Shown here: positions 1 through 64,000 of the stretch, in pieces
Layout of the letters: each line of letters opens with the position of its first letter
How positions within the stretch are numbered: the stretch's first letter is position 1
DNA from: Acidobacteriota bacterium
Lineage (GTDB): Bacteria > Actinomycetota > Acidimicrobiia > Acidimicrobiales > Microtrichaceae
NCBI GenBank assembly: GCA_003577145.1
Contig: QEUP01000014.1
Location: 1 to 64,000 of the forward strand
Direction: 5' to 3'
Length of the DNA: 64,000 nucleotides
Made by a program: the position numbers and the translations under genes
The notes under the pieces: model-generated
Seen by the model: only the letters and a program-made list of their open reading frames with translations
Told to the model about the DNA's origin: nothing
The model's database searches: none

Positions 1-30
1 GCCCAGATGAACACCGCGGTCACCAACCCG

Positions 31-713
31 TTAGCCCGCGGTCAGATCCCAAAACGATCCCCGTCCCCGCAGGTCAGCACCTTCGGTGAAGACCTGACTA
101 CAGACCAGAGGGGCCTTATTAGAACCGTCGCCACAAACGACGGCTCTGAGAAGGTCGACATTGGTCCTCGAGGACCTGGATCGGGTCGTCTTCCGGTGAC
201 GGAAGGCGGCCCGATCTGCGTCTGGGTCGTGGTGGAGGTCTCGTTGGATTGCGACGAGGTCGCCGAAGGGCTCGTGGAGCTTGTCCCCGACGACTTCGCC
301 GTCATCGATGTAGATGGCCTCGAACAACGCCTGGTTGAGGAGGCGGCGACCTTCGCCTGAGAGCTGCTCGTAAGGCTTTGGGGGTCGGCGAGCAGGTCGA
401 TGGCCTGTTCGAGGGTCTCGGCGCCGACGTCGAGCTGTTCGGCTGATCCTTCGAGGTCGGCTTGCAGCTTCGCTCGCTGCGCAGCGATCGCGTCGAGGCG
501 CTTGCGGATCTTGGCTCTCGGGACGCTGCCATCAGCCGCAAGGTCCAGCAGGTTGTCCTCTTGGGTGTCGAGCTTCGTAAGCGCGGCCTTGGTCTGGCGG
601 TGCAGTAGGGCGGTGGTGCTGTGCTGGTCGGCGAGGGCGAGGCGGACCTCGTTTCGGAGCCGGTCGATGATCTCGGGCCCAACTACCTGCCGACCAAGGC
701 CATTTGCGCCAGT
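31..713 (-). pseudogene. Large serine recombinase, C-terminal remnant with frameshift
   Basis: The minus strand encodes the C-terminal coiled-coil part of an actinobacterial large serine recombinase. Recognisable stretches are EIIDRLRNEVRLAL, HRQTKAALTKLDTQEDNLLD and LNQALFEAIYIDDGEVVG. The reading frame breaks near 365-372: the upstream part reads through LLADPQSL, and the continuation YEQLSGEGRRLLNQ lies in another frame, consistent with one lost base. A stop lies in frame just above 713, so the catalytic N-terminal half is missing. The best reading is a dead relic of an integrated element. The family assignment rests on remembered family patterns. Confidence 0.6.
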
Positions 714-855
714 TCAAGGAGGCGCTCGCCAGCCTCGAAGTGGCGGCGAGATCGCCGAGTACGAACGCTTGTCGTCCGGCAAAGTCTCGACCTTCACAGC
801 CTCGACCCTCGGGGGATTGGCCGCGCTGCTGATCCGAGCCGGCTCGGTTCGATTG

Positions 856-1315
856 ATGTTCGTGCTCGACACGAACATCGTGTCGGAGCTGCGGAAGGTG
901 CGGTCAGGGAAGGCGGACCCCGGGGTCGCCGAGTGGGCTGCCGGCGTCCCGTCAGCGGAGATGTTCGTATCCGCGATCACGATCCACGAGCTCGAACACG
1001 GGGTCCTGCTCATGGAGCGCTCCGACCTCGATCAAGGCGCGCTGCTTCGTTCCTGGCTCGACGAGAGCGTCGCTGTTGCCTTCGCCGACCGCGTGCTGGC
1101 CGTGGACGAGGTGATGGCCCGCCGTGCTGCGTCGCTCCACGTCCCGAACCCAGCGCCATATCGTGACGCGCATCGGCGCCACCGCGCTCGTCCATCAGAT
1201 GACCGTCGTGACACGCAACATCGGGGACTTCGAGCCGTTCGAAGGTCTCCAAGTCCTCAATCCCTGGACCGACGGCCGAAGAGCCGGCGGCTGCGGCAGT
1301 CGGCGAGATACCTGA
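856..1315 (+). pseudogene. VapC-type PIN-domain toxin, frameshifted
   Basis: The start MFVLDTNIVSELRK is a typical PIN-domain N-terminus with its first catalytic Asp, and AITIHELEHGV supplies the next conserved Glu. The frame fails around 1165-1175. After NPAPYRDA the expected ending IGATALVHQMTVVTRNIGDF, which contains the terminal acidic residue, continues in a different frame. The antitoxin expected upstream is not recognisable; that stretch is the edge of the recombinase relic. The gene was probably a type II ribonuclease toxin and is now inactive, unless the break is a sequencing error. Confidence 0.6.
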
Positions 1316-1569
1316 TCTTTCGTGTTCTGGAGAGCCGGGACGGGCTCCGACTCGACGACGCCAGCGGACGCGTCGAGGACGGTTAGCGCTTTCCGCCGCC
1401 GGTCGGCACGACGACGTGGTCGAGGCCCTCGGCCGGTTCATGCACGAGGCGTTCCTCGTCGACGTCGCCTTCCACGAAGCTGGACTCGGTGACGCAGCAG
1501 GGCTCCTGCGAACTTGGCGATGTCGACGATTACGTGCCGGTGCACCGCTACAGGGCAAGCTCGGCAACC

Positions 1570-2067
1570 TCAGGCTGAGAAAGGTAGCTGCTCTTGGTCG
1601 TCCAGTGGTTCTGCGCCCTCGCTGCTCGTGATGTTCAGCGAGGTCGGCGGGAAGTCCGGGACTACGTGCACCATCGAGGGGATCGGTCTCCGGCCCTCGA
1701 TCGACCGCAGGAGCAGCGACCAGCTGACCGATGATCGAGAGACATCACGGCTCCATTCCGCCCCGAGGATGGTTTTCATAGCGCCTACGTACACGTCGTC
1801 GACGCAAGCCGCAGGGCCACCGTCCAGCTCACGCTCTATAGCGCCGCGGATGAACTCGGAGAGCGAGATCCCACGTCCACGCGCTGCCTCCTGCACGCGA
1901 TCGAGTTCGTCACTTCCGAGTCGGAAGGAGACCACCTCTGTCGTACTAGGCCGCACACGTACCTCAGCCGGTTCCTCTTCCCATTCGTCCTCGTCGTGCC
2001 TGCGCCGAAAGAGCTCGTCTGGCTTGGTCACGTCACGCTCCTGACCTGTCGTACCACTTGCGCTCAT
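1570..2067 (-). CDS. Ribbon-helix-helix antitoxin-like protein (BrnA/CopG type)
   Basis: The protein has 165 residues. An RHH DNA-binding domain occupies roughly residues 38-78 (EVVSFRLGSDELDRVQ, then GISLSEFIRGAIEREL). It is preceded by an acidic segment (RRRHDEDEWEEEP) and followed by an unassigned tail of about 85 residues. The ATG at 2067 is preferred because it overlaps the end of the upstream toxin frame by 35 bases, the toxin-first arrangement usual in BrnTA modules. A longer start at 2109 would begin inside the toxin. The expected role is to neutralise the toxin and autorepress the operon. The region 1316-1569 downstream holds no gene that can be supported. Confidence 0.6.
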   Translation of the reverse strand: MSASGTTGQERDVTKPDELFRRRHDEDEWEEEPAEVRVRPSTTEVVSFRLGSDELDRVQEAARGRGISLSEFIRGAIERELDGGPAACVDDVYVGAMKTILGAEWSRDVSRSSVSWSLLLRSIEGRRPIPSMVHVVPDFPPTSLNITSSEGAEPLDDQEQLPFSA

Positions 2068-2312
2068 GTTCCTCCGAGGGCCAACCGGTGATGGCTCGCC
2101 ATCGCTCATTGATCACCTCGACGATGCAGACCGTCCAGAACCGGCCCGCCGCGGTCGGGTCCAATCATCTGGTGCGTCGCGGTACGCCGGCCCTTGTTCC
2201 GTCTGAACAGCGGAGCTTCACCAGCGACCTCCAGAACAGTCCGGCGCTCGATTCCGTGGGCGTGCAGCTCATCGAGGTTGCGGTCGTCCCACTCCCACTC
2301 AGAGATCCACAA
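2033..2312 (-). pseudogene. BrnT-like toxin with a one-base frameshift
   Basis: Starting from a TTG at 2312 behind an AGGAG ribosome site, the frame reads LWISEWEWDDRNLDELHAHG and then VLEVAGEAPLFRRNKGRRT. After GPDRGG it goes out of frame. Dropping one C in the GGCGGGCC run near 2144-2152 restores FWTVCIVEVINERWRAITGW and ERKWYDRS. The repaired product is about 92 residues with the layout of BrnT/DUF4258-type RNase toxins: an N-terminal W-D motif and a terminal basic segment. As written the gene is broken. It could be a real inactivation, a phase-variable tract or a sequencing error. Confidence 0.5.
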
Positions 2313-2326
2313 TGGCTCACTCCTGT

Positions 2327-2355
2327 TGTATACTCTGTCTGACAGCGTACGACAA
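2327..2355 (-). promoter_or_regulatory. Promoter and probable autoregulatory operator of the BrnTA-like pair
   Basis: On the minus strand TTGTCG (2350-2355) and TATACA (2327-2332) are separated by 17 bases. A perfect 11-bp palindrome, CTGTC-T-GACAG (2335-2345), sits inside the spacer, where bound RHH antitoxin would block RNA polymerase. Transcription would start just upstream of the TTG start at 2312. The same 2313-2375 interval also serves the divergent gene. Confidence 0.5.
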
Positions 2356-2375
2356 CTACCCAAATGGGAAATCTC

Positions 2376-2813
2376 ATGGCTGAAATCGCACTGCTCACAC
2401 TGGCAAACCACGCCGAGGTCCAAAACGGCCTGCTGTACATCAGCGGGGCGGAGTGGGACACCGTGACTCGGACCTATCCGGCTGGGGGCCAGGCCAAGCC
2501 ACAGCATCTCGCGGTGGCGCTGTCGGTGGTCGTCCCATGGACCGAGGCGAATACTCCACAGACGGTATCGATACGGATGGAGGACGAGGACGGTCAGGCA
2601 AACCTGCTGGAAGCTCGACTCGACCTCGAAGTCGGTCGCCCTCCTGGAAAGCCACACGGCTCCGACTCCCGCTCGGCAGTGGCCTTCAACGGCGAGGTCC
2701 GGTTTCCAAAGGAGGGGGGTTACCGCGTCGTAGCTCGGATCGGCGAGGACGATATGAAGTCCTACTCATTCCGCGTTGTAGACAAAGTCGTGGGTATGCC
2801 AAAGGCAAGTTGA
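2376..2813 (+). CDS. DUF6941-like conserved hypothetical protein
   Basis: The product has 145 residues and begins MAEIALLTLANHAEVQNGLLYISGAEWDT. It resembles the small all-beta DUF6941 family, whose members share an opening in which the protein ends up with G-x-LN/YI-x-GA. The biochemical role is unknown. The start at 2376 is preferred to the ATG at 2364 because GGGAA lies five bases upstream and the family usually begins near this residue. No signal peptide or membrane segment is seen. It diverges from the toxin-antitoxin pair and lies among mobile-element relics, but the frame itself is intact. Confidence 0.6.
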   Translation: MAEIALLTLANHAEVQNGLLYISGAEWDTVTRTYPAGGQAKPQHLAVALSVVVPWTEANTPQTVSIRMEDEDGQANLLEARLDLEVGRPPGKPHGSDSRSAVAFNGEVRFPKEGGYRVVARIGEDDMKSYSFRVVDKVVGMPKAS

Positions 2814-2939
2814 GCGGAGGCACACGCCGACGAAGGCGTGTTCCCAGGCGCCGCCTGGCGCCCGTTACATGGACGCTGCCGACCCTCGCCGGCCTCACGA
2901 CCCTGCTCATCCAAGCCCGCATGCCCGTGGCCGGACCGG

Positions 2940-3060
2940 GCTCGCCTCGCTGACGAGTTCGGCGTCGGGAGCAGCAGGATCCAGCGCTGAGCCAGGCCGG
3001 CATCACCCGGCAGCTCCGACGAGTGCGTCAGATGAGGGCAAGCTCGGTGGCGACGATGCC
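2940..3060 (+). pseudogene. Helix-turn-helix remnant, resolvase-like
   Basis: The plus strand reads ARLADEFGVGSSRIQ in one frame and ALSQAGITRQLRRVRQM in the next, the two joined by a one-base loss near 2984. Together they look like the Hin/resolvase-type helix-turn-helix that closes many recombinases. No intact start or catalytic part is present. The rest of the 2814-3075 interval holds only short GC-rich inverted repeats and no supported gene. Confidence 0.3.
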
Positions 3061-3075
3061 GCTCGGGGTCCTCAC

Positions 3076-4563
3076 TCAGCCGATGACTGTTTCACGGCCA
3101 CCCACGGCGTATGCGTGCAGACGCTTCTGGTCGTCGACGTTGAGGAGCTCGATGAGATCGAACACGGGGCGGCCTTCACCTCGCATGACCCGGAGAGCCT
3201 GATGCCCAGAGGTCCCCTTCGCAGGAGCGTCGGTCGTCAGCAGCACGAGCGGCATTCCCTCACCACCGTTCTGCACCTGGCTCTCGTGGAGCACCGCGGC
3301 CTTACCGAGTGATCTCCACAGCGTGTCGGTTCGGCGGAGTCCGGCGCGGTTCGACGTGAACGCCCCGGACACGTCGAACGCCCAGTCGTTTCCGATCTTG
3401 TCTGTCGCCACGAAGCTCAACACGACGCCGAGGCCTCGTGGCTTCACCTCGGCGCGGATGTTGTCGAACCCGCATGTTCGCAGTAGCACCTCGGCGACCT
3501 CACGGGCCTGGCGACCCTCTCGGACCGCACGAGCCTGCAAGTCAACCGAATCATCGGTGGGGGCCACCGCAGGAAGCTCGACTCGGAATGCCGTGCTCGG
3601 ACCGCTCGGTGCTTCCTCGATCCAGTCGTGCTCCTCTGCGATGCGCCGCCTCGCGATGGCCACGTACTCCGCATCTGTGTCGAAGCCGAGATAGTGACGC
3701 TCGGCTCGAACAGCTGCGACGGCCGTGCTACCAGAACCGATGAACGGGTCGAGCACGGCGTCGCCCTCGTACGTGTAGAGCTCGATCAGGCGCTTCGGGA
3801 GCTCGACAGGGAAGGGCGCAGGGTGGCCGACCCGAGTGGCGCTCTCAGGCGAGATCTCCCAGAGATCGGTCGTGGCCTCCATGAACTCGTCTCGCGAGAT
3901 CGTGGCGGTGGACGGAAGGCCCCGTTCGAGCCGCTGCACCGGGGTGAGGGCGCGATCGAACCGGCCCTTGCTCGCGATGACCACACGTTCAGTGATGTCG
4001 CGAAGCACTGGATTGGACGGTCGCTGGAACGTGCCCCAGGCACAGGAGCCACCAGCGGCGCGCCCCTTCCACCAGATGACCTCACCCCGGAGGAGCAGAC
4101 CGAGGTCCTGGAGGATCTCGGCGACGTCGCCCGACAGCGAGCGATACGGACGCCGGCCCAGGTTCGCGACGTTGACCGCGATCCGGCCACCGGGCTCCAG
4201 TACTCGCTTGCACTCAGCGAAGACGCTGCGGAGCAACTCGAGGTACTCGAAGTAGTCGGCGGGAACACCGCCGACGCCGAGATCCTCCTCGTACTGCTTC
4301 CCGGCGAAGTACGGCGGCGACGTCACCACGAGCGCCACCGAGTTGGAGACGACCTTCGTCATCTTGCGCGCGTCGTCGTGGTAGATGACATCGACCTCGG
4401 CGGGCGGGTTGATGGTCATGTCGGTCGAGATCTCCGGTGCGACAAACCGGTCGTAGAACGCCGAAGCGTCGTGGCCCTCGCGGCGCCCGGAGCCGAAGTT
4501 CGCAGTGGAGGTGGGGCCTCGTCCACGCCCGCTTCGGGCGGTCGACAGCGGTGTGACGGTCAC
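3076..4563 (-). CDS. Site-specific DNA methyltransferase (beta class) with C-terminal extension
   Basis: The protein has 495 residues. Motif IV TSPPY is at residues 81-85 and the SAM-binding motif DPFIGSGST is at 270-278. This order is that of beta-class N6-adenine/N4-cytosine methyltransferases (DpnII/MboII-type). The core ends near 310. Residues about 340-495 form an additional alpha/beta domain with LGVVLSFVATDKIGNDWAFDV and a run PLVLLTTDAP; a nuclease-like fold is possible but not proven. Translation is coupled to the upstream RHH gene: its TGA overlaps the GTG start. No separate restriction endonuclease gene is adjacent. It probably arrived with the mobile segment. Confidence 0.8.
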   Translation of the reverse strand: MTVTPLSTARSGRGRGPTSTANFGSGRREGHDASAFYDRFVAPEISTDMTINPPAEVDVIYHDDARKMTKVVSNSVALVVTSPPYFAGKQYEEDLGVGGVPADYFEYLELLRSVFAECKRVLEPGGRIAVNVANLGRRPYRSLSGDVAEILQDLGLLLRGEVIWWKGRAAGGSCAWGTFQRPSNPVLRDITERVVIASKGRFDRALTPVQRLERGLPSTATISRDEFMEATTDLWEISPESATRVGHPAPFPVELPKRLIELYTYEGDAVLDPFIGSGSTAVAAVRAERHYLGFDTDAEYVAIARRRIAEEHDWIEEAPSGPSTAFRVELPAVAPTDDSVDLQARAVREGRQAREVAEVLLRTCGFDNIRAEVKPRGLGVVLSFVATDKIGNDWAFDVSGAFTSNRAGLRRTDTLWRSLGKAAVLHESQVQNGGEGMPLVLLTTDAPAKGTSGHQALRVMRGEGRPVFDLIELLNVDDQKRLHAYAVGGRETVIG

Positions 4564-4778
4564 GATGTACCCCCTCGCTTCGCGCGTGAACGCTTCGGCG
4601 TCAGGGCGTTGTCCGCACTCGGGAGTCGTTCGAGGTACTCGTCGACTGCCTTGGTGATGAGCAGGTTCGCCGATACGTCCCGATCGCTGGCAGCAAGCTG
4701 CAGACGACGGTGAATCGACTCGGGGAGGCGGACGGCGGTGGCGATCCGCCGCTCGCCGCAGACCTTGGGACGACCCAT
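4560..4778 (-). CDS. Small ribbon-helix-helix DNA-binding protein
   Basis: The protein has 72 residues, starting MGRPKVCGERRIATAVRLPE. TAVRLPESIHRRLQLAASDRD and the following helix (ANLLITKAVDEYLERL) form a CopG/Arc-type RHH fold. The basic tail is KRSRAKRG. Its stop codon overlaps the methyltransferase start by four bases, so the two are one operon, and it may act as the methyltransferase's controller. The start at 4778 is chosen because the domain begins directly after it; an upstream in-frame start at 4832 would add a non-conserved leader. Confidence 0.6.
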   Translation of the reverse strand: MGRPKVCGERRIATAVRLPESIHRRLQLAASDRDVSANLLITKAVDEYLERLPSADNALTPKRSRAKRGGTS

Positions 4779-4821
4779 GGGTCCACCGTAACGAGGCGGT
4801 GTGGCATGAACGCGGATTGCC

Positions 4822-4839
4822 GCGCGCATCAACGCGCGC
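4822..4839 (-). terminator. Possible stem-loop terminator of the GMC oxidoreductase gene
   Basis: GCGCGC, a six-base loop and GCGCGC form a perfect 6-bp stem between the end of the GMC gene (4867) and the RHH gene. There is no U-tract, so this is only a candidate. Confidence 0.3.
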
Positions 4840-4866
4840 TCAGGAGCAGATGTTGTCGGTGGTCGC

Positions 4867-6468
4867 TCACGCCGGGTGCCTGATCATGTCGGCGCATTTC
4901 TCACCGATCATGATCACAGGGGCGTGGATGTTGTTGCTGGTGACGCAGGGCATCACTGAGGCGTCGGCGATCCTGAGGCCGTCGACACCGCGTAGGCGAA
5001 GCTCTGCGTCGACGACAGCCATTGGATCGTCATCGGGGCCCATCTTGCACGTGCCGCACACGTGGTACTCGGTATCGGCATGGTCGCGTAGCGTTTCCTC
5101 GATCTGTCGGGGGTCGTCGCGGTCGTAGTGGATGAGCATGGCCCCGCGGTAGCGGTCGAACGCGCTGCTGTTCATGATGTCGAGCGCGATCTGGGTCCCT
5201 TTCACCAGCGTGTCCATGTCGTAGGGGTGGCTGAAGTAGCGGGGGTCGATCAGCGGCGCTACCCGGGTGTCGGGGCTGGCGAGTCGTAGCTCGCCGATGC
5301 TCTTCGGTCTCGAAAGCAGCAAGTGGGCCGAGTAGCCGTGACCGAGATGTTGCTTGCGGCCGTGATCGTCACCGATGCCGACGATCAGTTCCATCTCCAT
5401 GTCCGACACTTCGATGTCGGGGTTGGTGCGGTAGTAGGCGCCGGACTCCGCGGCGCAGCTCGTCAACAGCCCCGAGCGGCGCTTGCGCCATTCCCACGCC
5501 GCTTTGACCAGCCGTGCGGCCCCGACCGGGGAGAAGCCGACGGTGTCATCTGTGACCAGCGAACGGTAGATCAGGAGTGCCGAGATGTGGTCCTGCAGGT
5601 TCTGCCCGACACCGGGCAAGTCGATCACCGGTGTGATCCCCAGTTCCTGGAGGTGGGCGCCCGGCCCGAGGCCCGACGCCATCAGGATCTGAGGAGTACC
5701 GAACACACCGGCAGACATGACCACCTCGCGGCGTGCTCCCACGGCGCAGGCCTGACCGTCGCGCTGATACTCGACACCGGTGACACGACGCTGCTCGAGC
5801 AGCACTCGGGTGATGTGGGAGCCGGTCCGCACTTCGAGATTGGGTCGGTCCAGGTTCGGATGGATGAACGCAGCGGCGGCGCTGTGGCGCTCTCCGTCCT
5901 TCTGGGTGACCTGGACGTGATAGCAACCATGATGGTCCGCGCCGTTGGGGTCGGCGTTGTAGGGAATGCCCTGCGACTGACAGGCCTCCAGGAAGACCTC
6001 GTTGAGAGGGCTGGGGCTCCGCAGGTTTGTCACGTGCAACGGACCGTCGACGCCGTGGAACGGGGAGTCCCGGTGGATCGCGTTCGCCTCGGACTTCTTG
6101 AAGTAGGGGAGCACGTCCTCGTAACCCCATCCCGTGTTCCCCATGGCCGCCCAGTTGTCGTAGTCCCAGCGGTGTCCACGCGCGTAGATCATGGCGTTGA
6201 TCACGCTCGAGCCTCCGAGCGCCTTGCCACGTGGCTGGAAGCCCCGTCGGCCGTTGAGACCGGTCTGGGGCACGGTCTCGTAACCCCAGCTGTTGATCCC
6301 GAGCGGCATTGCCACCGCGAAACCCAGCGGCGCGCGGATCAGCAGGTCCCTCCCCTCACCGCCCGCCTCGAGCAGACACACCGTGACCGACGGGTCCTCG
6401 CTCAGACGGCTCGCCACCACACATCCGGCCGAGCCACCGCCGGCGACCACATAGTCGAACTCATCCAT
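4867..6468 (-). CDS. GMC-family FAD oxidoreductase (choline dehydrogenase-like)
   Basis: The protein has 533 residues. The N-terminus has the dinucleotide-binding motif VVAGGGSAGCVVASRLSED followed by LLEAGG. The GMC signature KALGGSSVINAMIYARG lies near residue 83. The C-terminus has EYHVCGTCKMG and the second GMC signature around SNNIHAPVIMIGEKCADMI with the FAD-contacting Asn/His region. The family oxidises alcohols to aldehydes, and choline is only one possible substrate. It is transcribed alone. A -10-like TATAGC ends eight bases before the ATG, so the mRNA may be leaderless. The length is normal for the family. Confidence 0.9.
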   Translation of the reverse strand: MDEFDYVVAGGGSAGCVVASRLSEDPSVTVCLLEAGGEGRDLLIRAPLGFAVAMPLGINSWGYETVPQTGLNGRRGFQPRGKALGGSSVINAMIYARGHRWDYDNWAAMGNTGWGYEDVLPYFKKSEANAIHRDSPFHGVDGPLHVTNLRSPSPLNEVFLEACQSQGIPYNADPNGADHHGCYHVQVTQKDGERHSAAAAFIHPNLDRPNLEVRTGSHITRVLLEQRRVTGVEYQRDGQACAVGARREVVMSAGVFGTPQILMASGLGPGAHLQELGITPVIDLPGVGQNLQDHISALLIYRSLVTDDTVGFSPVGAARLVKAAWEWRKRRSGLLTSCAAESGAYYRTNPDIEVSDMEMELIVGIGDDHGRKQHLGHGYSAHLLLSRPKSIGELRLASPDTRVAPLIDPRYFSHPYDMDTLVKGTQIALDIMNSSAFDRYRGAMLIHYDRDDPRQIEETLRDHADTEYHVCGTCKMGPDDDPMAVVDAELRLRGVDGLRIADASVMPCVTSNNIHAPVIMIGEKCADMIRHPA

Positions 6469-6476
6469 GCGCAGAC

Positions 6477-6482
6477 GCTATA
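6477..6482 (-). promoter_or_regulatory. -10 element of the GMC gene, probable leaderless start
   Basis: TATAGC on the minus strand ends eight bases before the ATG at 6468, leaving no room for a ribosome binding site. No convincing -35 is seen. Confidence 0.35.
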
Positions 6483-6600
6483 GGGACGATCGCCGGTCGC
6501 GGTTCGGTCTCGGTGACCGGCGTCGTTGTAGGGGTGGGGACGCGCTCTCCCAATTGGCGCAGACGGGAACCATCTCGGCGCCCGCAAACGTCCAACCTTC

Positions 6601-7290
<690 letters not shown>

Positions 7291-7385
7291 TCCCTGTCCA
7301 CCACGTCGGAGGTCTGGCAGAGGTCGGGTCGGTCGCCCCATCGCCGGGGGGCCGAACCACCAATCCAGCCCGTATAGATCACTTT

Positions 7386-7419
7386 CGCTATTTGGGACAT
7401 AGCGGAAGAGCGCTAGAAT
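7386..7419 (+). promoter_or_regulatory. Promoter/operator of the XRE-nucleotidyltransferase pair
   Basis: TTGGGA (7392-7397) and TAGAAT (7414-7419) are 16 bases apart. An inverted repeat CGCTAT-N7-ATAGCG (7386-7404) surrounds the -35 box, fitting autorepression by the XRE protein. The GTG start at 7426 is seven bases after the -10 box, so the transcript should be leaderless. Confidence 0.55.
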
Positions 7420-7425
7420 GTCAGC

Positions 7426-7764
7426 GTGGTCAGAGCTTCCATCCGGGTCGGCGATGCCGGCGCTGTAGCCGGCCTGATCCGCGCGGCACGAACAGCTGCC
7501 GGTTTGACCCAAGCGAGCCTGGCAGAGCGTCTGGGCACCACGCAGTCGGTCATATCCCGCTGGGAGCGTGGTCGCGACGAGCCGCGGCTGTCGACGTTGG
7601 CTCGGGTCATGCACGCGTGCGGGCACGCGCTGTCCCTTGCGGTCGAGCCTGACGATGTCGACCGGGCACAGATCCGCCAGCAGCTGGCGATGACCCCGTC
7701 CGAGCGCCTCGCGATGGTCACGAACGTCAGCCGTGTGCTGGCAGCGGCACACCGGGTTGGCTGA
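7426..7764 (+). CDS. XRE-family helix-turn-helix regulator, probable antitoxin
   Basis: The protein has 112 residues. A Cro/C1 helix-turn-helix spans about residues 15-70 (LIRAARTAAGLTQASLAERLGTTQSVISRWERG). The C-terminal part is mixed helical (TPSERLAMVTNVSRVLAAA). The GTG start sits at the predicted transcription start, with no Shine-Dalgarno. The stop overlaps the start of the nucleotidyltransferase gene (TGATG), so the two proteins are made together. In known HTH plus nucleotidyltransferase modules (AbiEi/AbiEii-like, MNT-type) the first gene is the antitoxin and repressor. Confidence 0.75.
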   Translation: MVRASIRVGDAGAVAGLIRAARTAAGLTQASLAERLGTTQSVISRWERGRDEPRLSTLARVMHACGHALSLAVEPDDVDRAQIRQQLAMTPSERLAMVTNVSRVLAAAHRVG

Positions 7765-8276
7765 TGCCGGCTCCCCTCGACCCAGAGTGCCTGTTCCGGG
7801 TGCTTCGTGACCATGGCGTGGAGTACGTGCTGGTCGGCGGCCTCGCCGCGGTGCTGTACGGCTCCACGGCACTGACCAACGACGCGGACATCGTTCCTGC
7901 GAGGGATCCCGCCAACTTGGAACGGCTCGGGCAGGCGTTGCGGTCGCTCGATGCTCGGCTGCGCGTGCCCGAGTCACCGGATGGCATCGCCTTCGATCCT
8001 CACCCGTCACTCCTCGATTCGATAGCCACGCTGAACCTCACGACGCGATGTGGCGACCTCGACCTGACGTTCGCGCCAGCCGCCTTGGACGATTACGACG
8101 CCCTTGTGGCCGCCAGCGCGGAGTTCGATCTGGCGGGTTGCCGAGTCAAGGTCGCGGCGCTGCGTGACCTGATCCGATCGAAGGAGGCGGCTGACCGTCC
8201 GAAGGACCGCGCCACCCTCCCGATCCTCTACGCGCTGGAGGAGGAGATCCGACGAGCGGGACGCCGGTCCCCGTAA
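7764..8276 (+). CDS. Nucleotidyltransferase, AbiEii/DUF6036-like probable toxin
   Basis: The protein has 170 residues. HGVEYVLVGGLAAVLYGSTALTNDADIV (residues 14-41) is the nucleotidyltransferase core, with the GG-x9-S motif and the paired acidic residues D-A-D that bind metal. A second acidic site is plausible at GDLDLTF (about residues 97-103). The C-terminal helix ALRDLIRSKEAADRPKDRATL resembles the end of AbiEii-like proteins. The gene overlaps the XRE gene by one base. A toxin or anti-phage role is inferred from that pairing, not from the sequence alone. Confidence 0.7.
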   Translation: MPAPLDPECLFRVLRDHGVEYVLVGGLAAVLYGSTALTNDADIVPARDPANLERLGQALRSLDARLRVPESPDGIAFDPHPSLLDSIATLNLTTRCGDLDLTFAPAALDDYDALVAASAEFDLAGCRVKVAALRDLIRSKEAADRPKDRATLPILYALEEEIRRAGRRSP

Positions 8277-8300
8277 GGGCCCGCCGCGAGCCAGGAGGAC

Positions 8301-8324
8301 GGGGGTCGAGTCCCCCAACCCCAG
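8301..8324. other. Short hairpin resembling a tRNA T-arm, possible terminator or attachment relic
   Basis: GGGGG-TCGAGT-CCCCC followed by AACCCCA looks like a T-arm and acceptor end lacking one loop base. No other tRNA parts precede it. It could equally be the terminator of the nucleotidyltransferase gene, which ends at 8276. Confidence 0.25.
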
Positions 8325-8424
8325 CGACTCACTCGACTCGTTGGACGAGCGGAAGCCCAGTCGGGATCATGCATGAGCGCAACTGGCCTCGTGACCGCTC
8401 GGCCCGGATCGCTATCGTGGCGCT

Positions 8425-8691
8425 GTGAGCAAACCGAGAGTGCCCGGGGGGGCCGTGCACCGGCTCCCAGCAGATCTGCGCAGCGCGCTCCTCGAGAACC
8501 CCGTGGCACTCGACGCCTGGAAGGACATCACGCCTCTGGCCCGCAACGAGTTCATCTGCTGGGTCGAGGACGCCAAGCAGGAGACGACCCGCCAACGCCG
8601 CATCCGCCGGACCCAGGAGGAGCTGGAGGAAGGCCAGCGGCGACCCTGCTGCTGGCCGGGATGCGCACACCGCGAACGCAACGGCAGGTAA
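8425..8691 (+). CDS. YdeI/OmpD-associated domain protein
   Basis: The protein has 88 residues. LPADLRSALLENPVALDAWKDITPLARNEFICWVEDAKQETTRQRRIRRTQEEL matches the C-terminal half of the YdeI/OmdA family (bacteriocin-protection YdeI/OmpD-associated proteins), including the conserved helix with basic residues. The Cys-rich end PCCWPGCAHRE could bind metal. The start is GTG. It is a stand-alone single-domain form. The physiological role is not established. Confidence 0.65.
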   Translation: MSKPRVPGGAVHRLPADLRSALLENPVALDAWKDITPLARNEFICWVEDAKQETTRQRRIRRTQEELEEGQRRPCCWPGCAHRERNGR

Positions 8692-8787
8692 GGCCGGGCC
8701 GGCTTGCGACACAGGGGGTCGATGAGATGAGGCGTGGCCTTGTGTTGGCCACAAACCGCCGCGGCATCCGGGACCGCGCCGAGCAAG

Positions 8788-8898
8788 CCGCCGCCGCTGC
8801 CAGGTGAGAGCACCGGTCCGCTGCACTGCACCCGGCCGCCAGCGCCTGCTCATCTCGTTCAACCGCCGCCGCTCACAGGTGAGAGCACCGGTCCGCTG
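8788..8898. repeat. Two 36-bp direct repeats, 75-bp period
   Basis: The segments 8788-8823 and 8863-8898 are the same 36 bases with two differences. The core is CAGGTGAGAGCACCGGTCCG. There are only two copies, so this is not a CRISPR array. The interval 8692-9197 has no supported gene: it contains these repeats, the displaced EAL fragment, and a GACTC-AC-GAGTC palindrome (9164-9175) in front of the glycine-rich gene. Confidence 0.7.
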
Positions 8899-8976
8899 GG
8901 GGTGCCTTCAGGGCGATGCGGCACCTCCAGCGCCAGCCCAGCGGTAGCCGGCTGGTCCTGTTGGCTCACCCGGGAC

Positions 8977-9104
8977 GAGCTCGGCTGCCTGGCCGGCGGT
9001 CTCCACGCCCTCGGCGATCGTCTTGATGCCCAGGTTCTGGGCGAGAGGCCGCCATCGCCGCCGCTACCACCGCCGCATCCTCGGGATCGCGGTCCACACC
9101 GGGC
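8977..9104 (-). pseudogene. Displaced fragment of the neighbouring EAL-domain gene
   Basis: Bases 8977-9047 are identical to 11198-11268 over 71 bp. Similarity continues with small changes to about 9104 (matching about 11325). The segment encodes the IKTIAEGVETAGQ region near the end of the PAS-GGDEF-EAL protein. It has no start or domain context here, so it is a dead partial duplicate. Confidence 0.75.
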
Positions 9105-9197
9105 AGGCGCAGGCCTCGACGAGGTTCATCCTGACCGATCGGCCGAGCTAGGCTCGCCCCGCCGACTCACGAGTCAGCTGGACAATGGGGGTGCGAC

Positions 9198-10118
9198 ATG
9201 CACAGGAAGACGTTCCTCGCTATTCCGGCAACGGCCGCTGTCGTCGCGGGCTCAGCCCTGGTCACTTCAAGCGGTGTCAGTGCCCAAGAGGGTACCGCGG
9301 TGGTGTTCGAGTACAGCGGCGCCGAGCAGACCTGGGTCGTACCCGGGGATGTCTGTGAGATCGAGGTGGACGCCCGCGCCGCCCAAGGAGGGAACGGCGG
9401 CGGCGGCCAAACGATCAACCAGCTGAACCAGCCGAATCAGCTGAACCAGGGTGCGCTGGGGGGAAGGGCCGTGGCCTCCGTGGTGGTCACCCCCGGTGAG
9501 ACGCTGTTCGTCAACGTCGGCGGTGCCGGGCAGGACGGGGGGTCCAACCCGGGTACGGGTGGCGCCGGCGGCTTCAACGGTGGTGCCGCCGGCGGAACCA
9601 GTGATGGGTCGGGTGGCGGCGGCGGTGGCGGCGCCTCGGATGTGCGCCAGGGCGGTAACGCCCTCGCCAACCAGGTTGTCGTCGCCGGTGGTGGAGGTGG
9701 TGGTGGTGGCGGCCTCGACGGTGGCGACGGCGGTTCAGGCGGGGGAAGCGCCGGCGGCGACGGTGGCGACAGCCAAGACATCCCGCCCGCCACGGGCGGT
9801 GGCGGCGGCACCCAGGCCACCGGAGGCGCCCCCGGGACCGACACGCCTGGCGACGTCAACTCCGGTGGTGGTGGTGGCGGCGGTGGCTTCTACGGAGGCG
9901 GTGGTGGCGGCGGTGGCTTCTACGGAGGCGGTGGTGGCGGCGGTGGATCCGGCTTCGGCCCCGCCGGGGTCAGCTTCGAGTCGGGGGTGCAGCCGGGCGG
10001 TGGCCAGGTGACGCTCATCTACTCCGTGGAACCCGGTTGCGATACCGCGCCCAGCACGGAAACGCCACCGGCGGCACCTGCCCAGCCCGTAGCCGCCGCC
10101 CCCAGGTTCACCGGTTGA
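9198..10118 (+). CDS. Secreted glycine-rich repeat protein
   Basis: The protein has 306 residues. Residues 1-30 form a signal peptide (MHRKTFLAIPATAAVVAGSALVTSSGVSAQ). Residues about 33-65 are a beta segment (VVFEYSGAEQTWVVPGDVCEIEVDARAAQGGNGG), the usual opening of glycine-rich cell-surface domains. An Asn/Gln repeat INQLNQPNQLNQ follows, and then a long Gly-rich region to about 270 with perfect GGGGGGFYGG tandem repeats. The tail is PAAPAQPVAAAPRFTG, with no anchor. It is probably an extracellular matrix or adhesive protein; that role is inference. Confidence 0.7.
   Translation: MHRKTFLAIPATAAVVAGSALVTSSGVSAQEGTAVVFEYSGAEQTWVVPGDVCEIEVDARAAQGGNGGGGQTINQLNQPNQLNQGALGGRAVASVVVTPGETLFVNVGGAGQDGGSNPGTGGAGGFNGGAAGGTSDGSGGGGGGGASDVRQGGNALANQVVVAGGGGGGGGGLDGGDGGSGGGSAGGDGGDSQDIPPATGGGGGTQATGGAPGTDTPGDVNSGGGGGGGGFYGGGGGGGGFYGGGGGGGGSGFGPAGVSFESGVQPGGGQVTLIYSVEPGCDTAPSTETPPAAPAQPVAAAPRFTG
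9870..9947 (+). repeat. 30-bp in-frame tandem repeat in the glycine-rich gene
   Basis: Two identical 30-bp units (9870-9899, 9900-9929) and a partial third encode GGGGGGFYGG. The copy number could change by slippage without breaking the frame. Confidence 0.75.
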
Positions 10119-10182
10119 GCTCGTCTGGCACGCATCTCGATCGTGAAGATCAGATAGGCATACTGCTCGCCAGACGCTGTTA

Positions 10183-10205
10183 CCAGCGCCGGGGGGCCAC
10201 GCTGG
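10183..10205. terminator. Stem-loop between convergent glycine-rich and arsM genes
   Basis: CCAGCG-N11-CGCTGG is a perfect 6-bp stem one base beyond the arsM stop and 65 bases after the glycine-rich gene. A second, wider inverted repeat CGTCTGGC/GCCAGACG spans 10122-10176. Both fit a bidirectional terminator, although no U-tract is present. Confidence 0.4.
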
Positions 10206-10206
10206 C

Positions 10207-10962
10207 TCAGGCAGTGGCGCGGATGATGGCGCTGATCACGTCGTCGCCCACGTCATGGCTGGTGAGGACCTCGACCTCGCTGAACCCGGCCGCTTCGAGA
10301 CCGCCGGCGTACTCATCCCTGGTGAGGGCGCCGGCGATGCAACCGGTCCACTTCGCCAGGTCGGCCTTCTCCTCGGGACTGAACTCGCGGGTGGTGACCA
10401 CATCGGTCACCGCGAACCGGCCACCCGGGCGAAGCACCCGGTGAGCCTCCTCGAAGACCAGCGACTTGTCGGCCGACAGGTTGATCACGCAGTTGGAGAT
10501 GATCACGTCGACCGAATTGTCGGGCAGGGGGACGTCCTCGATCTCGCCCTTGAGGAACTCGACGTTCTCGATCCCGGCCTCGGCCTGGTTCCGTCTTGCC
10601 AACTCGAGCATCTCGTCGGTCATGTCCAACCCATAGACCTTGCCGCTCGGGCCGACTCTCCGGGCCGACAACAACACGTCGAGGCCGCCGCCAGAGCCGA
10701 GGTCCAGCACCGTTTCGCCCTCGTTCAACTCGGCCACCGCGGTCGGGTTGCCACAACCCAACGAGGCCAGCCTCGCCGCGTCGGGCACCTCGTCGCGCGC
10801 CGCCTCTTCGTACAAGGCCGCTCCGAAACCGGCTCCAGCCAGATCATCTGTCGCGGCGGGGCCGCAGCAGCCCGAAGCCTGCGAGCTCGCCAGCCGGGCA
10901 GCACCGGCGTAGCGCTCCCTGACCGCCTCCTTCACGTCGGCTCGGCTCACATCCTCAGTCAT
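10207..10962 (-). CDS. arsM: Arsenite S-adenosylmethyltransferase
   Basis: The protein has 251 residues. The SAM-binding motif is ETVLDLGSGGGLDVLLSARRVG, followed by GLDMTDEMLELARRN. The cysteines expected of ArsM are present: SGCCGPA near residue 31, ASLGCGNP near 69, ISNCVINL and KWTGCIAG. It should methylate As(III) to volatile or less toxic methylarsenicals in the cytoplasm. AGGAGGT lies five bases before the ATG. No arsR or other ars gene is adjacent, so any regulator acts from elsewhere, through the operator array upstream. Confidence 0.9.
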   Translation of the reverse strand: MTEDVSRADVKEAVRERYAGAARLASSQASGCCGPAATDDLAGAGFGAALYEEAARDEVPDAARLASLGCGNPTAVAELNEGETVLDLGSGGGLDVLLSARRVGPSGKVYGLDMTDEMLELARRNQAEAGIENVEFLKGEIEDVPLPDNSVDVIISNCVINLSADKSLVFEEAHRVLRPGGRFAVTDVVTTREFSPEEKADLAKWTGCIAGALTRDEYAGGLEAAGFSEVEVLTSHDVGDDVISAIIRATA

Positions 10963-11017
10963 GACCTACCTCCTGGTCCTCGATGGCCGGCCCGCCCTGC
11001 GAACCGCCACCCCACGT

Positions 11018-11066
11018 ATCGATCTGTATCGATGTATTTATATCGATGACCATCGATCTGTGTCAA
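11018..11066 (-). promoter_or_regulatory. arsM promoter overlapped by four ATCGAT hexamers
   Basis: On the minus strand TTGACA (11061-11066) and TATAAA (11037-11042) are 18 bases apart, which is close to consensus. ATCGAT occurs at 11018, 11028, 11042 and 11052. The spacing of 10, 14 and 10 bases is symmetric about the -10 box. Two hexamers lie in the spacer and two lie over the start site, an arrangement suited to a dimeric ArsR/SmtB-type repressor. Confidence 0.65.
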
Positions 11067-11110
11067 GGGGTGGCGACACATGTCACGGCGCGGCTACCGG
11101 CGAAAGAGGG

Positions 11111-12856
11111 TCAACGCCGCAGGAGGTCCTCGATCGCCTCAGCGGTACGCTCCTCACCGAGGTGGAAGCCCTGCGCGAGGTCGCAGCGCAGCCTGCGGAG
11201 CTCGGCTGCCTGGCCGGCGGTCTCCACGCCCTCGGCGATCGTCTTGATGCCCAGGTTCTGGGCGAGAGCGACAACCGCGGCTACCACCGCCGCATCCTCG
11301 GGATCGCGGTCAACCCCGGCCACGAACGACTGGTCGATCTTCAACAGATCCACGGGGAAGCAGCGCAGGTGGCTCAACGACGAGAAGCCCGTCCCGAAAT
11401 CATCCACCGCCACCAATGCGCCGAGGCCGCTGAGCCGGCCGAGCGCGTCGGCAACCCCGTCGATGTCGTCCATGAGCACGTTCTCGCTCACCTCCAGAGC
11501 GAGCTGAGCGGGCGGGACTCCCGCGACGCCGATGGCTTCGGCGGTGGCGTCGATGAAGGCCGGGCTGTTGAGCTGTCGCCCGCTGACGTTCACCGAGACG
11601 AAGAGATCAGGCGCCAGCTTGTGCCAGCGGGCGAAGGCGTCACAGGTCTGCTGCAGCACCCAAGAGCCGATGGGTACGACGAGCCCGGTCTCTTCGGCTA
11701 TCCGCAGGAACTCCGCGGGGCCGACCAACCCCCAGTCGGGGTGCTCCCAGCGCAGCAGCGCCTCGACGCCCACCAGCCGCGACGATTCGAGATCGAAGAT
11801 CGGCTGGTAGCGCAGGCGGAGCTGCCCCGACTCCAACGCCTTGCGCAGACCGTTCTCCACCTCGAAGCGCTCGACTGCACGCGCCCTCATCTCCGCGTCG
11901 AACATCTCGAGGCGCGCCCGCCCCCGCGACTTGGCCTCGTACATGGCAGCGTCGGCGTCCCTGATGAGGACCTCGGCAGCGGTCTTGCCGTCAGCCAAGG
12001 CGATGCCGATGCTGACCGTCACGAACAGCTCGGCGTCGGCAACCGAGTAGCTGCCGCTGACTGCGTCACTGACCCTCTCGGCAATGGCGATGGCCTGATG
12101 CTCGTCGATGATGCCCTCGCACAGCAGGACGAACTCGTCGCCCCCGAAGCGGGCGATGGTGTCCTCGGGGCGAACTGCTTGCTTGAGCCGCCGGGCGACG
12201 CAGGCCAGCAGATGATCGCCGTGGGTGTGGCCCAGGCTGTCGTTGACGATCTTGAGGTTGTCGAGGTCCAGGAACAGCAACGCCACGCTGGTGTCACGCC
12301 TGGCAGCACGAGCAAGCGCGATCCCCAGCCGGTCGAGCAACAGGGTGCGATTGGGGAGCCCTGTCAGCGGGTCGTGGGTGGCCTGGTGCTCGAGCAGCGC
12401 GACGAGCTGTTCGTCATGAGACCCCGAGGCCCCGGCGATCTCGCGCTCCTCGGTGACGTCTCGCATCCTGAACACGATGGCGCCCACCTCCGTGTCATCG
12501 AGCAGGTTCTTGCCCACGACATCCAGCAGCCTCCAGCTGCCGCCGGCGTGCCTGGCTCGAAGACGGTGATGGAGCGTGCCACCCCGCCGGTCACGCAGCT
12601 CCTTGAACCACGCCAGGGCCGTGCCCCTGTCACCCGGGTGGGCGAGCCCGGGCCCCGCCACCTCGGCAAGGCACTCCGGGTTGTAACCGAGCAGTGCGCC
12701 TGTGCCCGGCGAGGCCCACAGGACCCTCCCATCGCGGTCACAGAGCACGTAGACGTCGCCGAAGAGGCCGGCCAGGCCCGCCTCGGACGTCCCTTCACGA
12801 GCAGCATCGAACTGCGACGCCCGGTGCGGCGCTTCACGGCCTTCCACGCCAAGCAC
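11111..12856 (-). CDS. PAS-GGDEF-EAL cyclic-di-GMP turnover protein
   Basis: The protein has 581 residues. A PAS-like sensor covers about residues 30-137 and a GGDEF domain about 155-320, with the intact active site GGDEF (238-242). The inhibitory I-site RPED ends five residues upstream of it. The EAL domain covers about 330-575 with GVEALLRW (EAL 365-367), VDDFGTGFSSL and IKTIAEGVET. Both catalytic signatures look complete, so it could make and degrade c-di-GMP. There is no membrane segment. The start is GTG behind GGAGGGATAGGGG. Part of its 3' end is duplicated at 8977-9104. Confidence 0.9.
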   Translation of the reverse strand: MLGVEGREAPHRASQFDAAREGTSEAGLAGLFGDVYVLCDRDGRVLWASPGTGALLGYNPECLAEVAGPGLAHPGDRGTALAWFKELRDRRGGTLHHRLRARHAGGSWRLLDVVGKNLLDDTEVGAIVFRMRDVTEEREIAGASGSHDEQLVALLEHQATHDPLTGLPNRTLLLDRLGIALARAARRDTSVALLFLDLDNLKIVNDSLGHTHGDHLLACVARRLKQAVRPEDTIARFGGDEFVLLCEGIIDEHQAIAIAERVSDAVSGSYSVADAELFVTVSIGIALADGKTAAEVLIRDADAAMYEAKSRGRARLEMFDAEMRARAVERFEVENGLRKALESGQLRLRYQPIFDLESSRLVGVEALLRWEHPDWGLVGPAEFLRIAEETGLVVPIGSWVLQQTCDAFARWHKLAPDLFVSVNVSGRQLNSPAFIDATAEAIGVAGVPPAQLALEVSENVLMDDIDGVADALGRLSGLGALVAVDDFGTGFSSLSHLRCFPVDLLKIDQSFVAGVDRDPEDAAVVAAVVALAQNLGIKTIAEGVETAGQAAELRRLRCDLAQGFHLGEERTAEAIEDLLRR

Positions 12857-13000
12857 CCCCTATCCCTCCGTCGACAGGACCCCGACTCTACCGAGCCCGC
12901 CGGGGAGTCCCACAACGACGGCCTCGCCCCGACCCCGTGATGCCGCTGCCGACAACTGCCCCGTGAGCCGACGCCTGCTACGCCGGGGTCAGTTCTGCCC

Positions 13001-13933
13001 TCAGACCGCTGAAAGGGCCACCTGGGTCGCCGACGCCGCCGCTTGGAGCGCGTCGCTGCCCGACGCCACGCACCCGACACCCATGCTGCCGTCCACCGTC
13101 TCGACCAGCACGAACATCGTCGGCTCGTCGTCGACGAGGACCTCTCGGGCGTCACGCACCTCGCTGCCTCGCCCCTCGGCAGCCGCCACCGCAGTCGCCA
13201 CCGCGGCCAGTTCGGTCGCAGCGCTCCCGTTCCCGCTACGTTGCACGCCGTCGAGGGACACGAGCACCTCAGCACCGAAGCAGCCGCCCCCCGGAGGTAC
13301 GCCGTGCGTATCCTCGTTCCTTCTGACCAGCACCCGTGCCGGAACCGGCACCGCTAGGGGCTGGCTGGTCACCTCGAGCTGGAGGCACACATCGGCGATG
13401 GTGGTGCAGAGGCTCTCGATGAAGTGAGCCTCCTCCTCGGCCCAGGTGCCACCGGGACGGGCGATCACGAACGCCGACCGCGACGGTCCGCGATGACGGG
13501 TCACGATCACTCCCTCGAGGTCAGCCACCGCCCACAGCTCGGGGCCGGGCCGCTCGATGAGACCGGCGACGGTGGCGAACACGCTGTAGGCGAGAGAGGC
13601 ACCGAGATCCGCGATCGAGGGACGGTGGAGGCGAACATCGTGGTCGCCGGCCGCGTCGCGATGCACGTACATCACCAGCGCCGGCATCTCCAGCACCTCG
13701 TCGACGGAACGGAAGGCCTGTTCGACGAGCGCATCGAGCAGCCGGGCGAACGCCTCGGAGTTGGGCTCGTGAGGCCGGTCATCAGGGGTTTCGGGGATCA
13801 ACGCAGAGATGCCTCGTCCCTGGGTGCTTACCGCCGTGGTATCCGCCACGGCGCCATTAGGCTCCACCCGACCCGGACGCGTCAAGAGGTGGCGGCCAAG
13901 AACTGTCGTGAACCATCCCTTGTCCTGCGTCAT
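13001..13933 (-). CDS. Hypothetical protein, possibly GAF-like
   Basis: The protein has 310 residues and no recognised catalytic motif. The middle (about residues 75-190) alternates beta strands and helices (ALVMYVHRDAAGDHDVRLHRPSI ... EGVIVTRHRGPSRSAFVIARP), reminiscent of a GAF-type sensor. The C-terminal third (AAVATAVAAAEGR ... DEPTMFVLVETVDGSMGVGCVASG) resembles a roadblock-like fold. Neither assignment is firm. It lies 144 bases upstream of the GGDEF-EAL gene in the same direction, so it may feed a signal into c-di-GMP turnover. There is no signal peptide. Confidence 0.5.
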   Translation of the reverse strand: MTQDKGWFTTVLGRHLLTRPGRVEPNGAVADTTAVSTQGRGISALIPETPDDRPHEPNSEAFARLLDALVEQAFRSVDEVLEMPALVMYVHRDAAGDHDVRLHRPSIADLGASLAYSVFATVAGLIERPGPELWAVADLEGVIVTRHRGPSRSAFVIARPGGTWAEEEAHFIESLCTTIADVCLQLEVTSQPLAVPVPARVLVRRNEDTHGVPPGGGCFGAEVLVSLDGVQRSGNGSAATELAAVATAVAAAEGRGSEVRDAREVLVDDEPTMFVLVETVDGSMGVGCVASGSDALQAAASATQVALSAV

Positions 13934-14018
13934 GCGCTCGGCTGCGTACTTTCAGTGGGCTGGAGCGGCCACCAGGCGACGCAGTCGCAGCGGAGGGCCA
14001 CCTACCGGAGGGGCGCTC

Positions 14019-15185
14019 TCAGCGCAGTAGCGCACGCCGCAACAACCAGACCGACAAGGCGATGAGGACGGCGGCGAACCCCGCCAGCACCGCCAGGTCG
14101 ATCCAGATGTCGCTGATACTGCCCCCGTCGAACAGCACGGTCGTCCAGGCATCCATCGCCCACGCCTGCGGCACGAGGTGCCCGATGACCCTCATGACAG
14201 GTGGGACGAGGAACAGCGGCCACATGGCGCCGCCGAGCATCGACATGCCGATGGCGAGGGGGATGCCGATCGCCTGGGTCTGCTCGGGCGTGGAGGCCAC
14301 CGCACCGATGAGGACGCCCGCACCGGCGCTCACCAGCCCCCACAACAGGACGATGGCGGCCACCGCGAGCGGATCGCCCCAGCTCACGTCGAAGACCACC
14401 AGGCTCACCACGATGATGATCGCAGACTGGATCAACGCGAAGAACAAACGGCTGGAGGTGAGGCCTTCGACCATCGAGGTCATCCTGGTCGGCCCGGCGT
14501 AGATCCGTCGGGCCAGTCCCAGCTTGCGGATCTCCACGAGCGTGGCGCCGATCGCCAGGCTGTTGATGAACACGAACAGGGTGAGCTGGGCGGGCGCCAC
14601 GAAGGCGAAGCTGGACGGGTTCGTCTCGCTGGCTTCACCGGCTTTCGTGGTCGCCACCTTGGTGTGGGTGATCGTCGTGGAGACGTCAAATGCCGTCAAC
14701 ATGTTGCGCTCGTAGTCTCCGACCCCCTGCTCGGTGGCGAACAGCGCCGCCGACAAGACCTCGGACTGCTGCTGCACGGTTGCCTCCAGCGACGCGCGCA
14801 CGACTGAGGCGGCCGAGCTCGCGGGGTCTGCGAGCAGTTCGATCGTGGCCGTCTCGCCGCGTTGAACCCGGCTGGTCGTCCCGGAGGGTATGACGATGCC
14901 GGCAGCCAGGTCGCCGAGTTGCACGTCACGCGCGATGTCGCTCTCGTCGGAGTACTCGGAGATCTCGAGCACCTGGTCCTCCTCGATGGCCTCGGTGAGG
15001 TCCGTGCCGACGCTTCCCCCGTCCTCGTCGAGCAGGGCGACCGGCAGGGAGGTTACGTCGGCCGGGAAGGCCGTCCCGACGAGGAAGATGATGACGAAGG
15101 GGAGCACGAAGACGAAGAACAGGCCGACTCGATCACGAAAGACCCGGGTCAGCTCGGTCCGTGAGATGCTCAGCGCCGACCTCAT
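14019..15185 (-). CDS. ABC-2 type transporter permease
   Basis: The protein has 388 residues. The first membrane helix is at residues about 17-42 (RVGLFFVFVLPFVIIFLVGTAFP). A large extracytoplasmic domain runs to about 210, and five more helices follow to the C-terminus (LTLFVFINSLAIGATLV, IIIVVSLVVFDVSW, AAIVLLWGLVSAGAGVLIGAV, GAMWPLFLVPPVMRVI, IDLAVLAGFAAVLIALSVWLL). This is the YhgE/DrrB-like ABC-2 architecture. The ATG at 15185 overlaps the stop of the previous permease by four bases. With the ATPase at 16427 it forms a complete exporter of unknown substrate. Confidence 0.85.
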   Translation of the reverse strand: MRSALSISRTELTRVFRDRVGLFFVFVLPFVIIFLVGTAFPADVTSLPVALLDEDGGSVGTDLTEAIEEDQVLEISEYSDESDIARDVQLGDLAAGIVIPSGTTSRVQRGETATIELLADPASSAASVVRASLEATVQQQSEVLSAALFATEQGVGDYERNMLTAFDVSTTITHTKVATTKAGEASETNPSSFAFVAPAQLTLFVFINSLAIGATLVEIRKLGLARRIYAGPTRMTSMVEGLTSSRLFFALIQSAIIIVVSLVVFDVSWGDPLAVAAIVLLWGLVSAGAGVLIGAVASTPEQTQAIGIPLAIGMSMLGGAMWPLFLVPPVMRVIGHLVPQAWAMDAWTTVLFDGGSISDIWIDLAVLAGFAAVLIALSVWLLRRALLR

Positions 15186-16411
15186 GACAGCACCTTTCGC
15201 TGCAACAGGACCAGGGCCGCGATCCCGCTGCACGCGCCGATCGTGATCAGCCCCGCGAGGTGGGGGAGGATGCCGGCCAACCCCGCTCCGCCCACGGCGA
15301 GGTCGGTGAAGGCGTGCAGCGCCATGCCGTTCGGGGTGAACGCCGAGACCTCCTGGAGGAGAGGAGGAAGGCCGCCCGGCGAGATGAAGCTCCCCCCCAA
15401 CAGGGCGAGCCCGAGGGCCAGCATCGCGGTGAAGCCGTCGGCTTGGGCCTCGGTCCGGGCGAGGGCGGTGACGAGCATGCTCAACCCGGCTATGGCCACC
15501 ACCACGCAGACGATCACGAGGAGCGCGCCCCAGATCGGCCCCCAGTTGGCAGCGAGGGCGAGCGAGGTGACGATCCACACGATCACGATGCTGCTCAACG
15601 CCAGGGTGGCCACACCGACGGTCTTGCCGAACAGGATGGTCCGGTCGGTCACCGGAGCCGCTCGGACCCGCACGAGGGTGCCCTCGCGGCGCTCGCCCAG
15701 GATGGAACGGGCACCGATCCCCGCCGCGAAGAAGGCGAAGAGGATCGCCATGCCGGGCCCGTAGTAGGAGACGGCGTTGTACTCGCCCGAATAGCTCTGG
15801 TCGGCCACCACGATCGCCGGCTGCACCTCGACGCCGGCGCCGGACCCGGCTGTGGCGGAGGTCGCCGGCCCGCAACCGTCATCAGCGAGATCGGCGACCT
15901 TGTCGAACTCGCCCTCGCCGGCGGCGACGCGCAGCGCGGTGTTCACGGCGACCCGCGCCAGATCGACCCGTCCCGCGATGCCACCGGCGAGCGACTCGGT
16001 CACCTCGCCGGCGAACTGGCTCTCCTCGTTGATCACGGTGCCGATCGGGAGCGGCTCCGTTCTCAACGACTCACAGAAGCCCCGCGGCAACACGATCATC
16101 CCACCCACGTCGTCGTCATCGTCATCTACCATGCGACGGGCCTCGGCGGCGGTGGCGACCTCTCGGATCTCCAGGCCCTCACCCTCACCCTCGTTGACCG
16201 CCTCGACCAGGCCGTCGACGATCGCCGCCGACGTCACCGTCTGATCTTCGTCGACGAGCGCCACGTCGACCTTGAAGGTGTCGAAGCCGCTGAAGGCGAA
16301 GCTGATGATGGTCGCCAGCACGAGCGGGCCGACCACCCCCTGGATGAGGACCGACCTGTCCCTGAGTCGCCGGTGCAGGTCGTTGCCGGCGATGACGAAG
16401 GCGTTGCGCAT
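15182..16411 (-). CDS. ABC-2 type transporter permease
   Basis: The protein has 409 residues, a paralogue in architecture of the downstream permease. It has an N-terminal helix (VLIQGVVGPLVLATIISFAFSG), a long extracytoplasmic domain with an Asp-rich patch (MVDDDDDDVGG), and a C-terminal bundle of six helices (GMAILFAFFAAGIG through AGLITIGACSGIAALVLL). It pairs with the downstream permease as a heterodimer. It starts 16 bases after the ATPase gene ends and is translationally coupled to the following permease. Confidence 0.85.
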   Translation of the reverse strand: MRNAFVIAGNDLHRRLRDRSVLIQGVVGPLVLATIISFAFSGFDTFKVDVALVDEDQTVTSAAIVDGLVEAVNEGEGEGLEIREVATAAEARRMVDDDDDDVGGMIVLPRGFCESLRTEPLPIGTVINEESQFAGEVTESLAGGIAGRVDLARVAVNTALRVAAGEGEFDKVADLADDGCGPATSATAGSGAGVEVQPAIVVADQSYSGEYNAVSYYGPGMAILFAFFAAGIGARSILGERREGTLVRVRAAPVTDRTILFGKTVGVATLALSSIVIVWIVTSLALAANWGPIWGALLVIVCVVVAIAGLSMLVTALARTEAQADGFTAMLALGLALLGGSFISPGGLPPLLQEVSAFTPNGMALHAFTDLAVGGAGLAGILPHLAGLITIGACSGIAALVLLQRKVLS

Positions 16412-16426
16412 CGCCGAAGGGCCCGC

Positions 16427-17377
16427 TCAGTCCCTCAGGGCTTTGCCCGTCAGGCGAAGGAAGACGGATTCGAGGTCCGGCTCGACCACGTCGACGGAGC
16501 GGATGTCGAGGGCTGAGCCCTCGGCTGTCTCGATGATCGGTGCCAGCGCCCGGCTGGCGTCGGAGACCTCGAGGTCGACAACCCCGTCGGCCAGATCGGC
16601 TCTCTCCACCACGGCGAGCGAGCGGGCCCGGTCAGCGAAGCCCGGCAGGTCCCCCGCCCCGGTCAACCTCACGTGGGCGTTCTCCCCTACCAGTTCCACC
16701 AGTTCCCTCTTCGTTCCCTCTGCGATGATCCGCCCCTCGTCGATGATCCCTACCCGATCGCACAGCCGCTCCGCCTCCTCCATGTAGTGGGTGGTGTAGA
16801 GGACCGAGAGGCCGGCGCCACCCAGGGTCTCGATGCTCTCGAGGATGGCGTGGCGGCTCTGGGGATCGACCCCGACGGTCGGTTCGTCGAGGATCAACAG
16901 CTTCGGCTCGTGCAACAGGCCCGCGGCGATGTTGCAGCGCCGCTTCATGCCTCCCGAGTAGGCGTCGGTTCGCTCGTCGGCCCGTTCCACCAGACCGACG
17001 AGGTCGAGCACCTCCTCGACACGGCTCTTGAGCCGCTTCCCCTCCATGTGCTGCAGCCGCCCGAAGAACCTCAGGTTCTCGCGGCCGGTGAGGTCCGGGT
17101 AGAGGGCCACCTCCTGGGGAACGAAGCCGATCTGTGCCTTGGCTTCGGCGTTGCGGGTGCCCATCGCCAGCCCGGCGACGGTGGTGGTGCCCACCTCGGG
17201 CTCCAGCAGGCCACACACCATGGAGATGGTCGTCGTCTTGCCCGCCCCGTTGGGGCCGAGCAGCCCGTAGGTCTCACCTTCGGCGATCTCGAAGCCCACG
17301 TCGTCGACGGCGCGGCGATCGCCGAAGGTCTTCTGCAGGCCGCTGCACTGCACCACGGGTGTTTTCACGGACACCAT
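16427..17377 (-). CDS. ABC transporter ATP-binding protein
   Basis: The protein has 316 residues. Walker A is LLGPNGAGKTTT, the Q-loop is GFVPQEVALYPDLT, the signature is YSGGMKRRCNIAAGL, Walker B is LLILDEPTVGVD and the H-loop is YTTHYMEEAE. The C-terminal 90 residues form the DrrA-type accessory domain (LSVVERADLADGVVDLEVSD). As the first gene of the operon, it energises the two ABC-2 permeases. DrrAB-like systems export drugs, lipids or polysaccharides; no neighbour identifies the cargo. Confidence 0.9.
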   Translation of the reverse strand: MVSVKTPVVQCSGLQKTFGDRRAVDDVGFEIAEGETYGLLGPNGAGKTTTISMVCGLLEPEVGTTTVAGLAMGTRNAEAKAQIGFVPQEVALYPDLTGRENLRFFGRLQHMEGKRLKSRVEEVLDLVGLVERADERTDAYSGGMKRRCNIAAGLLHEPKLLILDEPTVGVDPQSRHAILESIETLGGAGLSVLYTTHYMEEAERLCDRVGIIDEGRIIAEGTKRELVELVGENAHVRLTGAGDLPGFADRARSLAVVERADLADGVVDLEVSDASRALAPIIETAEGSALDIRSVDVVEPDLESVFLRLTGKALRD

Positions 17378-17468
17378 TTCTAGCGTCCGTCAACCGCACC
17401 CCTGGGCATCGGACCGCCGTATCGCGTCGCGTGCCGAATCGCGTCGCGCGCGGCCCGGCGCTCACAAA

Positions 17469-19280
17469 TCAGTCGTAGAGGGCATCGATGAGGTCGGCGT
17501 ACTTGGCGTGGATGTGGCGGCGCTTGAGCTTGGAGGTGGGTGTCAGCACATCGGAATCAGGGAGCCACTCCTCGCCGAGGAGGACGAACTTCTTGACCCG
17601 TTCGGTGTTGTTGAACGGTGCCATGACCTCGCTGAGCGCCGCTTCGATCTCGGCTCTTGTCTCCTCGTTGGCCGCCAGGTCCTCGAGGTCGTCGAAGTCG
17701 ATGCCGCGCTGGTGAGCCCAGGCCGGGGCGACCTCGGGATCGAGGACGAGCAGCGCGGAGACGAACTTGCGCTTGTCGCCTATGGCGGCGGCCTGGCCGA
17801 CCAGCGGGATCATCTTGAGAGCCGACTCGAGGTTGGCGGGGCTGATGTTCTTGCCACCGGCCGTGATGATCAGCTCCTTCTTGCGGTCGATCACCCGCAA
17901 GTAGCCGTCCTCGTCCATCTCGCCGATGTCACCGGAGTGCAACCAGCCGTCCTCGTCGAGCGTCTCGGCCGTCTTCTCGGGGTCCTTCAGGTAGCCCACG
18001 AAAACGTTGCCACCACGGCAGATGATCTCGCCGTCGTCGGCCAGGTCGACCTCACAACCGGGGATCGCCGGTCCGACGGTTCCGGGCTTGACCTTGTAGG
18101 CCTCGAAGGTCATCGGACCGCAGTTCTCCGACATCCCGTAGACCTCGGCCAAAGGGATGCCGATGGCCCTGAACCACTGGAGCATCTCGGCGGGGAGCGG
18201 CGCCGCCCCTGTCACCGCCAACTGCACCTCGTCGAGCCCGATGAGCTGGCGGATCTGGGAGAAGGCGACTTCGTCGAGGAAGTCATAGGTGGCCTTGTCC
18301 TCGTCGCTCGCCCGGTCCCAGCTCATGGCCTCGACGATGGGGATGGCCGCCTCGATCGCCTCGTCCACCTTCTGCTTCTTCTCGGGCTCTGCCGCCAGCG
18401 CGGCGTTCACGCCTGCATAGACCTTCTCCCAGACACGGGGCACCCCGAACATCAGGTTGGGATGGACCTCGCGGGCATAGTTGGCGATCTCGCTGGGCTC
18501 GGGACACGTCGTGACCTCATAGCCCAGCAGGGCACCCGAGTAGTGGCTGACCATGCGCTCGGCGATGTGGGCCATCGGCAGATACGAGATGACCCGGATG
18601 CCGACGTAGTTGCTGAAGCCGAAGGTGAGCTTGAGGCTCTCGGCGGTCCAGAGGATGTTCTGGTGGGTCAGCATCACGCCTTTGGGCGGGCCGGTCGTAC
18701 CGGAGGTGTAGATGATGGTGGCGAGATCGTCGGGCTGGGCGATCGCTGCCGCCTCGTCGGGATCGGCGGGGCTGGTGGCCAGCGCGTCGTCGAGGGTGAA
18801 CACGTCGCTTCCACGCAAGCCGTCGGGGTCATTGACGATGCCGAGGTGCTCGAGGTCGGGAAGCTGGGGCTTGACCTTCAAGAAGCGCTCCAGGAAGCCG
18901 ACGTCTTCGACCAGGCCGAGCTTGGCTTCGCAGTGGCCCGCGAGGTACTCGACCTGCTCGGGGGCCGAGGAGTTGTAGATCGAGACGGGGGTGGCACCCG
19001 TGAGGAGGGCGCCGAGGTCCACGTAGTGGAACTCGGGCATGTTGCGCATCATCAGCACCACGCGGTCGCCGCGCCCGATGCCTTTCGACGACAGGAAGGC
19101 GGCGACCCGCAGCGCCCGATCCAGGACCTCGCCGTAGGACAGCTCACCCCAGCCGTCACCTTCCATCCAGCGCAGCGCGCACGCCTGCGGGATCCGGCGA
19201 GCCAACGCCACGAACTCACCGGCCACCGTCTTGCCCTTGACCTTGTCCATCAGCTCTTCGTTGCTCACCCAGTCGGCCAC
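17469..19280 (-). CDS. Long-chain fatty-acid-CoA ligase, FadD15-like
   Basis: The protein has 603 residues. The AMP-binding motif is TIIYTSGTTGPPKGVMLTH (near residue 190). VYGMSENCGPMT is the A5 region, DGWLHSGDIGEMDEDGYLRVIDRKKELIITAGGKNISP covers the hinge and A8, and the C-terminal lysine region is LTPTSKLKRRHI. Length and motifs match the FadD15/AMP-forming long-chain acyl-CoA synthetase group (about 600 residues). It activates fatty acids for beta-oxidation or lipid synthesis. It diverges from the thiolase gene across a 222-base intergenic region. Confidence 0.9.
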   Translation of the reverse strand: MADWVSNEELMDKVKGKTVAGEFVALARRIPQACALRWMEGDGWGELSYGEVLDRALRVAAFLSSKGIGRGDRVVLMMRNMPEFHYVDLGALLTGATPVSIYNSSAPEQVEYLAGHCEAKLGLVEDVGFLERFLKVKPQLPDLEHLGIVNDPDGLRGSDVFTLDDALATSPADPDEAAAIAQPDDLATIIYTSGTTGPPKGVMLTHQNILWTAESLKLTFGFSNYVGIRVISYLPMAHIAERMVSHYSGALLGYEVTTCPEPSEIANYAREVHPNLMFGVPRVWEKVYAGVNAALAAEPEKKQKVDEAIEAAIPIVEAMSWDRASDEDKATYDFLDEVAFSQIRQLIGLDEVQLAVTGAAPLPAEMLQWFRAIGIPLAEVYGMSENCGPMTFEAYKVKPGTVGPAIPGCEVDLADDGEIICRGGNVFVGYLKDPEKTAETLDEDGWLHSGDIGEMDEDGYLRVIDRKKELIITAGGKNISPANLESALKMIPLVGQAAAIGDKRKFVSALLVLDPEVAPAWAHQRGIDFDDLEDLAANEETRAEIEAALSEVMAPFNNTERVKKFVLLGEEWLPDSDVLTPTSKLKRRHIHAKYADLIDALYD

Positions 19281-19462
19281 GAGACCCCTCTCTCCCCCTC
19301 GCTCATGCTCTGTGATCGACGGGTCGCGCGAGGCACGCTCCGGCGGTCCCAGATCGAGGATATGTGACGACGTTCACTCTCGGTCCCCCTATTCGTAGCC
19401 GATCTGCGGGCAGCTGTCGTGCGCGACGTTTGACCCGCCGAGGCGGCTCGCACCAAAATCTT

Positions 19463-19474
19463 GACCACTCGGTC
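19463..19474. promoter_or_regulatory. Possible TetR-type operator between ligase and thiolase
   Basis: GACC-ACTC-GGTC is a short inverted repeat 29 bases before the thiolase start, similar in style to TetR-family sites found ahead of actinobacterial lipid genes. The arms are only four bases, so support is weak. Confidence 0.3.
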
Positions 19475-19502
19475 TAGTTTCCAAGACAAGGGAGCGCCCC
19501 TC

Positions 19503-20699
19503 ATGCCCAACGCAGTCATCGTCGACGCCATCCGCACCGCCGGAGGAAAGCGCAACGGCAGCCTCTCGGGGTGGCACCCCGCGGACCTGGCCGCTGAGCT
19601 GCTCACGGCCCTCAGCGAGCGCAACAACCTCGACCCCGCGCTGGTCGAGGACGTGATCATGGGCTGCGTGATGCAAGTCGGAGCCCAAGGCGCCAACATC
19701 GGCCGCAACGCGGCCCTCGCCGCCGGCTGGCCCGAGTCGGTTCCGGGCACGACAATCGACCGGCAGTGCGGCTCTTCCCAGCAGTCGGCCCACTTCGGGG
19801 CGCAGGGCGTCATGGCAGGCGCCTACGAAATCGTCGTGGCTGCGGGGGTGGAGGTGATGAGCCTCGTGCCGATGGGCGCGTCGATGATGGTCAAAGACGT
19901 CGGGTTCCCGTTCGGCGATCGGGTGATGGCCCGTTACGCCGACGTAGGTGGCCTCGTGCCGCAGGGGATCTCGGCGGAGATGATCGCCGACAAGTGGGGG
20001 CTCTCGCGCGAGGACCTCGACGAGTTCGGAGCCCGCAGCCAGCAACGGGCTGCCCGAGCGACCGCCGAGGGCCGTTTCGACAACGAGATAATCGGCGTCA
20101 AGGCCAAGCTGAAGGACAAGGAGACCGGCGCCGTCAAAGACCTCGACGATCTCGTCGTGGCCGACGAGGGGATCCGGCCCGACACCACCGCCGAGTCCCT
20201 CGCCGCGCTCAAGCCTGCCTTCAAGCCCGACGGGAAGGTCACCGCCGGCAACTCCTCACAGATCACCGACGGAGCATCGGCTGCGCTGATCATGAGCGAG
20301 GAGAAGGCCCGAGAGCTCGGCCTGACACCAAGGGCCCGGTTCCACACCTTCGCCCTGGCCGGAGTCGACCCGGTGACGATGCTCACCGGGCCGATCCCTG
20401 CGACCGCCAAGGTGCTCGACAAGGCCGGCCTGAGCATCGATGACATAGACCTCTTCGAGGTCAACGAGGCATTCGCCTCGGTGGTGCTGGCGTGGGAGAA
20501 GGAGCTCAAGCCCGACATGGACAGGGTCAACGTCAACGGCGGCGCCATCGCCCTCGGCCACCCGCTCGGCTGTTCGGGCACCAAGCTGCTGGCCACCCTG
20601 CTGAACGAGTTGGAGCGGACCGGCGGTCGCTTCGGCCTCCAGACGATGTGCGAGGGCGGGGGGATGGCCAACGCCACCATCATCGAACGGCTCGGCTGA
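19503..20699 (+). CDS. Acetyl-CoA C-acyltransferase (thiolase)
   Basis: The protein has 398 residues. The nucleophile is in TIDRQCGSSQQSAHFGAQGVMAG (Cys near 89). NEAFASVVLAWEKE supplies the NEAF motif, and NGGAIALGHPLGCSGTK holds the His and second catalytic Cys. It cleaves 3-ketoacyl-CoA or condenses acetyl-CoA units. The ATG at 19503 is chosen because AAGGGAG lies ahead of it and homologues start at MPNAVIVDAIRT; an earlier in-frame start at 19461 adds a non-conserved leader. It diverges from the FadD-like ligase, its likely partner in fatty-acid metabolism. Confidence 0.9.
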   Translation: MPNAVIVDAIRTAGGKRNGSLSGWHPADLAAELLTALSERNNLDPALVEDVIMGCVMQVGAQGANIGRNAALAAGWPESVPGTTIDRQCGSSQQSAHFGAQGVMAGAYEIVVAAGVEVMSLVPMGASMMVKDVGFPFGDRVMARYADVGGLVPQGISAEMIADKWGLSREDLDEFGARSQQRAARATAEGRFDNEIIGVKAKLKDKETGAVKDLDDLVVADEGIRPDTTAESLAALKPAFKPDGKVTAGNSSQITDGASAALIMSEEKARELGLTPRARFHTFALAGVDPVTMLTGPIPATAKVLDKAGLSIDDIDLFEVNEAFASVVLAWEKELKPDMDRVNVNGGAIALGHPLGCSGTKLLATLLNELERTGGRFGLQTMCEGGGMANATIIERLG

Positions 20700-20719
20700 T
20701 CTCGCCTACCTCCTCCGCC

Positions 20720-20766
20720 TTCTTGGCAGCAATTCCCGCGCATAGGGTGGGTAATGCTGCCAAGAA
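20720..20766. other. 12-bp perfect inverted repeat between thiolase and the zinc-ribbon gene
   Basis: TTCTTGGCAGCA (20720-20731) and its exact complement (20755-20766) flank a 23-base loop. The second arm ends nine bases before the ATG at 20776. It could terminate the thiolase transcript, or fold in the leader of the next gene and cover its start. There is no U-tract. Confidence 0.55.
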
Positions 20767-20775
20767 CGGAAGGTC

Positions 20776-21111
20776 ATGAAGCGATCTGTCAGTCCTGGCA
20801 CGCTGGTCGCCTTGGGCGTCCTGGGCGTGATCGGCGTGCTGTTGGTCCTCGTCGGCGGGTTCGGCGTGTTGCAGGTGACGGTGGCTCTGATCATCGCGGT
20901 GGTCATCTTGGCGACGGGTCTGTGGGTGCTGCGCGCCATCGTGCAGCCACCACCCGAGCCGCCGGCGTCGGGCGAGCTGCGCAAGGTCGAGCTGGCCTAC
21001 CGCTGTGGCACCTGCGGGGCCGAGGTCAACATGACCGTGGCACCTGACGACGACCCGGCCCCGCCCCGGCACTGCATGGAGGAGATGGAGCTGGTCACGC
21101 CCGTCGAATGA
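20776..21111 (+). CDS. Small membrane protein with cytoplasmic zinc-ribbon-like tail
   Basis: The protein has 111 residues. Two hydrophobic helices span about 8-28 (GTLVALGVLGVIGVLLVLVG) and 32-55 (VTVALIIAVVILATGLWVLRA). After a Pro-rich linker comes a metal-binding-like sequence with CGTC (near residues 75-78) and a later H-C pair (PRHCMEEMEL). The family is unknown to me. It stands alone with an inverted repeat directly upstream. The region 21112-21303 after it holds no supported gene. Confidence 0.55.
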   Translation: MKRSVSPGTLVALGVLGVIGVLLVLVGGFGVLQVTVALIIAVVILATGLWVLRAIVQPPPEPPASGELRKVELAYRCGTCGAEVNMTVAPDDDPAPPRHCMEEMELVTPVE

Positions 21112-21303
21112 CCCTCAGGTGACGGGCCAGGACTTGTCCACACCCTGTGGACAAGTCTGGGGAGTGTCACATCTGTGTAACTTGGCCGCCATATTCCGGG
21201 CATCTCTGCGCGCCACACGTCGTGGCGGGACCACCTTGGGCAGCTGTTGCGCTGGAACTCCACCCGGTACCGCGAGGCGGTCGTCGACCCGACCGTCGAA
21301 GGG

Positions 21304-21603
21304 TCACCGGTACTGGGTGGCGGTGATTATGCCGGCGAGGATGCAACCGAGCCCCAACAGCAGGTACCAGTTGGTGGGGGCCGCCGGCAGCACCTCGACG
21401 TAGTTCAAGAAGATCACCGCCAAGCCGAGTATGAACAGGCCGAACATCAGGATCGGGACCCAGATCGGGCTCGGGCCCTTGATCTCGACACGGACCGGCG
21501 TCGAGCCGTCCTTGCGCCGCTGGCCGGGCTGGGTCCCCTTGGGGGTCACCCGGCTGCTGGAGGGCTTTCCCCCTTGGATCTTGCGCTTGGCAGGCTTGGC
21601 CAT
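21304..21603 (-). CDS. crgA: Cell division protein CrgA
   Basis: The protein has 99 residues: a basic N-terminal tail, then SPIWVPILMFGLFILGLAVIFLNYV as helix 1, PAAPTNWYLLLGLGCILAGIITATQYR as helix 2 and terminus. This matches actinobacterial CrgA (PF06781), including the W-Y-L-x-G-L-G stretch. In mycobacteria CrgA bridges FtsZ, FtsQ, FtsI and CwsA at the septum. The start at 21603 is preferred; upstream in-frame codons give no family similarity. Its position next to trpG and the kinase block matches Mycobacterium. Confidence 0.9.
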   Translation of the reverse strand: MAKPAKRKIQGGKPSSSRVTPKGTQPGQRRKDGSTPVRVEIKGPSPIWVPILMFGLFILGLAVIFLNYVEVLPAAPTNWYLLLGLGCILAGIITATQYR

Positions 21604-21751
21604 GGCTGCCAAGGATACGCAGCTACGACGATGGAGCCCACTCAGCGCCCGCTCGGGGAAGGCGTGACCTGAAGGGCGGGGGCGTGCACCTGCCTGACAC
21701 CGTGCCAAAGCACTTCCCGACCGGGCCGATCCCAGTTACCCTGCGCGGTTC

Positions 21752-22348
21752 GTGAGCTGTCGCATCCTCGTCATCGACAACTACGACTCGTTCGTCTACA
21801 ACCTCGTCCAGTACCTCGGCGAGCTCGGCGCCGAACCGCTCGTGTTCCGCCACGACGCCTTGACCCTCGAAGAGGTGGCGGCCATCGATCCAGACGGCAT
21901 ACTCGTCAGCCCCGGCCCCGGCCGACCCGAGGACGCCGGGCTCTCCAACGCGGTCATCGACGAGTTCTCCCCCGACCGGCCGGTGTTCGGTGTCTGCCTG
22001 GGCATGCAATGCATCGGCCAGGTCTTCGGCGGTCGGGTGATCCGGGCACCCATGGTGATGCACGGCAAGACGTCGCTCATCCGCCATTGCGGCACCGGCG
22101 TGTTCCAGGGCTTGCCGGAACCGCTCGAAGCGACCCGCTACCACTCGCTGATCGTCGAACGCGAGAGCCTCCCCGGGAGCCTCGAGATCACCGCCGAGAG
22201 CGACGACGGCCTGATCATGGGGTTACGCCACCGCGAGTCGATGGCCGAGGGCGTGCAGTTCCACCCCGAGTCGATCCTCACCGTCGGCGGCCACGACATG
22301 CTGCGCAACTTCCTCGACCGGGCCGCCGCCGCGAGGATCGCCCGGTAG
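21752..22348 (+). CDS. trpG: Anthranilate / para-aminobenzoate synthase glutamine amidotransferase
   Basis: The protein has 198 residues. Class I glutamine amidotransferase features are ILVIDNYDSFVYNL at the N-terminus, ILVSPGPGRPEDAG, the nucleophile in FGVCLGMQCIGQ, and EGVQFHPESILT with the catalytic His-x-Glu. It delivers ammonia to chorismate in tryptophan or folate synthesis. In actinobacteria the gene here often serves as pabA/trpG. The GTG at 21752 follows a -10-like TACCCT (21737-21742) by nine bases, so a leaderless mRNA is possible. It faces away from crgA. Confidence 0.85.
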   Translation: MSCRILVIDNYDSFVYNLVQYLGELGAEPLVFRHDALTLEEVAAIDPDGILVSPGPGRPEDAGLSNAVIDEFSPDRPVFGVCLGMQCIGQVFGGRVIRAPMVMHGKTSLIRHCGTGVFQGLPEPLEATRYHSLIVERESLPGSLEITAESDDGLIMGLRHRESMAEGVQFHPESILTVGGHDMLRNFLDRAAAARIAR

Positions 22349-22444
22349 GTATACCTGAAGTCGGCCCCCGGCCCCAGCCGGTGTCGCCGTGAAAGCGAGA
22401 TCGTCGCTGGCGCCTGGCATCGCTGATATCGGCCCCGGGCCTCA

Positions 22445-23569
22445 TCAGCCGGTGTCGCCTCCAGCGCCGGAGGTATCCGGCGGGGCTTGTGCTTCGGCCG
22501 GTGGCGGCGCCGGTGCCGAACCGCAGGTGACGCTCACGAACGCCGAGGTCGGCACTTCGAGCTCGGCCGGCGGGCTCTGGCGGATGACCCGCCCCGCCTT
22601 GGTCGTGTCGTCCACCAGTTCGTACGCCACATCGTGACCGAGCCCGATCTCGCCCAGCACGGACTCGGCGCTGCTGCACAGCAGGCCCACGAGGTGGGGG
22701 ACCTCCACGGTGGGACGCGGTGCGGACACCACCAGGTTGACCGACGCGTCCTTGGGCAGCTTGGTGCCCGCCGCCGGTTCGACCTCGAGCACCAGGTTCT
22801 CCTCCACGCCTTCGACGTACCTCCTCTCGATCGTGCCCGGCAGCAGGCCTATCCGGCCCACCTCCACGAGGGCCTGGTAGTAGGGCGTCCCGACCAGGTT
22901 GGGCACCTCCCGCGCGGCAGGCCCATCAGAGACCGTGATCGTCACCACCGCTCCCGGTCCGACATCGGCGAAGGGCTCCGGGTTGGTGGTGATGACCTCC
23001 CCGACGCGGACCTCGTCATCGAAGTCGTGAGCCTCCTCCACTATGTAGCCGGCGGCTTCGAGGACGCGCCTGGCCTCGCTGACCTGCTGGCCGACGACGT
23101 CGGGCACGGGGGCTGTCGCCGGCCCCAGGCTGACCCGCAGCGTCACCACCGAGTCCAGCTCGGCGATCGCCCCGCTGCGCGGCTCGTGGCCGAAGACGAC
23201 GTTCTCGGGCACCTCCTCGTTCTCCTCGTAGCTGTACTCCACGAGCAGCCCGAGATCCTCGAGGGTCGACTCTGCCCGCACGACCTCGTAGCCGCGCAGA
23301 TCAGGGACGACCACTTCGGGGATGACGAATACGTCTTCGTCCGAACCGAAGGTCCGCACCAGGCCGAAGACCGCGCCGCCCAGCAGGACGAGCAGCAGCG
23401 TCAGCGACCAGCTGAACGCCAACCGCCGGCCGCGGGGATCGACGACCTCGGGCCGGCCTCTCTCGTAGAGGCGTGCCTCCGGTTCGACCTCCGGTTCGAC
23501 TGCCGGTTCGACTGCCGGTTCGGCGTCGGGCCCGGCCTCGGCCGCGGGGTCCGGCGTCAGCGTCGTCAT
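22445..23569 (-). CDS. Membrane protein with four extracellular PASTA domains, no kinase domain
   Basis: The protein has 374 residues. A cytoplasmic N-terminus with EPAVEPAVEPEVEPE repeats is followed by one transmembrane helix near residues 50-70 (FSWSLTLLLVLLGGAVFGLV). Four PASTA repeats then begin near VVVPDLRGY, APVPDVVGQ, REVPNLVGT and VEVPHLVGL. PASTA domains bind peptidoglycan fragments and lipid II. The start overlaps the stop of the pseudokinase (ATGA), so the two are coupled. It occupies the 3' end of the kinase locus, and may present extra ligand-binding domains for a kinase complex. Confidence 0.85.
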   Translation of the reverse strand: MTTLTPDPAAEAGPDAEPAVEPAVEPEVEPEARLYERGRPEVVDPRGRRLAFSWSLTLLLVLLGGAVFGLVRTFGSDEDVFVIPEVVVPDLRGYEVVRAESTLEDLGLLVEYSYEENEEVPENVVFGHEPRSGAIAELDSVVTLRVSLGPATAPVPDVVGQQVSEARRVLEAAGYIVEEAHDFDDEVRVGEVITTNPEPFADVGPGAVVTITVSDGPAAREVPNLVGTPYYQALVEVGRIGLLPGTIERRYVEGVEENLVLEVEPAAGTKLPKDASVNLVVSAPRPTVEVPHLVGLLCSSAESVLGEIGLGHDVAYELVDDTTKAGRVIRQSPPAELEVPTSAFVSVTCGSAPAPPPAEAQAPPDTSGAGGDTG

Positions 23570-25566
23570 GGCGCTCCCACAGTGATGGTCACTGCGTCGC
23601 CGGGCTCGATGTCGCTTCCGGCGCTCGGCTCCTGCTGGTTCACCCGCCCACGATCGGCCTGGTATCCGTCTGCCTGGACGATCTCGACCTCGAGGCCGGC
23701 GGCGGCGAGCTCTTTCAGCGCCTCCTTCTCGGTGAGGCCACTCACCCACGGCATCCGGGTGGACGGCGGGCCAGCCGAGACGAGGAAGTCGATGCTGGTG
23801 TCGGGTGCGGCAAGGGAGCCGACCTCGGGCGAGACCGCGATGACCATGCCCTCGGGGCTGAGCGCGTTCGGGACCGGCAGCACCTGGCCGAGCTGGAACT
23901 GCGCCTGGCCTATCTCGAGCAGCGCCTGCTCGAAGGCGCCGCCCACGACATCGGGCACCGGCCGGTCCGGTGGGCCCGTCGAGATCGTCAGCGACACCAG
24001 GGTGTCGCCCCGCACCTGACTACCTGCCGGCGGGTCGATCTCGATGACCCGGCCTGCGGCAACGTCGGCGTCAGGCACCCGGAGCACCTGGGTGACGAGG
24101 CCGGAGTCCTCGAGCCGGGTCATCGCTTCGGCCTCGGGCAGGCCGATCACGTCGGGCATGGTGACGATCGACGGTCCGCGGCTCACGGTGATCACGACAG
24201 TCGTGTCGTGGGCGATGACCTCACCCGCAGCGGGCTGCTGGCCGATCACCTGGCCCCGGGTAACGTCGTTGCTGAACGCGAAATTGGCTTCGGCATCGAG
24301 GTCGACCTCCTGCAGCTCCACGACCGCCTGCGCCTGGGTGAGCCCCAGGACCTCGGGCACCTCCGAGCTCGCACCCGGTCCGAAGAGCCAGGCGAACGGG
24401 TTGAGGGTGTGGGCGAAGGCCAGCACCGGGATCGCGAGGGCCACGAATGCCAGGACACCGAAGGTGAGGACCAGACCCGAACGGCTCGGGCCGTACACCT
24501 CGGCGTGGCGGTCTTCCTCGCCTTCCCACTCGGTGGTACCCAGCGTTTCGAGCATCTCGGTCTCAGCGACCACCTCGTCGCCGGCGAGGAAGCGCAACAG
24601 CTCTGCCCTGACCTCCCCGGCCGTCTCGTAGCGACGCCCGGGGTCGCGGGCGAGCAGCTTCATGGTCACCGCCTCGATGGCGCCGGGCAGCGCCGGCCTC
24701 ACCTCCCCGGCGTTGTCACCTTTCTCTTCGGCGCGTTCGGACGCCTCCTCGAGCAGGTCCGAAGGCCAGGTCAACCGGTCGTGCATGCCGCGACGGGGCC
24801 GGTCGGGATGACCGTCTTCGGTCACGAAGGGCGGCTTACCGGTCAAGAGCCTGTACAGCACGGCTCCGAGCGCGAACAGGTCGCTCTGCTCGTCGGCCTC
24901 CCCTCGGGCGGCGCTCGAGCCCCGGCGGATGAACGCCCGGACCTGCTCGGGAGCGATGTAGGCCGCCCGCTCCGGGGTGCGCGACGTGACCGGCCACGGC
25001 CCGAAGCCGGTCACCTTGTGCAAGCCTTCCGGGGTCTCGTACACGACACCGGGGTTGAGGCCACCGTGCACGATCCCGGCCTCGTGGGCGGCTTCGAGCG
25101 CCGCGGCGAGGTCGACGGCGATCTCCGCGGCGGGCTCGGGCGCAAGGGCCTCACCCCGGGAGGTGAGCTCGGACAGGGTCCGTCCCGCGACGTACTCGGA
25201 AGCCACGAAGCAGCCGGTCACCTCGTCGTCCCCGTCGCTGAGCACGCCCCAGTCGATGACCGGCGCGATGTTGGGGTGCCGCAGCTCGGCCGCCTTGGCG
25301 GCCTCGGCCCGGAACTGCTCGTCGAAGGGGACGTGTGGCGCCACCTCGGGATGGACTGCCCGGGCGATGTCACGGGCGCGTCGCCCTACGCGGGCCCTGA
25401 GCTCGTGCTCGTCGGGCAGGCTCACACGGAAGACGCGCACCAACACAGGCCGGTCGAGTTGGCTGTCCCGTGCCACGTACAGCTCGCTGTCACCCTCGGC
25501 GTGCAGGCAACGGTGAAGCTGGTAGCGCCCCCCGACCACGCGCAGCTCACCCGAAGTGACGGTCAT
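23566..25566 (-). CDS. PASTA-domain pseudokinase
   Basis: The protein has 666 residues: a kinase-like domain at about 12-330, one transmembrane helix near 365-388, and four extracellular PASTA repeats. The kinase fold is clear (ELRHPNIAPVIDWG, APEQVRAF, SDLFALGAVLYRLLTGKPPF, LLARDPGRRYET), but the catalytic residues are gone. The VAIK lysine is Arg44 (VLVRVF), HRD is HGG (167-169), the Asn of the catalytic loop is Val, and DFG is GFG (187-189). The glycine loop is degenerate. It should sense muropeptides and act as a scaffold or allosteric partner of the neighbouring active kinase. It ends in four-base overlap with the PASTA-only gene. Confidence 0.85.
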   Translation of the reverse strand: MTVTSGELRVVGGRYQLHRCLHAEGDSELYVARDSQLDRPVLVRVFRVSLPDEHELRARVGRRARDIARAVHPEVAPHVPFDEQFRAEAAKAAELRHPNIAPVIDWGVLSDGDDEVTGCFVASEYVAGRTLSELTSRGEALAPEPAAEIAVDLAAALEAAHEAGIVHGGLNPGVVYETPEGLHKVTGFGPWPVTSRTPERAAYIAPEQVRAFIRRGSSAARGEADEQSDLFALGAVLYRLLTGKPPFVTEDGHPDRPRRGMHDRLTWPSDLLEEASERAEEKGDNAGEVRPALPGAIEAVTMKLLARDPGRRYETAGEVRAELLRFLAGDEVVAETEMLETLGTTEWEGEEDRHAEVYGPSRSGLVLTFGVLAFVALAIPVLAFAHTLNPFAWLFGPGASSEVPEVLGLTQAQAVVELQEVDLDAEANFAFSNDVTRGQVIGQQPAAGEVIAHDTTVVITVSRGPSIVTMPDVIGLPEAEAMTRLEDSGLVTQVLRVPDADVAAGRVIEIDPPAGSQVRGDTLVSLTISTGPPDRPVPDVVGGAFEQALLEIGQAQFQLGQVLPVPNALSPEGMVIAVSPEVGSLAAPDTSIDFLVSAGPPSTRMPWVSGLTEKEALKELAAAGLEVEIVQADGYQADRGRVNQQEPSAGSDIEPGDAVTITVGAP

Positions 25567-25567
25567 G

Positions 25568-27277
25568 TCAGCCGTCGGGCGGAACGACGGAGGACGAGGT
25601 CGTCGACGTGGAGGTGGACGACGTGGAGGTGGACGATGTGGAGGTCGTCTGCGGCACGGTGGTGGTGGTGCTCGGGGGAAGGGTGGTGCTGGTGGTGGTG
25701 GTCGTCTCGGGTCCCTTGGAGACGGTGATCGTGACCGTGGAACCGGGCGCGGCCGCTGTCTCCGCCGGCGGGTCCTGGGAGATGACCGTCCCTTCCTCCT
25801 CGGTCGCCGACGTCTGGCGGCGGACCCTCACGAAGAAGCCCTCGTTCTCCAGGATCTGGCGGGCCTTCAGCTCTTCGAGGCCCTCGACGTCGGGGACAGC
25901 GATGGATTCAGGACCGCTGCTCACCTTCAACTCGATTGTCGAACCCACCTCTGCGTCGGCTCCAGCGCGGGGGTCTTGGCTGATGACGATCCCCTCGGGC
26001 TTGGACTCGTCGGGGGTCGGCACGACGTTGACCACGAAGCCGGCTTCTTCGAGCCGTGAGATGGCTTCGGCTTCGGTGAGATCTACCACGTCGGGGACCT
26101 CGGCCGTCTCGGTGTCGTCCCTCAGGCTCCGCGCGAAGAAGAACAAGGCGGCCGCAAGGCCGAGCAGCAACAGCACGAGGATGGTGAGGAAGATGCCGCT
26201 GCGCTTCGGCGCTTCGGATGGCGCGACGTAGGCGTCGGCGGGCGCCGACGTCGTCTGCGCGATCACCTGGGTGGCGTCGGGGTCGACGGGTACCGGTGCC
26301 GCCATCAGCCCCTCGGCCTGCACCGGTTGGCCGTCGAGGAACCGGGTGAGGTCAGCCTTGAGCTCGTGGGCGTTGGCGTAGCGGTTGGCGGGGTTCTTGG
26401 CCAGCAGCTTCATGGTGATCGCCTCGAGCCCTTCGGGGATCGGCGATTTGGCAGAGGTGGCAGCGGCCGCGGCGCCGGGATCGGCGACGGCCGTCGGGTC
26501 AGCCGCCGTCGGCTGAGCGCCCTGGCCTGCTGTGCCACCGCGAGCGCCAAGCATCTGGGAGGGTCGGGGTGGTGCTTCCTGCACGTGCTTGTAGGCGATG
26601 GCGACCGGCGAGTCCCCCACGAAGGGCGGTTGACCGGTGAGCATCTCGAACAGCACCACCCCGAGGGAGTAGAGGTCGGACCGCCCGTCGACCTTGAACC
26701 CCTGAGCCTGCTCGGGCGAGAAGTAGGTGGCGGTTCCCATGACCGAGCCCGTCTGGGTGAGCTCCTCGTCCGAGGACGAGAGGGCGCGAGCGATGCCGAA
26801 GTCGGCCACCTTCACGTCGCCGGTGCCGGAGAGCAACACGTTGCCCGGCTTGATGTCGCGGTGGACGACGCCCTGATCGTGCGCGAACGCCAGCGCCGAC
26901 GCCACCCCCGAGGCGATCTCGGCCGCCCGCCGGGGGAAGACCGCGCCCTCCTGGCGGATGAGGTCGGAGGCTGACTGGCCCTCGACGTACTCCATGACGA
27001 TGAAGTAGGTCTCGGCTCCGCCGGCCGCCGCTTCGGCACCCCAGTCGTACACCGCGACGATGTTGGGGTGGGTGAGCTTGGCCGCCGCCTGGGCCTCGCG
27101 CCGGAACCGCTCCACGAAGGCCTTGTCGGCGGCGAACTCGGGGTGCAGCACCTTGACCGCTACGGGCCGGTCGAGCAGGCGGTCGCGGGCGAGGTAGACC
27201 TCGGCCATGCCGCCACGCGCGATCCGCCGGTGGATCTCGTAGCGGTCGCTGTAGACCTTCGGTTCTTCCTCGGCCAT
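25568..27277 (-). CDS. pknB: Ser/Thr protein kinase PknB-like, two PASTA domains
   Basis: The protein has 569 residues. The kinase domain is at 12-318 and all catalytic residues are present: RGGMAEVYLA loop, Lys42 in VAVKV, HRDIKPGNVL (Asp141), DFG (159-161) and APE-like SPEQ. An Ala/Thr/Pro insert of about 35 residues (243-278) lies in the C-lobe. A membrane helix is near 361-381, PASTA repeats start near 392 and 459, and the protein ends in a Thr/Ser tail of about 40 residues. It should control cell-wall growth and division. It lies one base upstream of the pseudokinase. Its own -10-like GATAAC precedes a GGAAGGG ribosome site. Confidence 0.9.
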   Translation of the reverse strand: MAEEEPKVYSDRYEIHRRIARGGMAEVYLARDRLLDRPVAVKVLHPEFAADKAFVERFRREAQAAAKLTHPNIVAVYDWGAEAAAGGAETYFIVMEYVEGQSASDLIRQEGAVFPRRAAEIASGVASALAFAHDQGVVHRDIKPGNVLLSGTGDVKVADFGIARALSSSDEELTQTGSVMGTATYFSPEQAQGFKVDGRSDLYSLGVVLFEMLTGQPPFVGDSPVAIAYKHVQEAPPRPSQMLGARGGTAGQGAQPTAADPTAVADPGAAAAATSAKSPIPEGLEAITMKLLAKNPANRYANAHELKADLTRFLDGQPVQAEGLMAAPVPVDPDATQVIAQTTSAPADAYVAPSEAPKRSGIFLTILVLLLLGLAAALFFFARSLRDDTETAEVPDVVDLTEAEAISRLEEAGFVVNVVPTPDESKPEGIVISQDPRAGADAEVGSTIELKVSSGPESIAVPDVEGLEELKARQILENEGFFVRVRRQTSATEEEGTVISQDPPAETAAAPGSTVTITVSKGPETTTTTSTTLPPSTTTTVPQTTSTSSTSTSSTSTSTTSSSVVPPDG

Positions 27278-27409
27278 GGCCCTTCCAGACTAGTTATCGA
27301 GGTCCGAAGCGATGAGGCATCCCCGTTCGCGACCAACGCCGCGGGTAGCCGGCTCTCCGCCTGGGGACGAGGATGGCGCAGAGGGACCCGCCGCGCCAAC
27401 GCGGCCCCC

Positions 27410-28915
27410 TCAGGCCCCGAGTGCCTCCTCCAGCACTGCTCGGGCGATGGGAGCCGCGACCTGCCCGCCGGTCTGCTCGCTGGCTCCTTCCTGGGCCTGG
27501 ACCAGCACCGCCACGACGACCTCGGGTTCGCCGCCCTCGGGTCCGGCGAAGCCGATGATCCAGGCGTGGGAGGTGGGCGGTTCGGTGCCGAGCTGGGCGG
27601 TACCCGTCTTGCCTCCCACCTCGTAGCCGGGAATCGCCATGGCGTTGGCGGTACCCGACTCGACCACACCGATCATGGCCTGGCGCAGCGTCGAGGCCGA
27701 GGCGCTGTCCATGGCCTCCAACCACTCGCCCTCGTCGTACTCCTCGACGACGTTGCCGTTGGAGTCGCGGATGTCGTGCATGACGTGGGGCCTCATCACG
27801 ACCCCGTCGTTGGCGACACCGGCGGCGACCAGCGCCATCTGCAGGGGGGTGGCGGCCACCTCGTACTGGCCGATCGACGCCTGGGCAAGGGCGGGGGTGT
27901 TCTCATAGATCGTCCCCGGTTCGTCCGAGTCCGGTGGGTCCAGCGCCTCGCCGTAGTCGGTGGGGAAGATCGACTCCGCCGGCGACGGCAGGTCGATCGG
28001 GGGTGAGTCGTTGAAGCCGAACCCCTCGGCCCCCTCGACCATGATGTTCGGTCCCAGGGTCATGGCCCCCATCTCGGCGAAAGCCGAGTTGCACGACGCG
28101 GCCAGGATCTCGAAGAGGGTTCCGCCGCACGAGCTGCCGCCGAAGTTGGAGATCGACTGCGTGGTCAACGGCGGGGTGTACTCGGTCGCCACCGGGTAGG
28201 CGGGCTCGTCCTCGGTGACGAGCCCCGAGTCGAGCCCGGCCGCGGAGGTGACGACCTTGAAGGTCGACCCCGGGAAGTACACCTCCTGGTACATCTTGTG
28301 CAGCAGCGGTTTGGTGGGGAACGCCAGGTAGAGGGTCCGAGCGGCCTCGGCTGCCTCGAGGTCGTTGGTGGCCAACAGGTTGGGATCGAAGCTCGGGTTG
28401 CTCCAGAACGCGATGATGCCGCCGGTCTCGGGGTCGAGGGCGACCACCGAGCCCAGGCGGTCGCCGAGCTGTTCCCGGGCCACTTCTTGGACGTCGTGGT
28501 CGAGGGTCAAGGTGACGTCACCGACGTCGTCGTCGTTGACGAAGAGGTCCGAGAAGTTGTCGAACTCGAAATCGAAGGTCTGGCCGGCCAGCTCGTCGTT
28601 GTAGACCTTCTCGACCCCGTCGGCGCCGAACTCGAAGGAGATGTAGCCCGCTACGTGGGCGTACAGCTCCCCCTCGGGGTACTCCCGCTGGAACTCGAAG
28701 CGCCCCGAGGTCTGCACCGAACGGGCCACCAGTTGCCCGTCGATGGTCGAGATGGTGCCCCGGGCCCGGTTGTAGTCGCGTTCGGCAGCACGGTTGTTGC
28801 CGTCGTGCGCGTTCAGCTCTTCGGCCTGGAACACCTGGATCTGGTTCAAGCGGACGAACAGCGCGGTGTACAGCACCAACAACACGACGACGAGATAGCG
28901 CAGGTGCCGGTTCAC
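27410..28915 (-). CDS. pbpA: Penicillin-binding protein PbpA (class B transpeptidase)
   Basis: The protein has 501 residues with an N-terminal membrane anchor (LVVVLLVLYTALFVRL). The transpeptidase motifs are S217-TFK (PGSTFKVV), S274-CN and KTG (436-438, GGKTGTAQ). RGTISTIDGQLVARS is the typical class B opening. It crosslinks septal or lateral peptidoglycan together with the SEDS partner just upstream, whose stop it overlaps by four bases. The order rodA-pbpA-pknB matches mycobacteria, where PknB and PbpA are functionally linked. Confidence 0.9.
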   Translation of the reverse strand: MNRHLRYLVVVLLVLYTALFVRLNQIQVFQAEELNAHDGNNRAAERDYNRARGTISTIDGQLVARSVQTSGRFEFQREYPEGELYAHVAGYISFEFGADGVEKVYNDELAGQTFDFEFDNFSDLFVNDDDVGDVTLTLDHDVQEVAREQLGDRLGSVVALDPETGGIIAFWSNPSFDPNLLATNDLEAAEAARTLYLAFPTKPLLHKMYQEVYFPGSTFKVVTSAAGLDSGLVTEDEPAYPVATEYTPPLTTQSISNFGGSSCGGTLFEILAASCNSAFAEMGAMTLGPNIMVEGAEGFGFNDSPPIDLPSPAESIFPTDYGEALDPPDSDEPGTIYENTPALAQASIGQYEVAATPLQMALVAAGVANDGVVMRPHVMHDIRDSNGNVVEEYDEGEWLEAMDSASASTLRQAMIGVVESGTANAMAIPGYEVGGKTGTAQLGTEPPTSHAWIIGFAGPEGGEPEVVVAVLVQAQEGASEQTGGQVAAPIARAVLEEALGA

Positions 28916-30222
28916 GCCGCCGCCCTCTCGCGCTCGGGTCTGGTGGCGGGCCGGCGTGAGGACTGGTCGGAGATCCTCACCAGCAGCGCCAGCAGCACGT
29001 AGTTGGCCAGCAGTGACGACCCGCCGTAGCTGACGAAGGGCAGGGTGACACCGGTGAGCGGGAGCAGTCGCACCACCCCGCCGATGATGATGAAGGCCTG
29101 CACCGCCAGCAACGTGGTGAGACCGGTGGCGAGGAGCTTGTCGAAGGGGTCCGACGCTCTCGCGGCGATGCGCAAACCCGAGCCGGTCATCAAGAGGAAC
29201 GCGACGATCACCGCAGTGGCGCCGAGCAGGCCGAGCTCCTCACCGATGGCGGCGAAGATGAAGTCGGTCTCGACGACGGGGATCTTCCAGGGGAACCCGA
29301 GCCCCAGCCCCGTCCCTGCCAGGCCTCCCCACGCCATCGCGTAGGTGCCCTCGATGATCTGCCCGGCGGTGTCGGGATCGGCCCAAGGGTCCAGCCACGC
29401 CGACACCCGCACCTGGACGTGGGAGAACCGCGTCCAACTGAACCAGGCGCCCAGCCCGAACAGCACGAAGCCGGTCGCCACGTACCAGACCCTTTGGGTG
29501 GCGATCCAGAGCATGACGAGGAACAGCACGAAGAACAGCAGGGCCGAGCCGAGGTCGCGCTCGAACATCATGACCACCAGGGACACACCCCAGGCGATGA
29601 CGACGGGTGCGAGGTGCTTGGGATCGGGGATGTGCACCGGGCCGAGCTTGAAGGTCGCCATGCCCAGCAGCTCGCGCCGCTCGACGAGGTAGCCGGCGAA
29701 GAAGACGGCGAAGGCGATCTTGGCGAACTCCCCCGGCTGGAAGTTCACCGGGCCCAGCGAGACCCAGATGCGGGCTCCGCCGATCTGCTGGCCGACCGAC
29801 GGGACCAGGGGCAACAACAGCAGCAGCATGGCGAGGAGGCCCACGGTGAAGCGGTAACGCTCCAACAGGCGGGTCCGACGGACGACGAGCAGGGTCGCGA
29901 TGTACAGGCCGATCCCGACCGCGGTCCACATGGCCTGGAGCCCGGCGAGATCCTCGTCGAGGCGGGCGATGAACACGTAGCCGATGCCGTTGAGCAGTGC
30001 CGCCAACGGCAGCAGCAGCCCGTCGGCGTCGGGAGCGAGGAAGCGGTTGGCGATGTGGGCGCCCAGCAGCAGCACCAGCACTGCCACCAGGAAGGGGACC
30101 ACATCGGCCGGGAGCACGTCGCTGCGCCCGAGCGAGGCGAGGATGTACGCACCGATCGTTATAACCGCACCCAACAAGATGAGGCCGAGCTCGGTGTTGC
30201 GTCTCACGCGTCCAGGCATCAC
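28912..30222 (-). CDS. rodA: SEDS peptidoglycan glycosyltransferase RodA/FtsW
   Basis: The protein has 436 residues with ten or more hydrophobic helices. SEDS signatures are WVSLGPVNFQPGEFAKIAFAVFFAGYL, VVMMFERDLGSALLFFVLFLVMLW with the essential Asp, and LPFVSYGGSSLLANYVLLALL near the C-terminus. It polymerises glycan strands from lipid II. The name rodA is chosen because the gene sits between pstP and pbpA as in Mycobacterium; FtsW would be indistinguishable by motif. It overlaps pbpA by four bases. Confidence 0.9.
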   Translation of the reverse strand: MMPGRVRRNTELGLILLGAVITIGAYILASLGRSDVLPADVVPFLVAVLVLLLGAHIANRFLAPDADGLLLPLAALLNGIGYVFIARLDEDLAGLQAMWTAVGIGLYIATLLVVRRTRLLERYRFTVGLLAMLLLLLPLVPSVGQQIGGARIWVSLGPVNFQPGEFAKIAFAVFFAGYLVERRELLGMATFKLGPVHIPDPKHLAPVVIAWGVSLVVMMFERDLGSALLFFVLFLVMLWIATQRVWYVATGFVLFGLGAWFSWTRFSHVQVRVSAWLDPWADPDTAGQIIEGTYAMAWGGLAGTGLGLGFPWKIPVVETDFIFAAIGEELGLLGATAVIVAFLLMTGSGLRIAARASDPFDKLLATGLTTLLAVQAFIIIGGVVRLLPLTGVTLPFVSYGGSSLLANYVLLALLVRISDQSSRRPATRPERERAAA

Positions 30223-30231
30223 TCCCGGACC

Positions 30232-31530
30232 TCACCCGGGTGTCGCCGGAGTCGTCGCCGGGGTCGTCGCCGGAGCGCCTGTCGTGGTGCTCGCCTCGGG
30301 TTGGGCCGTCGTCGACTCGGAGCCGGCGTTCATCTCGTCGATCTGGTCTTGCAGGTTCTCGAGGTACTGGCGGGCGTCGTCGATGGAGGCCTGGTCCTTG
30401 CCTTGCTCCAAAGCGTCGAGCTCGGCAGGGGGGATCTCGTCGAGCGTGATGCCGCTGGCCTCCTCCACGGTGGGGTCGAACCACAGCACCCCGCCGGGAC
30501 GGCCCTGGAAGATGACGACCTCCTCGCCGTCGAGCCCCACGAAGTAGGTGTTCCTGGCGTACCAGCCCACCGCGGCGATCACGAGACCGATCAGAGCGAG
30601 CATGGCGACCATGAAGAGCCCCACCCGCCAGGTCAGGCGTCGGGCTCGTTCCGGCTCTGCTTCTCCCTCTTCATCCTCGTCGATTGCGGGCCGGTGCTCC
30701 TCGTCGGGGGCTGCGGTGAGGATGGCCGGCATGGCAGCCACGCCCTCCGCTGAATCAGAGCGTTGCCGATCCAGCGACGAGGCGCCTGTGCCGACCACCG
30801 CCGGGCTGGTATCGCTTTCGACGACGTCCACGACCACGCAGGTGACGTTGTCGCGCCCGCCGTGCTCGTTGGCCCGCCTGATCAGCTCGTGGGCGACCTC
30901 GGTGGGGTCCTCCAGGCGCCGCAGCACACCTGCGATCTCGTCGTCGTTGAGCTCGTTGAACAGCCCGTCGCTACAGAGCAGGAACCGGTCCCCCACACCG
31001 GGGGTCACCTCCCAGGTGTCGGCCTCGACCGTGGGTTCGATGCCCAGCGCCCGGGTCAAGATGTTGCGCTTGGGGTGGTTCTCAGCCTCCTCGGGACTGA
31101 GCTGGCCGTCGCGCACCAGGCTCTCGACGAGGCTGTGGTCCTCGGTGAGCTGGGTGAAGTCCTCGGTCGTGTACAGGTACACGCGCGAGTCGCCGACGTT
31201 GACCACCGCCACCCGTTGCTCGAAGTCGGTGAGGATCCGGCCGATCGCGCACAGCGTCGTACCCATGCCGGCCAGCTCGGGGTCGTCGGCTGCCATCTCG
31301 AACACCGCGGTGTTGGCGTCGCGCACGCCGGCCACGAGGGCATCCAGTGAGGGCTCGGCGACTGATTCCCGCAGCACCCGCAGCGCCTGCTCGGAGGCCA
31401 CCTCGCCCCCCCGGTGGCCGCCCATGCCGTCGGCGACCGCGTAGAGCCCGTCGGAGGTCAACATGGCGTCCTGGTTCACCGTCCTGACCCGTCCGGTGTC
31501 GCTGGCAGCCCCCACGACGAAGTCGATCAC
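30232..31530 (-). CDS. pstP: PP2C-family Ser/Thr phosphatase PstP
   Basis: The protein has 432 residues. The PP2C domain (1-240) has metal-binding motifs SDTGRVRTVNQDAML, YAVADGMGGHRGGE, CSDGLFNELND and GGRDNVTCVVVDV. A linker, one membrane helix (VGLFMVAMLALIGLVIAAVGWYA) and an extracytoplasmic Thr/Ala/Pro-rich tail follow. It reverses phosphorylation by the PASTA kinase. It is followed ten bases later by rodA and preceded by fhaB, the standard actinobacterial order. Confidence 0.9.
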   Translation of the reverse strand: MIDFVVGAASDTGRVRTVNQDAMLTSDGLYAVADGMGGHRGGEVASEQALRVLRESVAEPSLDALVAGVRDANTAVFEMAADDPELAGMGTTLCAIGRILTDFEQRVAVVNVGDSRVYLYTTEDFTQLTEDHSLVESLVRDGQLSPEEAENHPKRNILTRALGIEPTVEADTWEVTPGVGDRFLLCSDGLFNELNDDEIAGVLRRLEDPTEVAHELIRRANEHGGRDNVTCVVVDVVESDTSPAVVGTGASSLDRQRSDSAEGVAAMPAILTAAPDEEHRPAIDEDEEGEAEPERARRLTWRVGLFMVAMLALIGLVIAAVGWYARNTYFVGLDGEEVVIFQGRPGGVLWFDPTVEEASGITLDEIPPAELDALEQGKDQASIDDARQYLENLQDQIDEMNAGSESTTAQPEASTTTGAPATTPATTPATPG

Positions 31531-31564
31531 GGACCGTCTCCCGTAGTCGGATCCTCGAGGCGGC

Positions 31565-32023
31565 TCATCTGAGCTCCATGACCGTGTTGCCGATCTGCAG
31601 CTTGTCGCCGGGCCTGAACACCATCCTGCCGGTGACCTTCTTGCGATTGAGATAGGTGCCGTTGGTGGACCCGAGATCCTCCACGAAGAACTGGCCGTCC
31701 TGCTGGAACACCCGGGCGTGGATCTGGGAGGCGTAGGTGTCGTCGACGGTGACGGTGCAGCCGTTGGCCCGCCCGATGGTCACCTCGCCGGTCACCGCGA
31801 AGGCCATCCCCTTCAGCGCGGCGGGGGCAGTGACGGTGAGTCGGCGGGCGCCCTTGACCTTCTTGGCCCGAGATCTCCGGGCGGGCTTGGCGGCCTTGGC
31901 GGCGGTTTCGCTGCGCTTGGGTGGGTTGACCTCGGCCCACACCGCCCGCAGCACGCGCAGGAAGAAGAGGTACAGCAGAGCCAGCAGGCAGATCTTGAGG
32001 ACGGTGAGCAGTTGCTCGGGCAC
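31565..32023 (-). CDS. fhaB: FHA-domain protein FhaB (FipA-like)
   Basis: The protein has 152 residues. A membrane helix sits near the N-terminus (LKICLLALLYLFFLRVLRAV), followed by a basic Lys/Ala linker. The FHA domain is about 75-152 (VTIGRANGCTVTVDDTYASQIHARV, EDLGSTNGTYLN) with the phosphothreonine-binding Arg, Ser and Asn. It reads the kinase's phosphorylation state at the division site. GTG at 32023 is favoured because TAGGCT ends seven to eight bases upstream; a TTG at 32056 is the alternative. Confidence 0.85.
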   Translation of the reverse strand: MPEQLLTVLKICLLALLYLFFLRVLRAVWAEVNPPKRSETAAKAAKPARRSRAKKVKGARRLTVTAPAALKGMAFAVTGEVTIGRANGCTVTVDDTYASQIHARVFQQDGQFFVEDLGSTNGTYLNRKKVTGRMVFRPGDKLQIGNTVMELR

Positions 32024-32132
32024 CGGGACCGAGCCTAAACCACCGGACCCCGACAACCGCAGGCAACCACTCCCCGCCTGACCCGGGCTCGCTCGGTCGC
32101 GCCATCCGAGGATCTCGGGTCCGAGAAACGCG

Positions 32133-32801
32133 TCATGAGGCCTGGAAGTACATCTGGGTGTTGCCGAAGGTGAGCTGGTCGCCGTCTGCGAGTCGCTGTT
32201 CGGTGACCCGCACGCCGTTGACCCTGGTGCCGTTGGTGGAGCCGAGATCGACGACGACGTAGCCGTCGCCTTGGGGCCTGACCTCGGCGTGTCGCCGGCT
32301 CACGTTGGGGTCGGCCAGCACGATCGTCGAATCGGGCTGACGACCGACCGTCACGACGTAGTCGCCGAGGGGTACCCGCTCGTTGCTCGGCAGGATGATC
32401 GAGCCCGCGCCGGTGCCCCCCTCACCCTCCTTCATCTTCCCGAGCACACGGAAGGCGCCGGGCCGCAGGTTCTCGTCGACGACCATCTCGACTTCGACGG
32501 GGCCCATGAAGGTATAGCCCTCGTCACGTGCGTAGTCGCGGGCGGCGTCGGCGAGCTCGCGCCGAAGAGCACCTTCGATCTCGGCGAGCTGGGAGTGGTC
32601 GGCCTCGCTCAACCAGAACGTGAAGTCGTTGGGGACCACGGCCCGGCCGCCGACGCCGACCGAACGGCGATCGTCCATCTCCCGGGTGAGCTTGCGGCCC
32701 AGTTCGACGGGTCGCAGCCCGGAGCGGAAGATGCGCGAGAACGCGCCCTCGACCATGCGCTCGAGGCGCCTCTCGAAGCTCTTCAATCCCACGCCCGACA
32801 C
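32133..32801 (-). CDS. fhaA: FHA-domain protein FhaA
   Basis: The protein has 222 residues. An N-terminal DUF3662 domain (about 1-105: KSFERRLERMVEGAFSRIFRSGLRPVELGRKL) is joined by a short linker to a C-terminal FHA domain (TVGRQPDSTIVLADPNVSRRHAEVRPQ, DLGSTNGTRVNG). Mycobacterial FhaA has a much longer linker, so this is a compact form. In mycobacteria FhaA binds the MurJ-associated pseudokinase MviN/CwlM pathway and modulates peptidoglycan synthesis. It heads the block next to tRNA-Leu. Confidence 0.85.
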   Translation of the reverse strand: MSGVGLKSFERRLERMVEGAFSRIFRSGLRPVELGRKLTREMDDRRSVGVGGRAVVPNDFTFWLSEADHSQLAEIEGALRRELADAARDYARDEGYTFMGPVEVEMVVDENLRPGAFRVLGKMKEGEGGTGAGSIILPSNERVPLGDYVVTVGRQPDSTIVLADPNVSRRHAEVRPQGDGYVVVDLGSTNGTRVNGVRVTEQRLADGDQLTFGNTQMYFQAS

Positions 32802-32876
32802 GATATCGACCCCGGCAGGGTCCCGAGATCGCAGTGTAGGGCCGGCGAGCGGTGCGCTAGCCTTCTCCCTTCGCCA

Positions 32877-32960
<84 letters not shown>

Positions 32961-33212
32961 CCGCACCGCCGGGTGGGATATCCCCCACGGTGTCAGGCAC
33001 CGGGCCTGTCGATCGGCTTCGGATTACCAGAGCAGCCCTCTGCTGACCAAAACCCTTCCTCGAGAAACAGCTCGATGGGGAACTGGCCGACCGGTCGCCA
33101 AGACCGGCCACCCACACCCGACGATCCTGGTTACCAGCGACATGCCCTGGACGCGCTGGGGGCGGGACGGATCGGGTGGGCATCTCCCGTCGGGTCGGCC
33201 TACGCTGGCGCG

Positions 33213-33671
33213 GTGCACGCCGCCGTGACCGTCCACATCGACGCCCCGCCCGATGAGGTGTGGCGCCTCATCAGCGACATCACGAGGATGGGCGATTACA
33301 GCCCCGAGGTGATGGAGGCGGAGTGGCTCGACGGGGCCACCGGCCCAGCGGTCGGCGTCCGGTACCGGGGTCACGTGAAGCGCAACGAGATCGGGCCGAA
33401 GTACTGGACGGTTTGCAAGATCACCGAGTGTGAGCCCGGCGAGGTGTTCGAGTTCGTGGTGATGCTCCGGGGCCGCCCCATCAACCGCTGGCGCTACGAG
33501 CTCACCCCGGCTGCCGGCGGAACCGACGTGACCGAGTCCTTCGACCTCGGCGACAACCTCTGGGTGAGGATCTGGCGACCCCTCGGTGGGTTCCTCCGCC
33601 AGCGTCGCAACGAGCGCGACATGCGCCGCACGCTCGAACGGGTCAAAGCCGTCGCCGAAGCGAGCACCTGA
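33213..33671 (+). CDS. SRPBCC-family polyketide cyclase/lipid-binding protein
   Basis: The protein has 152 residues. AAVTVHIDAPPDEVWRLISDITRMGDYSPEV is the SRPBCC (START/Bet v1-like) opening and the C-terminal helix is FLRQRRNERDMRRTLERVKAVAEA. The fold makes a hydrophobic cavity for a lipid or polyketide-like ligand; the true ligand is unknown. A -10-like TACGCT ends six bases before the GTG, so the mRNA appears leaderless. Confidence 0.8.
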   Translation: MHAAVTVHIDAPPDEVWRLISDITRMGDYSPEVMEAEWLDGATGPAVGVRYRGHVKRNEIGPKYWTVCKITECEPGEVFEFVVMLRGRPINRWRYELTPAAGGTDVTESFDLGDNLWVRIWRPLGGFLRQRRNERDMRRTLERVKAVAEAST

Positions 33672-33773
33672 GGCCCACTCGGCCTTCGAGAGAGCCGATT
33701 CGGCGGACGGCTCGTGCAACCGTGGCTGTGACCATGCCCACCTACCCTGATGTGACGTTGGGCGTCCTCACGA

Positions 33774-34763
33774 TTACCCGGGTGGTTCGTGCTTCAGCGT
33801 CAGGTTCGGCTCACCGACATCGGTTGGTAGGACCGGATCCCCGACCTTGACCGACACCGAGGGCTCAGCCGAGCAGACGTGGTTGAGGGCCTGCCCGAAG
33901 GCTTGCAGTGCACGTCGGCCTTCGCCGCCTTTCACCCAACCCAGACGGGGAACGAGCAGCCGCGTAGCGAGCCGCAGCGAGTCCTCACCCGTTCGCTGAT
34001 CGATGTTCGGCACCGGGCAGCGAAGTATCGCCTTCACCACGTGGGCGTCCAGGTCACCTATGCGAACTCGCCGGAGGCGGTCCTCGCCGAACGGCCCGAA
34101 CGCCGCCCCCGGGATGTCGATGTTCGCTCGGAAGCGGTCGAGTGGCAGGCTCCCTCGAGGCTCCCCTGCTAGATCATGAAGGTGATCCAGGGATGACTGG
34201 CTGACCAGGGACATGGGCGTGACGTCTGCTGCCGCACATCGATTGGCCGCACCGTCCCTCCTCATCGTCCCGGGGAGCCATCTCGGTTGGCGGAGATCCA
34301 CCTTCGTCAGGCGCACACGGCGGCTGAGCAGCGACGAGAAGAAGGCGCTGCTCGTCTCGCTCTCCTCTGTGGCTGCGACTTCGTCTCCCCACAACCGCAG
34401 CCGCACACGCGGCTCACCGACGGCTCCGAAGGGGACAACCACCTCTCCGTGCGCCCCGGCCGCGAGGTGCAGGTGATCGTGGCGGACATCGACGGCAACC
34501 GCGGCGAGCTTGCGGTCATCTCGATGCTTGCGCGCTCGACGTTGGTCCCAACCTCGCTGGGACACGAAGGTGTCGTCGCTGTCGACGAGCACCCACCCCC
34601 GATCGACGACCTCGCCGAGATGGAACCCGGTCGGCCCGACCTCCAAGGTGGTGATGGGAGCGCCGTCGCTGGTGGCCTCCTGGCAGGACTTGATCGGAAA
34701 GAGCCGCAGGCAGGAAACAGAATCGGCCAGGTCGGAGCCAGGCACCCGATCCAGGAGCCCCAT
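33774..34763 (-). CDS. MOSC-domain protein with N-terminal beta barrel
   Basis: The protein has 329 residues. CLRLFPIKSCQEATSDGAPI through GWVLVDSDDTFVSQRGWDQ is the MOSC N-terminal domain; the MOSC core follows (FRANIDIPGAAFGPFGED, RIGDLDAHVVKAILRCPVPNIDQRTGE) with its conserved Cys. Such proteins use molybdenum-cofactor chemistry, for instance reducing N-hydroxylated compounds (YiiM/mARC-like). No partner reductase is adjacent. A second MOSC gene lies at 46269. Confidence 0.75.
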   Translation of the reverse strand: MGLLDRVPGSDLADSVSCLRLFPIKSCQEATSDGAPITTLEVGPTGFHLGEVVDRGWVLVDSDDTFVSQRGWDQRRARKHRDDRKLAAVAVDVRHDHLHLAAGAHGEVVVPFGAVGEPRVRLRLWGDEVAATEESETSSAFFSSLLSRRVRLTKVDLRQPRWLPGTMRRDGAANRCAAADVTPMSLVSQSSLDHLHDLAGEPRGSLPLDRFRANIDIPGAAFGPFGEDRLRRVRIGDLDAHVVKAILRCPVPNIDQRTGEDSLRLATRLLVPRLGWVKGGEGRRALQAFGQALNHVCSAEPSVSVKVGDPVLPTDVGEPNLTLKHEPPG

Positions 34764-34893
34764 CGCCAGACCACCCTAGCTTCGAGGTCGAAGCCGAAGC
34801 CGCCGCACCCCCGCGGCGCTGTGTGAGTAGTATCCACCGGTCGTAGGGGGTGCACCGGGACACGGGGGGCATCACGCTGAGCGAGAGCGCCAC

Positions 34894-35517
34894 ATGAGCG
34901 ATACGACTGCGGTTCCGTTGCCCGACGGGTCGGCAACCCCTGAGGTCACAGCGCAGGGGCCGCCCCGTGACATCCAGGTGGTGCCGCTCAAGGGGCTTCC
35001 CTTCGTCGCGGTGGCCGTGGTGTTCGTCACCTATGCGATCGCGTCCGACGCCCCTTGGGCACTCATGTTCTGCCACGTCGCCGGTGGTGGCATGTGGACC
35101 GCGGTCGACCTCTACGTCGGGTTGATCGTCGGACCGATCCTCGGAGGGCTCTCGGTCCCGGCCCGTGCGGAGTTCTCGGCGAGGTTCATGCCGAAGATGG
35201 TGCTGTTGATGCCCACCGTGGTCATGATGACGCTGGCCGCCGGCTTCCAGATCGCCATTGACTACGGCGGGCTCGTCCCGGGGACCGTCAACCGCCCGTG
35301 GCTGATCGTGTCGATGGTCGTGGTGGGGATCATGGCCGTCATCGCCCTGGGGCTGCTCGAGCCGGCCAACATCGCGGTGTTGTTCGAGATGCGCAAGCCA
35401 CAGCCCGACGGTGAGGTCATAGACCGGCTGATGCGACGGTTCATCTACACGGCCGGCATCACCGGCCTCATGCAGGTCGCCACGCTGGTGATCATGACCC
35501 GGGTGGCGACGCAATGA
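34894..35517 (+). CDS. Integral membrane protein of unknown function
   Basis: The protein has 207 residues. After a cytoplasmic N-terminus of about 35 residues come five likely helices (FVAVAVVFVTYAIASDAPWALMF, GGGMWTAVDLYVGLIVGPILGGL, MVLLMPTVVMMTLAAGFQIAI, WLIVSMVVVGIMAVIALGLL, IYTAGITGLMQVATLVIMT). The layout and an intramembrane His (MFCHVAGGG) resemble DUF2269-like proteins, but the match is not secure. It overlaps the next membrane gene by four bases, so they form a two-gene unit. Confidence 0.65.
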   Translation: MSDTTAVPLPDGSATPEVTAQGPPRDIQVVPLKGLPFVAVAVVFVTYAIASDAPWALMFCHVAGGGMWTAVDLYVGLIVGPILGGLSVPARAEFSARFMPKMVLLMPTVVMMTLAAGFQIAIDYGGLVPGTVNRPWLIVSMVVVGIMAVIALGLLEPANIAVLFEMRKPQPDGEVIDRLMRRFIYTAGITGLMQVATLVIMTRVATQ

Positions 35518-35954
35518 CGGCGGGCACTGCAACGGCAGGCGGGTCGGTGCCGGGGCGACCGATAGATCGTGATCTGCCACCGGTGGTACCGGTCGCCATG
35601 GTGGCGCTGGCCCTCGCCGTCACGGGTGGGGTGATCCTGGCTGCGGGCGCGGCGTCGGACCCGTCGCTCACGGTGCCGACCGTGCTGATCGCCGCTGCGG
35701 TGGTGTTGGAGTTGGTCGCCATCGTGATGGTGGCGCTGATCCGTCCGTTCGCCTGGGACCGCTTCAAGCAGGTTGTGCTGTGGGCCCTGCTCGCGTATCT
35801 CATCCAGGGCGGGATGATCGTGTTCGCGTTCGTCCGCAACGAGGTCCCCGCCGGCCCGATGACGCTGCTCGTCATCGGGCTCGTGGTGTTCGCGACCGAC
35901 GTGCCGCTGATGATCGCTTTCACCGTCGCCCGCTACCAGCAGGTCAGCGGCTGA
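35514..35954 (+). CDS. Integral membrane protein, partner of the preceding gene
   Basis: The protein has 146 residues and four predicted helices: PVAMVALALAVTGGVILAAGA, VLIAAAVVLELVAIVMVALI, VLWALLAYLIQGGMIVFAFV and LLVIGLVVFATDVPLMIAFTVA. No family is recognised. Coupled translation with the preceding membrane gene suggests a heteromeric complex. The following 217 bases, to gdhA, hold no other gene. Confidence 0.6.
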   Translation: MTAGTATAGGSVPGRPIDRDLPPVVPVAMVALALAVTGGVILAAGAASDPSLTVPTVLIAAAVVLELVAIVMVALIRPFAWDRFKQVVLWALLAYLIQGGMIVFAFVRNEVPAGPMTLLVIGLVVFATDVPLMIAFTVARYQQVSG

Positions 35955-36165
35955 ACACCGGCTGCTGCGCCTGGCCCGCCTGCGCTCGAGGAGGCCCGGC
36001 AGCGCCGCTCAGGCGCAACTCGGGTCTCGGCGCGGTCTCGACCTAGGCTGCGCTTCGGTGCCTTGGCGCTTTGTGTTCTCCACCGGAGCCGGCGCCAGGG
36101 TTCGTGAGGCCCATGACCGCGAGCGAAAGGCCATGACCGCCGAGGACTCGCAACGGGTGAGGTAG

Positions 36166-37512
<1,347 letters not shown>

Positions 37513-37634
37513 TCAGTGACGGCCCCGTGGCGATGGCGACATCGGCGAGCCCGCTGGCCTCACCTCAGCGTCCTGCACCCACCCCCTCTTGCCCGACAGC
37601 TCGACGCCGGCGACGGATGGGGCCCCGTCACCCG

Positions 37635-37823
37635 TCAGGGATCCAGCGGGTGCTCCCAGCGCAGGCCGGGGAAGCGGGCGAAGCCACGGTCGGCGCTGCA
37701 CCAGACTGCTCCGTGGTCGATCGCCACCGCTGCCAGGTAGGCATCCGGGACCAGGTTGCCTCGTGCCTCGACCGCGCGGCACAGATCCTCGAAGGCCGCC
37801 CAATGCCGCGGCCCCGGTATCAC
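37635..37823 (-). pseudogene. VapC-type PIN-domain C-terminal remnant
   Basis: The minus strand reads IPGPRHWAAFEDLCRAVEARG, then NLVPDAYLAAVAIDHGA and SADRGFARFPGLRWEHPLDP, the last third of a VapC PIN toxin with conserved acidic residues. The N-terminal two thirds with the first catalytic Asp are absent; the frame instead runs into sequence without PIN similarity. It is a truncated relic between gdhA and the aldehyde dehydrogenase. The interval 37513-37634 holds nothing recognisable. Confidence 0.55.
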
Positions 37824-37929
37824 AGCAACCGAGGCAGGTGAGACGCATACCATCCGGTCGACTTCGACGCCGCTGCGCTCAGCGCCGTCACAGATGTCGT
37901 CGAGCGCTACCGCGACCAGGGGGGCGGGA

Positions 37930-39369
37930 TCAGAGCTGCACGTACACGTTCTTCGCACGGGTGTAGTCCTCCAGGGCCAAGCGGCTGCCCTCACGTGCGT
38001 CGCCGCTCTGCTTGACACCACCGAAAGGAGCGGTGTGCGGCACGGTCCCGTAGGTGTTGACCCAAACGAAGCCGGCCTCGAGCCGGCGGGCCACCCGGTG
38101 CGCCCTGCTCAGGTCCCTGGTCCAGATCCCCGCCGCGAGGCCGTAGGCGGACGCGTTGGCGCGGCCCACCACTTCCTCCTCTGAGCGGAACGGCAACACG
38201 GCGACCACGGGCCCGAAGATCTCCTCGGTGACCACCTCGCTCCGGTCGGTCGCACCAACCACCACCGCAGGACGCAGGAAGTACCCGCCGGAGAGCTCGC
38301 CACCCGGTCGGTCCCCGCCGCAGAGCACCTCGGCCCCGCTGTCCACGGCCCGGGTCAAGAAGCCCTCGACCCTCTCACGGTGCTCGGCCGAGATCAACGG
38401 CCCCAGCACGGTGGTTGGATCCTGCGGCAGGCCCAGGGGAAGCGCCTGCGCGGCCGCCTCGAGTGAAGCGATCACCGTGTCGAGCACGTCTTCGTGGACG
38501 AAGAGGCGGCTGCCCGCGGCGCAGGCCTGGCCGGTCAGGGCGAACGCGCCCAGCGCCGCCCCCGCTGAGACCTGGGAGAGGTCAGCGTCGGCGAAGACGA
38601 TGTTGGGCGACTTGCCGCCCAGCTCGAGCGACACCGGGGTGAGATGTTCCGCCGCCAGGCGCGACACCTCACGTCCCGACGTCCGCGAACCGGTGAAGCC
38701 GATCTTGCCGACATCGGGGTGGGCCACCAGGGCCGAACCGACCGCTGCTCCACCCAGCACCACGTTCACCGTGCCCGCGGGCAGGCCGGCCTCGGTGCAC
38801 AGCTCGGCGAAGCGCAGCGCCGGCAGGCTCGCCAGCGGTGAGGGCTTGACGACCACGGTGTTGCCCGCAGCCAGGGCCGGTGCGACCTTCGAGCCGAGGT
38901 ACAGGGAGGGCGTGTTGTAGGCGCTGATCGCCACCACGACCCCGTAGGGCTCCCGGGTCAGGTAGTCCAGGGCCGATCCGCCGGTGAGGGGCACCACCTC
39001 ACCAGCGAACTTGTCGATCCATCCCGCGAAGTACCTGAGGCTGCGTCCGAGCGCGGCGACCGAGAAGCGTCGCACTATCGCCAACGGCACGCCGTTGTCG
39101 AGGCACTCGAGTTCGGCGAGCTCCTCCTCGTGCTCGCGGACCGCAGCCGCCAGGGCCTCCAGCAGGCCCTGGCGCCTGCCCGGGGACATGGACCCCCACT
39201 CCCCCCGGCCTGCCTGGCGTGCCGCGCCGACCGCCGCATCGACGACGCCGCCGGGCGCGGCGGGAAGCTCACAGGTCACCTCGCCGGTGGCAGGGTTCTC
39301 CACGGGGAACATCTCACCCTCCTGCCGCAGCGTGCCGGCGATCAGCGAACCACCCATCGGCAATCTCAT
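37930..39369 (-). CDS. Aldehyde dehydrogenase
   Basis: The protein has 479 residues. The NAD-binding part has EPYGVVVAISAYNTPSLYLGSKVAPALAAGNTVVVKPSP. The catalytic Glu is in LELGGKSPN and the nucleophile Cys is in LTGQACAAGSR. EEIFGPVVAVLPF and the C-terminal GGVKQSGDAREGS close the family pattern. ATG at 39369 is chosen from family length. It is the last gene of the MerR-controlled operon and begins seven bases after the acyl-CoA dehydrogenase. It probably oxidises an aldehyde made by the upstream flavoproteins. Confidence 0.9.
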   Translation of the reverse strand: MRLPMGGSLIAGTLRQEGEMFPVENPATGEVTCELPAAPGGVVDAAVGAARQAGRGEWGSMSPGRRQGLLEALAAAVREHEEELAELECLDNGVPLAIVRRFSVAALGRSLRYFAGWIDKFAGEVVPLTGGSALDYLTREPYGVVVAISAYNTPSLYLGSKVAPALAAGNTVVVKPSPLASLPALRFAELCTEAGLPAGTVNVVLGGAAVGSALVAHPDVGKIGFTGSRTSGREVSRLAAEHLTPVSLELGGKSPNIVFADADLSQVSAGAALGAFALTGQACAAGSRLFVHEDVLDTVIASLEAAAQALPLGLPQDPTTVLGPLISAEHRERVEGFLTRAVDSGAEVLCGGDRPGGELSGGYFLRPAVVVGATDRSEVVTEEIFGPVVAVLPFRSEEEVVGRANASAYGLAAGIWTRDLSRAHRVARRLEAGFVWVNTYGTVPHTAPFGGVKQSGDAREGSRLALEDYTRAKNVYVQL

Positions 39370-39376
39370 CTCCAAC

Positions 39377-40642
39377 TCAGCCTCCTGTGGCGGACGAATC
39401 GTCAGCCGGTTGTGGCTCCCGAGGCAGGCCGAGCACCTTCTCAGCGACGATGCTGCGCTGGATCTCGTCGGTGCCACCGGCGATCGACTGGGCCGGCACC
39501 GAGAGGAGAACCTCCGTGACCACCCCTGCGTGGGGGGCGTCATCACCGGCCAGCAGGCCCCAGGCCCCGGCGATGTGGCTGTGGGTCCGGGCAGCAGCGC
39601 GGGCCAGCCTGCTCGCGGCCAGCTTGGAGAGCGACCCCTCCGGTCCCCGCTTGGCACCCCTGGCAGCCGAGGCGCTCGCCCGCTGTGACATCCAGTGCAT
39701 GAGGCGCTCGAGTGAGTAGAGCTGCGCCAGCTGCTGGCGCACCAGCGGCTCGACCGATCTGCCGGCCTCCCGGGCGAGCACCGGCGCCAGGTCGGCCCGT
39801 CCCTGCCGCTGCGGGTACCACTCGTAGGTCTTGAAGTAGGCGAGCGCCTCGGCCATGGCCTCTTGGGCTGTCCTTCCCTGCGCCTCCCCCGGCATGAGCG
39901 CCAACAGGTTGGCCGCGAGGTGTCGTTCGTGGGCGAGGGTCGTGCGGGCCACGCCCCAGCCGGCGCCGACCACACCTATCACGTTCGCCTGCGGCACACG
40001 GGCGTCTGTGATGAAGACCTCGTTGAACGACGCGTAGCCGTTCATCTGGCGCAGCGGCCGGACCTCGATGCCCGGCTGGCGCAGGGGCAGCGCGAACGCC
40101 GTGATCCCCTCGTGCCTGGGCACGGAGGGATCGGTCCTCGCCAGCAGCAGGCCGTAGCCGGCGTGAGCGGCACCGGTCGTCCAGAGCTTCTGGCCGTTGA
40201 TCACCCACTCGTCGCCGTCCCTTACCGCCGACGTGGTGAGCCCGGCCAGGTCCGAGCCGCTCCCCGGCTCGCTGAAGAGCTGGCACCAGGCGTCCTCACC
40301 GGTGGCGATCGGCCGCAGCAGGCGGAGCTTGATCTCGGCGGACCCGTGCTCGAGCAGCGTGGGCGCGACGAGGCCGATGCCGACGCCCACCGCCGGTCCG
40401 ACTGCACCGGCACGGCGGATCTCCTCCAACACGATGCCGCCCAGTTCGGCCGGCAGGTCGCGACCGTAGAGCTCGCGGGGCCAGGTCGGGCACGCCCAGC
40501 CGGAGTCGACCAGGATGCTGCGCCAGTCCCGCAACGCCCGATCGGGCCGCCAGTTGAGCTCCAACCAGCTGCGAACGGCGCCTCGGACCGTCTCGGCTGA
40601 GGGCACCGCCGCGGCGCCGTCGGGTACGGCACCGCCTGTCAT
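39377..40642 (-). CDS. Acyl-CoA dehydrogenase
   Basis: The protein has 421 residues. CQLFSEPGSGSDLAGLTTSAVRDGDEWVINGQKLWTTGA is the FAD-binding family motif, and PAQSIAGGTDEIQRSIVAEKVLGLPRE closes the C-terminal domain. The N-terminal helical domain starts at ETVRGAVRSWLELN. It introduces an alpha-beta double bond in an acyl-CoA. It starts two bases after the upstream flavoprotein gene in the same operon. The substrate is unknown; no hydratase or thiolase lies in this operon. Confidence 0.9.
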   Translation of the reverse strand: MTGGAVPDGAAAVPSAETVRGAVRSWLELNWRPDRALRDWRSILVDSGWACPTWPRELYGRDLPAELGGIVLEEIRRAGAVGPAVGVGIGLVAPTLLEHGSAEIKLRLLRPIATGEDAWCQLFSEPGSGSDLAGLTTSAVRDGDEWVINGQKLWTTGAAHAGYGLLLARTDPSVPRHEGITAFALPLRQPGIEVRPLRQMNGYASFNEVFITDARVPQANVIGVVGAGWGVARTTLAHERHLAANLLALMPGEAQGRTAQEAMAEALAYFKTYEWYPQRQGRADLAPVLAREAGRSVEPLVRQQLAQLYSLERLMHWMSQRASASAARGAKRGPEGSLSKLAASRLARAAARTHSHIAGAWGLLAGDDAPHAGVVTEVLLSVPAQSIAGGTDEIQRSIVAEKVLGLPREPQPADDSSATGG

Positions 40643-40643
40643 C

Positions 40644-42257
40644 TCAGTCACCCAGGTATCCCGCAGCACGCGCGGAGGTGACGATCTCTGGTTCGGACCA
40701 CCAGATGTCGAGGCCGAGGTCGCCCGCCAGCACCCGCGCGGCGTTGTAGCCGGCGCCGAGGATGACCATGCCGCCTGGATGGGTGCTGGCACCACCCAGG
40801 TACAGGCCGTCGAGGGGAGTGCGGTATCCCGAGCACTCCGGGTTGGGGCGGTTGTAGCCCATCTGGAGGATCGCATAGGAGCCGTGCTTGATCGAGCCGC
40901 GACGCATCGTCGGCAGGTGCGCCTCGATGTCTGCGGGCGTCCAGTTGAGCGACGCGCGAACGTTGGCATCCCGCAGGTTCGGCGCGTAACGGGCCCACAG
41001 GTCGATGCAGCGGGAGGCGAACGCCTCGGCCTCGCTGTCCCAGTCGACGTCGTAGGGGGCGAGGCATTCGTAGCGCAGCGTGTGGGCCTCACCGAAAGGG
41101 ACATGGCCGGGAGCCATGAGGGGGTCGTGCAACGAGCACACCGTGCCGTGCCCGGCGCTGCTCGTGAGCGAGCCGCTCGCTACCTCGCCCAGATGATCAT
41201 GGACGTCAGCGGGTGTCTCGTAGCCCATGACCACGTTGAGGGAACGGTCGACTTCGGCCGGATAGCCCTCGTAGCGGGGGGCGGCACCAACCACCCCCAG
41301 GTTGGCGACGAAGAGACTGGTTCTCTCCCATTCCCAGTCGCTCGCCGAAGCACGGATCATGGGATCCAGCGGCAGGTCCTCGCCGAGCTCGAGGAAGTTC
41401 TGGGCGGGATTGAGCGTGCTGAGCACGGCATCGGCGTGCAGGGCCGTTCCGTCGGCCAGGCTCACCCCCGTCACCCGTGCTCCGTCCCACAGCAGCTCGC
41501 GCACGTCGGCGTCCACCACCACGGACCCACCGGCGTCCTCCACGACGCGGCGCAGCACCGACGAGAGCTGGTGCGATCCGCCCCGCACCAGCGCGGCCTG
41601 GGTGAGCCGGTACAGGTAGATCGGCGCCAGGAACCCCAGCCCACCCTCGTCGGGGTCCAGGCCGAACATGGCGATGAGGTACAGCAGCGCCGCCTCGACG
41701 CGGGGGTCCTCGATGTCGTACCCGGCGACGAACTCACCCGGCGTGATGTCGCCCATTGCCGCCATCTTCTCGCCGAGCGCGCCCGCGCTGTTGAGGGCGA
41801 CCATCTGATCGATCGGCTCGAGTGGCGGGACGTAGGAGGCCGGTATCAAGAAGGCGTCGCACATGGTGGCGCAGTCCTGTAGCAGCGCCTCTACCCGCGG
41901 GGCGTCGGCAGGGCAAAGCGACTTGACGCTCGCCGCGCTGAGCGCGACGTCGGTGTGCAAGGTGAGGGCCGCATCGTCCTCGAAGAGGAAGCTGACCTGC
42001 TCGGGCGGCCGGATGAACTCGACACCACGCTGGGCCAACCCCAGGTCGCCGTAGGGTGGCATCAGCTCGGCCAGCATCATGTAGGTGGCGTGGTAGTTGA
42101 ACCTGAACCCGGCGAGCTCTTCTGTCACCAGGCCCCCGCCGGTCTCGATGTTGCGCTCCAGCACGGTCACCGCGCCACCGGCACGCGCCAGGTAGGCCGC
42201 TGCTGTGAGCCCGTTGGGGCCTGCGCCGAGGACGAGGATCTCGGGTGAGGCGTTCAT
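40644..42257 (-). CDS. FAD-dependent oxidoreductase, phytoene desaturase-like (copy B)
   Basis: The protein has 537 residues. The N-terminal FAD motif is EILVLGAGPNGLTAAAYLARAGGAVTVLERN with ETGGGLVTEEL. The C-terminus has GLYLGGASTHPGGMVILGAGYNAARVL, as in CrtI/phytoene-desaturase-like and amine-oxidase flavoproteins. Related actinobacterial proteins often occur as pairs, as here. The start overlaps the end of copy A by four bases. A carotenoid role is unlikely given the acyl-CoA and aldehyde dehydrogenases downstream. The substrate is unknown. Confidence 0.85.
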   Translation of the reverse strand: MNASPEILVLGAGPNGLTAAAYLARAGGAVTVLERNIETGGGLVTEELAGFRFNYHATYMMLAELMPPYGDLGLAQRGVEFIRPPEQVSFLFEDDAALTLHTDVALSAASVKSLCPADAPRVEALLQDCATMCDAFLIPASYVPPLEPIDQMVALNSAGALGEKMAAMGDITPGEFVAGYDIEDPRVEAALLYLIAMFGLDPDEGGLGFLAPIYLYRLTQAALVRGGSHQLSSVLRRVVEDAGGSVVVDADVRELLWDGARVTGVSLADGTALHADAVLSTLNPAQNFLELGEDLPLDPMIRASASDWEWERTSLFVANLGVVGAAPRYEGYPAEVDRSLNVVMGYETPADVHDHLGEVASGSLTSSAGHGTVCSLHDPLMAPGHVPFGEAHTLRYECLAPYDVDWDSEAEAFASRCIDLWARYAPNLRDANVRASLNWTPADIEAHLPTMRRGSIKHGSYAILQMGYNRPNPECSGYRTPLDGLYLGGASTHPGGMVILGAGYNAARVLAGDLGLDIWWSEPEIVTSARAAGYLGD

Positions 42258-43900
42258 CGTGATCCCCTGCCGGCGATCAGCTCGTACATCAGCTCCATGG
42301 GTCGGTGGTCCCACCAGGGCTGCTCACGCACCCCCAGATCCTCGGCGACGCAGCCGGCGGCGACGTAGCCGCTGCCGAGGTGGGTCAGGGAAGCAGGCCA
42401 GATCCCCTGTGAGAAGTAGAGGCCCTCGATCGAGGTGCGGGCCGGCATCCGGCCCAGGTACCACTGCGGACCGCTCACGTCGCCACCGAGCTCGTGGCCG
42501 AAGACCGCCGAGGGGTTGCGTCGCCAGTTGTCGATCGGCGTGAAGTAGGTGCTCGCGGCGATGCGCCCGCGGGTGCCCGGAGCGAGCTCTTCGAGGCACT
42601 CGGTGTGCCTCTCGTGCAGGCGGTCCGTCAGGGCGCGCTCGTCCCATGCCTGCATCCCGCCGTGACGCCGCAGGTTCATCGGGTACTCCACCTCGAACAC
42701 GACTGCGGTCTTGCCGTCGGGCGAGACCCTGGACGGGTCGACACAGCCCATGTTGTAGATCTCGCCGACGTCAGCGGCCACCGAGAGCAGCTCCTCGTTC
42801 TTGGCCCGCTGGAAGAAGCGGCTGGCGTGGTCCCAGCTGTCCCATGCCCGCAGGGGGTAGGCGCATTGCTGCACGTCGGGGTTCCATGCCTTCGATCCCC
42901 ACTCGATCGGGGTGTCGAGGAGGTAGTAGGAGGTGAAGGCGCAGTGCCCCGTCATGTCCCAGTCGCGCATGCGACGCCGGAGGGAGTGGTCGAGCTCGTC
43001 GACCTTGTCGGCGCCCAACAAGGTGCTGGCCACAGGTGGGCTGGCGTGCATCACCACAGCCTGCCGGGCCGTCAGCTCCTTGTCGGGATAGGGGCTGTAC
43101 TCCTCGAGGACCACGCCTGCGGGGCGGCCCCCCTGCCAGGTGACCTCCGCCACGGGGGCGTTGAGCATGAGCGTCCCACCGTGGTGGCGGAAGCAGCGGA
43201 CGAGGGCATGGACGAGGTTGTGCATCCCGCCCCGTGGGACCGCGATGCCCAGCGCCCATGCCAGCAGCGTCATGACAGCACCCTCGCCCTTCTCGGCCGG
43301 GTCGCCGAACACGCCGATGTCGGCTATGCCCAGCATGCTCATCTTCACGTAGTCGTTCTCATAGATCAGGTCGAGCAGTTCGACGCCGTTCATCGTGCGC
43401 ATGTCGTGCTCGCCGAAGCCGATGTACTTGCCGAGCGAGAAGAGGTAGTCCTCGCCTTCTTCGGTCGGCGGTGCAAAGACCGCCCGGCTCAGGATCTCGG
43501 GCAGGTCGCCTCCTATCCTGGCCAAGAACTCGACGAAGGTGTCCGCGTCGTCCTTGCTGTAGCGGCTGATCTGCTCCCAGGTGCGAGCCGGGTCGTAGTA
43601 GTAGATCAGGTTCCGGTCCGGCCAGATCGTGCCGGCGGCGACCTCCGGCAGGATCAGATCCAAGCCGTACTCGCCCAGCTCGAGATCGCCCCACACCGGG
43701 CTCATGGTGATGAAGCACACACCGGCGTGGGTGTCGACGGGCACCCCGCAGCTGAAGATGTCCTCGGTGAGCGCGAAGGGCCCGCATTCGTTGCGCTTCT
43801 CGACCACCGCCACGTCCAGTCCCGCCTTCTGCAGGTAGCAGCCGCACGCCAGCCCGTTTATGCCGGCGCCGACGATCACGACATCGAAGTCATGTCCCAT
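42254..43900 (-). CDS. FAD-dependent oxidoreductase, phytoene desaturase-like (copy A)
   Basis: The protein has 548 residues. The N-terminus is DFDVVIVGAGINGLACGCYLQKAGLDVAVVEKRNECGPFA, a Rossmann FAD motif. The C-terminus is SIEGLYFSQGIWPASLTHLGSGYVAAGCVAEDLG. It is the same superfamily as the downstream protein but clearly diverged. The two are translated from overlapping frames, which suggests sequential or heteromeric action on one hydrophobic substrate. It starts inside the 3' end of the MerR gene. Confidence 0.85.
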   Translation of the reverse strand: MGHDFDVVIVGAGINGLACGCYLQKAGLDVAVVEKRNECGPFALTEDIFSCGVPVDTHAGVCFITMSPVWGDLELGEYGLDLILPEVAAGTIWPDRNLIYYYDPARTWEQISRYSKDDADTFVEFLARIGGDLPEILSRAVFAPPTEEGEDYLFSLGKYIGFGEHDMRTMNGVELLDLIYENDYVKMSMLGIADIGVFGDPAEKGEGAVMTLLAWALGIAVPRGGMHNLVHALVRCFRHHGGTLMLNAPVAEVTWQGGRPAGVVLEEYSPYPDKELTARQAVVMHASPPVASTLLGADKVDELDHSLRRRMRDWDMTGHCAFTSYYLLDTPIEWGSKAWNPDVQQCAYPLRAWDSWDHASRFFQRAKNEELLSVAADVGEIYNMGCVDPSRVSPDGKTAVVFEVEYPMNLRRHGGMQAWDERALTDRLHERHTECLEELAPGTRGRIAASTYFTPIDNWRRNPSAVFGHELGGDVSGPQWYLGRMPARTSIEGLYFSQGIWPASLTHLGSGYVAAGCVAEDLGVREQPWWDHRPMELMYELIAGRGSR

Positions 43901-44624
43901 CCGGTTCCTCCATTCTGGTCACTTCCTCCAGGCGGATCAGCAGGCGCCTGCGGTGCAACGCACACAGCATCTGCGAGACGAAGCGGATCCCCTCTCGGGC
44001 CAACCGGGCGACATCATCTGGATCGGAGCGCCCGAGGAAGTGCGCGTTGAACATGGCGAACTCGTCGCGCACGAGAGCGTCCATCGCCTTGACGTAGGTG
44101 CTCAGCTCGTCGGGATCGAAGCTCTCGTCGTTGCCCAGCCCGGCCTCGATCATGGCGTGGACACAGCTCAGGACCTCGGCGTCGTCAGCGGTGAAGGTCC
44201 CGTCGGGCTCGGGTGACAGCAGACCGCTCTCGACGAGCGCGTCGAAGATGTGCTCGCCCACCGGGCAGGCCTCCAGCAGGTCGGCCCTGCTGTGACGATC
44301 ACGCTGGCGGAACGGCGCAAGCACCGCCGCGTCGACGAGGCCGAGGCTCTGCTCTCCGTGACGGTCGAGCAGCTCCTTGATGGCGGGCAGCGGCATGTAG
44401 CGGCGCTCCCGCAGCTCCCGCACCCGGTGCAGGCGCTCGACACACGCCGGGTCGTAGTACGCCATGCGCTCGTTCGTCTTGATCGGCCTGGGGAGGATCC
44501 CGATCTTCACGTAGTGGTGGATCGTCGCCTTGGTGACCCCCGCTTCATGGGCGAGCTCACCGATGCGCAACCACCCGGCCGGCCGGCCGGGTGCTGAGCT
44601 GGTGGCCTGCGGCGACAGCGCCAC
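43890..44624 (-). CDS. MerR-family transcriptional regulator
   Basis: The protein has 244 residues. The MerR winged HTH is at about 18-85: LRIGELAHEAGVTKATIHHYVKIGILPRPIKTNERMAYYDPACVERLHRVRELR. A large effector domain of about 150 residues, without the Cys of metal sensors, follows; it is likely ligand-responsive. The gene overlaps the flavoprotein start by 11 bases and begins at the last base of the small upstream gene. It is the probable controller of the operon through the palindrome at 44998-45024. Confidence 0.85.
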   Translation of the reverse strand: MALSPQATSSAPGRPAGWLRIGELAHEAGVTKATIHHYVKIGILPRPIKTNERMAYYDPACVERLHRVRELRERRYMPLPAIKELLDRHGEQSLGLVDAAVLAPFRQRDRHSRADLLEACPVGEHIFDALVESGLLSPEPDGTFTADDAEVLSCVHAMIEAGLGNDESFDPDELSTYVKAMDALVRDEFAMFNAHFLGRSDPDDVARLAREGIRFVSQMLCALHRRRLLIRLEEVTRMEEPDGT

Positions 44625-44935
44625 TACTGCGCCTCCAGGGCCGCGGCTCGCCGCCGGCGGACCTCGTCCACGTGAGTCGCCCTGTCGGTGCTCCAGTGGC
44701 TGGCCTTGTCGCGCTTGACCAGTGAGCGAAGGACCAGTCCCAGCGTCGCTCTGTTGGCCACGGCGCGGGCGATGCCGGGGATGTCGTCCTCACAGATCCG
44801 GATGGAGAAATCCCAGTGCACGGGCTCCCGGATGGTCCCGGCGATGACGAGCTCGTCCCCGTCCCGGCGCACGTCGTACTCCCGGAAGTCCATGGTGAGC
44901 TCTTTGCGGCCGAGGCCCCGGGACTTCAGCTTCAA
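44624..44935 (-). CDS. Small conserved protein, first gene of the MerR operon
   Basis: The protein has 103 residues: MKLKSRGLGRKELTMDFREYDVRRDGDELVIAGTIREPVHWDFSIRICEDDIPG, then a helical C-terminus with HWSTDRATHVDEVRRRRAAAL. The N-terminal half is predominantly beta. I do not recognise a family. It is translationally linked to the MerR gene (TGATG) and precedes two flavoproteins, so it may be a small accessory or ligand-handling protein of that pathway. Confidence 0.6.
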   Translation of the reverse strand: MKLKSRGLGRKELTMDFREYDVRRDGDELVIAGTIREPVHWDFSIRICEDDIPGIARAVANRATLGLVLRSLVKRDKASHWSTDRATHVDEVRRRRAAALEAQ

Positions 44936-44997
44936 CGACGCTCCCCTCCGCCGGACGGCGCGGACCGGGCCATGACACTGCTCGATCTGTAATGTGT

Positions 44998-45024
44998 AAG
45001 GTAATAGGTAACACCTGATACCTT
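44998..45024 (-). promoter_or_regulatory. 27-bp palindromic MerR-type operator
   Basis: The arms AAGGTA-NN-AGGT and ACCT-NN-TACCTT are perfectly complementary around a 3-base centre at 45011. On the minus strand TTGACC lies 5' of it and TATTAC overlaps its far arm, giving an over-long spacer of about 20-21 bases. That geometry is typical of MerR-activated promoters. The rest of the interval 44936-45243 contains no gene. Confidence 0.7.
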
Positions 45025-45243
45025 GCCGGTCAAGTTGCTATCAGGCTGGAGCCGGCCACAGCCGGAGGAGGCTCGTCAGGTGGCGGACCGGCGATGCCGA
45101 CCGCCAGCCACACCGGCCATCGTCATCAGGCGGCTCTCACCCGACCGGCCCGCTGCCTCAGCTCCCGGTGGATCGCCGGGAGCACCGCCGCGGGGGTCGT
45201 TAGGCTCTCACGCATCCCGGACGACGACTGAGTGGAGCGCCCC

Positions 45244-45717
45244 ATGCCGGTCATCACACCCAACCTCTGGTTCGACGGTCAGGCCGAGCAGGCTGCTGAG
45301 TTCTACTGCTCGCTGTTCCCCAACTCGCAGGTCACCAACGTCTCCTACTACGGCGAGGCCGGACCCGGGCCGGCGGGAACCGTGGTCACTGTGGACTTCG
45401 TCCTCGACGGCCGGCCCTTCACCGCCATCAACGGCGGGCCCCAGTTCAGCTTCGACGAGGCCATCTCGTTCGCTATCAACTGCGCCGACCAGGCCGAGGC
45501 CGACGACTACTGGAAGCGGCTCACCGACGGCGGGGAGGAGAGCCAATGCGGGTGGCTCAAGGACCGCTTCGGGCTGTCCTGGCAGGTCATACCGGCCGGC
45601 GTGGAGGACCTGCTCAACGACCCCGACCCCGAGCGGGCCCGGCGTGCCACCACCGCGATGCTCGCCATGAAGCGCCTCGACCTGGCCGCCATGCGCGCCG
45701 CTGCCGACGGCGACTAG
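45244..45717 (+). CDS. VOC-family protein (PhnB/3-dmu-9-like)
   Basis: The protein has 157 residues: ITPNLWFDGQAEQAAEFYCSLFPNSQV, DFVLDGRPFTAINGGPQFSFDEAISFAINC, then CGWLKDRFGLSWQVIP. This is the PhnB-like vicinal oxygen chelate fold. Its enzymatic activity is unknown, and many members act in antibiotic or metabolite handling. The ATG at 45244 follows GGAGCG. It stands alone, divergent from the MerR operon. Confidence 0.85.
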   Translation: MPVITPNLWFDGQAEQAAEFYCSLFPNSQVTNVSYYGEAGPGPAGTVVTVDFVLDGRPFTAINGGPQFSFDEAISFAINCADQAEADDYWKRLTDGGEESQCGWLKDRFGLSWQVIPAGVEDLLNDPDPERARRATTAMLAMKRLDLAAMRAAADGD

Positions 45718-45746
45718 GTGCCACGCCGTCACAATCGGCATGGACC

Positions 45747-46262
45747 GTGCAGAACAACGGGATCTCACGTCGCCGCCACCGGGCGCTCGTTCATCGTCCC
45801 GATCGAGCACGATTCCTGTCCTGCTTCCAGCGTGAGCTCGTCGACGCCAACATCCTCTTGTATGCGGTCGACGAGACCAGCTCCTCCCACGAACCCGCCA
45901 GGGCCTGGCTCGAGGATGCGCTCAACGGGACCCGCCGCGTCGGCATCCCCTGGCAATCCATCACCGCGTTCCTCCGCATCGCGACCAACCCGCGGGCTCT
46001 CACCGAGGCGCTGTCACCTTCGGCCGCATGGGACCTCGTCGAGGCTTGGCTGGACTCACCGGCAGCTTGGATACCGCAACCGCTCTCTGGTCACCGCGAG
46101 ATCCTGGGTCGCCTCCTCAGCCACCTCGAGCTCCGCGCCAACCTCGTCTCCGATGCCGTGCTCGCCGCGCTCTGCCTGGAGCACGGCCTGGTCATCGTCT
46201 CGGCGGATTCGGACTTCGCCCGCTTCACCGAGATCGAATGGCACAACCCGGTCCGCCGCTAG
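45747..46262 (+). CDS. VapC-type PIN-domain toxin
   Basis: The core reads ELVDANILLYAVDETSSSHEPARAWLEDAL, with the first catalytic Asp in VDAN. The C-terminus has LVSDAVLAALCLEHGLVIVSADSDFARFTEIEWHNP with the remaining acidic residues. It cleaves RNA when free of antitoxin. No VapB gene is visible immediately upstream. The true start is uncertain: GTG at 45747 is the earliest plausible codon in frame, and the domain itself begins near 45828. The solitary state suggests an orphan toxin or a decayed module. Confidence 0.6.
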   Translation: MQNNGISRRRHRALVHRPDRARFLSCFQRELVDANILLYAVDETSSSHEPARAWLEDALNGTRRVGIPWQSITAFLRIATNPRALTEALSPSAAWDLVEAWLDSPAAWIPQPLSGHREILGRLLSHLELRANLVSDAVLAALCLEHGLVIVSADSDFARFTEIEWHNPVRR

Positions 46263-46268
46263 GTGCGC

Positions 46269-47117
46269 TCAAGGGGACGAGACCAACTCGACCGGGTCGC
46301 CCACGCTGATCTCGCCGGCCTCGACGACGGTGGCGTAGACACCGAGGTTCTGATCCAACTCGGCCACGACGTGGCGGAGCGGAGCGCGGTCCACGGGGAT
46401 CGTTTCGTCGATCTCGCGGGTGATCATCACGCAGCGGGGACAGCCACCGACGAACTCGACTTCAGCACTGCCGATGCGCGCGCGGGCTCCGATCCATGCC
46501 TGCTCGGGGTGCTCGTCTCCGCCGTCGGTCCCCACCACCAGGTTGGGCCTGAAGCGGCGCACATCGATGACCGAGCCGGGACAGGCTCTGGCAACCGATT
46601 CCAGCGCCGCACTCGACATCACCAGCAGCGGAAAGGCGTCGAAGTAGGTACCCGGTGGTGACTCGTACTGGATGATCTCCGGCGGGAACAGGGTGAAGTC
46701 GGGCAGCGGCTCGTCGGGATCCCGCCCGAAGATGGCGCGGAGCTCGCCGAGGAGGTCGCCGTCTGCGGGAAGAACCCGCCGGTAGTGCTCCAGGTCCGTG
46801 GCAGGCTGACGGGGCCACAAGGTGACGTCGTGGCCCAGCGCGTCGCTCAGCTTGGCGTCAGGGTCGGGTTCGGAGGAGGAGATGATGCTGCCATCGGGGC
46901 AGCGGATCTCGACGGGACCGTCGGGTTCGGCCACGTAGCCCGCCGCGAACCTCATCAGACCACCCAGCTTCTTGGCACCGGTGATGGTGCCCCGAGCCTC
47001 GTCCCGGACGGCCCAGCCGCGGTCGCCTGCCAGCCCCAGCTCCCCCACCGCGCAGCGATCCAGGGGCTCGCCCATCATCGACTTGACCGGGTAACGCCAG
47101 AGCTGCTCGATGCGCAT
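46269..47117 (-). CDS. MOSC-domain protein
   Basis: The protein has 282 residues. LWRYPVKSMMGEPLDRCAVGELGLAGDRGWAVRD is the MOSC N-terminal domain; FRPNLVVGTDGG and VGGCPRCVMITREIDET are the core, with the conserved molybdenum-ligand Cys. It is close in layout to YcbX/mARC-type proteins that reduce N-hydroxylated compounds. It is convergent with the VapC gene. Upstream is the AT-rich promoter interval 47118-47307. Confidence 0.85.
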   Translation of the reverse strand: MRIEQLWRYPVKSMMGEPLDRCAVGELGLAGDRGWAVRDEARGTITGAKKLGGLMRFAAGYVAEPDGPVEIRCPDGSIISSSEPDPDAKLSDALGHDVTLWPRQPATDLEHYRRVLPADGDLLGELRAIFGRDPDEPLPDFTLFPPEIIQYESPPGTYFDAFPLLVMSSAALESVARACPGSVIDVRRFRPNLVVGTDGGDEHPEQAWIGARARIGSAEVEFVGGCPRCVMITREIDETIPVDRAPLRHVVAELDQNLGVYATVVEAGEISVGDPVELVSSP

Positions 47118-47162
47118 CAGCCCCGAACGCTACCCGGTCATCCCGGGGGAGCAGCCATGCTG

Positions 47163-47281
47163 TTGATATCGCAATTCATCTGTCACTTCCCATCTTGCCC
47201 ATTCCATTGATGCCGATATTGCCCAAGAAGGATAATGAAGTATTATTGGTTGACATCGATATGGTCTCTTTGCGTAATCAA
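47163..47281. promoter_or_regulatory. AT-rich promoter interval with inverted TGATNNCGCAA motifs
   Basis: TTGATATCGCAA (47163-47174) is mirrored by TTGCGTAATCAA (47270-47281), matching 10 of 12 bases. The region between them is markedly AT-rich compared with its surroundings and contains TTGCCC-N16-TATTAT, a usable promoter toward the acyl-CoA dehydrogenase. The same motif recurs ahead of the acyl-CoA ligase near 50220. Confidence 0.45.
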
Positions 47282-47307
47282 TCCTTTCCGAAGTCGGGGA
47301 TGGCGCG

Positions 47308-48564
47308 GTGAGCGAGCCCGGCGGCTCGGCCCCGCCGATCAGCCTCGACGAGTTCGTCAGCGAGTGCCGCGCGTTCCTCGACGGCAGCTACGAGCCCAAG
47401 GTCGACACCGGGCTCCGCTGGGGTGAGGGCAGCGATCGCGTAGGCGTCTTCGAGGAGCCCGATCCGGAGGAGGAGCAGCGCCGCATGCGCGCCGTACGGG
47501 AGTGGCGCCGGCGGCTCTTCGACGCCGGCCTGGGCTGGATCACCGGGCCCATCCGCTACGGCGGGCGGGACCTGCCGCTCAGCTACCAGCGGGCCTTCGA
47601 CCGGTTGGCCCGCGGCTATGACGTGCCCGGCAACGGTCCGGTGACCATCACCCTCGGGATGGTCGCGCCGACCATCCTCGCCCACGGGACCGAGGCAGCC
47701 CGGAACCGCTACCTCGCGGCGTTGCACCGGGGCGACCTGGTCGCCTGCCAGCTCTTCAGCGAGCCGGGTGCCGGGTCCGACCTCGCGTCGGTGTCGACCA
47801 CGGCAACACGCGACGGCGACGGCTGGCGGATCAGCGGCCAGAAGGTGTGGACCTCCGGCGCCCAGCACGCCGACATCGGCGAGGTGCTGTGCCGCACCGG
47901 CGAGGCCCCCCGCCACCGCAACCTCACCGCCTTCGTCATCGACATGGGTGCCCCCGGTGTCGAGGTCCGGCCGTTGCGCCAGATGACGGGCGGTGCGGCG
48001 TTCAACGAGGTCTTCCTCGACAGCGTGTGGGTCCCCGACGAGGATCGGCTGGGCGACATCGGCGCGGGCTGGCAGGTGGCGCTGACGACGTTGCGCAACG
48101 AGCGCTCCTCGATCGGCAGCGAGAGCTTCGGCGGAGCCGGGCTGTTGGACCTGGAGCGCTTCAAGGCGATGGTGCACCACTGCGGGCGCCGCGACGACCC
48201 GCTCATCAGGCAGCACCTGGCTCGGCTGTACTGCGGCATCAGGGCCGCCAAGTACATGCGCCAGCGCGCCGAAGCCGCCCGGCGTCGCGGGTTGGCGGCC
48301 GGACCCGAAGGCCCACTGGGCAAGCTGGCGCTGGCCAGGAACATGGCCGAGATCACCGCCTTCGTCTCGGCGCTGCTGGGACCGAGCCTGGTCGCCGACA
48401 GCGGCCGGTGGGGTACCTACGCCTGGGCCAACTTCGTGCTCGGTGCGCCGGGCTACCGCCTCGGTGGCGGAACCGACGAGGTGATCAAGAACATCATCGC
48501 CGAGCGAGCCCTCGGACTACCTCGAGAACCGGCGGCACCGATGGCGGGCCCGGGCCGCCCATGA
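47308..48564 (+). CDS. Acyl-CoA dehydrogenase
   Basis: The protein has 418 residues. CQLFSEPGAGSDLASVSTTATRDGDGWRISGQKVWTSGA is the FAD motif and LGGGTDEVIKNIIAERALGLPREP closes the protein. An N-terminal acidic helical domain covers about 1-110. It is a paralogue of the enzyme at 39377. The start is GTG. The convergent acyl-CoA ligase at 48601 and shared promoter motifs suggest that the ligase makes its substrate. Confidence 0.9.
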   Translation: MSEPGGSAPPISLDEFVSECRAFLDGSYEPKVDTGLRWGEGSDRVGVFEEPDPEEEQRRMRAVREWRRRLFDAGLGWITGPIRYGGRDLPLSYQRAFDRLARGYDVPGNGPVTITLGMVAPTILAHGTEAARNRYLAALHRGDLVACQLFSEPGAGSDLASVSTTATRDGDGWRISGQKVWTSGAQHADIGEVLCRTGEAPRHRNLTAFVIDMGAPGVEVRPLRQMTGGAAFNEVFLDSVWVPDEDRLGDIGAGWQVALTTLRNERSSIGSESFGGAGLLDLERFKAMVHHCGRRDDPLIRQHLARLYCGIRAAKYMRQRAEAARRRGLAAGPEGPLGKLALARNMAEITAFVSALLGPSLVADSGRWGTYAWANFVLGAPGYRLGGGTDEVIKNIIAERALGLPREPAAPMAGPGRP

Positions 48565-48600
48565 GACCCGCTGCCGACGGCGGGTAGCAGCCATGGGCTC

Positions 48601-50157
48601 TCACACGATGCGCGACCCGCTGTTGCCCCAGTAGCGGTCCCTGAGCAGGCGCTTGTAGAGCTTGCCGCTGGCCAGGCGGGGTAGGGAGGCCTCGAAGTCG
48701 ATCGAGCGCGGCACCTTGTAGTGCGCCACACGGGCGCGGGCGAAAGAGGTGATGTCTGCGGCCAGTTCCTCATCCGGTGTCACGCCGGGCAGGACTTCGA
48801 CCACGGCTTTGACCTCCTCGCCCAAGTCCCGGTTCGGCACGCCGAACACCGCCACGTCGGCAACCTGGGGGTGCATGACCAACACGTCCTCGACCTCTTG
48901 GGGGTAGATGTTCACGCCACCGGAGATGATCATGAACGTGGCCCGATCAGTGAGGTACAAGAAGCCGTCGGCGTCCAGGTAGCCCATGTCGCCCAGCGTC
49001 GACCAGTTGGGGTGGGCGGGGTGGCAGATGGAGCGGGTCTTGGCCTCGTCGTTGTGGTACTCGAAGGGCAACTCGGCCAGCTCGAAGTAGACGATGCCAA
49101 CCTCGCCGGTGGGGAGCTCCTCGCCGCCTTCTGCGCAGATGTGGAGCTTGCCGAACACGGGCGAGCCGACCGTGCCCGGATGCGCCAGCCAGTCCTCGGG
49201 GCCGGCGTAGGTCAAGCCGTTCATCTCGGTCCCGCCGTAGTACTCGTGCAGGATGGGCCCCCACCAGGCGAACATCTCCTCTTTCACCTCGCGGGGACAC
49301 GGTGCGGCCGCGTGGATGGCGACCCGGTGCGACGACAGGTCGTGACCGGCCCGTTCGGCCGGGTCGAGCTTGAGCATCCGGGTGAACATGGTGGGGACCC
49401 ACTGGCTGTGGGTCACCCGATGCTCGTCGAGGGCGACCAGCGCGGCGACGGGGTCGAAGCTGTCCATCAACACGACGGTCCCGCCGAGAGCCTGGGTGGC
49501 GATGGTGAAGCCGATCGGCGAGGAGTGGTAGAGCGGGGCGGGGCACAGATAGACGGTGTCCTCGCCGAAGCCCCAGAGCCGCTGCAACAGGTGGGGCAGG
49601 AAGCCGATGCCGCGGGCTCGTACCGACCAGTCCGGCAGCGCGGACCGTATGCCTTTGGGCCGTCCTGTCGTGCCCGAGCTGTAGAGCATGAACGCGCCGG
49701 CCGGCTCGTCACCGACGGGAGCGTCCGCACAGCGTTGCGTTGCCGCCTGGTAGGGCTCGAAGCCGGGGGCCTCACCGTCGATCATCAACCGGGTACCGCA
49801 CGCGGGAGCCCTCGCGACCACCTCTGCTGGGGTCTGGGCAAGTCCGACCGATGTGACCAGCGCCTGAGCGCCGCAGTCCGCCACGATGTAGGCCGCTTCG
49901 TCGCCCGTCAGGTGACGGTTGATGGTCGTGACGTACAGGCCCGAGCGCAGCCCCGCCCAGACCACCTCGAAGTAGCGGGGGTGGTTCTCCAAGAAGACGG
50001 CGAGGTGGTCGCCCCGGCGCAGCCCCCTCTCGTGCAACAGGCGGGCCAGGCGCAAGGAGCGCTGCTCGAGCTGTCCGTAGGTGACGGTCTCACCTGAGCC
50101 GGCTGCGACGACCGCCGCCTTCGCCGGAGCGGCTCGCGCGAAGGTTCCCGGGTACAT
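48601..50157 (-). CDS. AMP-dependent acyl-CoA synthetase/ligase
   Basis: The protein has 518 residues. [22 protein letters not shown] is the P-loop-like A3 motif and LHEYYGGTEMNGLTYAGPEDW the A5 region. LGDMGYLDADGFLYLTDRATFMIISGGVNIYPQEVEDVL and PRLASGKLYKRLLRDRYW include the hinge and catalytic Lys. It resembles FadD/CaiC-type ligases. It activates a carboxylic acid for the neighbouring dehydrogenase. ATG at 50157 follows GAGGG. Confidence 0.9.
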   Translation of the reverse strand: MYPGTFARAAPAKAAVVAAGSGETVTYGQLEQRSLRLARLLHERGLRRGDHLAVFLENHPRYFEVVWAGLRSGLYVTTINRHLTGDEAAYIVADCGAQALVTSVGLAQTPAEVVARAPACGTRLMIDGEAPGFEPYQAATQRCADAPVGDEPAGAFMLYSSGTTGRPKGIRSALPDWSVRARGIGFLPHLLQRLWGFGEDTVYLCPAPLYHSSPIGFTIATQALGGTVVLMDSFDPVAALVALDEHRVTHSQWVPTMFTRMLKLDPAERAGHDLSSHRVAIHAAAPCPREVKEEMFAWWGPILHEYYGGTEMNGLTYAGPEDWLAHPGTVGSPVFGKLHICAEGGEELPTGEVGIVYFELAELPFEYHNDEAKTRSICHPAHPNWSTLGDMGYLDADGFLYLTDRATFMIISGGVNIYPQEVEDVLVMHPQVADVAVFGVPNRDLGEEVKAVVEVLPGVTPDEELAADITSFARARVAHYKVPRSIDFEASLPRLASGKLYKRLLRDRYWGNSGSRIV

Positions 50158-50218
50158 GCCGCCCTCACCTCACGGCACGCCCGGTGAGGGCGGCGTCGCC
50201 AGCCCGGTCTCGTTCTCG

Positions 50219-50300
50219 CTGATTTCGCAAATAGCGCATCTCGCATCAGGACGATAACAAACTGCTGACATCGTTTTCAGCTCTCACGTTGCAATCAGCT
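50219..50300. promoter_or_regulatory. Probable operator region of ligase and Lrp-type regulator
   Basis: GCTGATTTCGCAA at 50218-50230 and GCTGATTGCAA (reverse strand, 50289-50299) resemble the motifs at 47163 and 47270. They lie between the divergent ligase and Lrp/AsnC genes in a 297-base intergenic region, and a partial mirror CTGAT...ATCAG spans 50219-50249. Binding by the tandem Lrp protein is inference. Confidence 0.4.
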
Positions 50301-50454
50301 AGTCCTATCGGCTAGAAAGCCTTGGAACCGCATCAGGCCGAGCCCGGGGGTCATCCCCCGCCGTGATCCCCGGGCGTCGGCCCTCCCGGCCTCGCCGGCG
50401 CGTTCTGGTACCCATCCGGGGCGGCACTGGCAGATATCGTCACCACCGAGCCTC

Positions 50455-51480
50455 ATGACGCCGCGATCAAAGACCTCGCGCCCCGGTCGGCAAAAGGAAC
50501 GCGCTACCAGGGCCCCGCCGCGCAGGGCTACCCGGCCGGTCGAGCTCGACCGGGCCGATCAGCAGATCATCGACTCGCTCATCGCCGACGGTCGCATCAG
50601 CAACCGCGCCCTGGCCGGACGGGTGGGCCTGACCGAAGCGACCGTTGCCGCTCGCATCCGCAGCTTGCAAGAGCACCGCGTCCTCGGTATATCGGCCGTC
50701 TTCGACTGGGAAGCCGCCGGCTACGCCTGGGACCTGCGCCTGGCGGTCACCGTCGAGGGTCGGCCTGTCCTTGAGGTAGCAGAGCAACTCGCCACGCTGC
50801 GGTATGTGAACTGGGTGATGCTGGTCTTCGGACCCGCCGACATAGTGGTCCACGCCCAGCTCCCCGACCGCCGCGCCGTCGTCGACTTGCTCACCGCCCA
50901 GGTCAGCGCCATCCACGGGATACGAGAGGTCAGGACCGACCTCAACCTCGAGACGCTCAAGTACGAGGTGAACCTCGCCCGTGTGCCCCTTGCCGAGAGC
51001 GCCCTGGAGTTCCCCGCACCCGTGGTCGACCTCGACGACCTCGACCACTCGATAGTCGCCGCGCTGGTGGCCGACGGGCGGCAGTCGAACCGGGAGATCG
51101 CCCGCCAGCTCGGGGTGTCCGACGGCACCGTCCGCCTGCGCCTGCGCCGCCTCGGCGACAGCGGCATGCTGCGGATCTGCGCGCAGATCGACCCCTACCT
51201 CACCGGGCGGGTCGGCGCGTGGGCCTACGTGGCCATCGACTTGTCGGGCGCCGACATGCCCCGGGTCGCCGCCGAGCTGGCGGCCATGCCCGAGGTCCTG
51301 ATCCTGTCGGTCACCACCGGTGACCATGACCTGGTGGCGTTCACCGTCGCACCGAGCCGGGCGGCGCTGGTCGACGTGGTGCTCGACGAGATCCGCGCGA
51401 TCCGGGGGATCAGGACAGCCGACACCGCCGAGGTGACCCGCACGGTCAAGCTCGAATACCGCTGGGCTCGGCTCCTTTGA
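50455..51480 (+). CDS. Tandem-domain Lrp/AsnC-family regulator
   Basis: The protein has 341 residues, twice the usual Lrp length. The first HTH is ELDRADQQIIDSLIADGRISNRALAGRVGLTEATVAARI and the second is DLDDLDHSIVAALVADGRQSNREIARQLGVSDGTVRLRL. Each is followed by an AsnC ligand-binding half (VNWVMLVFGPADIVVHAQLPD and EVLILSVTTGDHDLVAFTVAP). The fused form acts as a pre-formed dimer. It diverges from the acyl-CoA ligase and probably regulates it and the acyl-CoA dehydrogenase. Confidence 0.9.
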   Translation: MTPRSKTSRPGRQKERATRAPPRRATRPVELDRADQQIIDSLIADGRISNRALAGRVGLTEATVAARIRSLQEHRVLGISAVFDWEAAGYAWDLRLAVTVEGRPVLEVAEQLATLRYVNWVMLVFGPADIVVHAQLPDRRAVVDLLTAQVSAIHGIREVRTDLNLETLKYEVNLARVPLAESALEFPAPVVDLDDLDHSIVAALVADGRQSNREIARQLGVSDGTVRLRLRRLGDSGMLRICAQIDPYLTGRVGAWAYVAIDLSGADMPRVAAELAAMPEVLILSVTTGDHDLVAFTVAPSRAALVDVVLDEIRAIRGIRTADTAEVTRTVKLEYRWARLL

Positions 51481-51482
51481 GC

Positions 51483-52298
51483 TCACAGCTGGCGCTTCGC
51501 CACCAGCTGGTCCCAGCGGCTCGAACCCCCGGCACCTGAGGCCTCCTGCAACCGGTTCGAGCGCGCGACAACCTGGGCCACGAGGTGCACGATGCTCAGC
51601 CCCAGCCCTATGGTCACCGCCGCCGCCGCCCACTTGGCCGGGGTCGACCAGCCCGAGTTGAGCGCCGTCGAGATGGGCCAGCCGATCCCCCCGCCCGCCA
51701 TGCCGATCATGACCGGCGGCACGAGCACCAGGTAGAGCCGGCGACGGCCCCGCAGCACGGGTGTCAAGAACCAGACCACCGCCCCCCCGAGGATCACGTC
51801 GACCCCGTCGATGGCCGCCCACCAGAGAGGGAAGCCGGCGATTCGCATCGGTGCACCTCCGAAGAAGCCGGCGATGCCCAGCCAGGTGGTCAAGCCGATG
51901 GCCACGAAGTCCACCACCGCCACCGCCGCGAACAGCAACCAGACGTGCCCGGCGCCCGCACCCCGGTCATAGAGCCTGGCGGCGAAGTAGAGCAGCCCGC
52001 CGCAGAACCAGGCGTAGCCGATCGGCACGAACAGCGGGATCGTCCGGCCGAACGCCTCGAAGAGCTCGGTCTGCTGCTCGGGTGGCCACCAGAACAGCAC
52101 CACGTTGTCCAAGAAGGGCTCGACCAGGCCCGCCACCGCGCCGCCCAGCAACAGCAACGGCAACACCGGCTCCTGCCGGCGCTGCGCCGACAGGGCCCAC
52201 CAGGCGAGGAATCCGATGCTCACCAGTGCCATCAACACCGTGTACACCACGAAGGCGGCCTCGGGTGCGTCGTGGACGGGCATGTCGACATAGGGCAT
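51483..52298 (-). CDS. Integral membrane protein, paralogue of the gene upstream
   Basis: The protein has 271 residues with about seven helices (AAFVVYTVLMALVSIGFLAWWAL, LPLLLLGGAVAGLVEPFLDNVV, IPLFVPIGYAWFCGGLLYFAA, VWLLFAAVAVVDFVAIGLTTW and others). It shares with the next gene a core EP-x2-D-x-GR-x-IP-x-F-x3-GY. No family is recognised. The ATG at 52298 lies one base after the partner's stop. It is the last gene of the long catabolic operon, and transport or membrane presentation of the substrate is a guess. Confidence 0.6.
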   Translation of the reverse strand: MPYVDMPVHDAPEAAFVVYTVLMALVSIGFLAWWALSAQRRQEPVLPLLLLGGAVAGLVEPFLDNVVLFWWPPEQQTELFEAFGRTIPLFVPIGYAWFCGGLLYFAARLYDRGAGAGHVWLLFAAVAVVDFVAIGLTTWLGIAGFFGGAPMRIAGFPLWWAAIDGVDVILGGAVVWFLTPVLRGRRRLYLVLVPPVMIGMAGGGIGWPISTALNSGWSTPAKWAAAAVTIGLGLSIVHLVAQVVARSNRLQEASGAGGSSRWDQLVAKRQL

Positions 52299-52299
52299 G

Positions 52300-53073
52300 T
52301 CAGCTCTCCCTCCCAGCACCGCTCACACCGGCGAGGGCCAGTTCGCCACGCCGCCAGCGCTGCGCCAGGCCTGTCGTGGCGACGACCATCGCCACCGTCA
52401 GGCCGAGCATCGCCGCGCCGGCCATCCAGGCCAGCGGCGCACCCACGTCGCTGTTCAAACCGACATACAGCGGCCAGGAGGCCGCGGCGAAGACCATGGG
52501 CAACGCCATCGTCGCGCTGACCAGCCCCGCAAGGGCCCGGCGCCAACCGGTCAGGCCGAAGGCGATGGTGTACAGCAAGAAGCCGCCCACCACGGGAACC
52601 GGCGCCATCTGCGGGGCGACCACGAGGTACTTGAGCGGCGCCGGTCCGTAATAGGCCCAGGCGCCCACGGCGGTACCGGCCAGCTCGACTGCCACCACCG
52701 ACAACGCCGATACCAGCGCCAGCAGGTGCAAGCTGCGACGGCTCACCCCAGCGGCCATGCGCCGGGCAACGAGATACGGCAGCAGGCCCACCCACGGCAG
52801 GTAACCCAGCACCAGGAACCAGGGGATGTCCCGCCCCAGCGCGTTGAAAGCCATCGGGTGGTTCTGCGCGTAGGTGATGTTGCCCAGCAGGTCATAGATC
52901 GGTTCGTTCAGCGCGCACACCAGCGCACCGACACAGGCCGCGACCGGTAGCGGGTCGCGCTCACGCTCGGCCAGCACCACGGCCCAGCCGGCGGCTGCAG
53001 CCGAAAGGGAGCCGAAGGCCACCAGCACGATCCACGGCGCTATCTCGCAGACCACAACAGGGGCGGCGTTCAC
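52300..53073 (-). CDS. Integral membrane protein, paralogue of the gene downstream
   Basis: The protein has 257 residues and about seven helices (APWIVLVAFGSLSAAAAGWAVVLA, VAACVGALVCALNEPIYDLLG, IPWFLVLGYLPWVGLLPYLVA and others). The EP-IYD and GRDIPWF-GY motifs align with the downstream protein, so the two arose by tandem duplication and have diverged. The GTG at 53073 is 13 bases after the dehydratase gene. The function is unknown; the conserved Glu, Asp and Arg in or beside helices could form a polar site. Confidence 0.6.
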   Translation of the reverse strand: MNAAPVVVCEIAPWIVLVAFGSLSAAAAGWAVVLAERERDPLPVAACVGALVCALNEPIYDLLGNITYAQNHPMAFNALGRDIPWFLVLGYLPWVGLLPYLVARRMAAGVSRRSLHLLALVSALSVVAVELAGTAVGAWAYYGPAPLKYLVVAPQMAPVPVVGGFLLYTIAFGLTGWRRALAGLVSATMALPMVFAAASWPLYVGLNSDVGAPLAWMAGAAMLGLTVAMVVATTGLAQRWRRGELALAGVSGAGRES

Positions 53074-53086
53074 CGTGCCTGGCCCC

Positions 53087-54256
53087 TCAGCTTCGCCTCG
53101 CGAGGGGTTCGATCCCCATGTCGCGACTCGGCAGGGCCAGCGTCGCGGTCCCGGGCATGACGTCGTCCCCGCGCTGGTTGACGGCTTCGGTGGTGATGTC
53201 GACGCACGCCTCGCCGTCGCCGTCGAGGTATTTGCGTTCGACGGTGCCGCCGAGGCGGACCGCGTCACCGTGGTAGACGAACTTGCGATACTCGGCGCGG
53301 GCCTGCTTCACCCAGCCCGTGTCGCTCATCCAGTTGGTGAGCAGCTGCAGCTGCCAGCACTGCCGCTGGAAGCCGACGTCGTACTGCAGGGCCACGCCCA
53401 TCGCCCGGGCGGCGTGCTTGTTGTAGTGAACCGAGTAGATCGGCTCGAGCGCGCTGGTCTCGGGGTCGCGGAACGCCCATGCCGGGTGATGGCGGTAGGA
53501 GCGAAGCGCCACCCCGTGGGCGGACAGCCGGGGTATCGGCGCACCGCCGCCGGCGACGAACGCGACCTCGTCGGTCATGCCGATCGGGCCCTTCAGGATC
53601 CGGTCGAGGGATTCACCCACCTCGACGTCCTCCCACCAACGAGGCTCGGCGCCGCGGGGCCGCTCGGCGAGGACCTCGTCCTCCATGGCGCTTAGCTCCG
53701 CTTCGGTCCACCGGTGGGGCAACTCGATGTCGCGGTCACGTCCGCCCTTGCGGGCCTGCCCTCGCTCGAAGTTGATCACCGACCAGCCGATCTCGGCTAC
53801 CAGCTCGCCGTGCTGGTTCCAGTAGCGGTTGGTGAAGTTGTCCACGACCATCGTGCGGGCAAAGCTGCTCGACTTCGGTCCGTCGAACCCCTCATAGACG
53901 CACTCGGCCCTCACCTTGTCGCCGAGCCTCACCGGCAGGTGGAACTCGAGGTCGCTGTGAGCGTGGAACGACCCCAGGCCCGGCCAACCGAACTGCAACC
54001 CGGAGAACACGCCGATCACGAACGACGGCGGGGCGACGACTCCGCCGAAGGGGCCTGCGGCCGCGTAGTCCGGGTCGGTCCACAACGGGTTGTCGTCGCC
54101 TATCCCGGCAGAGAACTTGGCGATGGCGAGCCGGGTGGCCTCCTCGTTGTTGACCGAGTGCTCGATGCGCAACGCCAGGCCCGCTTTGGCCTTCATGGCC
54201 TCGAGCATGTCCTCGCTGATGGCAGCCTCGACCATGCGAGCTTCATCCATCGTCAC
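53087..54256 (-). CDS. MaoC-like double-hotdog dehydratase
   Basis: The protein has 389 residues. The first hotdog half (about 30-170) has FSAGIGDDNPLWTDPDYAAAGPFGGVVAPPSFV, the MaoC/FAS1-type opening with catalytic-type Asp and His-equivalent positions. The second half (about 205-380) has SVHYNKHAARAMGVALQYDVGFQRQCW. The fold fits enoyl-CoA hydratases of steroid or acyl-CoA degradation, but the canonical hydratase-2 motif is only partial. It lies 52 bases after the PPDK-like gene in the same operon. Confidence 0.75.
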   Translation of the reverse strand: MTMDEARMVEAAISEDMLEAMKAKAGLALRIEHSVNNEEATRLAIAKFSAGIGDDNPLWTDPDYAAAGPFGGVVAPPSFVIGVFSGLQFGWPGLGSFHAHSDLEFHLPVRLGDKVRAECVYEGFDGPKSSSFARTMVVDNFTNRYWNQHGELVAEIGWSVINFERGQARKGGRDRDIELPHRWTEAELSAMEDEVLAERPRGAEPRWWEDVEVGESLDRILKGPIGMTDEVAFVAGGGAPIPRLSAHGVALRSYRHHPAWAFRDPETSALEPIYSVHYNKHAARAMGVALQYDVGFQRQCWQLQLLTNWMSDTGWVKQARAEYRKFVYHGDAVRLGGTVERKYLDGDGEACVDITTEAVNQRGDDVMPGTATLALPSRDMGIEPLARRS

Positions 54257-54308
54257 ACCGCCTTCTTGTCGGCATCCTCGACGCTCCGTAGCTCGGCACC
54301 GGCACCGC

Positions 54309-56465
54309 TCAGCCCGCCCGGCCTGCTCGGGCCTCTTCCTGACGGGATCGACCGGCCAGGCGGATCAGGTACTCGTGCAGCTCGAACCAGACGCTGTGGT
54401 AGCTGTCGACCAGGGGTGATGCGACATAGCGGTGGTCCCCCGACACGACCAGCTCGCAAGCGGCTTTGAGCCGTCGGCGCACCTGGGGGATGGCCGGCAA
54501 GGCGTCCAACCCGCACAGCCAGGGCTCGGCCTCGTGATGGCAGGTCACCAGCTCGTCGAGCACCTCGCGGTCATAGGCCGCGTCGGCATGGTCGTTGGGT
54601 ACCTGCACCTCGCCGTCGTCGCGCAGCTGCCATGACGTCACCACCCGCTTGACCTCGCGGTCCAGCTCCACGAACTCGTCCAGCATCCGCTCGGCTGCCG
54701 CCGTTCCGATCTCTGCACGCGCGTCCGCAAAGAGATCCTCGGCCCTGGCCCGCCCGGCGTCGGTGAGTCGCAGGTTGCTCCCGCCGATGGACTCGAGCAG
54801 GCCCAGGCCGTCCTCGGCCAACCGGCTCACCTCGTCGGACCCAACCGCCACCGCGGACCGGAGCTCGTCGGCCCGGGCAACCGAGCGGACTGCCAGGAAC
54901 AGGCAGGCCAAATCGAGTGGGTCGCCCGCCGGTGGAGATCCCGCACCCGAGAGGTCCACCCGCTCGGGTGGCACCTCAACCTGGGGGACACCGGCGGGGA
55001 CATCCTCGACGGTGATCCCGAGCTCGTCGGCCCAGCACAGCATGGTCGTGGCCTCCGCCATGATCCCGCCGTCGATCACGCCGTGACCCTCGAGCACCTC
55101 GCCGGTGTCGCCGTCGACGGTGATGTGATCGCCCGCCACCAACCTCTTGTCACCCGCGAACGCCTCACCCTCGCCCACGGCCAGCCCGTCGGCACCCACC
55201 ACTGCGGGGATGCCCCAGCCTCTGGCGACGACGGCCGCATGGCTGGCCAGCCCCCCGGTGGCGGTGACCAGCCCGGCCGCTCTGGCGATGCCGTGCACGT
55301 CGGCGGGAGAGGTCTCGGCCCGCACCAGCACCACCGGCGTGCCTTCCTCGGCGTGCCGCACGGCCTCATCGGGGTCGAAGACGACCACGCCGCTGGCACT
55401 GCCCGGCGAAGCAGGCAAGCCGGTGGTGAGCACCCTCAGGCCGGGGCGGCGCAACGTCACCCGGGGGGGACGCAGGAGCTGGGGTCTGACCCGCTCGATG
55501 GCGGCGGCGGGGCTGAGCGGGAAGTCGGGATCCTGGGCCATGTCCAGAGCTATGCGCAGCGCGGCCCGGGCACTGCGCTTGCCCGCCCGGACCTGCAGGA
55601 TCCACAGCCGCCCTGACTCGATGGTGAACTCGATGTCGACGAGGTCGGCGAGATGACGTTCCAGCAGACGGGCCGTGCGCTCCAGCTCGGTGGCCACAGC
55701 GGGAAGCAGGCGGTTCAACGCCACCAACGGCTCAGGGGTGCGGGTCCCGCCGACCACATCCTCCCCTTGGGCGCACATCAACACGTCGCCGTAGAGCTCC
55801 GGCTCTCCGGTGGAGGGGTCTCGGCTGAAGCACACCCCGGTGCCCGAGCTGTGGTCCAGGTTCCCGAAGACCATCGCCTGTACGTTCACCGCCGTGCCCA
55901 TCTGCTCGGCGATCGCCTCGCGCCGGCGGTAGCTGCTCGCCCGGGGGCCCTCCCATGACCGGAACACCGCCTCGATGGCCTGCCTGAGCTGCACCGCGGG
56001 ATCCTGGGGCACCACCGCGGCCCCGACTGTCGACCGGTACATGGCATCGAGGCGTCGACGACAGTCCTCGGCGAACTGCGGGCTGCCGGTCCGGCGCGCC
56101 AGGCCTTCCTGCGTCGCCTGGTTGAGGCCCAGGTTCAGCACCGTGTCGAGCATGCCGGGCATCGACACCGGCGCACCGGAACGCACGCTGAGCAGCAGCG
56201 GTGCGCGGGGATCGCCGTACCGGCGACCGAGCCGCTCGCCCAGGAGCGCGAGCTGCTCGTCGATCAACTCGTCGAGAACGTCGGGCCAACCGGCATCGAG
56301 GACGAGGCGACAGGCATCGGTGGTGATCGTGAAGCCGGGCGGGACCGCGAGCCCCAGAGAGGTCATCTCGGCGAGGTTGGCTCCCTTGCCGCCGAGCAGC
56401 TCCCGCCGCGCCGACGCCGGCTCACCATGATCATGATCGAACGAGTAGACGAGGCGTCGCTTCAC
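54309..56465 (-). CDS. Pyruvate phosphate dikinase-like protein lacking the PEP/pyruvate barrel
   Basis: The protein has 718 residues. The ATP-grasp domain is about 1-330 (LLGGKGANLAEMTSLGLAVPPGFT, SVRSGAPVSMPGMLDTVLNLG, GVCFSRDPSTG, DIEFTIESGRLWILQVR). The phosphohistidine swivel domain is about 345-480, with His409 in GGLASHAAVVARGWGIP. Full PpdK is about 880 residues and ends in a TIM barrel binding PEP. Here residues about 495-718 are instead a helical, winged-HTH-like region (DELRSAVAVGSDEVSRL, RVASGD-like RYVASPLVDSYHSVWFELHEYLIRLAGR). It may transfer phosphate to another acceptor. M. tuberculosis PpdK is also a barrel-less form. Confidence 0.75.
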   Translation of the reverse strand: MKRRLVYSFDHDHGEPASARRELLGGKGANLAEMTSLGLAVPPGFTITTDACRLVLDAGWPDVLDELIDEQLALLGERLGRRYGDPRAPLLLSVRSGAPVSMPGMLDTVLNLGLNQATQEGLARRTGSPQFAEDCRRRLDAMYRSTVGAAVVPQDPAVQLRQAIEAVFRSWEGPRASSYRRREAIAEQMGTAVNVQAMVFGNLDHSSGTGVCFSRDPSTGEPELYGDVLMCAQGEDVVGGTRTPEPLVALNRLLPAVATELERTARLLERHLADLVDIEFTIESGRLWILQVRAGKRSARAALRIALDMAQDPDFPLSPAAAIERVRPQLLRPPRVTLRRPGLRVLTTGLPASPGSASGVVVFDPDEAVRHAEEGTPVVLVRAETSPADVHGIARAAGLVTATGGLASHAAVVARGWGIPAVVGADGLAVGEGEAFAGDKRLVAGDHITVDGDTGEVLEGHGVIDGGIMAEATTMLCWADELGITVEDVPAGVPQVEVPPERVDLSGAGSPPAGDPLDLACLFLAVRSVARADELRSAVAVGSDEVSRLAEDGLGLLESIGGSNLRLTDAGRARAEDLFADARAEIGTAAAERMLDEFVELDREVKRVVTSWQLRDDGEVQVPNDHADAAYDREVLDELVTCHHEAEPWLCGLDALPAIPQVRRRLKAACELVVSGDHRYVASPLVDSYHSVWFELHEYLIRLAGRSRQEEARAGRAG

Positions 56466-56489
56466 CAGCGCTCCCCCTGAGGTCGCCGA

Positions 56490-57170
56490 TCAGCCCTGCT
56501 CAGGAGCATGCCGGGCCAGCCCGTACAAGCCGATGGCGACCATCTCGTCGATGATGCGGGCACGGCTGGGGCGCCGGCTACCGCTGAACATCCACGGCTG
56601 GAAGACCGCCATCGACAGGACCATCCCCGCCATCGCCCTCACGGCGACCTCGATGTCCACCCCGGTGAAGTCCCGCTTCCTGGCTTCGTCGGTGCCGATG
56701 ACCTCCAGCTCGTCCAACAGGCCGCTCAGGTTGAACTCGAAGTCGTCTGCTGCCAAGGCGTCGGACTCGTGAGCGCTGGCCGCGATGAGCGCCAGCACCA
56801 GGTCGCGGTTCTCGCTGAGCAGATCGAACAGATGCTCGATGAAGTCGCCCATCAGCTTCTCGTCGCTCCAGGGGTGCTCCCGCTGGTGCTGCCACTGCGT
56901 GACGAAGTCGGTGACGAACTCGCTGAAGGGTCGGGTGATGGCGGCTTTGAACAGGTTGGCCTTCGAGCCGAAGTGGCGGAACAGCAGCGCTTCGGAGACA
57001 TCGGCGCGCTCGGTGATCTCCCGGGTGCTGGCGCCGGAGTAGCCCTTCTCGGCGAAGACCTCCCGAGCAGAGTCGATCAACAGCTCGCGCACCTCGCCGG
57101 GCCGGCGTCGCTTGGCCTTGTTCTGGCCGTCCTCCGGCGCCTGTTCCGTCTTCTCGTCGTTGTCAGCCAA
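56490..57170 (-). CDS. TetR-family transcriptional regulator
   Basis: The protein has 226 residues. The N-terminal HTH is LLIDSAREVFAEKGYSGASTREITERADVSEALLFRHFGSKANLFKAAI, followed by a helical ligand domain. The TTG at 57170 is chosen because GGAGAAG sits about six bases upstream and the Lys-rich leader (KRRRPGEVRE) is typical; it overlaps the SDR stop by eight bases. Located inside the operon, it may autoregulate it by binding the palindrome at 63755. Confidence 0.8.
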   Translation of the reverse strand: MADNDEKTEQAPEDGQNKAKRRRPGEVRELLIDSAREVFAEKGYSGASTREITERADVSEALLFRHFGSKANLFKAAITRPFSEFVTDFVTQWQHQREHPWSDEKLMGDFIEHLFDLLSENRDLVLALIAASAHESDALAADDFEFNLSGLLDELEVIGTDEARKRDFTGVDIEVAVRAMAGMVLSMAVFQPWMFSGSRRPSRARIIDEMVAIGLYGLARHAPEQG

Positions 57171-57948
57171 GGAGCTTCTCCAGTGGGAACTGGGGGCCCG
57201 CGGCGAGGCCACCGTCGACGACCAGCACCGTCCCGTTGACATGGCTCGACTCGTCCGAGGCCAGCCACAACGCTGCGTTGGCGACGTCCTCGGCGACCGC
57301 CATGCGCCCGTCGGGATGGATGCCCTCCATGAACTCCCTCATCTCCCCTTCGGGGCGTGCGCCGAACACCTTCTCGAGCAGCGGCGTGTCGGCGATGCCC
57401 GGAGCGATGGCGTTGGCCCGCACCCCTGACGCGGCGTAGTCCAGGGCGACGTTCTTGACCAGGTTCACGACCGCCGCCTTGCTGGCGCCGTAGGCAGGCT
57501 GGAACTGCGCGCCCGCCAAGCCGGCGATCGACGCGGTGGCTATCACCGAACCACCGCCATCCATCAGGTGCTCGAGAGCGGCACGGATGGTGAGGAAGAC
57601 CCCCTTGACGTTGACCGCGAACACCTCGTCCCACTCCTCCACACCTGTCATGGTGAGGGGGGCGAACAGCTCGATGCCGGCGTTGGCGTGGACCACGTCG
57701 AGCTTGCCGAACCGCTCGACGACACCGGACAGGGACGCGACCACCGAAGCCTCGTCGGTGACGTCACAGCTCGACACGAACACCTTGCCGCCGGCGGACT
57801 CGGCCATCCCGGCTGTCTCGGCAGAGCCCTCCTCATCGACGTCGAGCAACCCGACGGCTGCACCCTCGGCAGCGAAGCGCAGGGCCGTCGCCCTGCCGAT
57901 CCCCGAAGCCGCTCCGGTGATGGCACAGACCTTTCCTTCCAGACGCAT
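57163..57948 (-). CDS. Short-chain dehydrogenase/reductase
   Basis: The protein has 261 residues. TGAASGIGRATALRFAAEGA is the cofactor motif, LDVVHANAGI replaces the usual NNAG, ATASIAGLAG supplies the Ser and YGASKAAV the Tyr-x3-Lys. LDVDEEG after strand 2 suggests NAD(H). The ATG at 57948 is behind GGAGG. It would oxidise a hydroxyl group, for example a 3-hydroxyacyl-CoA. It is 11 bases from the next SDR gene. Confidence 0.85.
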   Translation of the reverse strand: MRLEGKVCAITGAASGIGRATALRFAAEGAAVGLLDVDEEGSAETAGMAESAGGKVFVSSCDVTDEASVVASLSGVVERFGKLDVVHANAGIELFAPLTMTGVEEWDEVFAVNVKGVFLTIRAALEHLMDGGGSVIATASIAGLAGAQFQPAYGASKAAVVNLVKNVALDYAASGVRANAIAPGIADTPLLEKVFGARPEGEMREFMEGIHPDGRMAVAEDVANAALWLASDESSHVNGTVLVVDGGLAAGPQFPLEKLLG

Positions 57949-57959
57949 CGGTCCTCCGT

Positions 57960-58730
57960 TCACAGACCCGAGGTGTAACCACCGTCGACGGGGTAGACCT
58001 GACCGGTGATCCACGAGGCGGCATCGCTGCACAACAGGACCGCCAGCGGAGCAGGGTCCTCGACCGTGCCCATCCGCCCCAGCGGGTAGGCACGCACGAC
58101 CTTCTTCTCGGCGTCGGGGTTGGCGTCGAGGAACCCGGCCACGGCGCCGTGGCGAATGGCACCGAGCGCGATGCAGTTGACCGTCACCCCGAAGCGGCCC
58201 ACCTCGACCGCCAGACCGCGGCTGAAGCCCATGGCTCCCGCCTTGGCGGCACCGTAGATCACCTGGCCGGCCTCACCGCGCCTGCCCGCGTCCGACACCA
58301 CCGTCAGCACCCGTCCCCAACCCCGGCTGGTCATGGTCGGCAGATAGGTGTGGGTCACCCGGAGCACGGCATCGAAGTTGAGCGTCGTCCACGGCGCCCA
58401 GTCCTGCGGTGAGGTCTCGACGAAGGGGACGAGCGACGGCACACCCGGCGGCACACCGGCGTTGTTCACCAGGATGTCCACCGGCCCGGTGGTCTCGCTC
58501 ATCCCGGCTATCGAAGACGCCTCGGTGACGTCGGCGCAGACGCTGCGGGCATCGATGCCGGCGCCCTTCAGCTCCTCGGCCGCCACGCCGGCGCGCTCCT
58601 CGTCGATGTCGTTGAGCCAGACCTGCGCGCCGCCGAGACCCAGGCCCCTGGCGATCGCCAGCCCGACACCCTGGCCGGACCCGGTGACCAGCGCCGTCCT
58701 GCCGGCCAGGTCGATCCCCGGCCCGCTCAT
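57960..58730 (-). CDS. Short-chain dehydrogenase/reductase, FabG-like
   Basis: The protein has 256 residues. ALVTGSGQGVGLAIARGLGLGGAQVWLNDIDEE is the cofactor domain with acidic NAD-type residues, followed by VDILVNNAGVPPGV, VVSDAGRRGEAGQVIYGAAKAGAMGF (Ser, Tyr-x3-Lys) and ITGQVYPVDGGYTSGL. The start overlaps the stop of the enoyl-CoA hydratase by four bases. It acts next to that hydratase on 3-hydroxyacyl intermediates. Confidence 0.85.
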   Translation of the reverse strand: MSGPGIDLAGRTALVTGSGQGVGLAIARGLGLGGAQVWLNDIDEERAGVAAEELKGAGIDARSVCADVTEASSIAGMSETTGPVDILVNNAGVPPGVPSLVPFVETSPQDWAPWTTLNFDAVLRVTHTYLPTMTSRGWGRVLTVVSDAGRRGEAGQVIYGAAKAGAMGFSRGLAVEVGRFGVTVNCIALGAIRHGAVAGFLDANPDAEKKVVRAYPLGRMGTVEDPAPLAVLLCSDAASWITGQVYPVDGGYTSGL

Positions 58731-59542
58731 GTCCTGGCCTCCAACCCCGGGCGGAAGTCGGGCTTGCGCTTCTCGAGGAAGGCAGCCGCGCCCTCCACCA
58801 TGTCTCCCTGACGTAGGAACCAGCGGGACAGCTCCATGCCGTGCAGCACCGCGGGCCAGGCCTGGTCGAAGGCGTACGACAGCGAGAGCTTGGCGATACG
58901 CAGGCTCTGCGGGCTCAGCTCGAGCAGCTCGTCGCACCACCTCTTCACCTCGTCGTCGAGGTCCTCGTCGGGCACCACCACGTTGGCCAGGCCCATCTCC
59001 ACCGCATCGCGGCCCGAGTACTGCCGGCAGAGGAACATGATCTCCTTGGCGCGCTTGAGGCCGCACACCAGCGGCAGCAGTTGGGTGCCGCCGATGACGG
59101 GAACGCTGCCCACTCGGGGGCCGGCTTGGCCGAACCGGGCCGACTCCCCGGCAAGTGTGAGGTCACACAGCAGGTTCAACTCGTTGCCCATCCCGATGCA
59201 GTACCCGCGCACCTTGGCGATCACCGGCTTGGTGCAGTTCCGGAAGGCTGACACCCATCTCAGCCCCAGCTCGGGCGGCGGTAGCTCCAAGGTGGACTCC
59301 CCGTCGGGCCCGGGTACCTGCTGCAGGTCCCCGCCGGCACAGAAGGCGGTCTCGCCGGCGCCGGTGACGACGACAACCCCGACCGAGTCGTCGAGGTTGG
59401 CCCGCTCGAGGGCCTCGCACATCTCGGTGATGCCGGCCAGGCGCAAGGCGTTGCGACGCTCGGGTCGGTTGATGGTGATCGTCGCCACTCCCGCAGTGAC
59501 GTCGAACAGCAGGTCCTCGAACGTCGAGTCATCGGCGGGCAT
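58727..59542 (-). CDS. Enoyl-CoA hydratase/isomerase
   Basis: The protein has 271 residues. TINRPERRNALRLAGITEMCEAL, VVVTGAGETAFCAGGDLQQV (oxyanion) and IAKVRGYCIGMGNELNLLCDLTLAGESARFGQAGPRVGS (second oxyanion and active-site loop) form the crotonase core. Features such as SGRDAVEMGLANVVVPDEDLD also resemble MenB-like members, so ring-cleaving chemistry is possible. It starts two bases after the companion hydratase gene. Confidence 0.85.
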   Translation of the reverse strand: MPADDSTFEDLLFDVTAGVATITINRPERRNALRLAGITEMCEALERANLDDSVGVVVVTGAGETAFCAGGDLQQVPGPDGESTLELPPPELGLRWVSAFRNCTKPVIAKVRGYCIGMGNELNLLCDLTLAGESARFGQAGPRVGSVPVIGGTQLLPLVCGLKRAKEIMFLCRQYSGRDAVEMGLANVVVPDEDLDDEVKRWCDELLELSPQSLRIAKLSLSYAFDQAWPAVLHGMELSRWFLRQGDMVEGAAAFLEKRKPDFRPGLEART

Positions 59543-59544
59543 GC

Positions 59545-60324
59545 TCAGCTCCCCTGCCACTGCGGTGCACGCTTGTCCAGGAAGGCCTGCAGGCCCTCTC
59601 GGCGGTCGTCGGTGGAGAACAGCAGCCCCACGGCGACGGCCTCCATCCGCAGGCCCGCCTCCAGGCCGGCCTCGAGCCCGTTCCACATGGCGTCTTTGAT
59701 CAGGCGGATGGCCACCGGCGAGCAGCGGGCGATCCGCTCGGCGAGCCCCATGGCAGCGCCCAGCCAGTCGTGGTCGACCACGTTGACCAGACCCATGGAG
59801 CGGGCGCACTCGCTGTCGATGATGTTCCCGGTGAACATGAGCTCGGCGGCCCGCGACGCCCCCACGATGCGCGGCAGCCGTTGGGTGCCGCCGGCGGCGG
59901 GCATCATGCCGACCTTGGCCTCGGGCAACCCGAGCTTGGCGCTGGGCGAGGCGACCCTCAGGTCGCAAGACAGGGCCAGCTCCAGGCCACCACCGAGCGC
60001 GAACCCCGAGATCGCCGCGATGGTGGGGTGGGGCAGCGCGGCTATGGCGTTGAAGGTCTCGACCGTCTCGCTGAGCTTGACCCACATCTCGCTGGGCGCC
60101 AGGTCGGCCAACCGGGGGGCCTGGTCCTTGAGGTCGGCACCGGCACAGAAGATGTCGTCGGAGCCGGCGATCACCACCGCCCGCAGGTCGGCGCGCCCGG
60201 CGAGGTCCGAGCACAGCTGACGCAGCTCACCGAGCATCTCCTCGGTGATGGCGTTCATGGCGTCGGGCCGGTGAAGCGTGACCACCGCCGTCGTGTCCTC
60301 TTCCCGGTACTCCAGAGTCTGCAC
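59545..60324 (-). CDS. Enoyl-CoA hydratase/isomerase
   Basis: The protein has 259 residues. VTLHRPDAMNAITEEML, DIFCAGADLKDQAP and AISGFALGGGLELALSCDLRVASPSAKLGLPEAKVGMMPAAGGTQRLPRIVG are full crotonase motifs, with both expected catalytic Glu positions (GGLELAL and LGLPEAKVG). It is therefore a good candidate for a true enoyl-CoA hydratase. It overlaps nothing but is 12 bases from the aldehyde dehydrogenase gene. Confidence 0.9.
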   Translation of the reverse strand: MQTLEYREEDTTAVVTLHRPDAMNAITEEMLGELRQLCSDLAGRADLRAVVIAGSDDIFCAGADLKDQAPRLADLAPSEMWVKLSETVETFNAIAALPHPTIAAISGFALGGGLELALSCDLRVASPSAKLGLPEAKVGMMPAAGGTQRLPRIVGASRAAELMFTGNIIDSECARSMGLVNVVDHDWLGAAMGLAERIARCSPVAIRLIKDAMWNGLEAGLEAGLRMEAVAVGLLFSTDDRREGLQAFLDKRAPQWQGS

Positions 60325-60336
60325 TGATTCCTCGCT

Positions 60337-61776
60337 CTACATGGTTCGGTTGGTGATCGTGCGCGAGCGGGTGAACTCCAGCAGCCCTTCCGGGCCCAGC
60401 TCGCGACCGAGGCCCGACTGCTTCCAGCCGCCGAAGGGCGCCTGGACGTCCACCGCGAACATCCCGTGGTTGTTGATGAACACCGTGCCGGCATCCAGGC
60501 GATCGGCCAGCGCCGCCGCCAACTCCTCGTCGGAACTCCAGACAGAGGCGCACAGCCCGAAGTCCGTGTCGTTGGCTCGGGCCACGGCTTCGTCGAGATC
60601 GCGGTAGGTCAGCACCGGCAGAGCCGGGCCGAACTGCTCCTCGCGCACCAGCGCGCAGTCGGGTGGCGCACCCTCCACGATGGCCGGCCTGAGCACGAAA
60701 CCACCGCCTCTTTCGTCCTCGGGCCTGACCCGGCCGCAACGATGGACCTTGGCACCGGCAGCTTCGGCCTCCTCGAGCAGGCCGACCAGGCGGTCCCGGC
60801 CGGCAGCGGTGTGCAGCGGACCCATGGTCGTGTCCTCGCACAGGCCGTCGCCGACGACGCTGCGGTCGCTTTCGACGACCAGGGCCTCCACCACATCGGC
60901 CAGCCGGTCCTCGGGTACGTACAGCCGCTTGATCGCCATGCAAACCTGGCCGGCGGTGAGGAAGGCGGCCGCAGCCAGCGCGCCGGCCAGGTTCTCGTCG
61001 ACAGCGACGTCGGGTGCGAGGATCGCGGGGTCGTTGCCGCCCAGCTCGAGCACCACCGGGTTGAGGTGCTCGGCGCCGCCGGCGAGCACCGATCGCCCGG
61101 TAGCGACTCCACCGGTGAACGAGATCATGTCGATCCCCGGGTGGGCGACGAGGGCCCGGCCCAACCCTGCGTCGGGGCCGTTGACGGTGTTGATCACGCC
61201 CGGCGGGAGGACCGATCCCATGGCGGCCACGACCTCGAGCAGGGCCAGCGGGCAGGTGGGCGGGGGTTTCAGGACCAGTGTGTTGCCGGCGATCAACGCC
61301 GGGACGACCTTGTTGGCCATCAACGAGACCGGCCAGTTGAACGGCAGCACCGCGGCCACCACCCCCCGGGGGCGCGCCTGCACCACCGAGGAGCCCATCT
61401 CGTCGTGGATGCGGCGCGGGTTCAGTGCTGCGGGGGCGAGCTCGCTGTAGGTCTCGGCCAGGAAGGCCGGCAAACCCACGTCGAAGATGGACTCCTGCAG
61501 CACCTTGCCCTGCTCACGGGTCAACAGCTCGGCGAGGTCCTGCTCGGCCACCGCCGCCTCGGCCGCCAACGTTGCTCGGCGCACCACCTCGATGCGTTCG
61601 GGCAAGGCGGTCGCCGCCCAACCCGCCCCGGCCAGCCGGGCCGACGCCACCGCGTCGTCGAGCTGGTCCGGCGAGCAGGAGGGTGCCGCATCGACGGTCT
61701 CGTCGGGCCGCACCGGGTTGCGAACCGCGTAGGTACCGGCGTCGCCGCTGACCAGTGCGCCGTCGATCAACAGCAT
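60337..61776 (-). CDS. Aldehyde dehydrogenase
   Basis: The protein has 479 residues. RGVVAAVLPFNWPVSLMANKVVPALIAGNTLVLKPPP, VVLELGGNDPAIL (Glu) and LTAGQVCMAIKRLYVPEDR (nucleophilic Cys) are the core motifs; PFGGWKQSGLGRELGPEG ends the family. It converts an aldehyde to an acid, ready for the CoA ligase of the same operon. Its first base overlaps the last base of the SCP2 gene. Confidence 0.9.
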   Translation of the reverse strand: MLLIDGALVSGDAGTYAVRNPVRPDETVDAAPSCSPDQLDDAVASARLAGAGWAATALPERIEVVRRATLAAEAAVAEQDLAELLTREQGKVLQESIFDVGLPAFLAETYSELAPAALNPRRIHDEMGSSVVQARPRGVVAAVLPFNWPVSLMANKVVPALIAGNTLVLKPPPTCPLALLEVVAAMGSVLPPGVINTVNGPDAGLGRALVAHPGIDMISFTGGVATGRSVLAGGAEHLNPVVLELGGNDPAILAPDVAVDENLAGALAAAAFLTAGQVCMAIKRLYVPEDRLADVVEALVVESDRSVVGDGLCEDTTMGPLHTAAGRDRLVGLLEEAEAAGAKVHRCGRVRPEDERGGGFVLRPAIVEGAPPDCALVREEQFGPALPVLTYRDLDEAVARANDTDFGLCASVWSSDEELAAALADRLDAGTVFINNHGMFAVDVQAPFGGWKQSGLGRELGPEGLLEFTRSRTITNRTM

Positions 61777-62192
61777 CAGGATGCTCCCAGGAGGTCGGAG
61801 CGCCCCATCTCCTCCAACCGGGCCCGGTAGAGGCCGAAGGCGGGCTTCATCACCGGGATCATGCGCATCAGGCGAGCCACCCCGCCGCGTGCTTTGATCT
61901 GGCCCCTGGCCATGGCTGCGGCGACGTTGAGGTCGCCCAGCCAGAAGCGGTTGCCGATGTCAGCCTTCATCTCCATCCAGGCGTCGTAGCGCTCGGGCTC
62001 CTCGCCACGGCGGACGACCGGCGGGCTCAGCGTGGTGTCGAGGGTCAGGTCGGCCAGGGGCTCGGTGTAGCGCACGTGCATGACCATGTTGAGGTTGGCC
62101 ATCTTGGTGCCCAGGTCCGGGTGGGCGAGCAGCTCCTCGAAGAACACACCCAGCGTGTCGTAGACGTCGTCGGAGTCCTTGAACAGTCCCAT
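61776..62192 (-). CDS. SCP2-like sterol/lipid-binding domain protein
   Basis: The protein has 138 residues. MVMHVRYTEPLADLTLD, then ADIGNRFWLGDLNVAAAMARGQIKARGGVARLMRMIPVMKPAF, has the strand-helix order and the terminal helix around a GDLNV/AAA stretch seen in SCP2-type lipid carriers. It presents a hydrophobic cavity to a fatty acyl or steroid ligand. It lies 20 bases after the CoA ligase and would chaperone its substrate. Confidence 0.65.
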   Translation of the reverse strand: MGLFKDSDDVYDTLGVFFEELLAHPDLGTKMANLNMVMHVRYTEPLADLTLDTTLSPPVVRRGEEPERYDAWMEMKADIGNRFWLGDLNVAAAMARGQIKARGGVARLMRMIPVMKPAFGLYRARLEEMGRSDLLGAS

Positions 62193-62212
62193 GTGTGTGC
62201 CTTCCTCGCCTC

Positions 62213-63730
62213 TCAGCCAACCCGGCGGTCGTGAGCTTCCCAGTAGGGCTCCCGCACCAGCCTCCTCAACGGCTTGCCGTTGGGGTTCTTCGGCAGCTCG
62301 TCGGTCACGAAGTCATAGGAACGGGGGATCTTGTAGCCCGACAACCGGGAGCGGCACCACTCGTCGAGCTCCTCGGTGGTCGTTGCCTCGCCCTCGAGCA
62401 GTCGCACGACCGCCTTGACCGACTCGCCCCACTTCTCGTCGGGGACGGCGATCACGACGGCCTCGGCAACCTGGGGGTGGGCCATCACGACATCCTCGAC
62501 CTCGCGGGGGTAGACGTTGAAGCCGCCCGACACGATCATGTCGGCCTTGCGGTCGACGATGAACAGGTAGCCGTCCTCGTCGAGGTAGCCCATGTCGGAG
62601 GTGTGGAACCACCCGTCGTCGGTCAACACCTCCGCTGTCTCCTCCTCGCGGTTCCAGTAGCCGGCCATCACATGGGGGCCGCGCTGCACGACCTCACCCA
62701 CCTCACCGGCCGGGAGGACGTTCGCCTCGTCATCGACGATCTCGAGCTCGACCCCGAAGCTGGTGCGTCCGGCCGAGGCGAGCCGGGGGCTGCCCGGCAG
62801 GTGCTCGTGCTTGTGCAGGAAGGTGTCACCGCCCAGCGCTTCGGTCATCCCGTAGGTCTGCTGGAACACCGGCCCGAACACCTCCAAGGCCTGCTCGAGC
62901 TTGCCCGGCGCCATCGGTGACCCGCCGTAGAGGATGGTGCGGATGCTCGAGGTGTCGACCGGGTGCTGGCCGAGGATCTCCAGGAGCGCGTAGATCATGG
63001 TCGGGACGAGCAGCAGCGTGGTCACCCCATGGGCCGGTATCGCATCGAGCATCCCGATGGGATCGAAGCCGGCATAGACGACCTGCTTTCCCCCCCGGTA
63101 CAGGAAGGGGTAGGCGAAGCCCCCGCTGGCGTGGGACATGGGCCCGACGTGCAACAAGACGTCGTCGGACCGGACACCGATGTCGATGAGGGCGCCGGTG
63201 GTCATGGCCAGCCAGTTGCCGTGGGTCTGCATGACGCCCTTGGGCCGGCCGGTGGTGCCCGACGAGTACATCAGCGCCGCCAGCTCGGCCGGGCCGCGGG
63301 GAGGCATGGCCTGCGTGCCCGCACCTGCGAGCATCGCCTCGTAGCTGTCACCGGTGCGGATCACCCGCTCGACCGGGCCCATGTCGGCCCCTTCGACCAG
63401 CGGGGCGAACTCGTCCGAGACCACCAGCACCGATGCCCCGGCGTCGGCGAGCTGGTAGGCGATCTCGGGCGGCGTGTTGCGGGGGTTCAGGTAGGTGCGA
63501 ACGATGCCGGCCTTCAACAGCCCGAAGGTGACGTCGAACCACTCCAGCCGGTTGCCGAGCAGCACCGCCACCCGATCGCCGGGGCTGACGCCGGACTCGA
63601 GCAGGGCGTTGCCGAGGCGCGTGGAGCGCTCGTCGAGCTCCCGAAACGAGATGAACCGGTCACCCTGGACGACCGCTGTTTCGTCCCCGTACCAGCGAGC
63701 AGCCCGGGAGACCAACTCGGCAAGATCCAT
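62213..63730 (-). CDS. AMP-dependent acyl-CoA ligase, first gene of the catabolic operon
   Basis: The protein has 505 residues. [28 protein letters not shown] is the A3 motif, [14 protein letters not shown]5, [45 protein letters not shown] the hinge and A8, and [19 protein letters not shown] the catalytic Lys. The length and motifs match FadD-type ligases. AGGAGG lies five bases before the ATG. It begins the run of twelve same-strand genes with short or overlapping spacing. Confidence 0.9.
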
Positions 63731-63744
63731 CGGAACCTCCTGGC

Positions 63745-63774
63745 ATACTAGCGAGTAAGTGCTTACACCTTCAA
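63745..63774 (-). promoter_or_regulatory. Operon promoter with TetR-type operator
   Basis: On the minus strand TTGAAG (63769-63774) and TAGTAT (63745-63750) are 18 bases apart. GTAAG-TG-CTTAC (63755-63766) lies in the spacer, a short perfect-arm palindrome suited to a TetR dimer. The TetR gene at 56490 in this operon is the obvious candidate. Confidence 0.6.
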
Positions 63775-63813
63775 ACAGGGTCTCGTCAAGGCTCGGTCGC
63801 CGGTGCGCACCTG

Positions 63814-64000
63814 TCAGGCTCCGAGCAGCCAGCCGGCCAGGTCTCCCAGCACGTAGCCGGCGCCCACCACCACCACCATCACCGGCGGGTAGAAGCTGGC
63901 GCGGTTGAACAGGCGGTGCGCCACAGCGGCGTCGGCGTCACGGGCCAGGCGCCACGACGGCACGACGAGCAGCACCGCCCCCACGAGCAGCGCCATCGGG
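63814..64000 (-). CDS. Membrane protein C-terminus, possibly UbiA-family prenyltransferase (partial)
   Basis: The frame is open to the window end, so only the last 60 or so residues are seen: VGAVLLVVPSWRLARDADAAVAHRLFNRASFYPPVMVVVVGAGYVLGDLAGWLLGA. The R-L-F-N-R-A-S-x-Y pattern before a final helix resembles the end of UbiA-type prenyltransferases such as protoheme farnesyltransferase. This is a weak match. The start lies beyond 64000. Confidence 0.35.
   Translation of the reverse strand, partial: PMALLVGAVLLVVPSWRLARDADAAVAHRLFNRASFYPPVMVVVVGAGYVLGDLAGWLLGA

Follow-up and report, generated by a model that had tools for sequence, protein, structure and literature searches.

How is the arsenite methyltransferase gene arsM controlled when no gene for an arsenic-responsive repressor lies beside it, and what is the function of a conspicuous array of ATCGAT hexamers on its promoter? 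We addressed these questions by analysing a 64-kb stretch of DNA, hereafter called the window, together with the genome from which it originates and the genomes of relatives.

The arsM gene, its promoter and the hexamer array

The arsM gene (10207-10962, minus strand) is monocistronic and encodes an arsenite S-adenosylmethionine methyltransferase of 251 amino acids, which scores 315.6 bits against the cut-off of 263 of the bacterial arsenite methyltransferase family NF008823. In an alignment of five rows from relatives, C70 and C158 are invariant and the N-terminal CC and C208 are found in four of the five rows; all of them are present in the window protein. Hereby, we take C70, C158 and C208, together with the N-terminal CC, to be the As(III)-binding cysteines. 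In line with the sequence-only reading, which had described arsM as a lone gene without adjacent arsR, its neighbours are a GGDEF/EAL gene upstream (11111-12856, same strand as arsM) and a convergent ORF downstream (9198-10118), and none of the genome's seven matches to the ArsR-family domain HTH_5 lies on contig C19, to which the window belongs.

Upstream of arsM the window sequence contains a TTGACA-N18-TATAAA promoter (11066-11037, minus strand) with a -35 box TTGACA at 11066-11061, an 18-bp spacer and a -10 box TATAAA at 11042-11037. When TTGACA/TATAAT-like pairs with a spacer of 15-19 and at most one mismatch were searched on both strands, this promoter was the sole one in 64 kb, the runner-up having two mismatches. 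The earlier description as near-consensus is thus borne out by letter count, and the promoter, described there also as unusually strong for the genome, may be a strong one; the comparison covers the 64-kb window. A stricter promoter scan of 9900-13000 called no promoter, because the -10 box lacks a T at position 6.

Four ATCGAT hexamers (11018-11023, 11028-11033, 11042-11047 and 11052-11057) are superimposed on this promoter with start-to-start distances of 10-14-10, exactly as first read from the sequence. The 10-bp register extends to a fifth half-site at 11062-11067, which is degenerate (GTCAAG, or CTTGAC when read on the minus strand) and within which the -35 box lies. From these half-sites two predicted operator units are formed, namely ATCGAT-GACC-ATCGAT (11042-11057) in the promoter spacer, which overlaps the -10 box by one base, and ATCGAT-CTGT-ATCGAT (11018-11033) over the predicted start site, so that inverted repeats, as required of an operator, overlap both the promoter and the start site. 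A predicted weak third unit, ATCGAT-CTGT-GTCAAG (11052-11067), lies over the -35 box. Between the array and the ATG, the arsM leader (10963-11017, minus strand) carries a Shine-Dalgarno-like AGGAGGT, and a riboswitch/Rfam search over 9000-13500, including this leader, returned no match at the gathering threshold. The whole array is bracketed by a perfect 9-nt inverted repeat, CGCCACCCC/GGGGTGGCG, at 11005-11013 and 11067-11075, the centre of which is unlike that of the hexamer array and which may have arisen by chance.

The simplest explanation of the hexamers would be a chance pile-up in an AT-richer intergenic stretch. Across the window the density of ATCGAT is indeed ordinary (15 copies against a shuffle mean of 11.16, with 15 reached in 20 of 100 shuffles), and we therefore dropped whole-window density as evidence. 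Unlike this density, the cluster of four is not ordinary. Dinucleotide shuffles of the intergenic region 10963-11110 contained 0.149 hexamers on average and never more than 2, those of 11010-11070 averaged 0.299 and did not exceed 3, and four copies appeared in 0 of 5000 shuffles in either case. As the unit is moreover conserved across genomes (see below), the comparative data already contradict a chance origin, to which we give practically no credence.

The putative operator unit in the source genome and a candidate regulator

The exact unit ATCGATNNNNATCGAT (ATCGAT-N4-ATCGAT) is found at two sites in the 4,051,767 bases of the genome, both at arsM, and at none for the reversed-pattern control. 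The objection that the hexamers could occur at random density genome-wide, which had been named as grounds for giving up the operator reading, thus fails for the paired unit. The degenerate unit ATYGAY-N4-RTCRAT (ATYGAYNNNNRTCRAT) has four genomic sites, two in the arsM promoter and one each on contigs C25 and C64 (reversed control 0), a count that is partly circular for the own genome since the pattern was written after its arsR leader and those of some relatives had been viewed. Judged by these occurrences, the putative operator unit is the palindrome ATYGAY-N4-RTCRAT and not the bare hexamer. With the looser pattern ATYGAN6TCRAT, seven sites were obtained, i.e. the four strict ones and one each on C16, C63 and C67 (control 0). 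The sites on C16, C63, C64 and C67, two of which are inside ORFs and none of which is beside a recognised arsenic gene, were taken as chance occurrences rather than further targets. When two mismatches were allowed, a genome scan returned 104 sites (reversed pattern: 8), most of them ATCGA-rich sequence, and such a scan is uninformative alone.

The site on C25 (70249-70264) reads ATCGAC-TCCT-GTCGAT and is situated in the leader of an arsR gene that starts 14 bp further on, at 70278. The search for the array beside ArsR genes, which the sequence-only reading had proposed, hence recovers the unit at this arsR but not the four-fold array. At the sequence level, arsM and an unlinked arsR share the unit, as would be expected of a scattered regulon. 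The encoded protein (G000:C25:70278-70610, 111 aa, NF033788) is the best of the seven HTH_5 matches of the genome, and its scores (92.2 against a cut-off of 55 for NF033788 and 55.8 against 22 for PF01022) place it among the ArsR-type winged-helix proteins; with 90.2 bits it stays below the cut-off of 155 for the Rv2640c family (NF041413). It has four cysteines, C10, C11, C55 and C57. Its gene is flanked by a phosphoglycerate-mutase-like and a rho-like ORF (both named by eye), and no arsenic gene was recognised at the locus. Based on the shared unit, this lone ArsR gene is probably the missing regulator of arsM.

It is conceivable that the array is an ArsR/SmtB operator whose cognate regulator is another ArsR-family gene of the genome, or one in the missing part of the assembly. 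The genome has seven HTH_5 matches to choose from, the assembly is 96.6% complete, and two unit-bearing arsM loci of other genomes (L028 and L034) have a different type of ArsR alongside. However, only the C25 ArsR carries the unit in its leader; the remaining six HTH_5 loci (L004-L009), each covering about 3.1 kb, are devoid of any unit within two mismatches of ATCGATN4ATCGAT, and leaders of C25-type ArsR genes carry it in 28 of 34 cases, as detailed below. We therefore consider another regulator unlikely and retain the C25 ArsR as the preferred candidate.

Contig C33 (about 40392-41472, loci L005/L035) holds a further arsM-like gene with 45% identity, which is oriented divergently to an ORF that resembles ArsR and, judged by eye, has a rhodanese-like C-terminal part. 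The promoter of this second arsM-like gene lacks the ATYGAY-N4-RTCRAT unit and displays other repeats of the TATTCAAA.. type, which is why this gene likely has a separate regulator.

arsR and arsM loci in other genomes

Of 61 related genomes, 37 have an ArsR protein of the C25 type, with 38 matches in total. For the analysis of their leaders we took in 34 loci, i.e. 30 from the 38 matches plus L138, L141, L144 and L145, of which L144 and L145 are also among the 38 matches, so that six of the 38 were left out of the leader count. Within 260 bp, ATYGAN6TCRAT was present without mismatch in 28 of these 34 leaders and with at most one mismatch in 32 (reversed control 0), and most unit-bearing leaders hold two units. 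A similarity search, the seeds of which were named by NCBIfam (ArsI and ACR3 above, MIP and arsenate reductase below the curated cut-off), detected arsenic-type neighbours at 25 of the 30 C25-type arsR loci (ArsI at 21, MIP at 13, ArsC at 11 and ACR3 at 3); the own C25 locus belongs to the five that lack all of these. Since the genes of relatives usually adjoin arsI, acr3, arsC or a MIP channel gene, an arsenic-related role of the C25-type ArsR is well supported. In a poorly resolved tree of these proteins (127 columns) the lone state of arsR needs six changes. A single ancestry of this state was accordingly rejected, and linkage of arsR was likely lost repeatedly.

Using 54 sites from the arsR leaders of 27 of 29 relatives, with the own genome excluded, we trained an operator matrix. 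Among all positions of the 64 kb it ranks the unit at 11042 first (23.2) and that at 11018 second (21.3), compared to a training range of 11.1-26.7, and the unit over the -35 box, with a score of 11.8, is at the bottom of this range. The position of this weak unit agrees with that of the -35 unit of relatives (ATTGAC-N4 units). Neighbouring units in the relatives' arsR leaders are mostly spaced by 18 or 29-38 bp. The two strong arsM units, 24 bp apart, fall outside these common spacings, and it is only with the weak -35 unit that a usual spacing, 34, results. One of the middle hexamers of the array produces the strong unit at an offset of 10 bp.

A corresponding enrichment was observed at arsM itself in a comparison of 80 arsM loci from named genomes. 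Upstream of arsM, 27 units without mismatch occur in 29,176 bases, compared to 18 in 572,393 other bases, i.e. a 28.6-fold enrichment (reversed control 0). Such a unit is present at 15 of the 80 loci and absent from 65, and the 15 have a divergent ArsR gene in nine cases, a co-directional one in two and none detected nearby in four. In arsM relatives of the same order the unit often occurs twice and at similar promoter positions, one over the TTGACA -35 box and one over the start site.

The pairing of arsM with an unlinked arsR was evaluated for nine genome handles (the own and eight others) with a unit of up to one mismatch upstream of arsM and no ArsR detected beside it; the places in G055 and G063 coincided, and these two handles were counted once, which leaves eight genomes. 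In five of the eight (the own genome, G024, G045, G061 and G062) the best ArsR homologue has a strict unit in its leader, and the leaders of the latter four had not been inspected before the strict pattern was drawn up. By chance alone, a given gene would have a site within 150 bp with a probability of about 1-2 in 10,000. Genome-wide, all strict sites are at arsM/arsR places in G045 (three of three) and in G024 (two of two). Three genomes fail the strict test: in G055 the best ArsR is without a unit and a second ArsR has one with a single mismatch, G064 has no strict site at all, and G065 (Streptomyces naganishii) has only relaxed variants.

These data also bear on the possibility that the hexamers are a repeat element or the binding site of some regulator unrelated to ArsR, with an incidental likeness to an ArsR site. 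Letters alone are no proof of an ArsR site, and most strict sites looked at in G055 belong to a dispersed repeat. The exact unit in the own genome, on the other hand, is restricted to the arsM promoter, and in other lineages the unit is found again in the region that separates arsR from arsM, which makes this explanation very improbable compared to an ArsR operator. The dispersed repeat of G055, ATCGACN4GTCGATCTGACCTCTGG...TAGGGGTCAGACCCC, imitates the ArsR unit (e.g. at L214 and L217-L221), and next to one copy is a gene for a Y1 (IS200-like) transposase (L215:926-1579). A large regulon in G055 was rejected, as copies of this repeat account for most of the sites looked at. One strict unit of this genome (L216:1597, i.e. 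G055:C190:46096) precedes an ArsP_1 permease gene (PF03773, 121.6 bits) by about 70 bp, and this gene is likely a further target there.

Proposed control of arsM and comparison with known systems

Taking together the unit, its positions, its genome-wide rarity, the shared arsR site, the conserved pairing and the linkage to arsenic genes in relatives, we consider it very probable that an ArsR repressor responsive to As(III), the product of the unlinked gene at G000:C25:70278-70610, acts in trans on the array as its operator. The initial proposal of a two-dimer, ArsR-type repressor array thus holds computationally, the leader of the unlinked C25 arsR carrying the same unit. From these sequence-level data we infer physical binding, simultaneous occupancy by two dimers, repression and induction by As(III). 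In the absence of arsenite, ArsR dimers would occupy palindromic ATYGAY-N4-RTCRAT units, one dimer over the start site (11018-11033) and one in the promoter spacer, touching the -10 box (11042-11057), and a dimer might slide to the weaker unit (11052-11067) and thereby cover the -35 box. The bound dimers would exclude RNA polymerase. Arsenite would then bind to C10, C11, C55 and C57 and release ArsR, and arsM and arsR would be switched on together, resulting in the methylation of arsenite.

The nearest solved structure to the C25 ArsR is that of CgArsR from Corynebacterium glutamicum (6j0e, E 2.9e-18), a type 3 protein in which, according to the accessible text of PMC11868830, As(III) is bound by C15-C16 and by C55 of the other chain. 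Both proteins have an N-terminal cysteine pair, which is shifted by one residue in the alignment. They differ in the third cysteine, as the next cysteine of the C25 ArsR is located 4-6 residues beyond the C55 position of CgArsR, within a type 1-like CVCD motif (C55-V-C57) of helix 3. Because the further cysteines form this CVC and do not occupy the CgArsR C55 position, both the sensing site and the inducer given above are putative.

A regulon of this kind is already known, since a scattered arsM regulon is documented for Thermus thermophilus and ArsR control that reaches beyond its own operon for Agrobacterium (accessible text of PMC7965956). In T. thermophilus HB27, the ArsR/SmtB repressor TtSmtB controls scattered arsenic genes including arsM and, as far as the accessible parts of PMC5658604 and PMC8649762 describe it, recognises in the arsM promoter an inverted repeat overlapping the -10 and -35 boxes, similar to the overlap predicted here. 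In the same sources, the TtSmtB operator is of the GAAC(N14)CTTG / TTGCTCAA type, compared to ATYGAY-N4-RTCRAT in the present case, and Thermus smtB adjoins an efflux ATPase gene, whereas here none of the neighbours of arsR was recognised as an arsenic gene. In arsRM operons (ArarsRMC, accessible text of PMC11868830) ArsR controls arsM as well, but regulator and target share one operon. The arsR-arsI/arsC/acr3 loci of the same order have the same ArsR type and the same two-unit operator, in which a TTGACA -35 box is covered by one of the units; those loci are linked and divergent, whereas here the genes are unlinked, the target is arsM, and neither ArsI nor ACR3 was found in the genome.

The search for ACR3 in the 96.6% complete assembly gave no match, with the control search positive in 7 of 14 reference genomes, and the same holds for ArsI/CadI, with 2 of 14 positive. 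With ACR3 and ArsI apparently missing from the genome, the organism may rely mainly on methylation to defend itself against arsenic, and the control of arsM would then matter all the more. We also considered a rewired regulon, in which an arsI-type two-unit promoter came to drive a distant arsM, arsI was dropped and a lone arsR was left, with dimer sites that overlap owing to half-sites shifted by 10 bp and that give a graded response. A divergent arsR-arsI pair is the common state in the same order, and in lineages gaining arsM, ArsI would undo methylation. ArsI is absent from three of four genomes with an unlinked operator-bearing arsM, compared to 15 of 57 others (P 0.073), and from three of the six genomes in which a window-type arsM exceeds 200 bits, compared to 15 of 55 (P 0.35). 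Mutual exclusion of arsI and arsM is hence not established, and the rewiring, although compatible with the data, is not significant (P 0.073) and appears doubtful to us.

In the literature, including the accessible text of PMC6514093 and PMC6205960 and with subscription journals mostly outside its scope, our search found no description of an ATYGAY-N4-RTCRAT operator for an actinobacterial ArsR. The present analysis would add the predicted operator of an actinobacterial ArsR group, its unlinked pairing with arsM in several genomes and an overlapping array. It suggests that arsM genes without a neighbouring arsR need not be constitutive, and that their regulator may be findable via the operator. 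For the cysteine-rich ArsR group of 37 of 61 related genomes, the operator model ATYGAY-N4-RTCRAT, usually paired, could be useful in annotating the arsenic regulons of uncultured actinobacteria and for biosensor promoters.

Two further features of the window were observed. The second-best promoter-like pair, TTGACA-N17-CGTAAT at 47245-47280, overlaps ATTGGTTGACATCGAT (matrix score 14.4) and is located upstream of an acyl-CoA-dehydrogenase-like ORF (named by eye) at 47308. At 7426-8276, a HipB-like HTH ORF (HTH_3) is directly followed by an ORF of 170 aa without family match, a layout resembling that of toxin-antitoxin pairs.

Follow-up and report, generated by a model that had tools for sequence, protein, structure and literature searches.

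A PASTA receptor with a degenerate kinase domain encoded beside a shortened PASTA kinase in a cell-wall gene cluster

What might a kinase domain without catalytic residues do in a receptor that is encoded next to an active kinase? This question is raised by the window (the whole stretch of 64,000 nucleotides that was analysed), in which three open frames stand in tandem on the minus strand and are transcribed in the order K, PK, T. All three products carry PASTA repeats, two in K, four in PK and four in T according to Pfam and equally to a whole-genome search. The sequence-only reading of this DNA had described an active kinase, a PASTA pseudokinase and a kinase-less PASTA protein in tandem, and both the frames and the domain counts agree with that description. 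The three genes and their conserved neighbours are as follows.

25568..27277, minus strand: K, a PknB-type PASTA kinase of 569 aa (Pfam, whole-genome search, NCBIfam)
23566..25566, minus strand: PK, an M-type PASTA receptor (see below) with an N-terminal pseudokinase domain, 666 aa
22445..23569, minus strand: T, a kinase-less membrane protein with a transmembrane helix and four PASTA repeats
27410..32801, minus strand: the conserved neighbours pbpA, rodA, pstP, fhaB and fhaA
21304-21708, minus strand: crgA, conserved neighbour
21752-22348, plus strand: trpG-like class-I glutamine amidotransferase, conserved neighbour

The tandem is flanked on one side by crgA and the trpG-like gene and on the other by pbpA-rodA-pstP-fhaB-fhaA and a tRNA-Leu. 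Domains were identified for these neighbours (CrgA, PbpA, RodA/FtsW, PP2C for PstP, FHA, FhaA_N plus FHA, and the tRNA-Leu), which bears out the flanking order as first read. The fhaB gene is the frame at 31565-32056, and no domain is present in the frame at 31527-32105. The start of T is an ATG at 23569, which is residue 61 of a longer frame; this start codon and the stop of PK overlap as ATGA, and PK itself starts 1 base past the stop of K. Because of this spacing and this overlap, K, PK and T are probably translationally coupled.

K has all its catalytic motifs intact (VAVKV, HRDIKPGN and DFG). It scores 543.5 bits against the NCBIfam model PknB_PASTA_kin (NF033483), above the cut-off of 450, and the VAIK lysine, the HRD aspartate and the DFG aspartate are all present, as in PASTA Ser/Thr kinases of the PknB/Stk1/PrkC type. 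The protein has one transmembrane helix, PASTA 1 and 2 only, and a Ser/Thr-rich C-terminal tail.

25715..26101, minus strand: both PASTA repeats of K, the orthologues of PASTA 1 and 2 among the four in relatives

Since these two repeats match the first and second repeats of other K proteins best, it is, as judged by repeat matching, exactly the distal PASTA 3 and 4 that were lost from K of the window, with the Ser/Thr-rich tail retained. The tail itself (TSTSSTSTSTT...) is encoded at 25571-25690, and a similar one follows the last PASTA repeat in most K proteins of the family.

In PK, by contrast with K, all three canonical kinase motifs have been lost.

24538..25527, minus strand: pseudokinase domain of PK, residues 14-343 (Pfam Pkinase, 50.5 bits)
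25435..25437, minus strand: Arg44, replacing the VAIK lysine
25060..25068, minus strand: HGG, replacing HRD, residues 167-169
25000..25008, minus strand: GFG, replacing DFG, residues 187-189

These three changes had been noticed at first sight and are confirmed in the DNA. Further losses add to them: the catalytic-loop lysine has become Asn171, the catalytic-loop asparagine Val174, and a glycine of the glycine loop is replaced by glutamate. In addition, the activation loop is deleted directly after GFG, and 25 residues are inserted between beta-3 and alpha-C. With the 36 K kinases of the order as reference, 104 alignment columns are at least 95% conserved, and PK keeps 54 of these and has lost 50. 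The losses are not evenly spread. At ten catalytic or activation positions (the glycine-loop Gly, the VAIK Lys, the Arg and Asp of HRD, the catalytic-loop Lys and Asn, the DFG Asp and three activation-segment residues) PK keeps none, against 54 of the 94 other invariant positions (Fisher p = 4e-4). Anchors of the fold are retained, namely the alpha-C Glu, the HRD His, the Pro and Glu of APE, the alpha-F Asp and the C-lobe Arg. Also retained are all of Arg10, Leu33 and Asp76 in PknB numbering (R14, L37 and D105 of PK), which we take to be the back-to-back dimer face of PknB. No stops or frameshifts occur across the 330-residue domain.

An AlphaFold2 model of the domain, with kinases as the alignment, has the complete fold of a kinase (mean pLDDT 82, pTM 0.83), in which the insert is modelled as an extra helix. 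The nearest solved structures are PknA and PknB (Z 30.5 and 29.1); Foldseek agrees and includes the PknB mutants L33D and D76A among its matches. PDB matches found by sequence are likewise PknB and PknA, and identity to PknB is 28-35% over about 260 aligned residues. PK nevertheless reaches only 329 bits against NF033483, under the cut-off of 450, and falls outside the PASTA Ser/Thr kinases; a predicted kinase fold with all three canonical motifs lost would place it, by sequence and fold, among the bacterial Ser/Thr pseudokinases. On these sequence features, PK is truly a degenerate PASTA pseudokinase.

The locus was also read in about 40 related genomes. In outgroup families of the order, loci on contigs that reach far enough show the arrangement crgA-trpG-K-pbpA-rodA-pstP-fhaB-fhaA with a single PASTA kinase, and none of the outgroup-family loci read has a pknA adjoining K. 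Two outgroup kinases, L099 and L106, sit outside this locus. In the family of the window, T-M-K-pbpA is found in 18 of 18 genomes with a contig that spans the three genes, and crgA-trpG precede T where the contig reaches far enough. M and T of the family each consist of a transmembrane helix and four PASTA repeats without a kinase domain, some M proteins beginning right at the transmembrane helix, and family K proteins have four PASTA repeats. A search of 397 genomes of the order with an M profile found M confined to the window's family. The loci of relatives thus agree with the earlier view that a layout with extra PASTA receptors differs from the mycobacterial pknB-pknA. The proposal of a remodelled pknB-pknA pair does not hold, as the outgroup loci read contain one kinase and no adjoining pknA, and M and T are family-wide.

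Two kinase-less four-PASTA proteins between trpG and the kinase can be seen, for instance, in L077, L081, L085 and L112, and are absent from the outgroup families read. No description of this arrangement was found in the open-access literature. In L095 (G024), at 3603-7826, the K, M and T genes are all split into short overlapping frames; these breaks probably reflect indel errors in the assembly and not decay of the genes.

PK itself can be assigned to the M group through its ectodomain.

23575..24363, minus strand: the four PASTA repeats in PK, each matched to its counterpart among M1-M4
24412..24489, minus strand: transmembrane helix of PK and M-type juxtamembrane motif (..FAHTLNPFAWLFG..)

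A tree of ectodomains resolves three clean groups, with PK among the M proteins (support 98), T of the window among the T proteins (99) and K among the K proteins (96). Within its group, PK is sister to all other M proteins and forms the deepest M branch (support 81). Compared repeat by repeat, all ten PASTA repeats agree in their best-match assignment, although some margins are small: P1-P4 of PK correspond to M1-M4, P1-P4 of T to T1-T4, and P1-P2 of K to K1-K2. The TLNP juxtamembrane motif is common to PK and the M proteins of the family, and an M profile from which PK was held out gives PK 278 bits, compared with at most 235 for K and at most 199 for T proteins. PK thus has an ectodomain and transmembrane helix orthologous to those of M, and it has the M position between K and T. 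Orthology of PK with M, as an M that carries a PknB-like domain, is well supported by these comparisons. It is also the exception among the M proteins seen, all others of which lack a kinase domain.

No domain like that of PK was found in the remaining 32 family genomes, in 396 further genomes of the order, or in the class and phylum samples, which partly overlap the family and order genomes; matches in relatives are ordinary kinases only, at about 130 bits or less. The proposed check, whether Arg44, HGG and GFG are conserved in relatives, has no sequences to work on, because the domain is missing from every relative sampled at family, order, class and phylum level. Other genomes of the order with two PASTA-kinase-like matches were also checked for pseudokinases. 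HRD and DFG are both intact in each second match whose motif can be read, and the frame L141 has DFG but gives no match to the HRD search pattern.

How old, then, is the degenerate domain? A tree of kinase domains was tried for dating and fails to place PK, which sits on a branch of 9 substitutions and can join any of three alternative clades (AU p about 0.12 each). A count of shared rare residues was used in place of this phylogeny. At 82 sites, K of the window carries a residue that all other K proteins rarely have, and PK has 2 of these 82. The background for sharing rare residues is 4-6%, and related kinase pairs share 12-74%, so PK lies at or under background. Because the private changes of K are shared only at this level, PK is not a recent duplicate of K; by this count, its domain is a branch that split from the K line before the window lineage arose or at about that time. 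Several family-type residues are found in the domain. Silent sites between PK and K are near saturation, an estimate that is noisy and that points to an old domain. Simulations of neutral decay support some constraint without being decisive at low divergence, where the simulated identity is not far below the observed 43%. Overall, these comparisons disfavour recent decay of PK.

The simplest origin, and the favoured one, would be a duplication of the whole K gene in the ancestor of the family, after which catalysis decayed and most of the family lost the domain, with the window lineage retaining it. Sequence comparison shows three of the steps: the ancestral locus of the order had K as its single PASTA kinase, the family ancestor acquired M and T as two additional PASTA receptors within this cluster, and K of the window lineage lost its distal PASTA 3 and 4. 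On the favoured ancestry, M would be the duplicate of K in which the kinase domain became non-catalytic; the domain would then have been deleted from M in most of the family, leaving the window lineage with the pseudokinase of PK. PK may be a non-catalytic co-receptor, with four PASTA repeats that would bind cell-wall fragments and a pseudokinase domain that would contact the domain of K through the N-lobe back-to-back face (Arg10, Leu33 and Asp76). In this way, PK might set the activity of K; allosteric activation of the kind known from PknB and PknD dimers is the most likely mode, with inhibition as a possibility. T would be a further receptor of the same set. This explanation as a whole, from the duplication of K to PK as a non-catalytic co-receptor, is given about even chances.

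The close spacing of the three genes counts in favour of this explanation, and several observations from mycobacteria fit such a role. Dimerisation through the N-lobe allosterically activates PknD and PknB (PMC3601408). PknB of Mycobacterium tuberculosis needs PASTA4 and the full length of its ectodomain, and its proposed ligand site is the linker between PASTA 3 and 4 (PMC6428115). Since K of the window lacks PASTA 3 and 4, a four-PASTA partner with a dead and perhaps dimerising domain would be its natural complement, and the earlier suggestion that sensing and catalysis are divided between partners is plausible for the same reason. The narrower proposal, that a PASTA pseudokinase senses ligand and allosterically drives a K with a shortened sensor, amid a set of three receptors in one cell-wall cluster, is rated less probable than not. 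Against a partner role, the rest of the family does without the PK domain. Moreover, the loss of half of the kinase-invariant positions implies that constraint on PK has been relaxed, and the 25-residue insert before alpha-C could hinder its dimer face. The kinase domain of PK comes from a single genome, and support for selection on a partner function can therefore not come from conservation among relatives.

These last points may also be read in another way: the kinase domain of PK could be a relic on its way to deletion, in a protein that acts through its transmembrane helix and PASTA repeats only, as M does. A kinase-less M suffices in all other members of the family, 50 of the 104 invariant positions are gone, and neutral decay comes close to the observed identity if divergence is low. 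However, a mere relic would have persisted over 330 residues without a stop or frameshift, its losses are focused on catalysis with the dimer-face residues left intact, and the near saturation of silent sites relative to K indicates an old domain. We consider a relic a minority reading. Slightly less is to be said for a later fusion, in which M was originally kinase-less and a domain from an old copy of K joined it in the window lineage. The number of events would be about equal to that of a duplication plus deletions, the domain is found in the window lineage only, and the failure of the kinase-domain tree to place PK leaves room for a fusion. Yet the count of 2 of 82 private residues would require a donor copy at least roughly as old as the window lineage, and, with the PK ectodomain as the deepest M branch, a single ancient gene is the simpler explanation for both halves. 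Such a fusion is hence somewhat improbable.

A further alternative, which can be compatible with the co-receptor explanation, concerns the PK linker at 24514-24552. Just before the transmembrane helix, this linker has a Thr-rich acidic stretch (..LETLGTTEWEGEE..), a possible site of phosphorylation and FHA docking. K might phosphorylate it and so recruit FhaA or FhaB, much as mycobacterial PknB phosphorylates the pseudokinase protein MviN, to which FhaA binds (PMC12599244, PMC3601408); fhaA and fhaB are in the same cluster as K and PK. Nevertheless, the motif was spotted by eye, without relatives for comparison, and the architecture of MviN differs, being a MurJ flippase plus a pseudokinase, so a scaffold of this type is an unlikely reading. 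Finally, some proteins classed as pseudokinases are active, for instance through WNK-like lysine shifts, and PK might use a shifted lysine or other metal ligands; this is very improbable, as the activation loop and the catalytic-loop Lys and Asn are gone, and a shifted catalytic residue is unlikely because the N-lobe strands offer no lysine and HGG and GFG no aspartate.

Among the closest known systems is PknB of Mycobacterium. It has in common the fold, a transmembrane helix with extracytoplasmic PASTA repeats, the pbpA-rodA-pstP-fhaB-fhaA neighbourhood and R10, L33 and D76. In contrast to PknB, PK lacks every catalytic residue and the activation loop, and the locus differs in a K with two PASTA repeats instead of four, in having no adjoining pknA and in two extra PASTA receptors. 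Compared by description, the ActPs3 (MviN) pseudokinases have the activation-loop deletion in common with PK; in MviN, however, PASTA repeats are absent and the domain is joined to a MurJ flippase, as in M. tuberculosis, whereas PK has no MurJ part and its domain lies close to PknB. The ActPs2 pseudokinases resemble PK in having the beta-3 Lys changed to Arg, inserted residues before alpha-C that follow beta-3, and a transmembrane helix after the domain, but they have Asn for the HRD Asp, a DFG deletion and about 250 extra activation-loop residues (PMC12599244). With its HGG and its deleted loop, PK falls outside ActPs2 as published (PMC12599244). No PASTA pseudokinase was found described in the open-access literature searched.

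An analogy may be drawn with receptor/pseudokinase pairs of the HER2-HER3 type, where a kinase-dead receptor is thought to bind ligand and to act on its active partner through a domain-domain face, although those receptors are unrelated and their dimer geometry is different. How PASTA ligands control kinase activity is debated, between dimerisation and localisation only (PMC3601408, PMC6428115). A family with one kinase and two adjoining kinase-less PASTA receptors is a natural test of receptors that act in trans, and the window lineage adds to this, on one of these receptors, a kinase domain that has lost catalysis but whose dimer face is intact, as well as a K without its distal PASTA repeats. 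Comparison across the order suggests a path from a single kinase, through a kinase with a pseudokinase, to a kinase with plain receptors. PK looks like a sensing partner of K, part way from a true kinase to a receptor with no kinase domain.

PASTA repeats also occur elsewhere in the genome of the window. A second kinase with four of them is encoded in a 733 aa frame at C56:31277-33334, and two further repeats lie within a 341-aa frame at C23:82932-83297.
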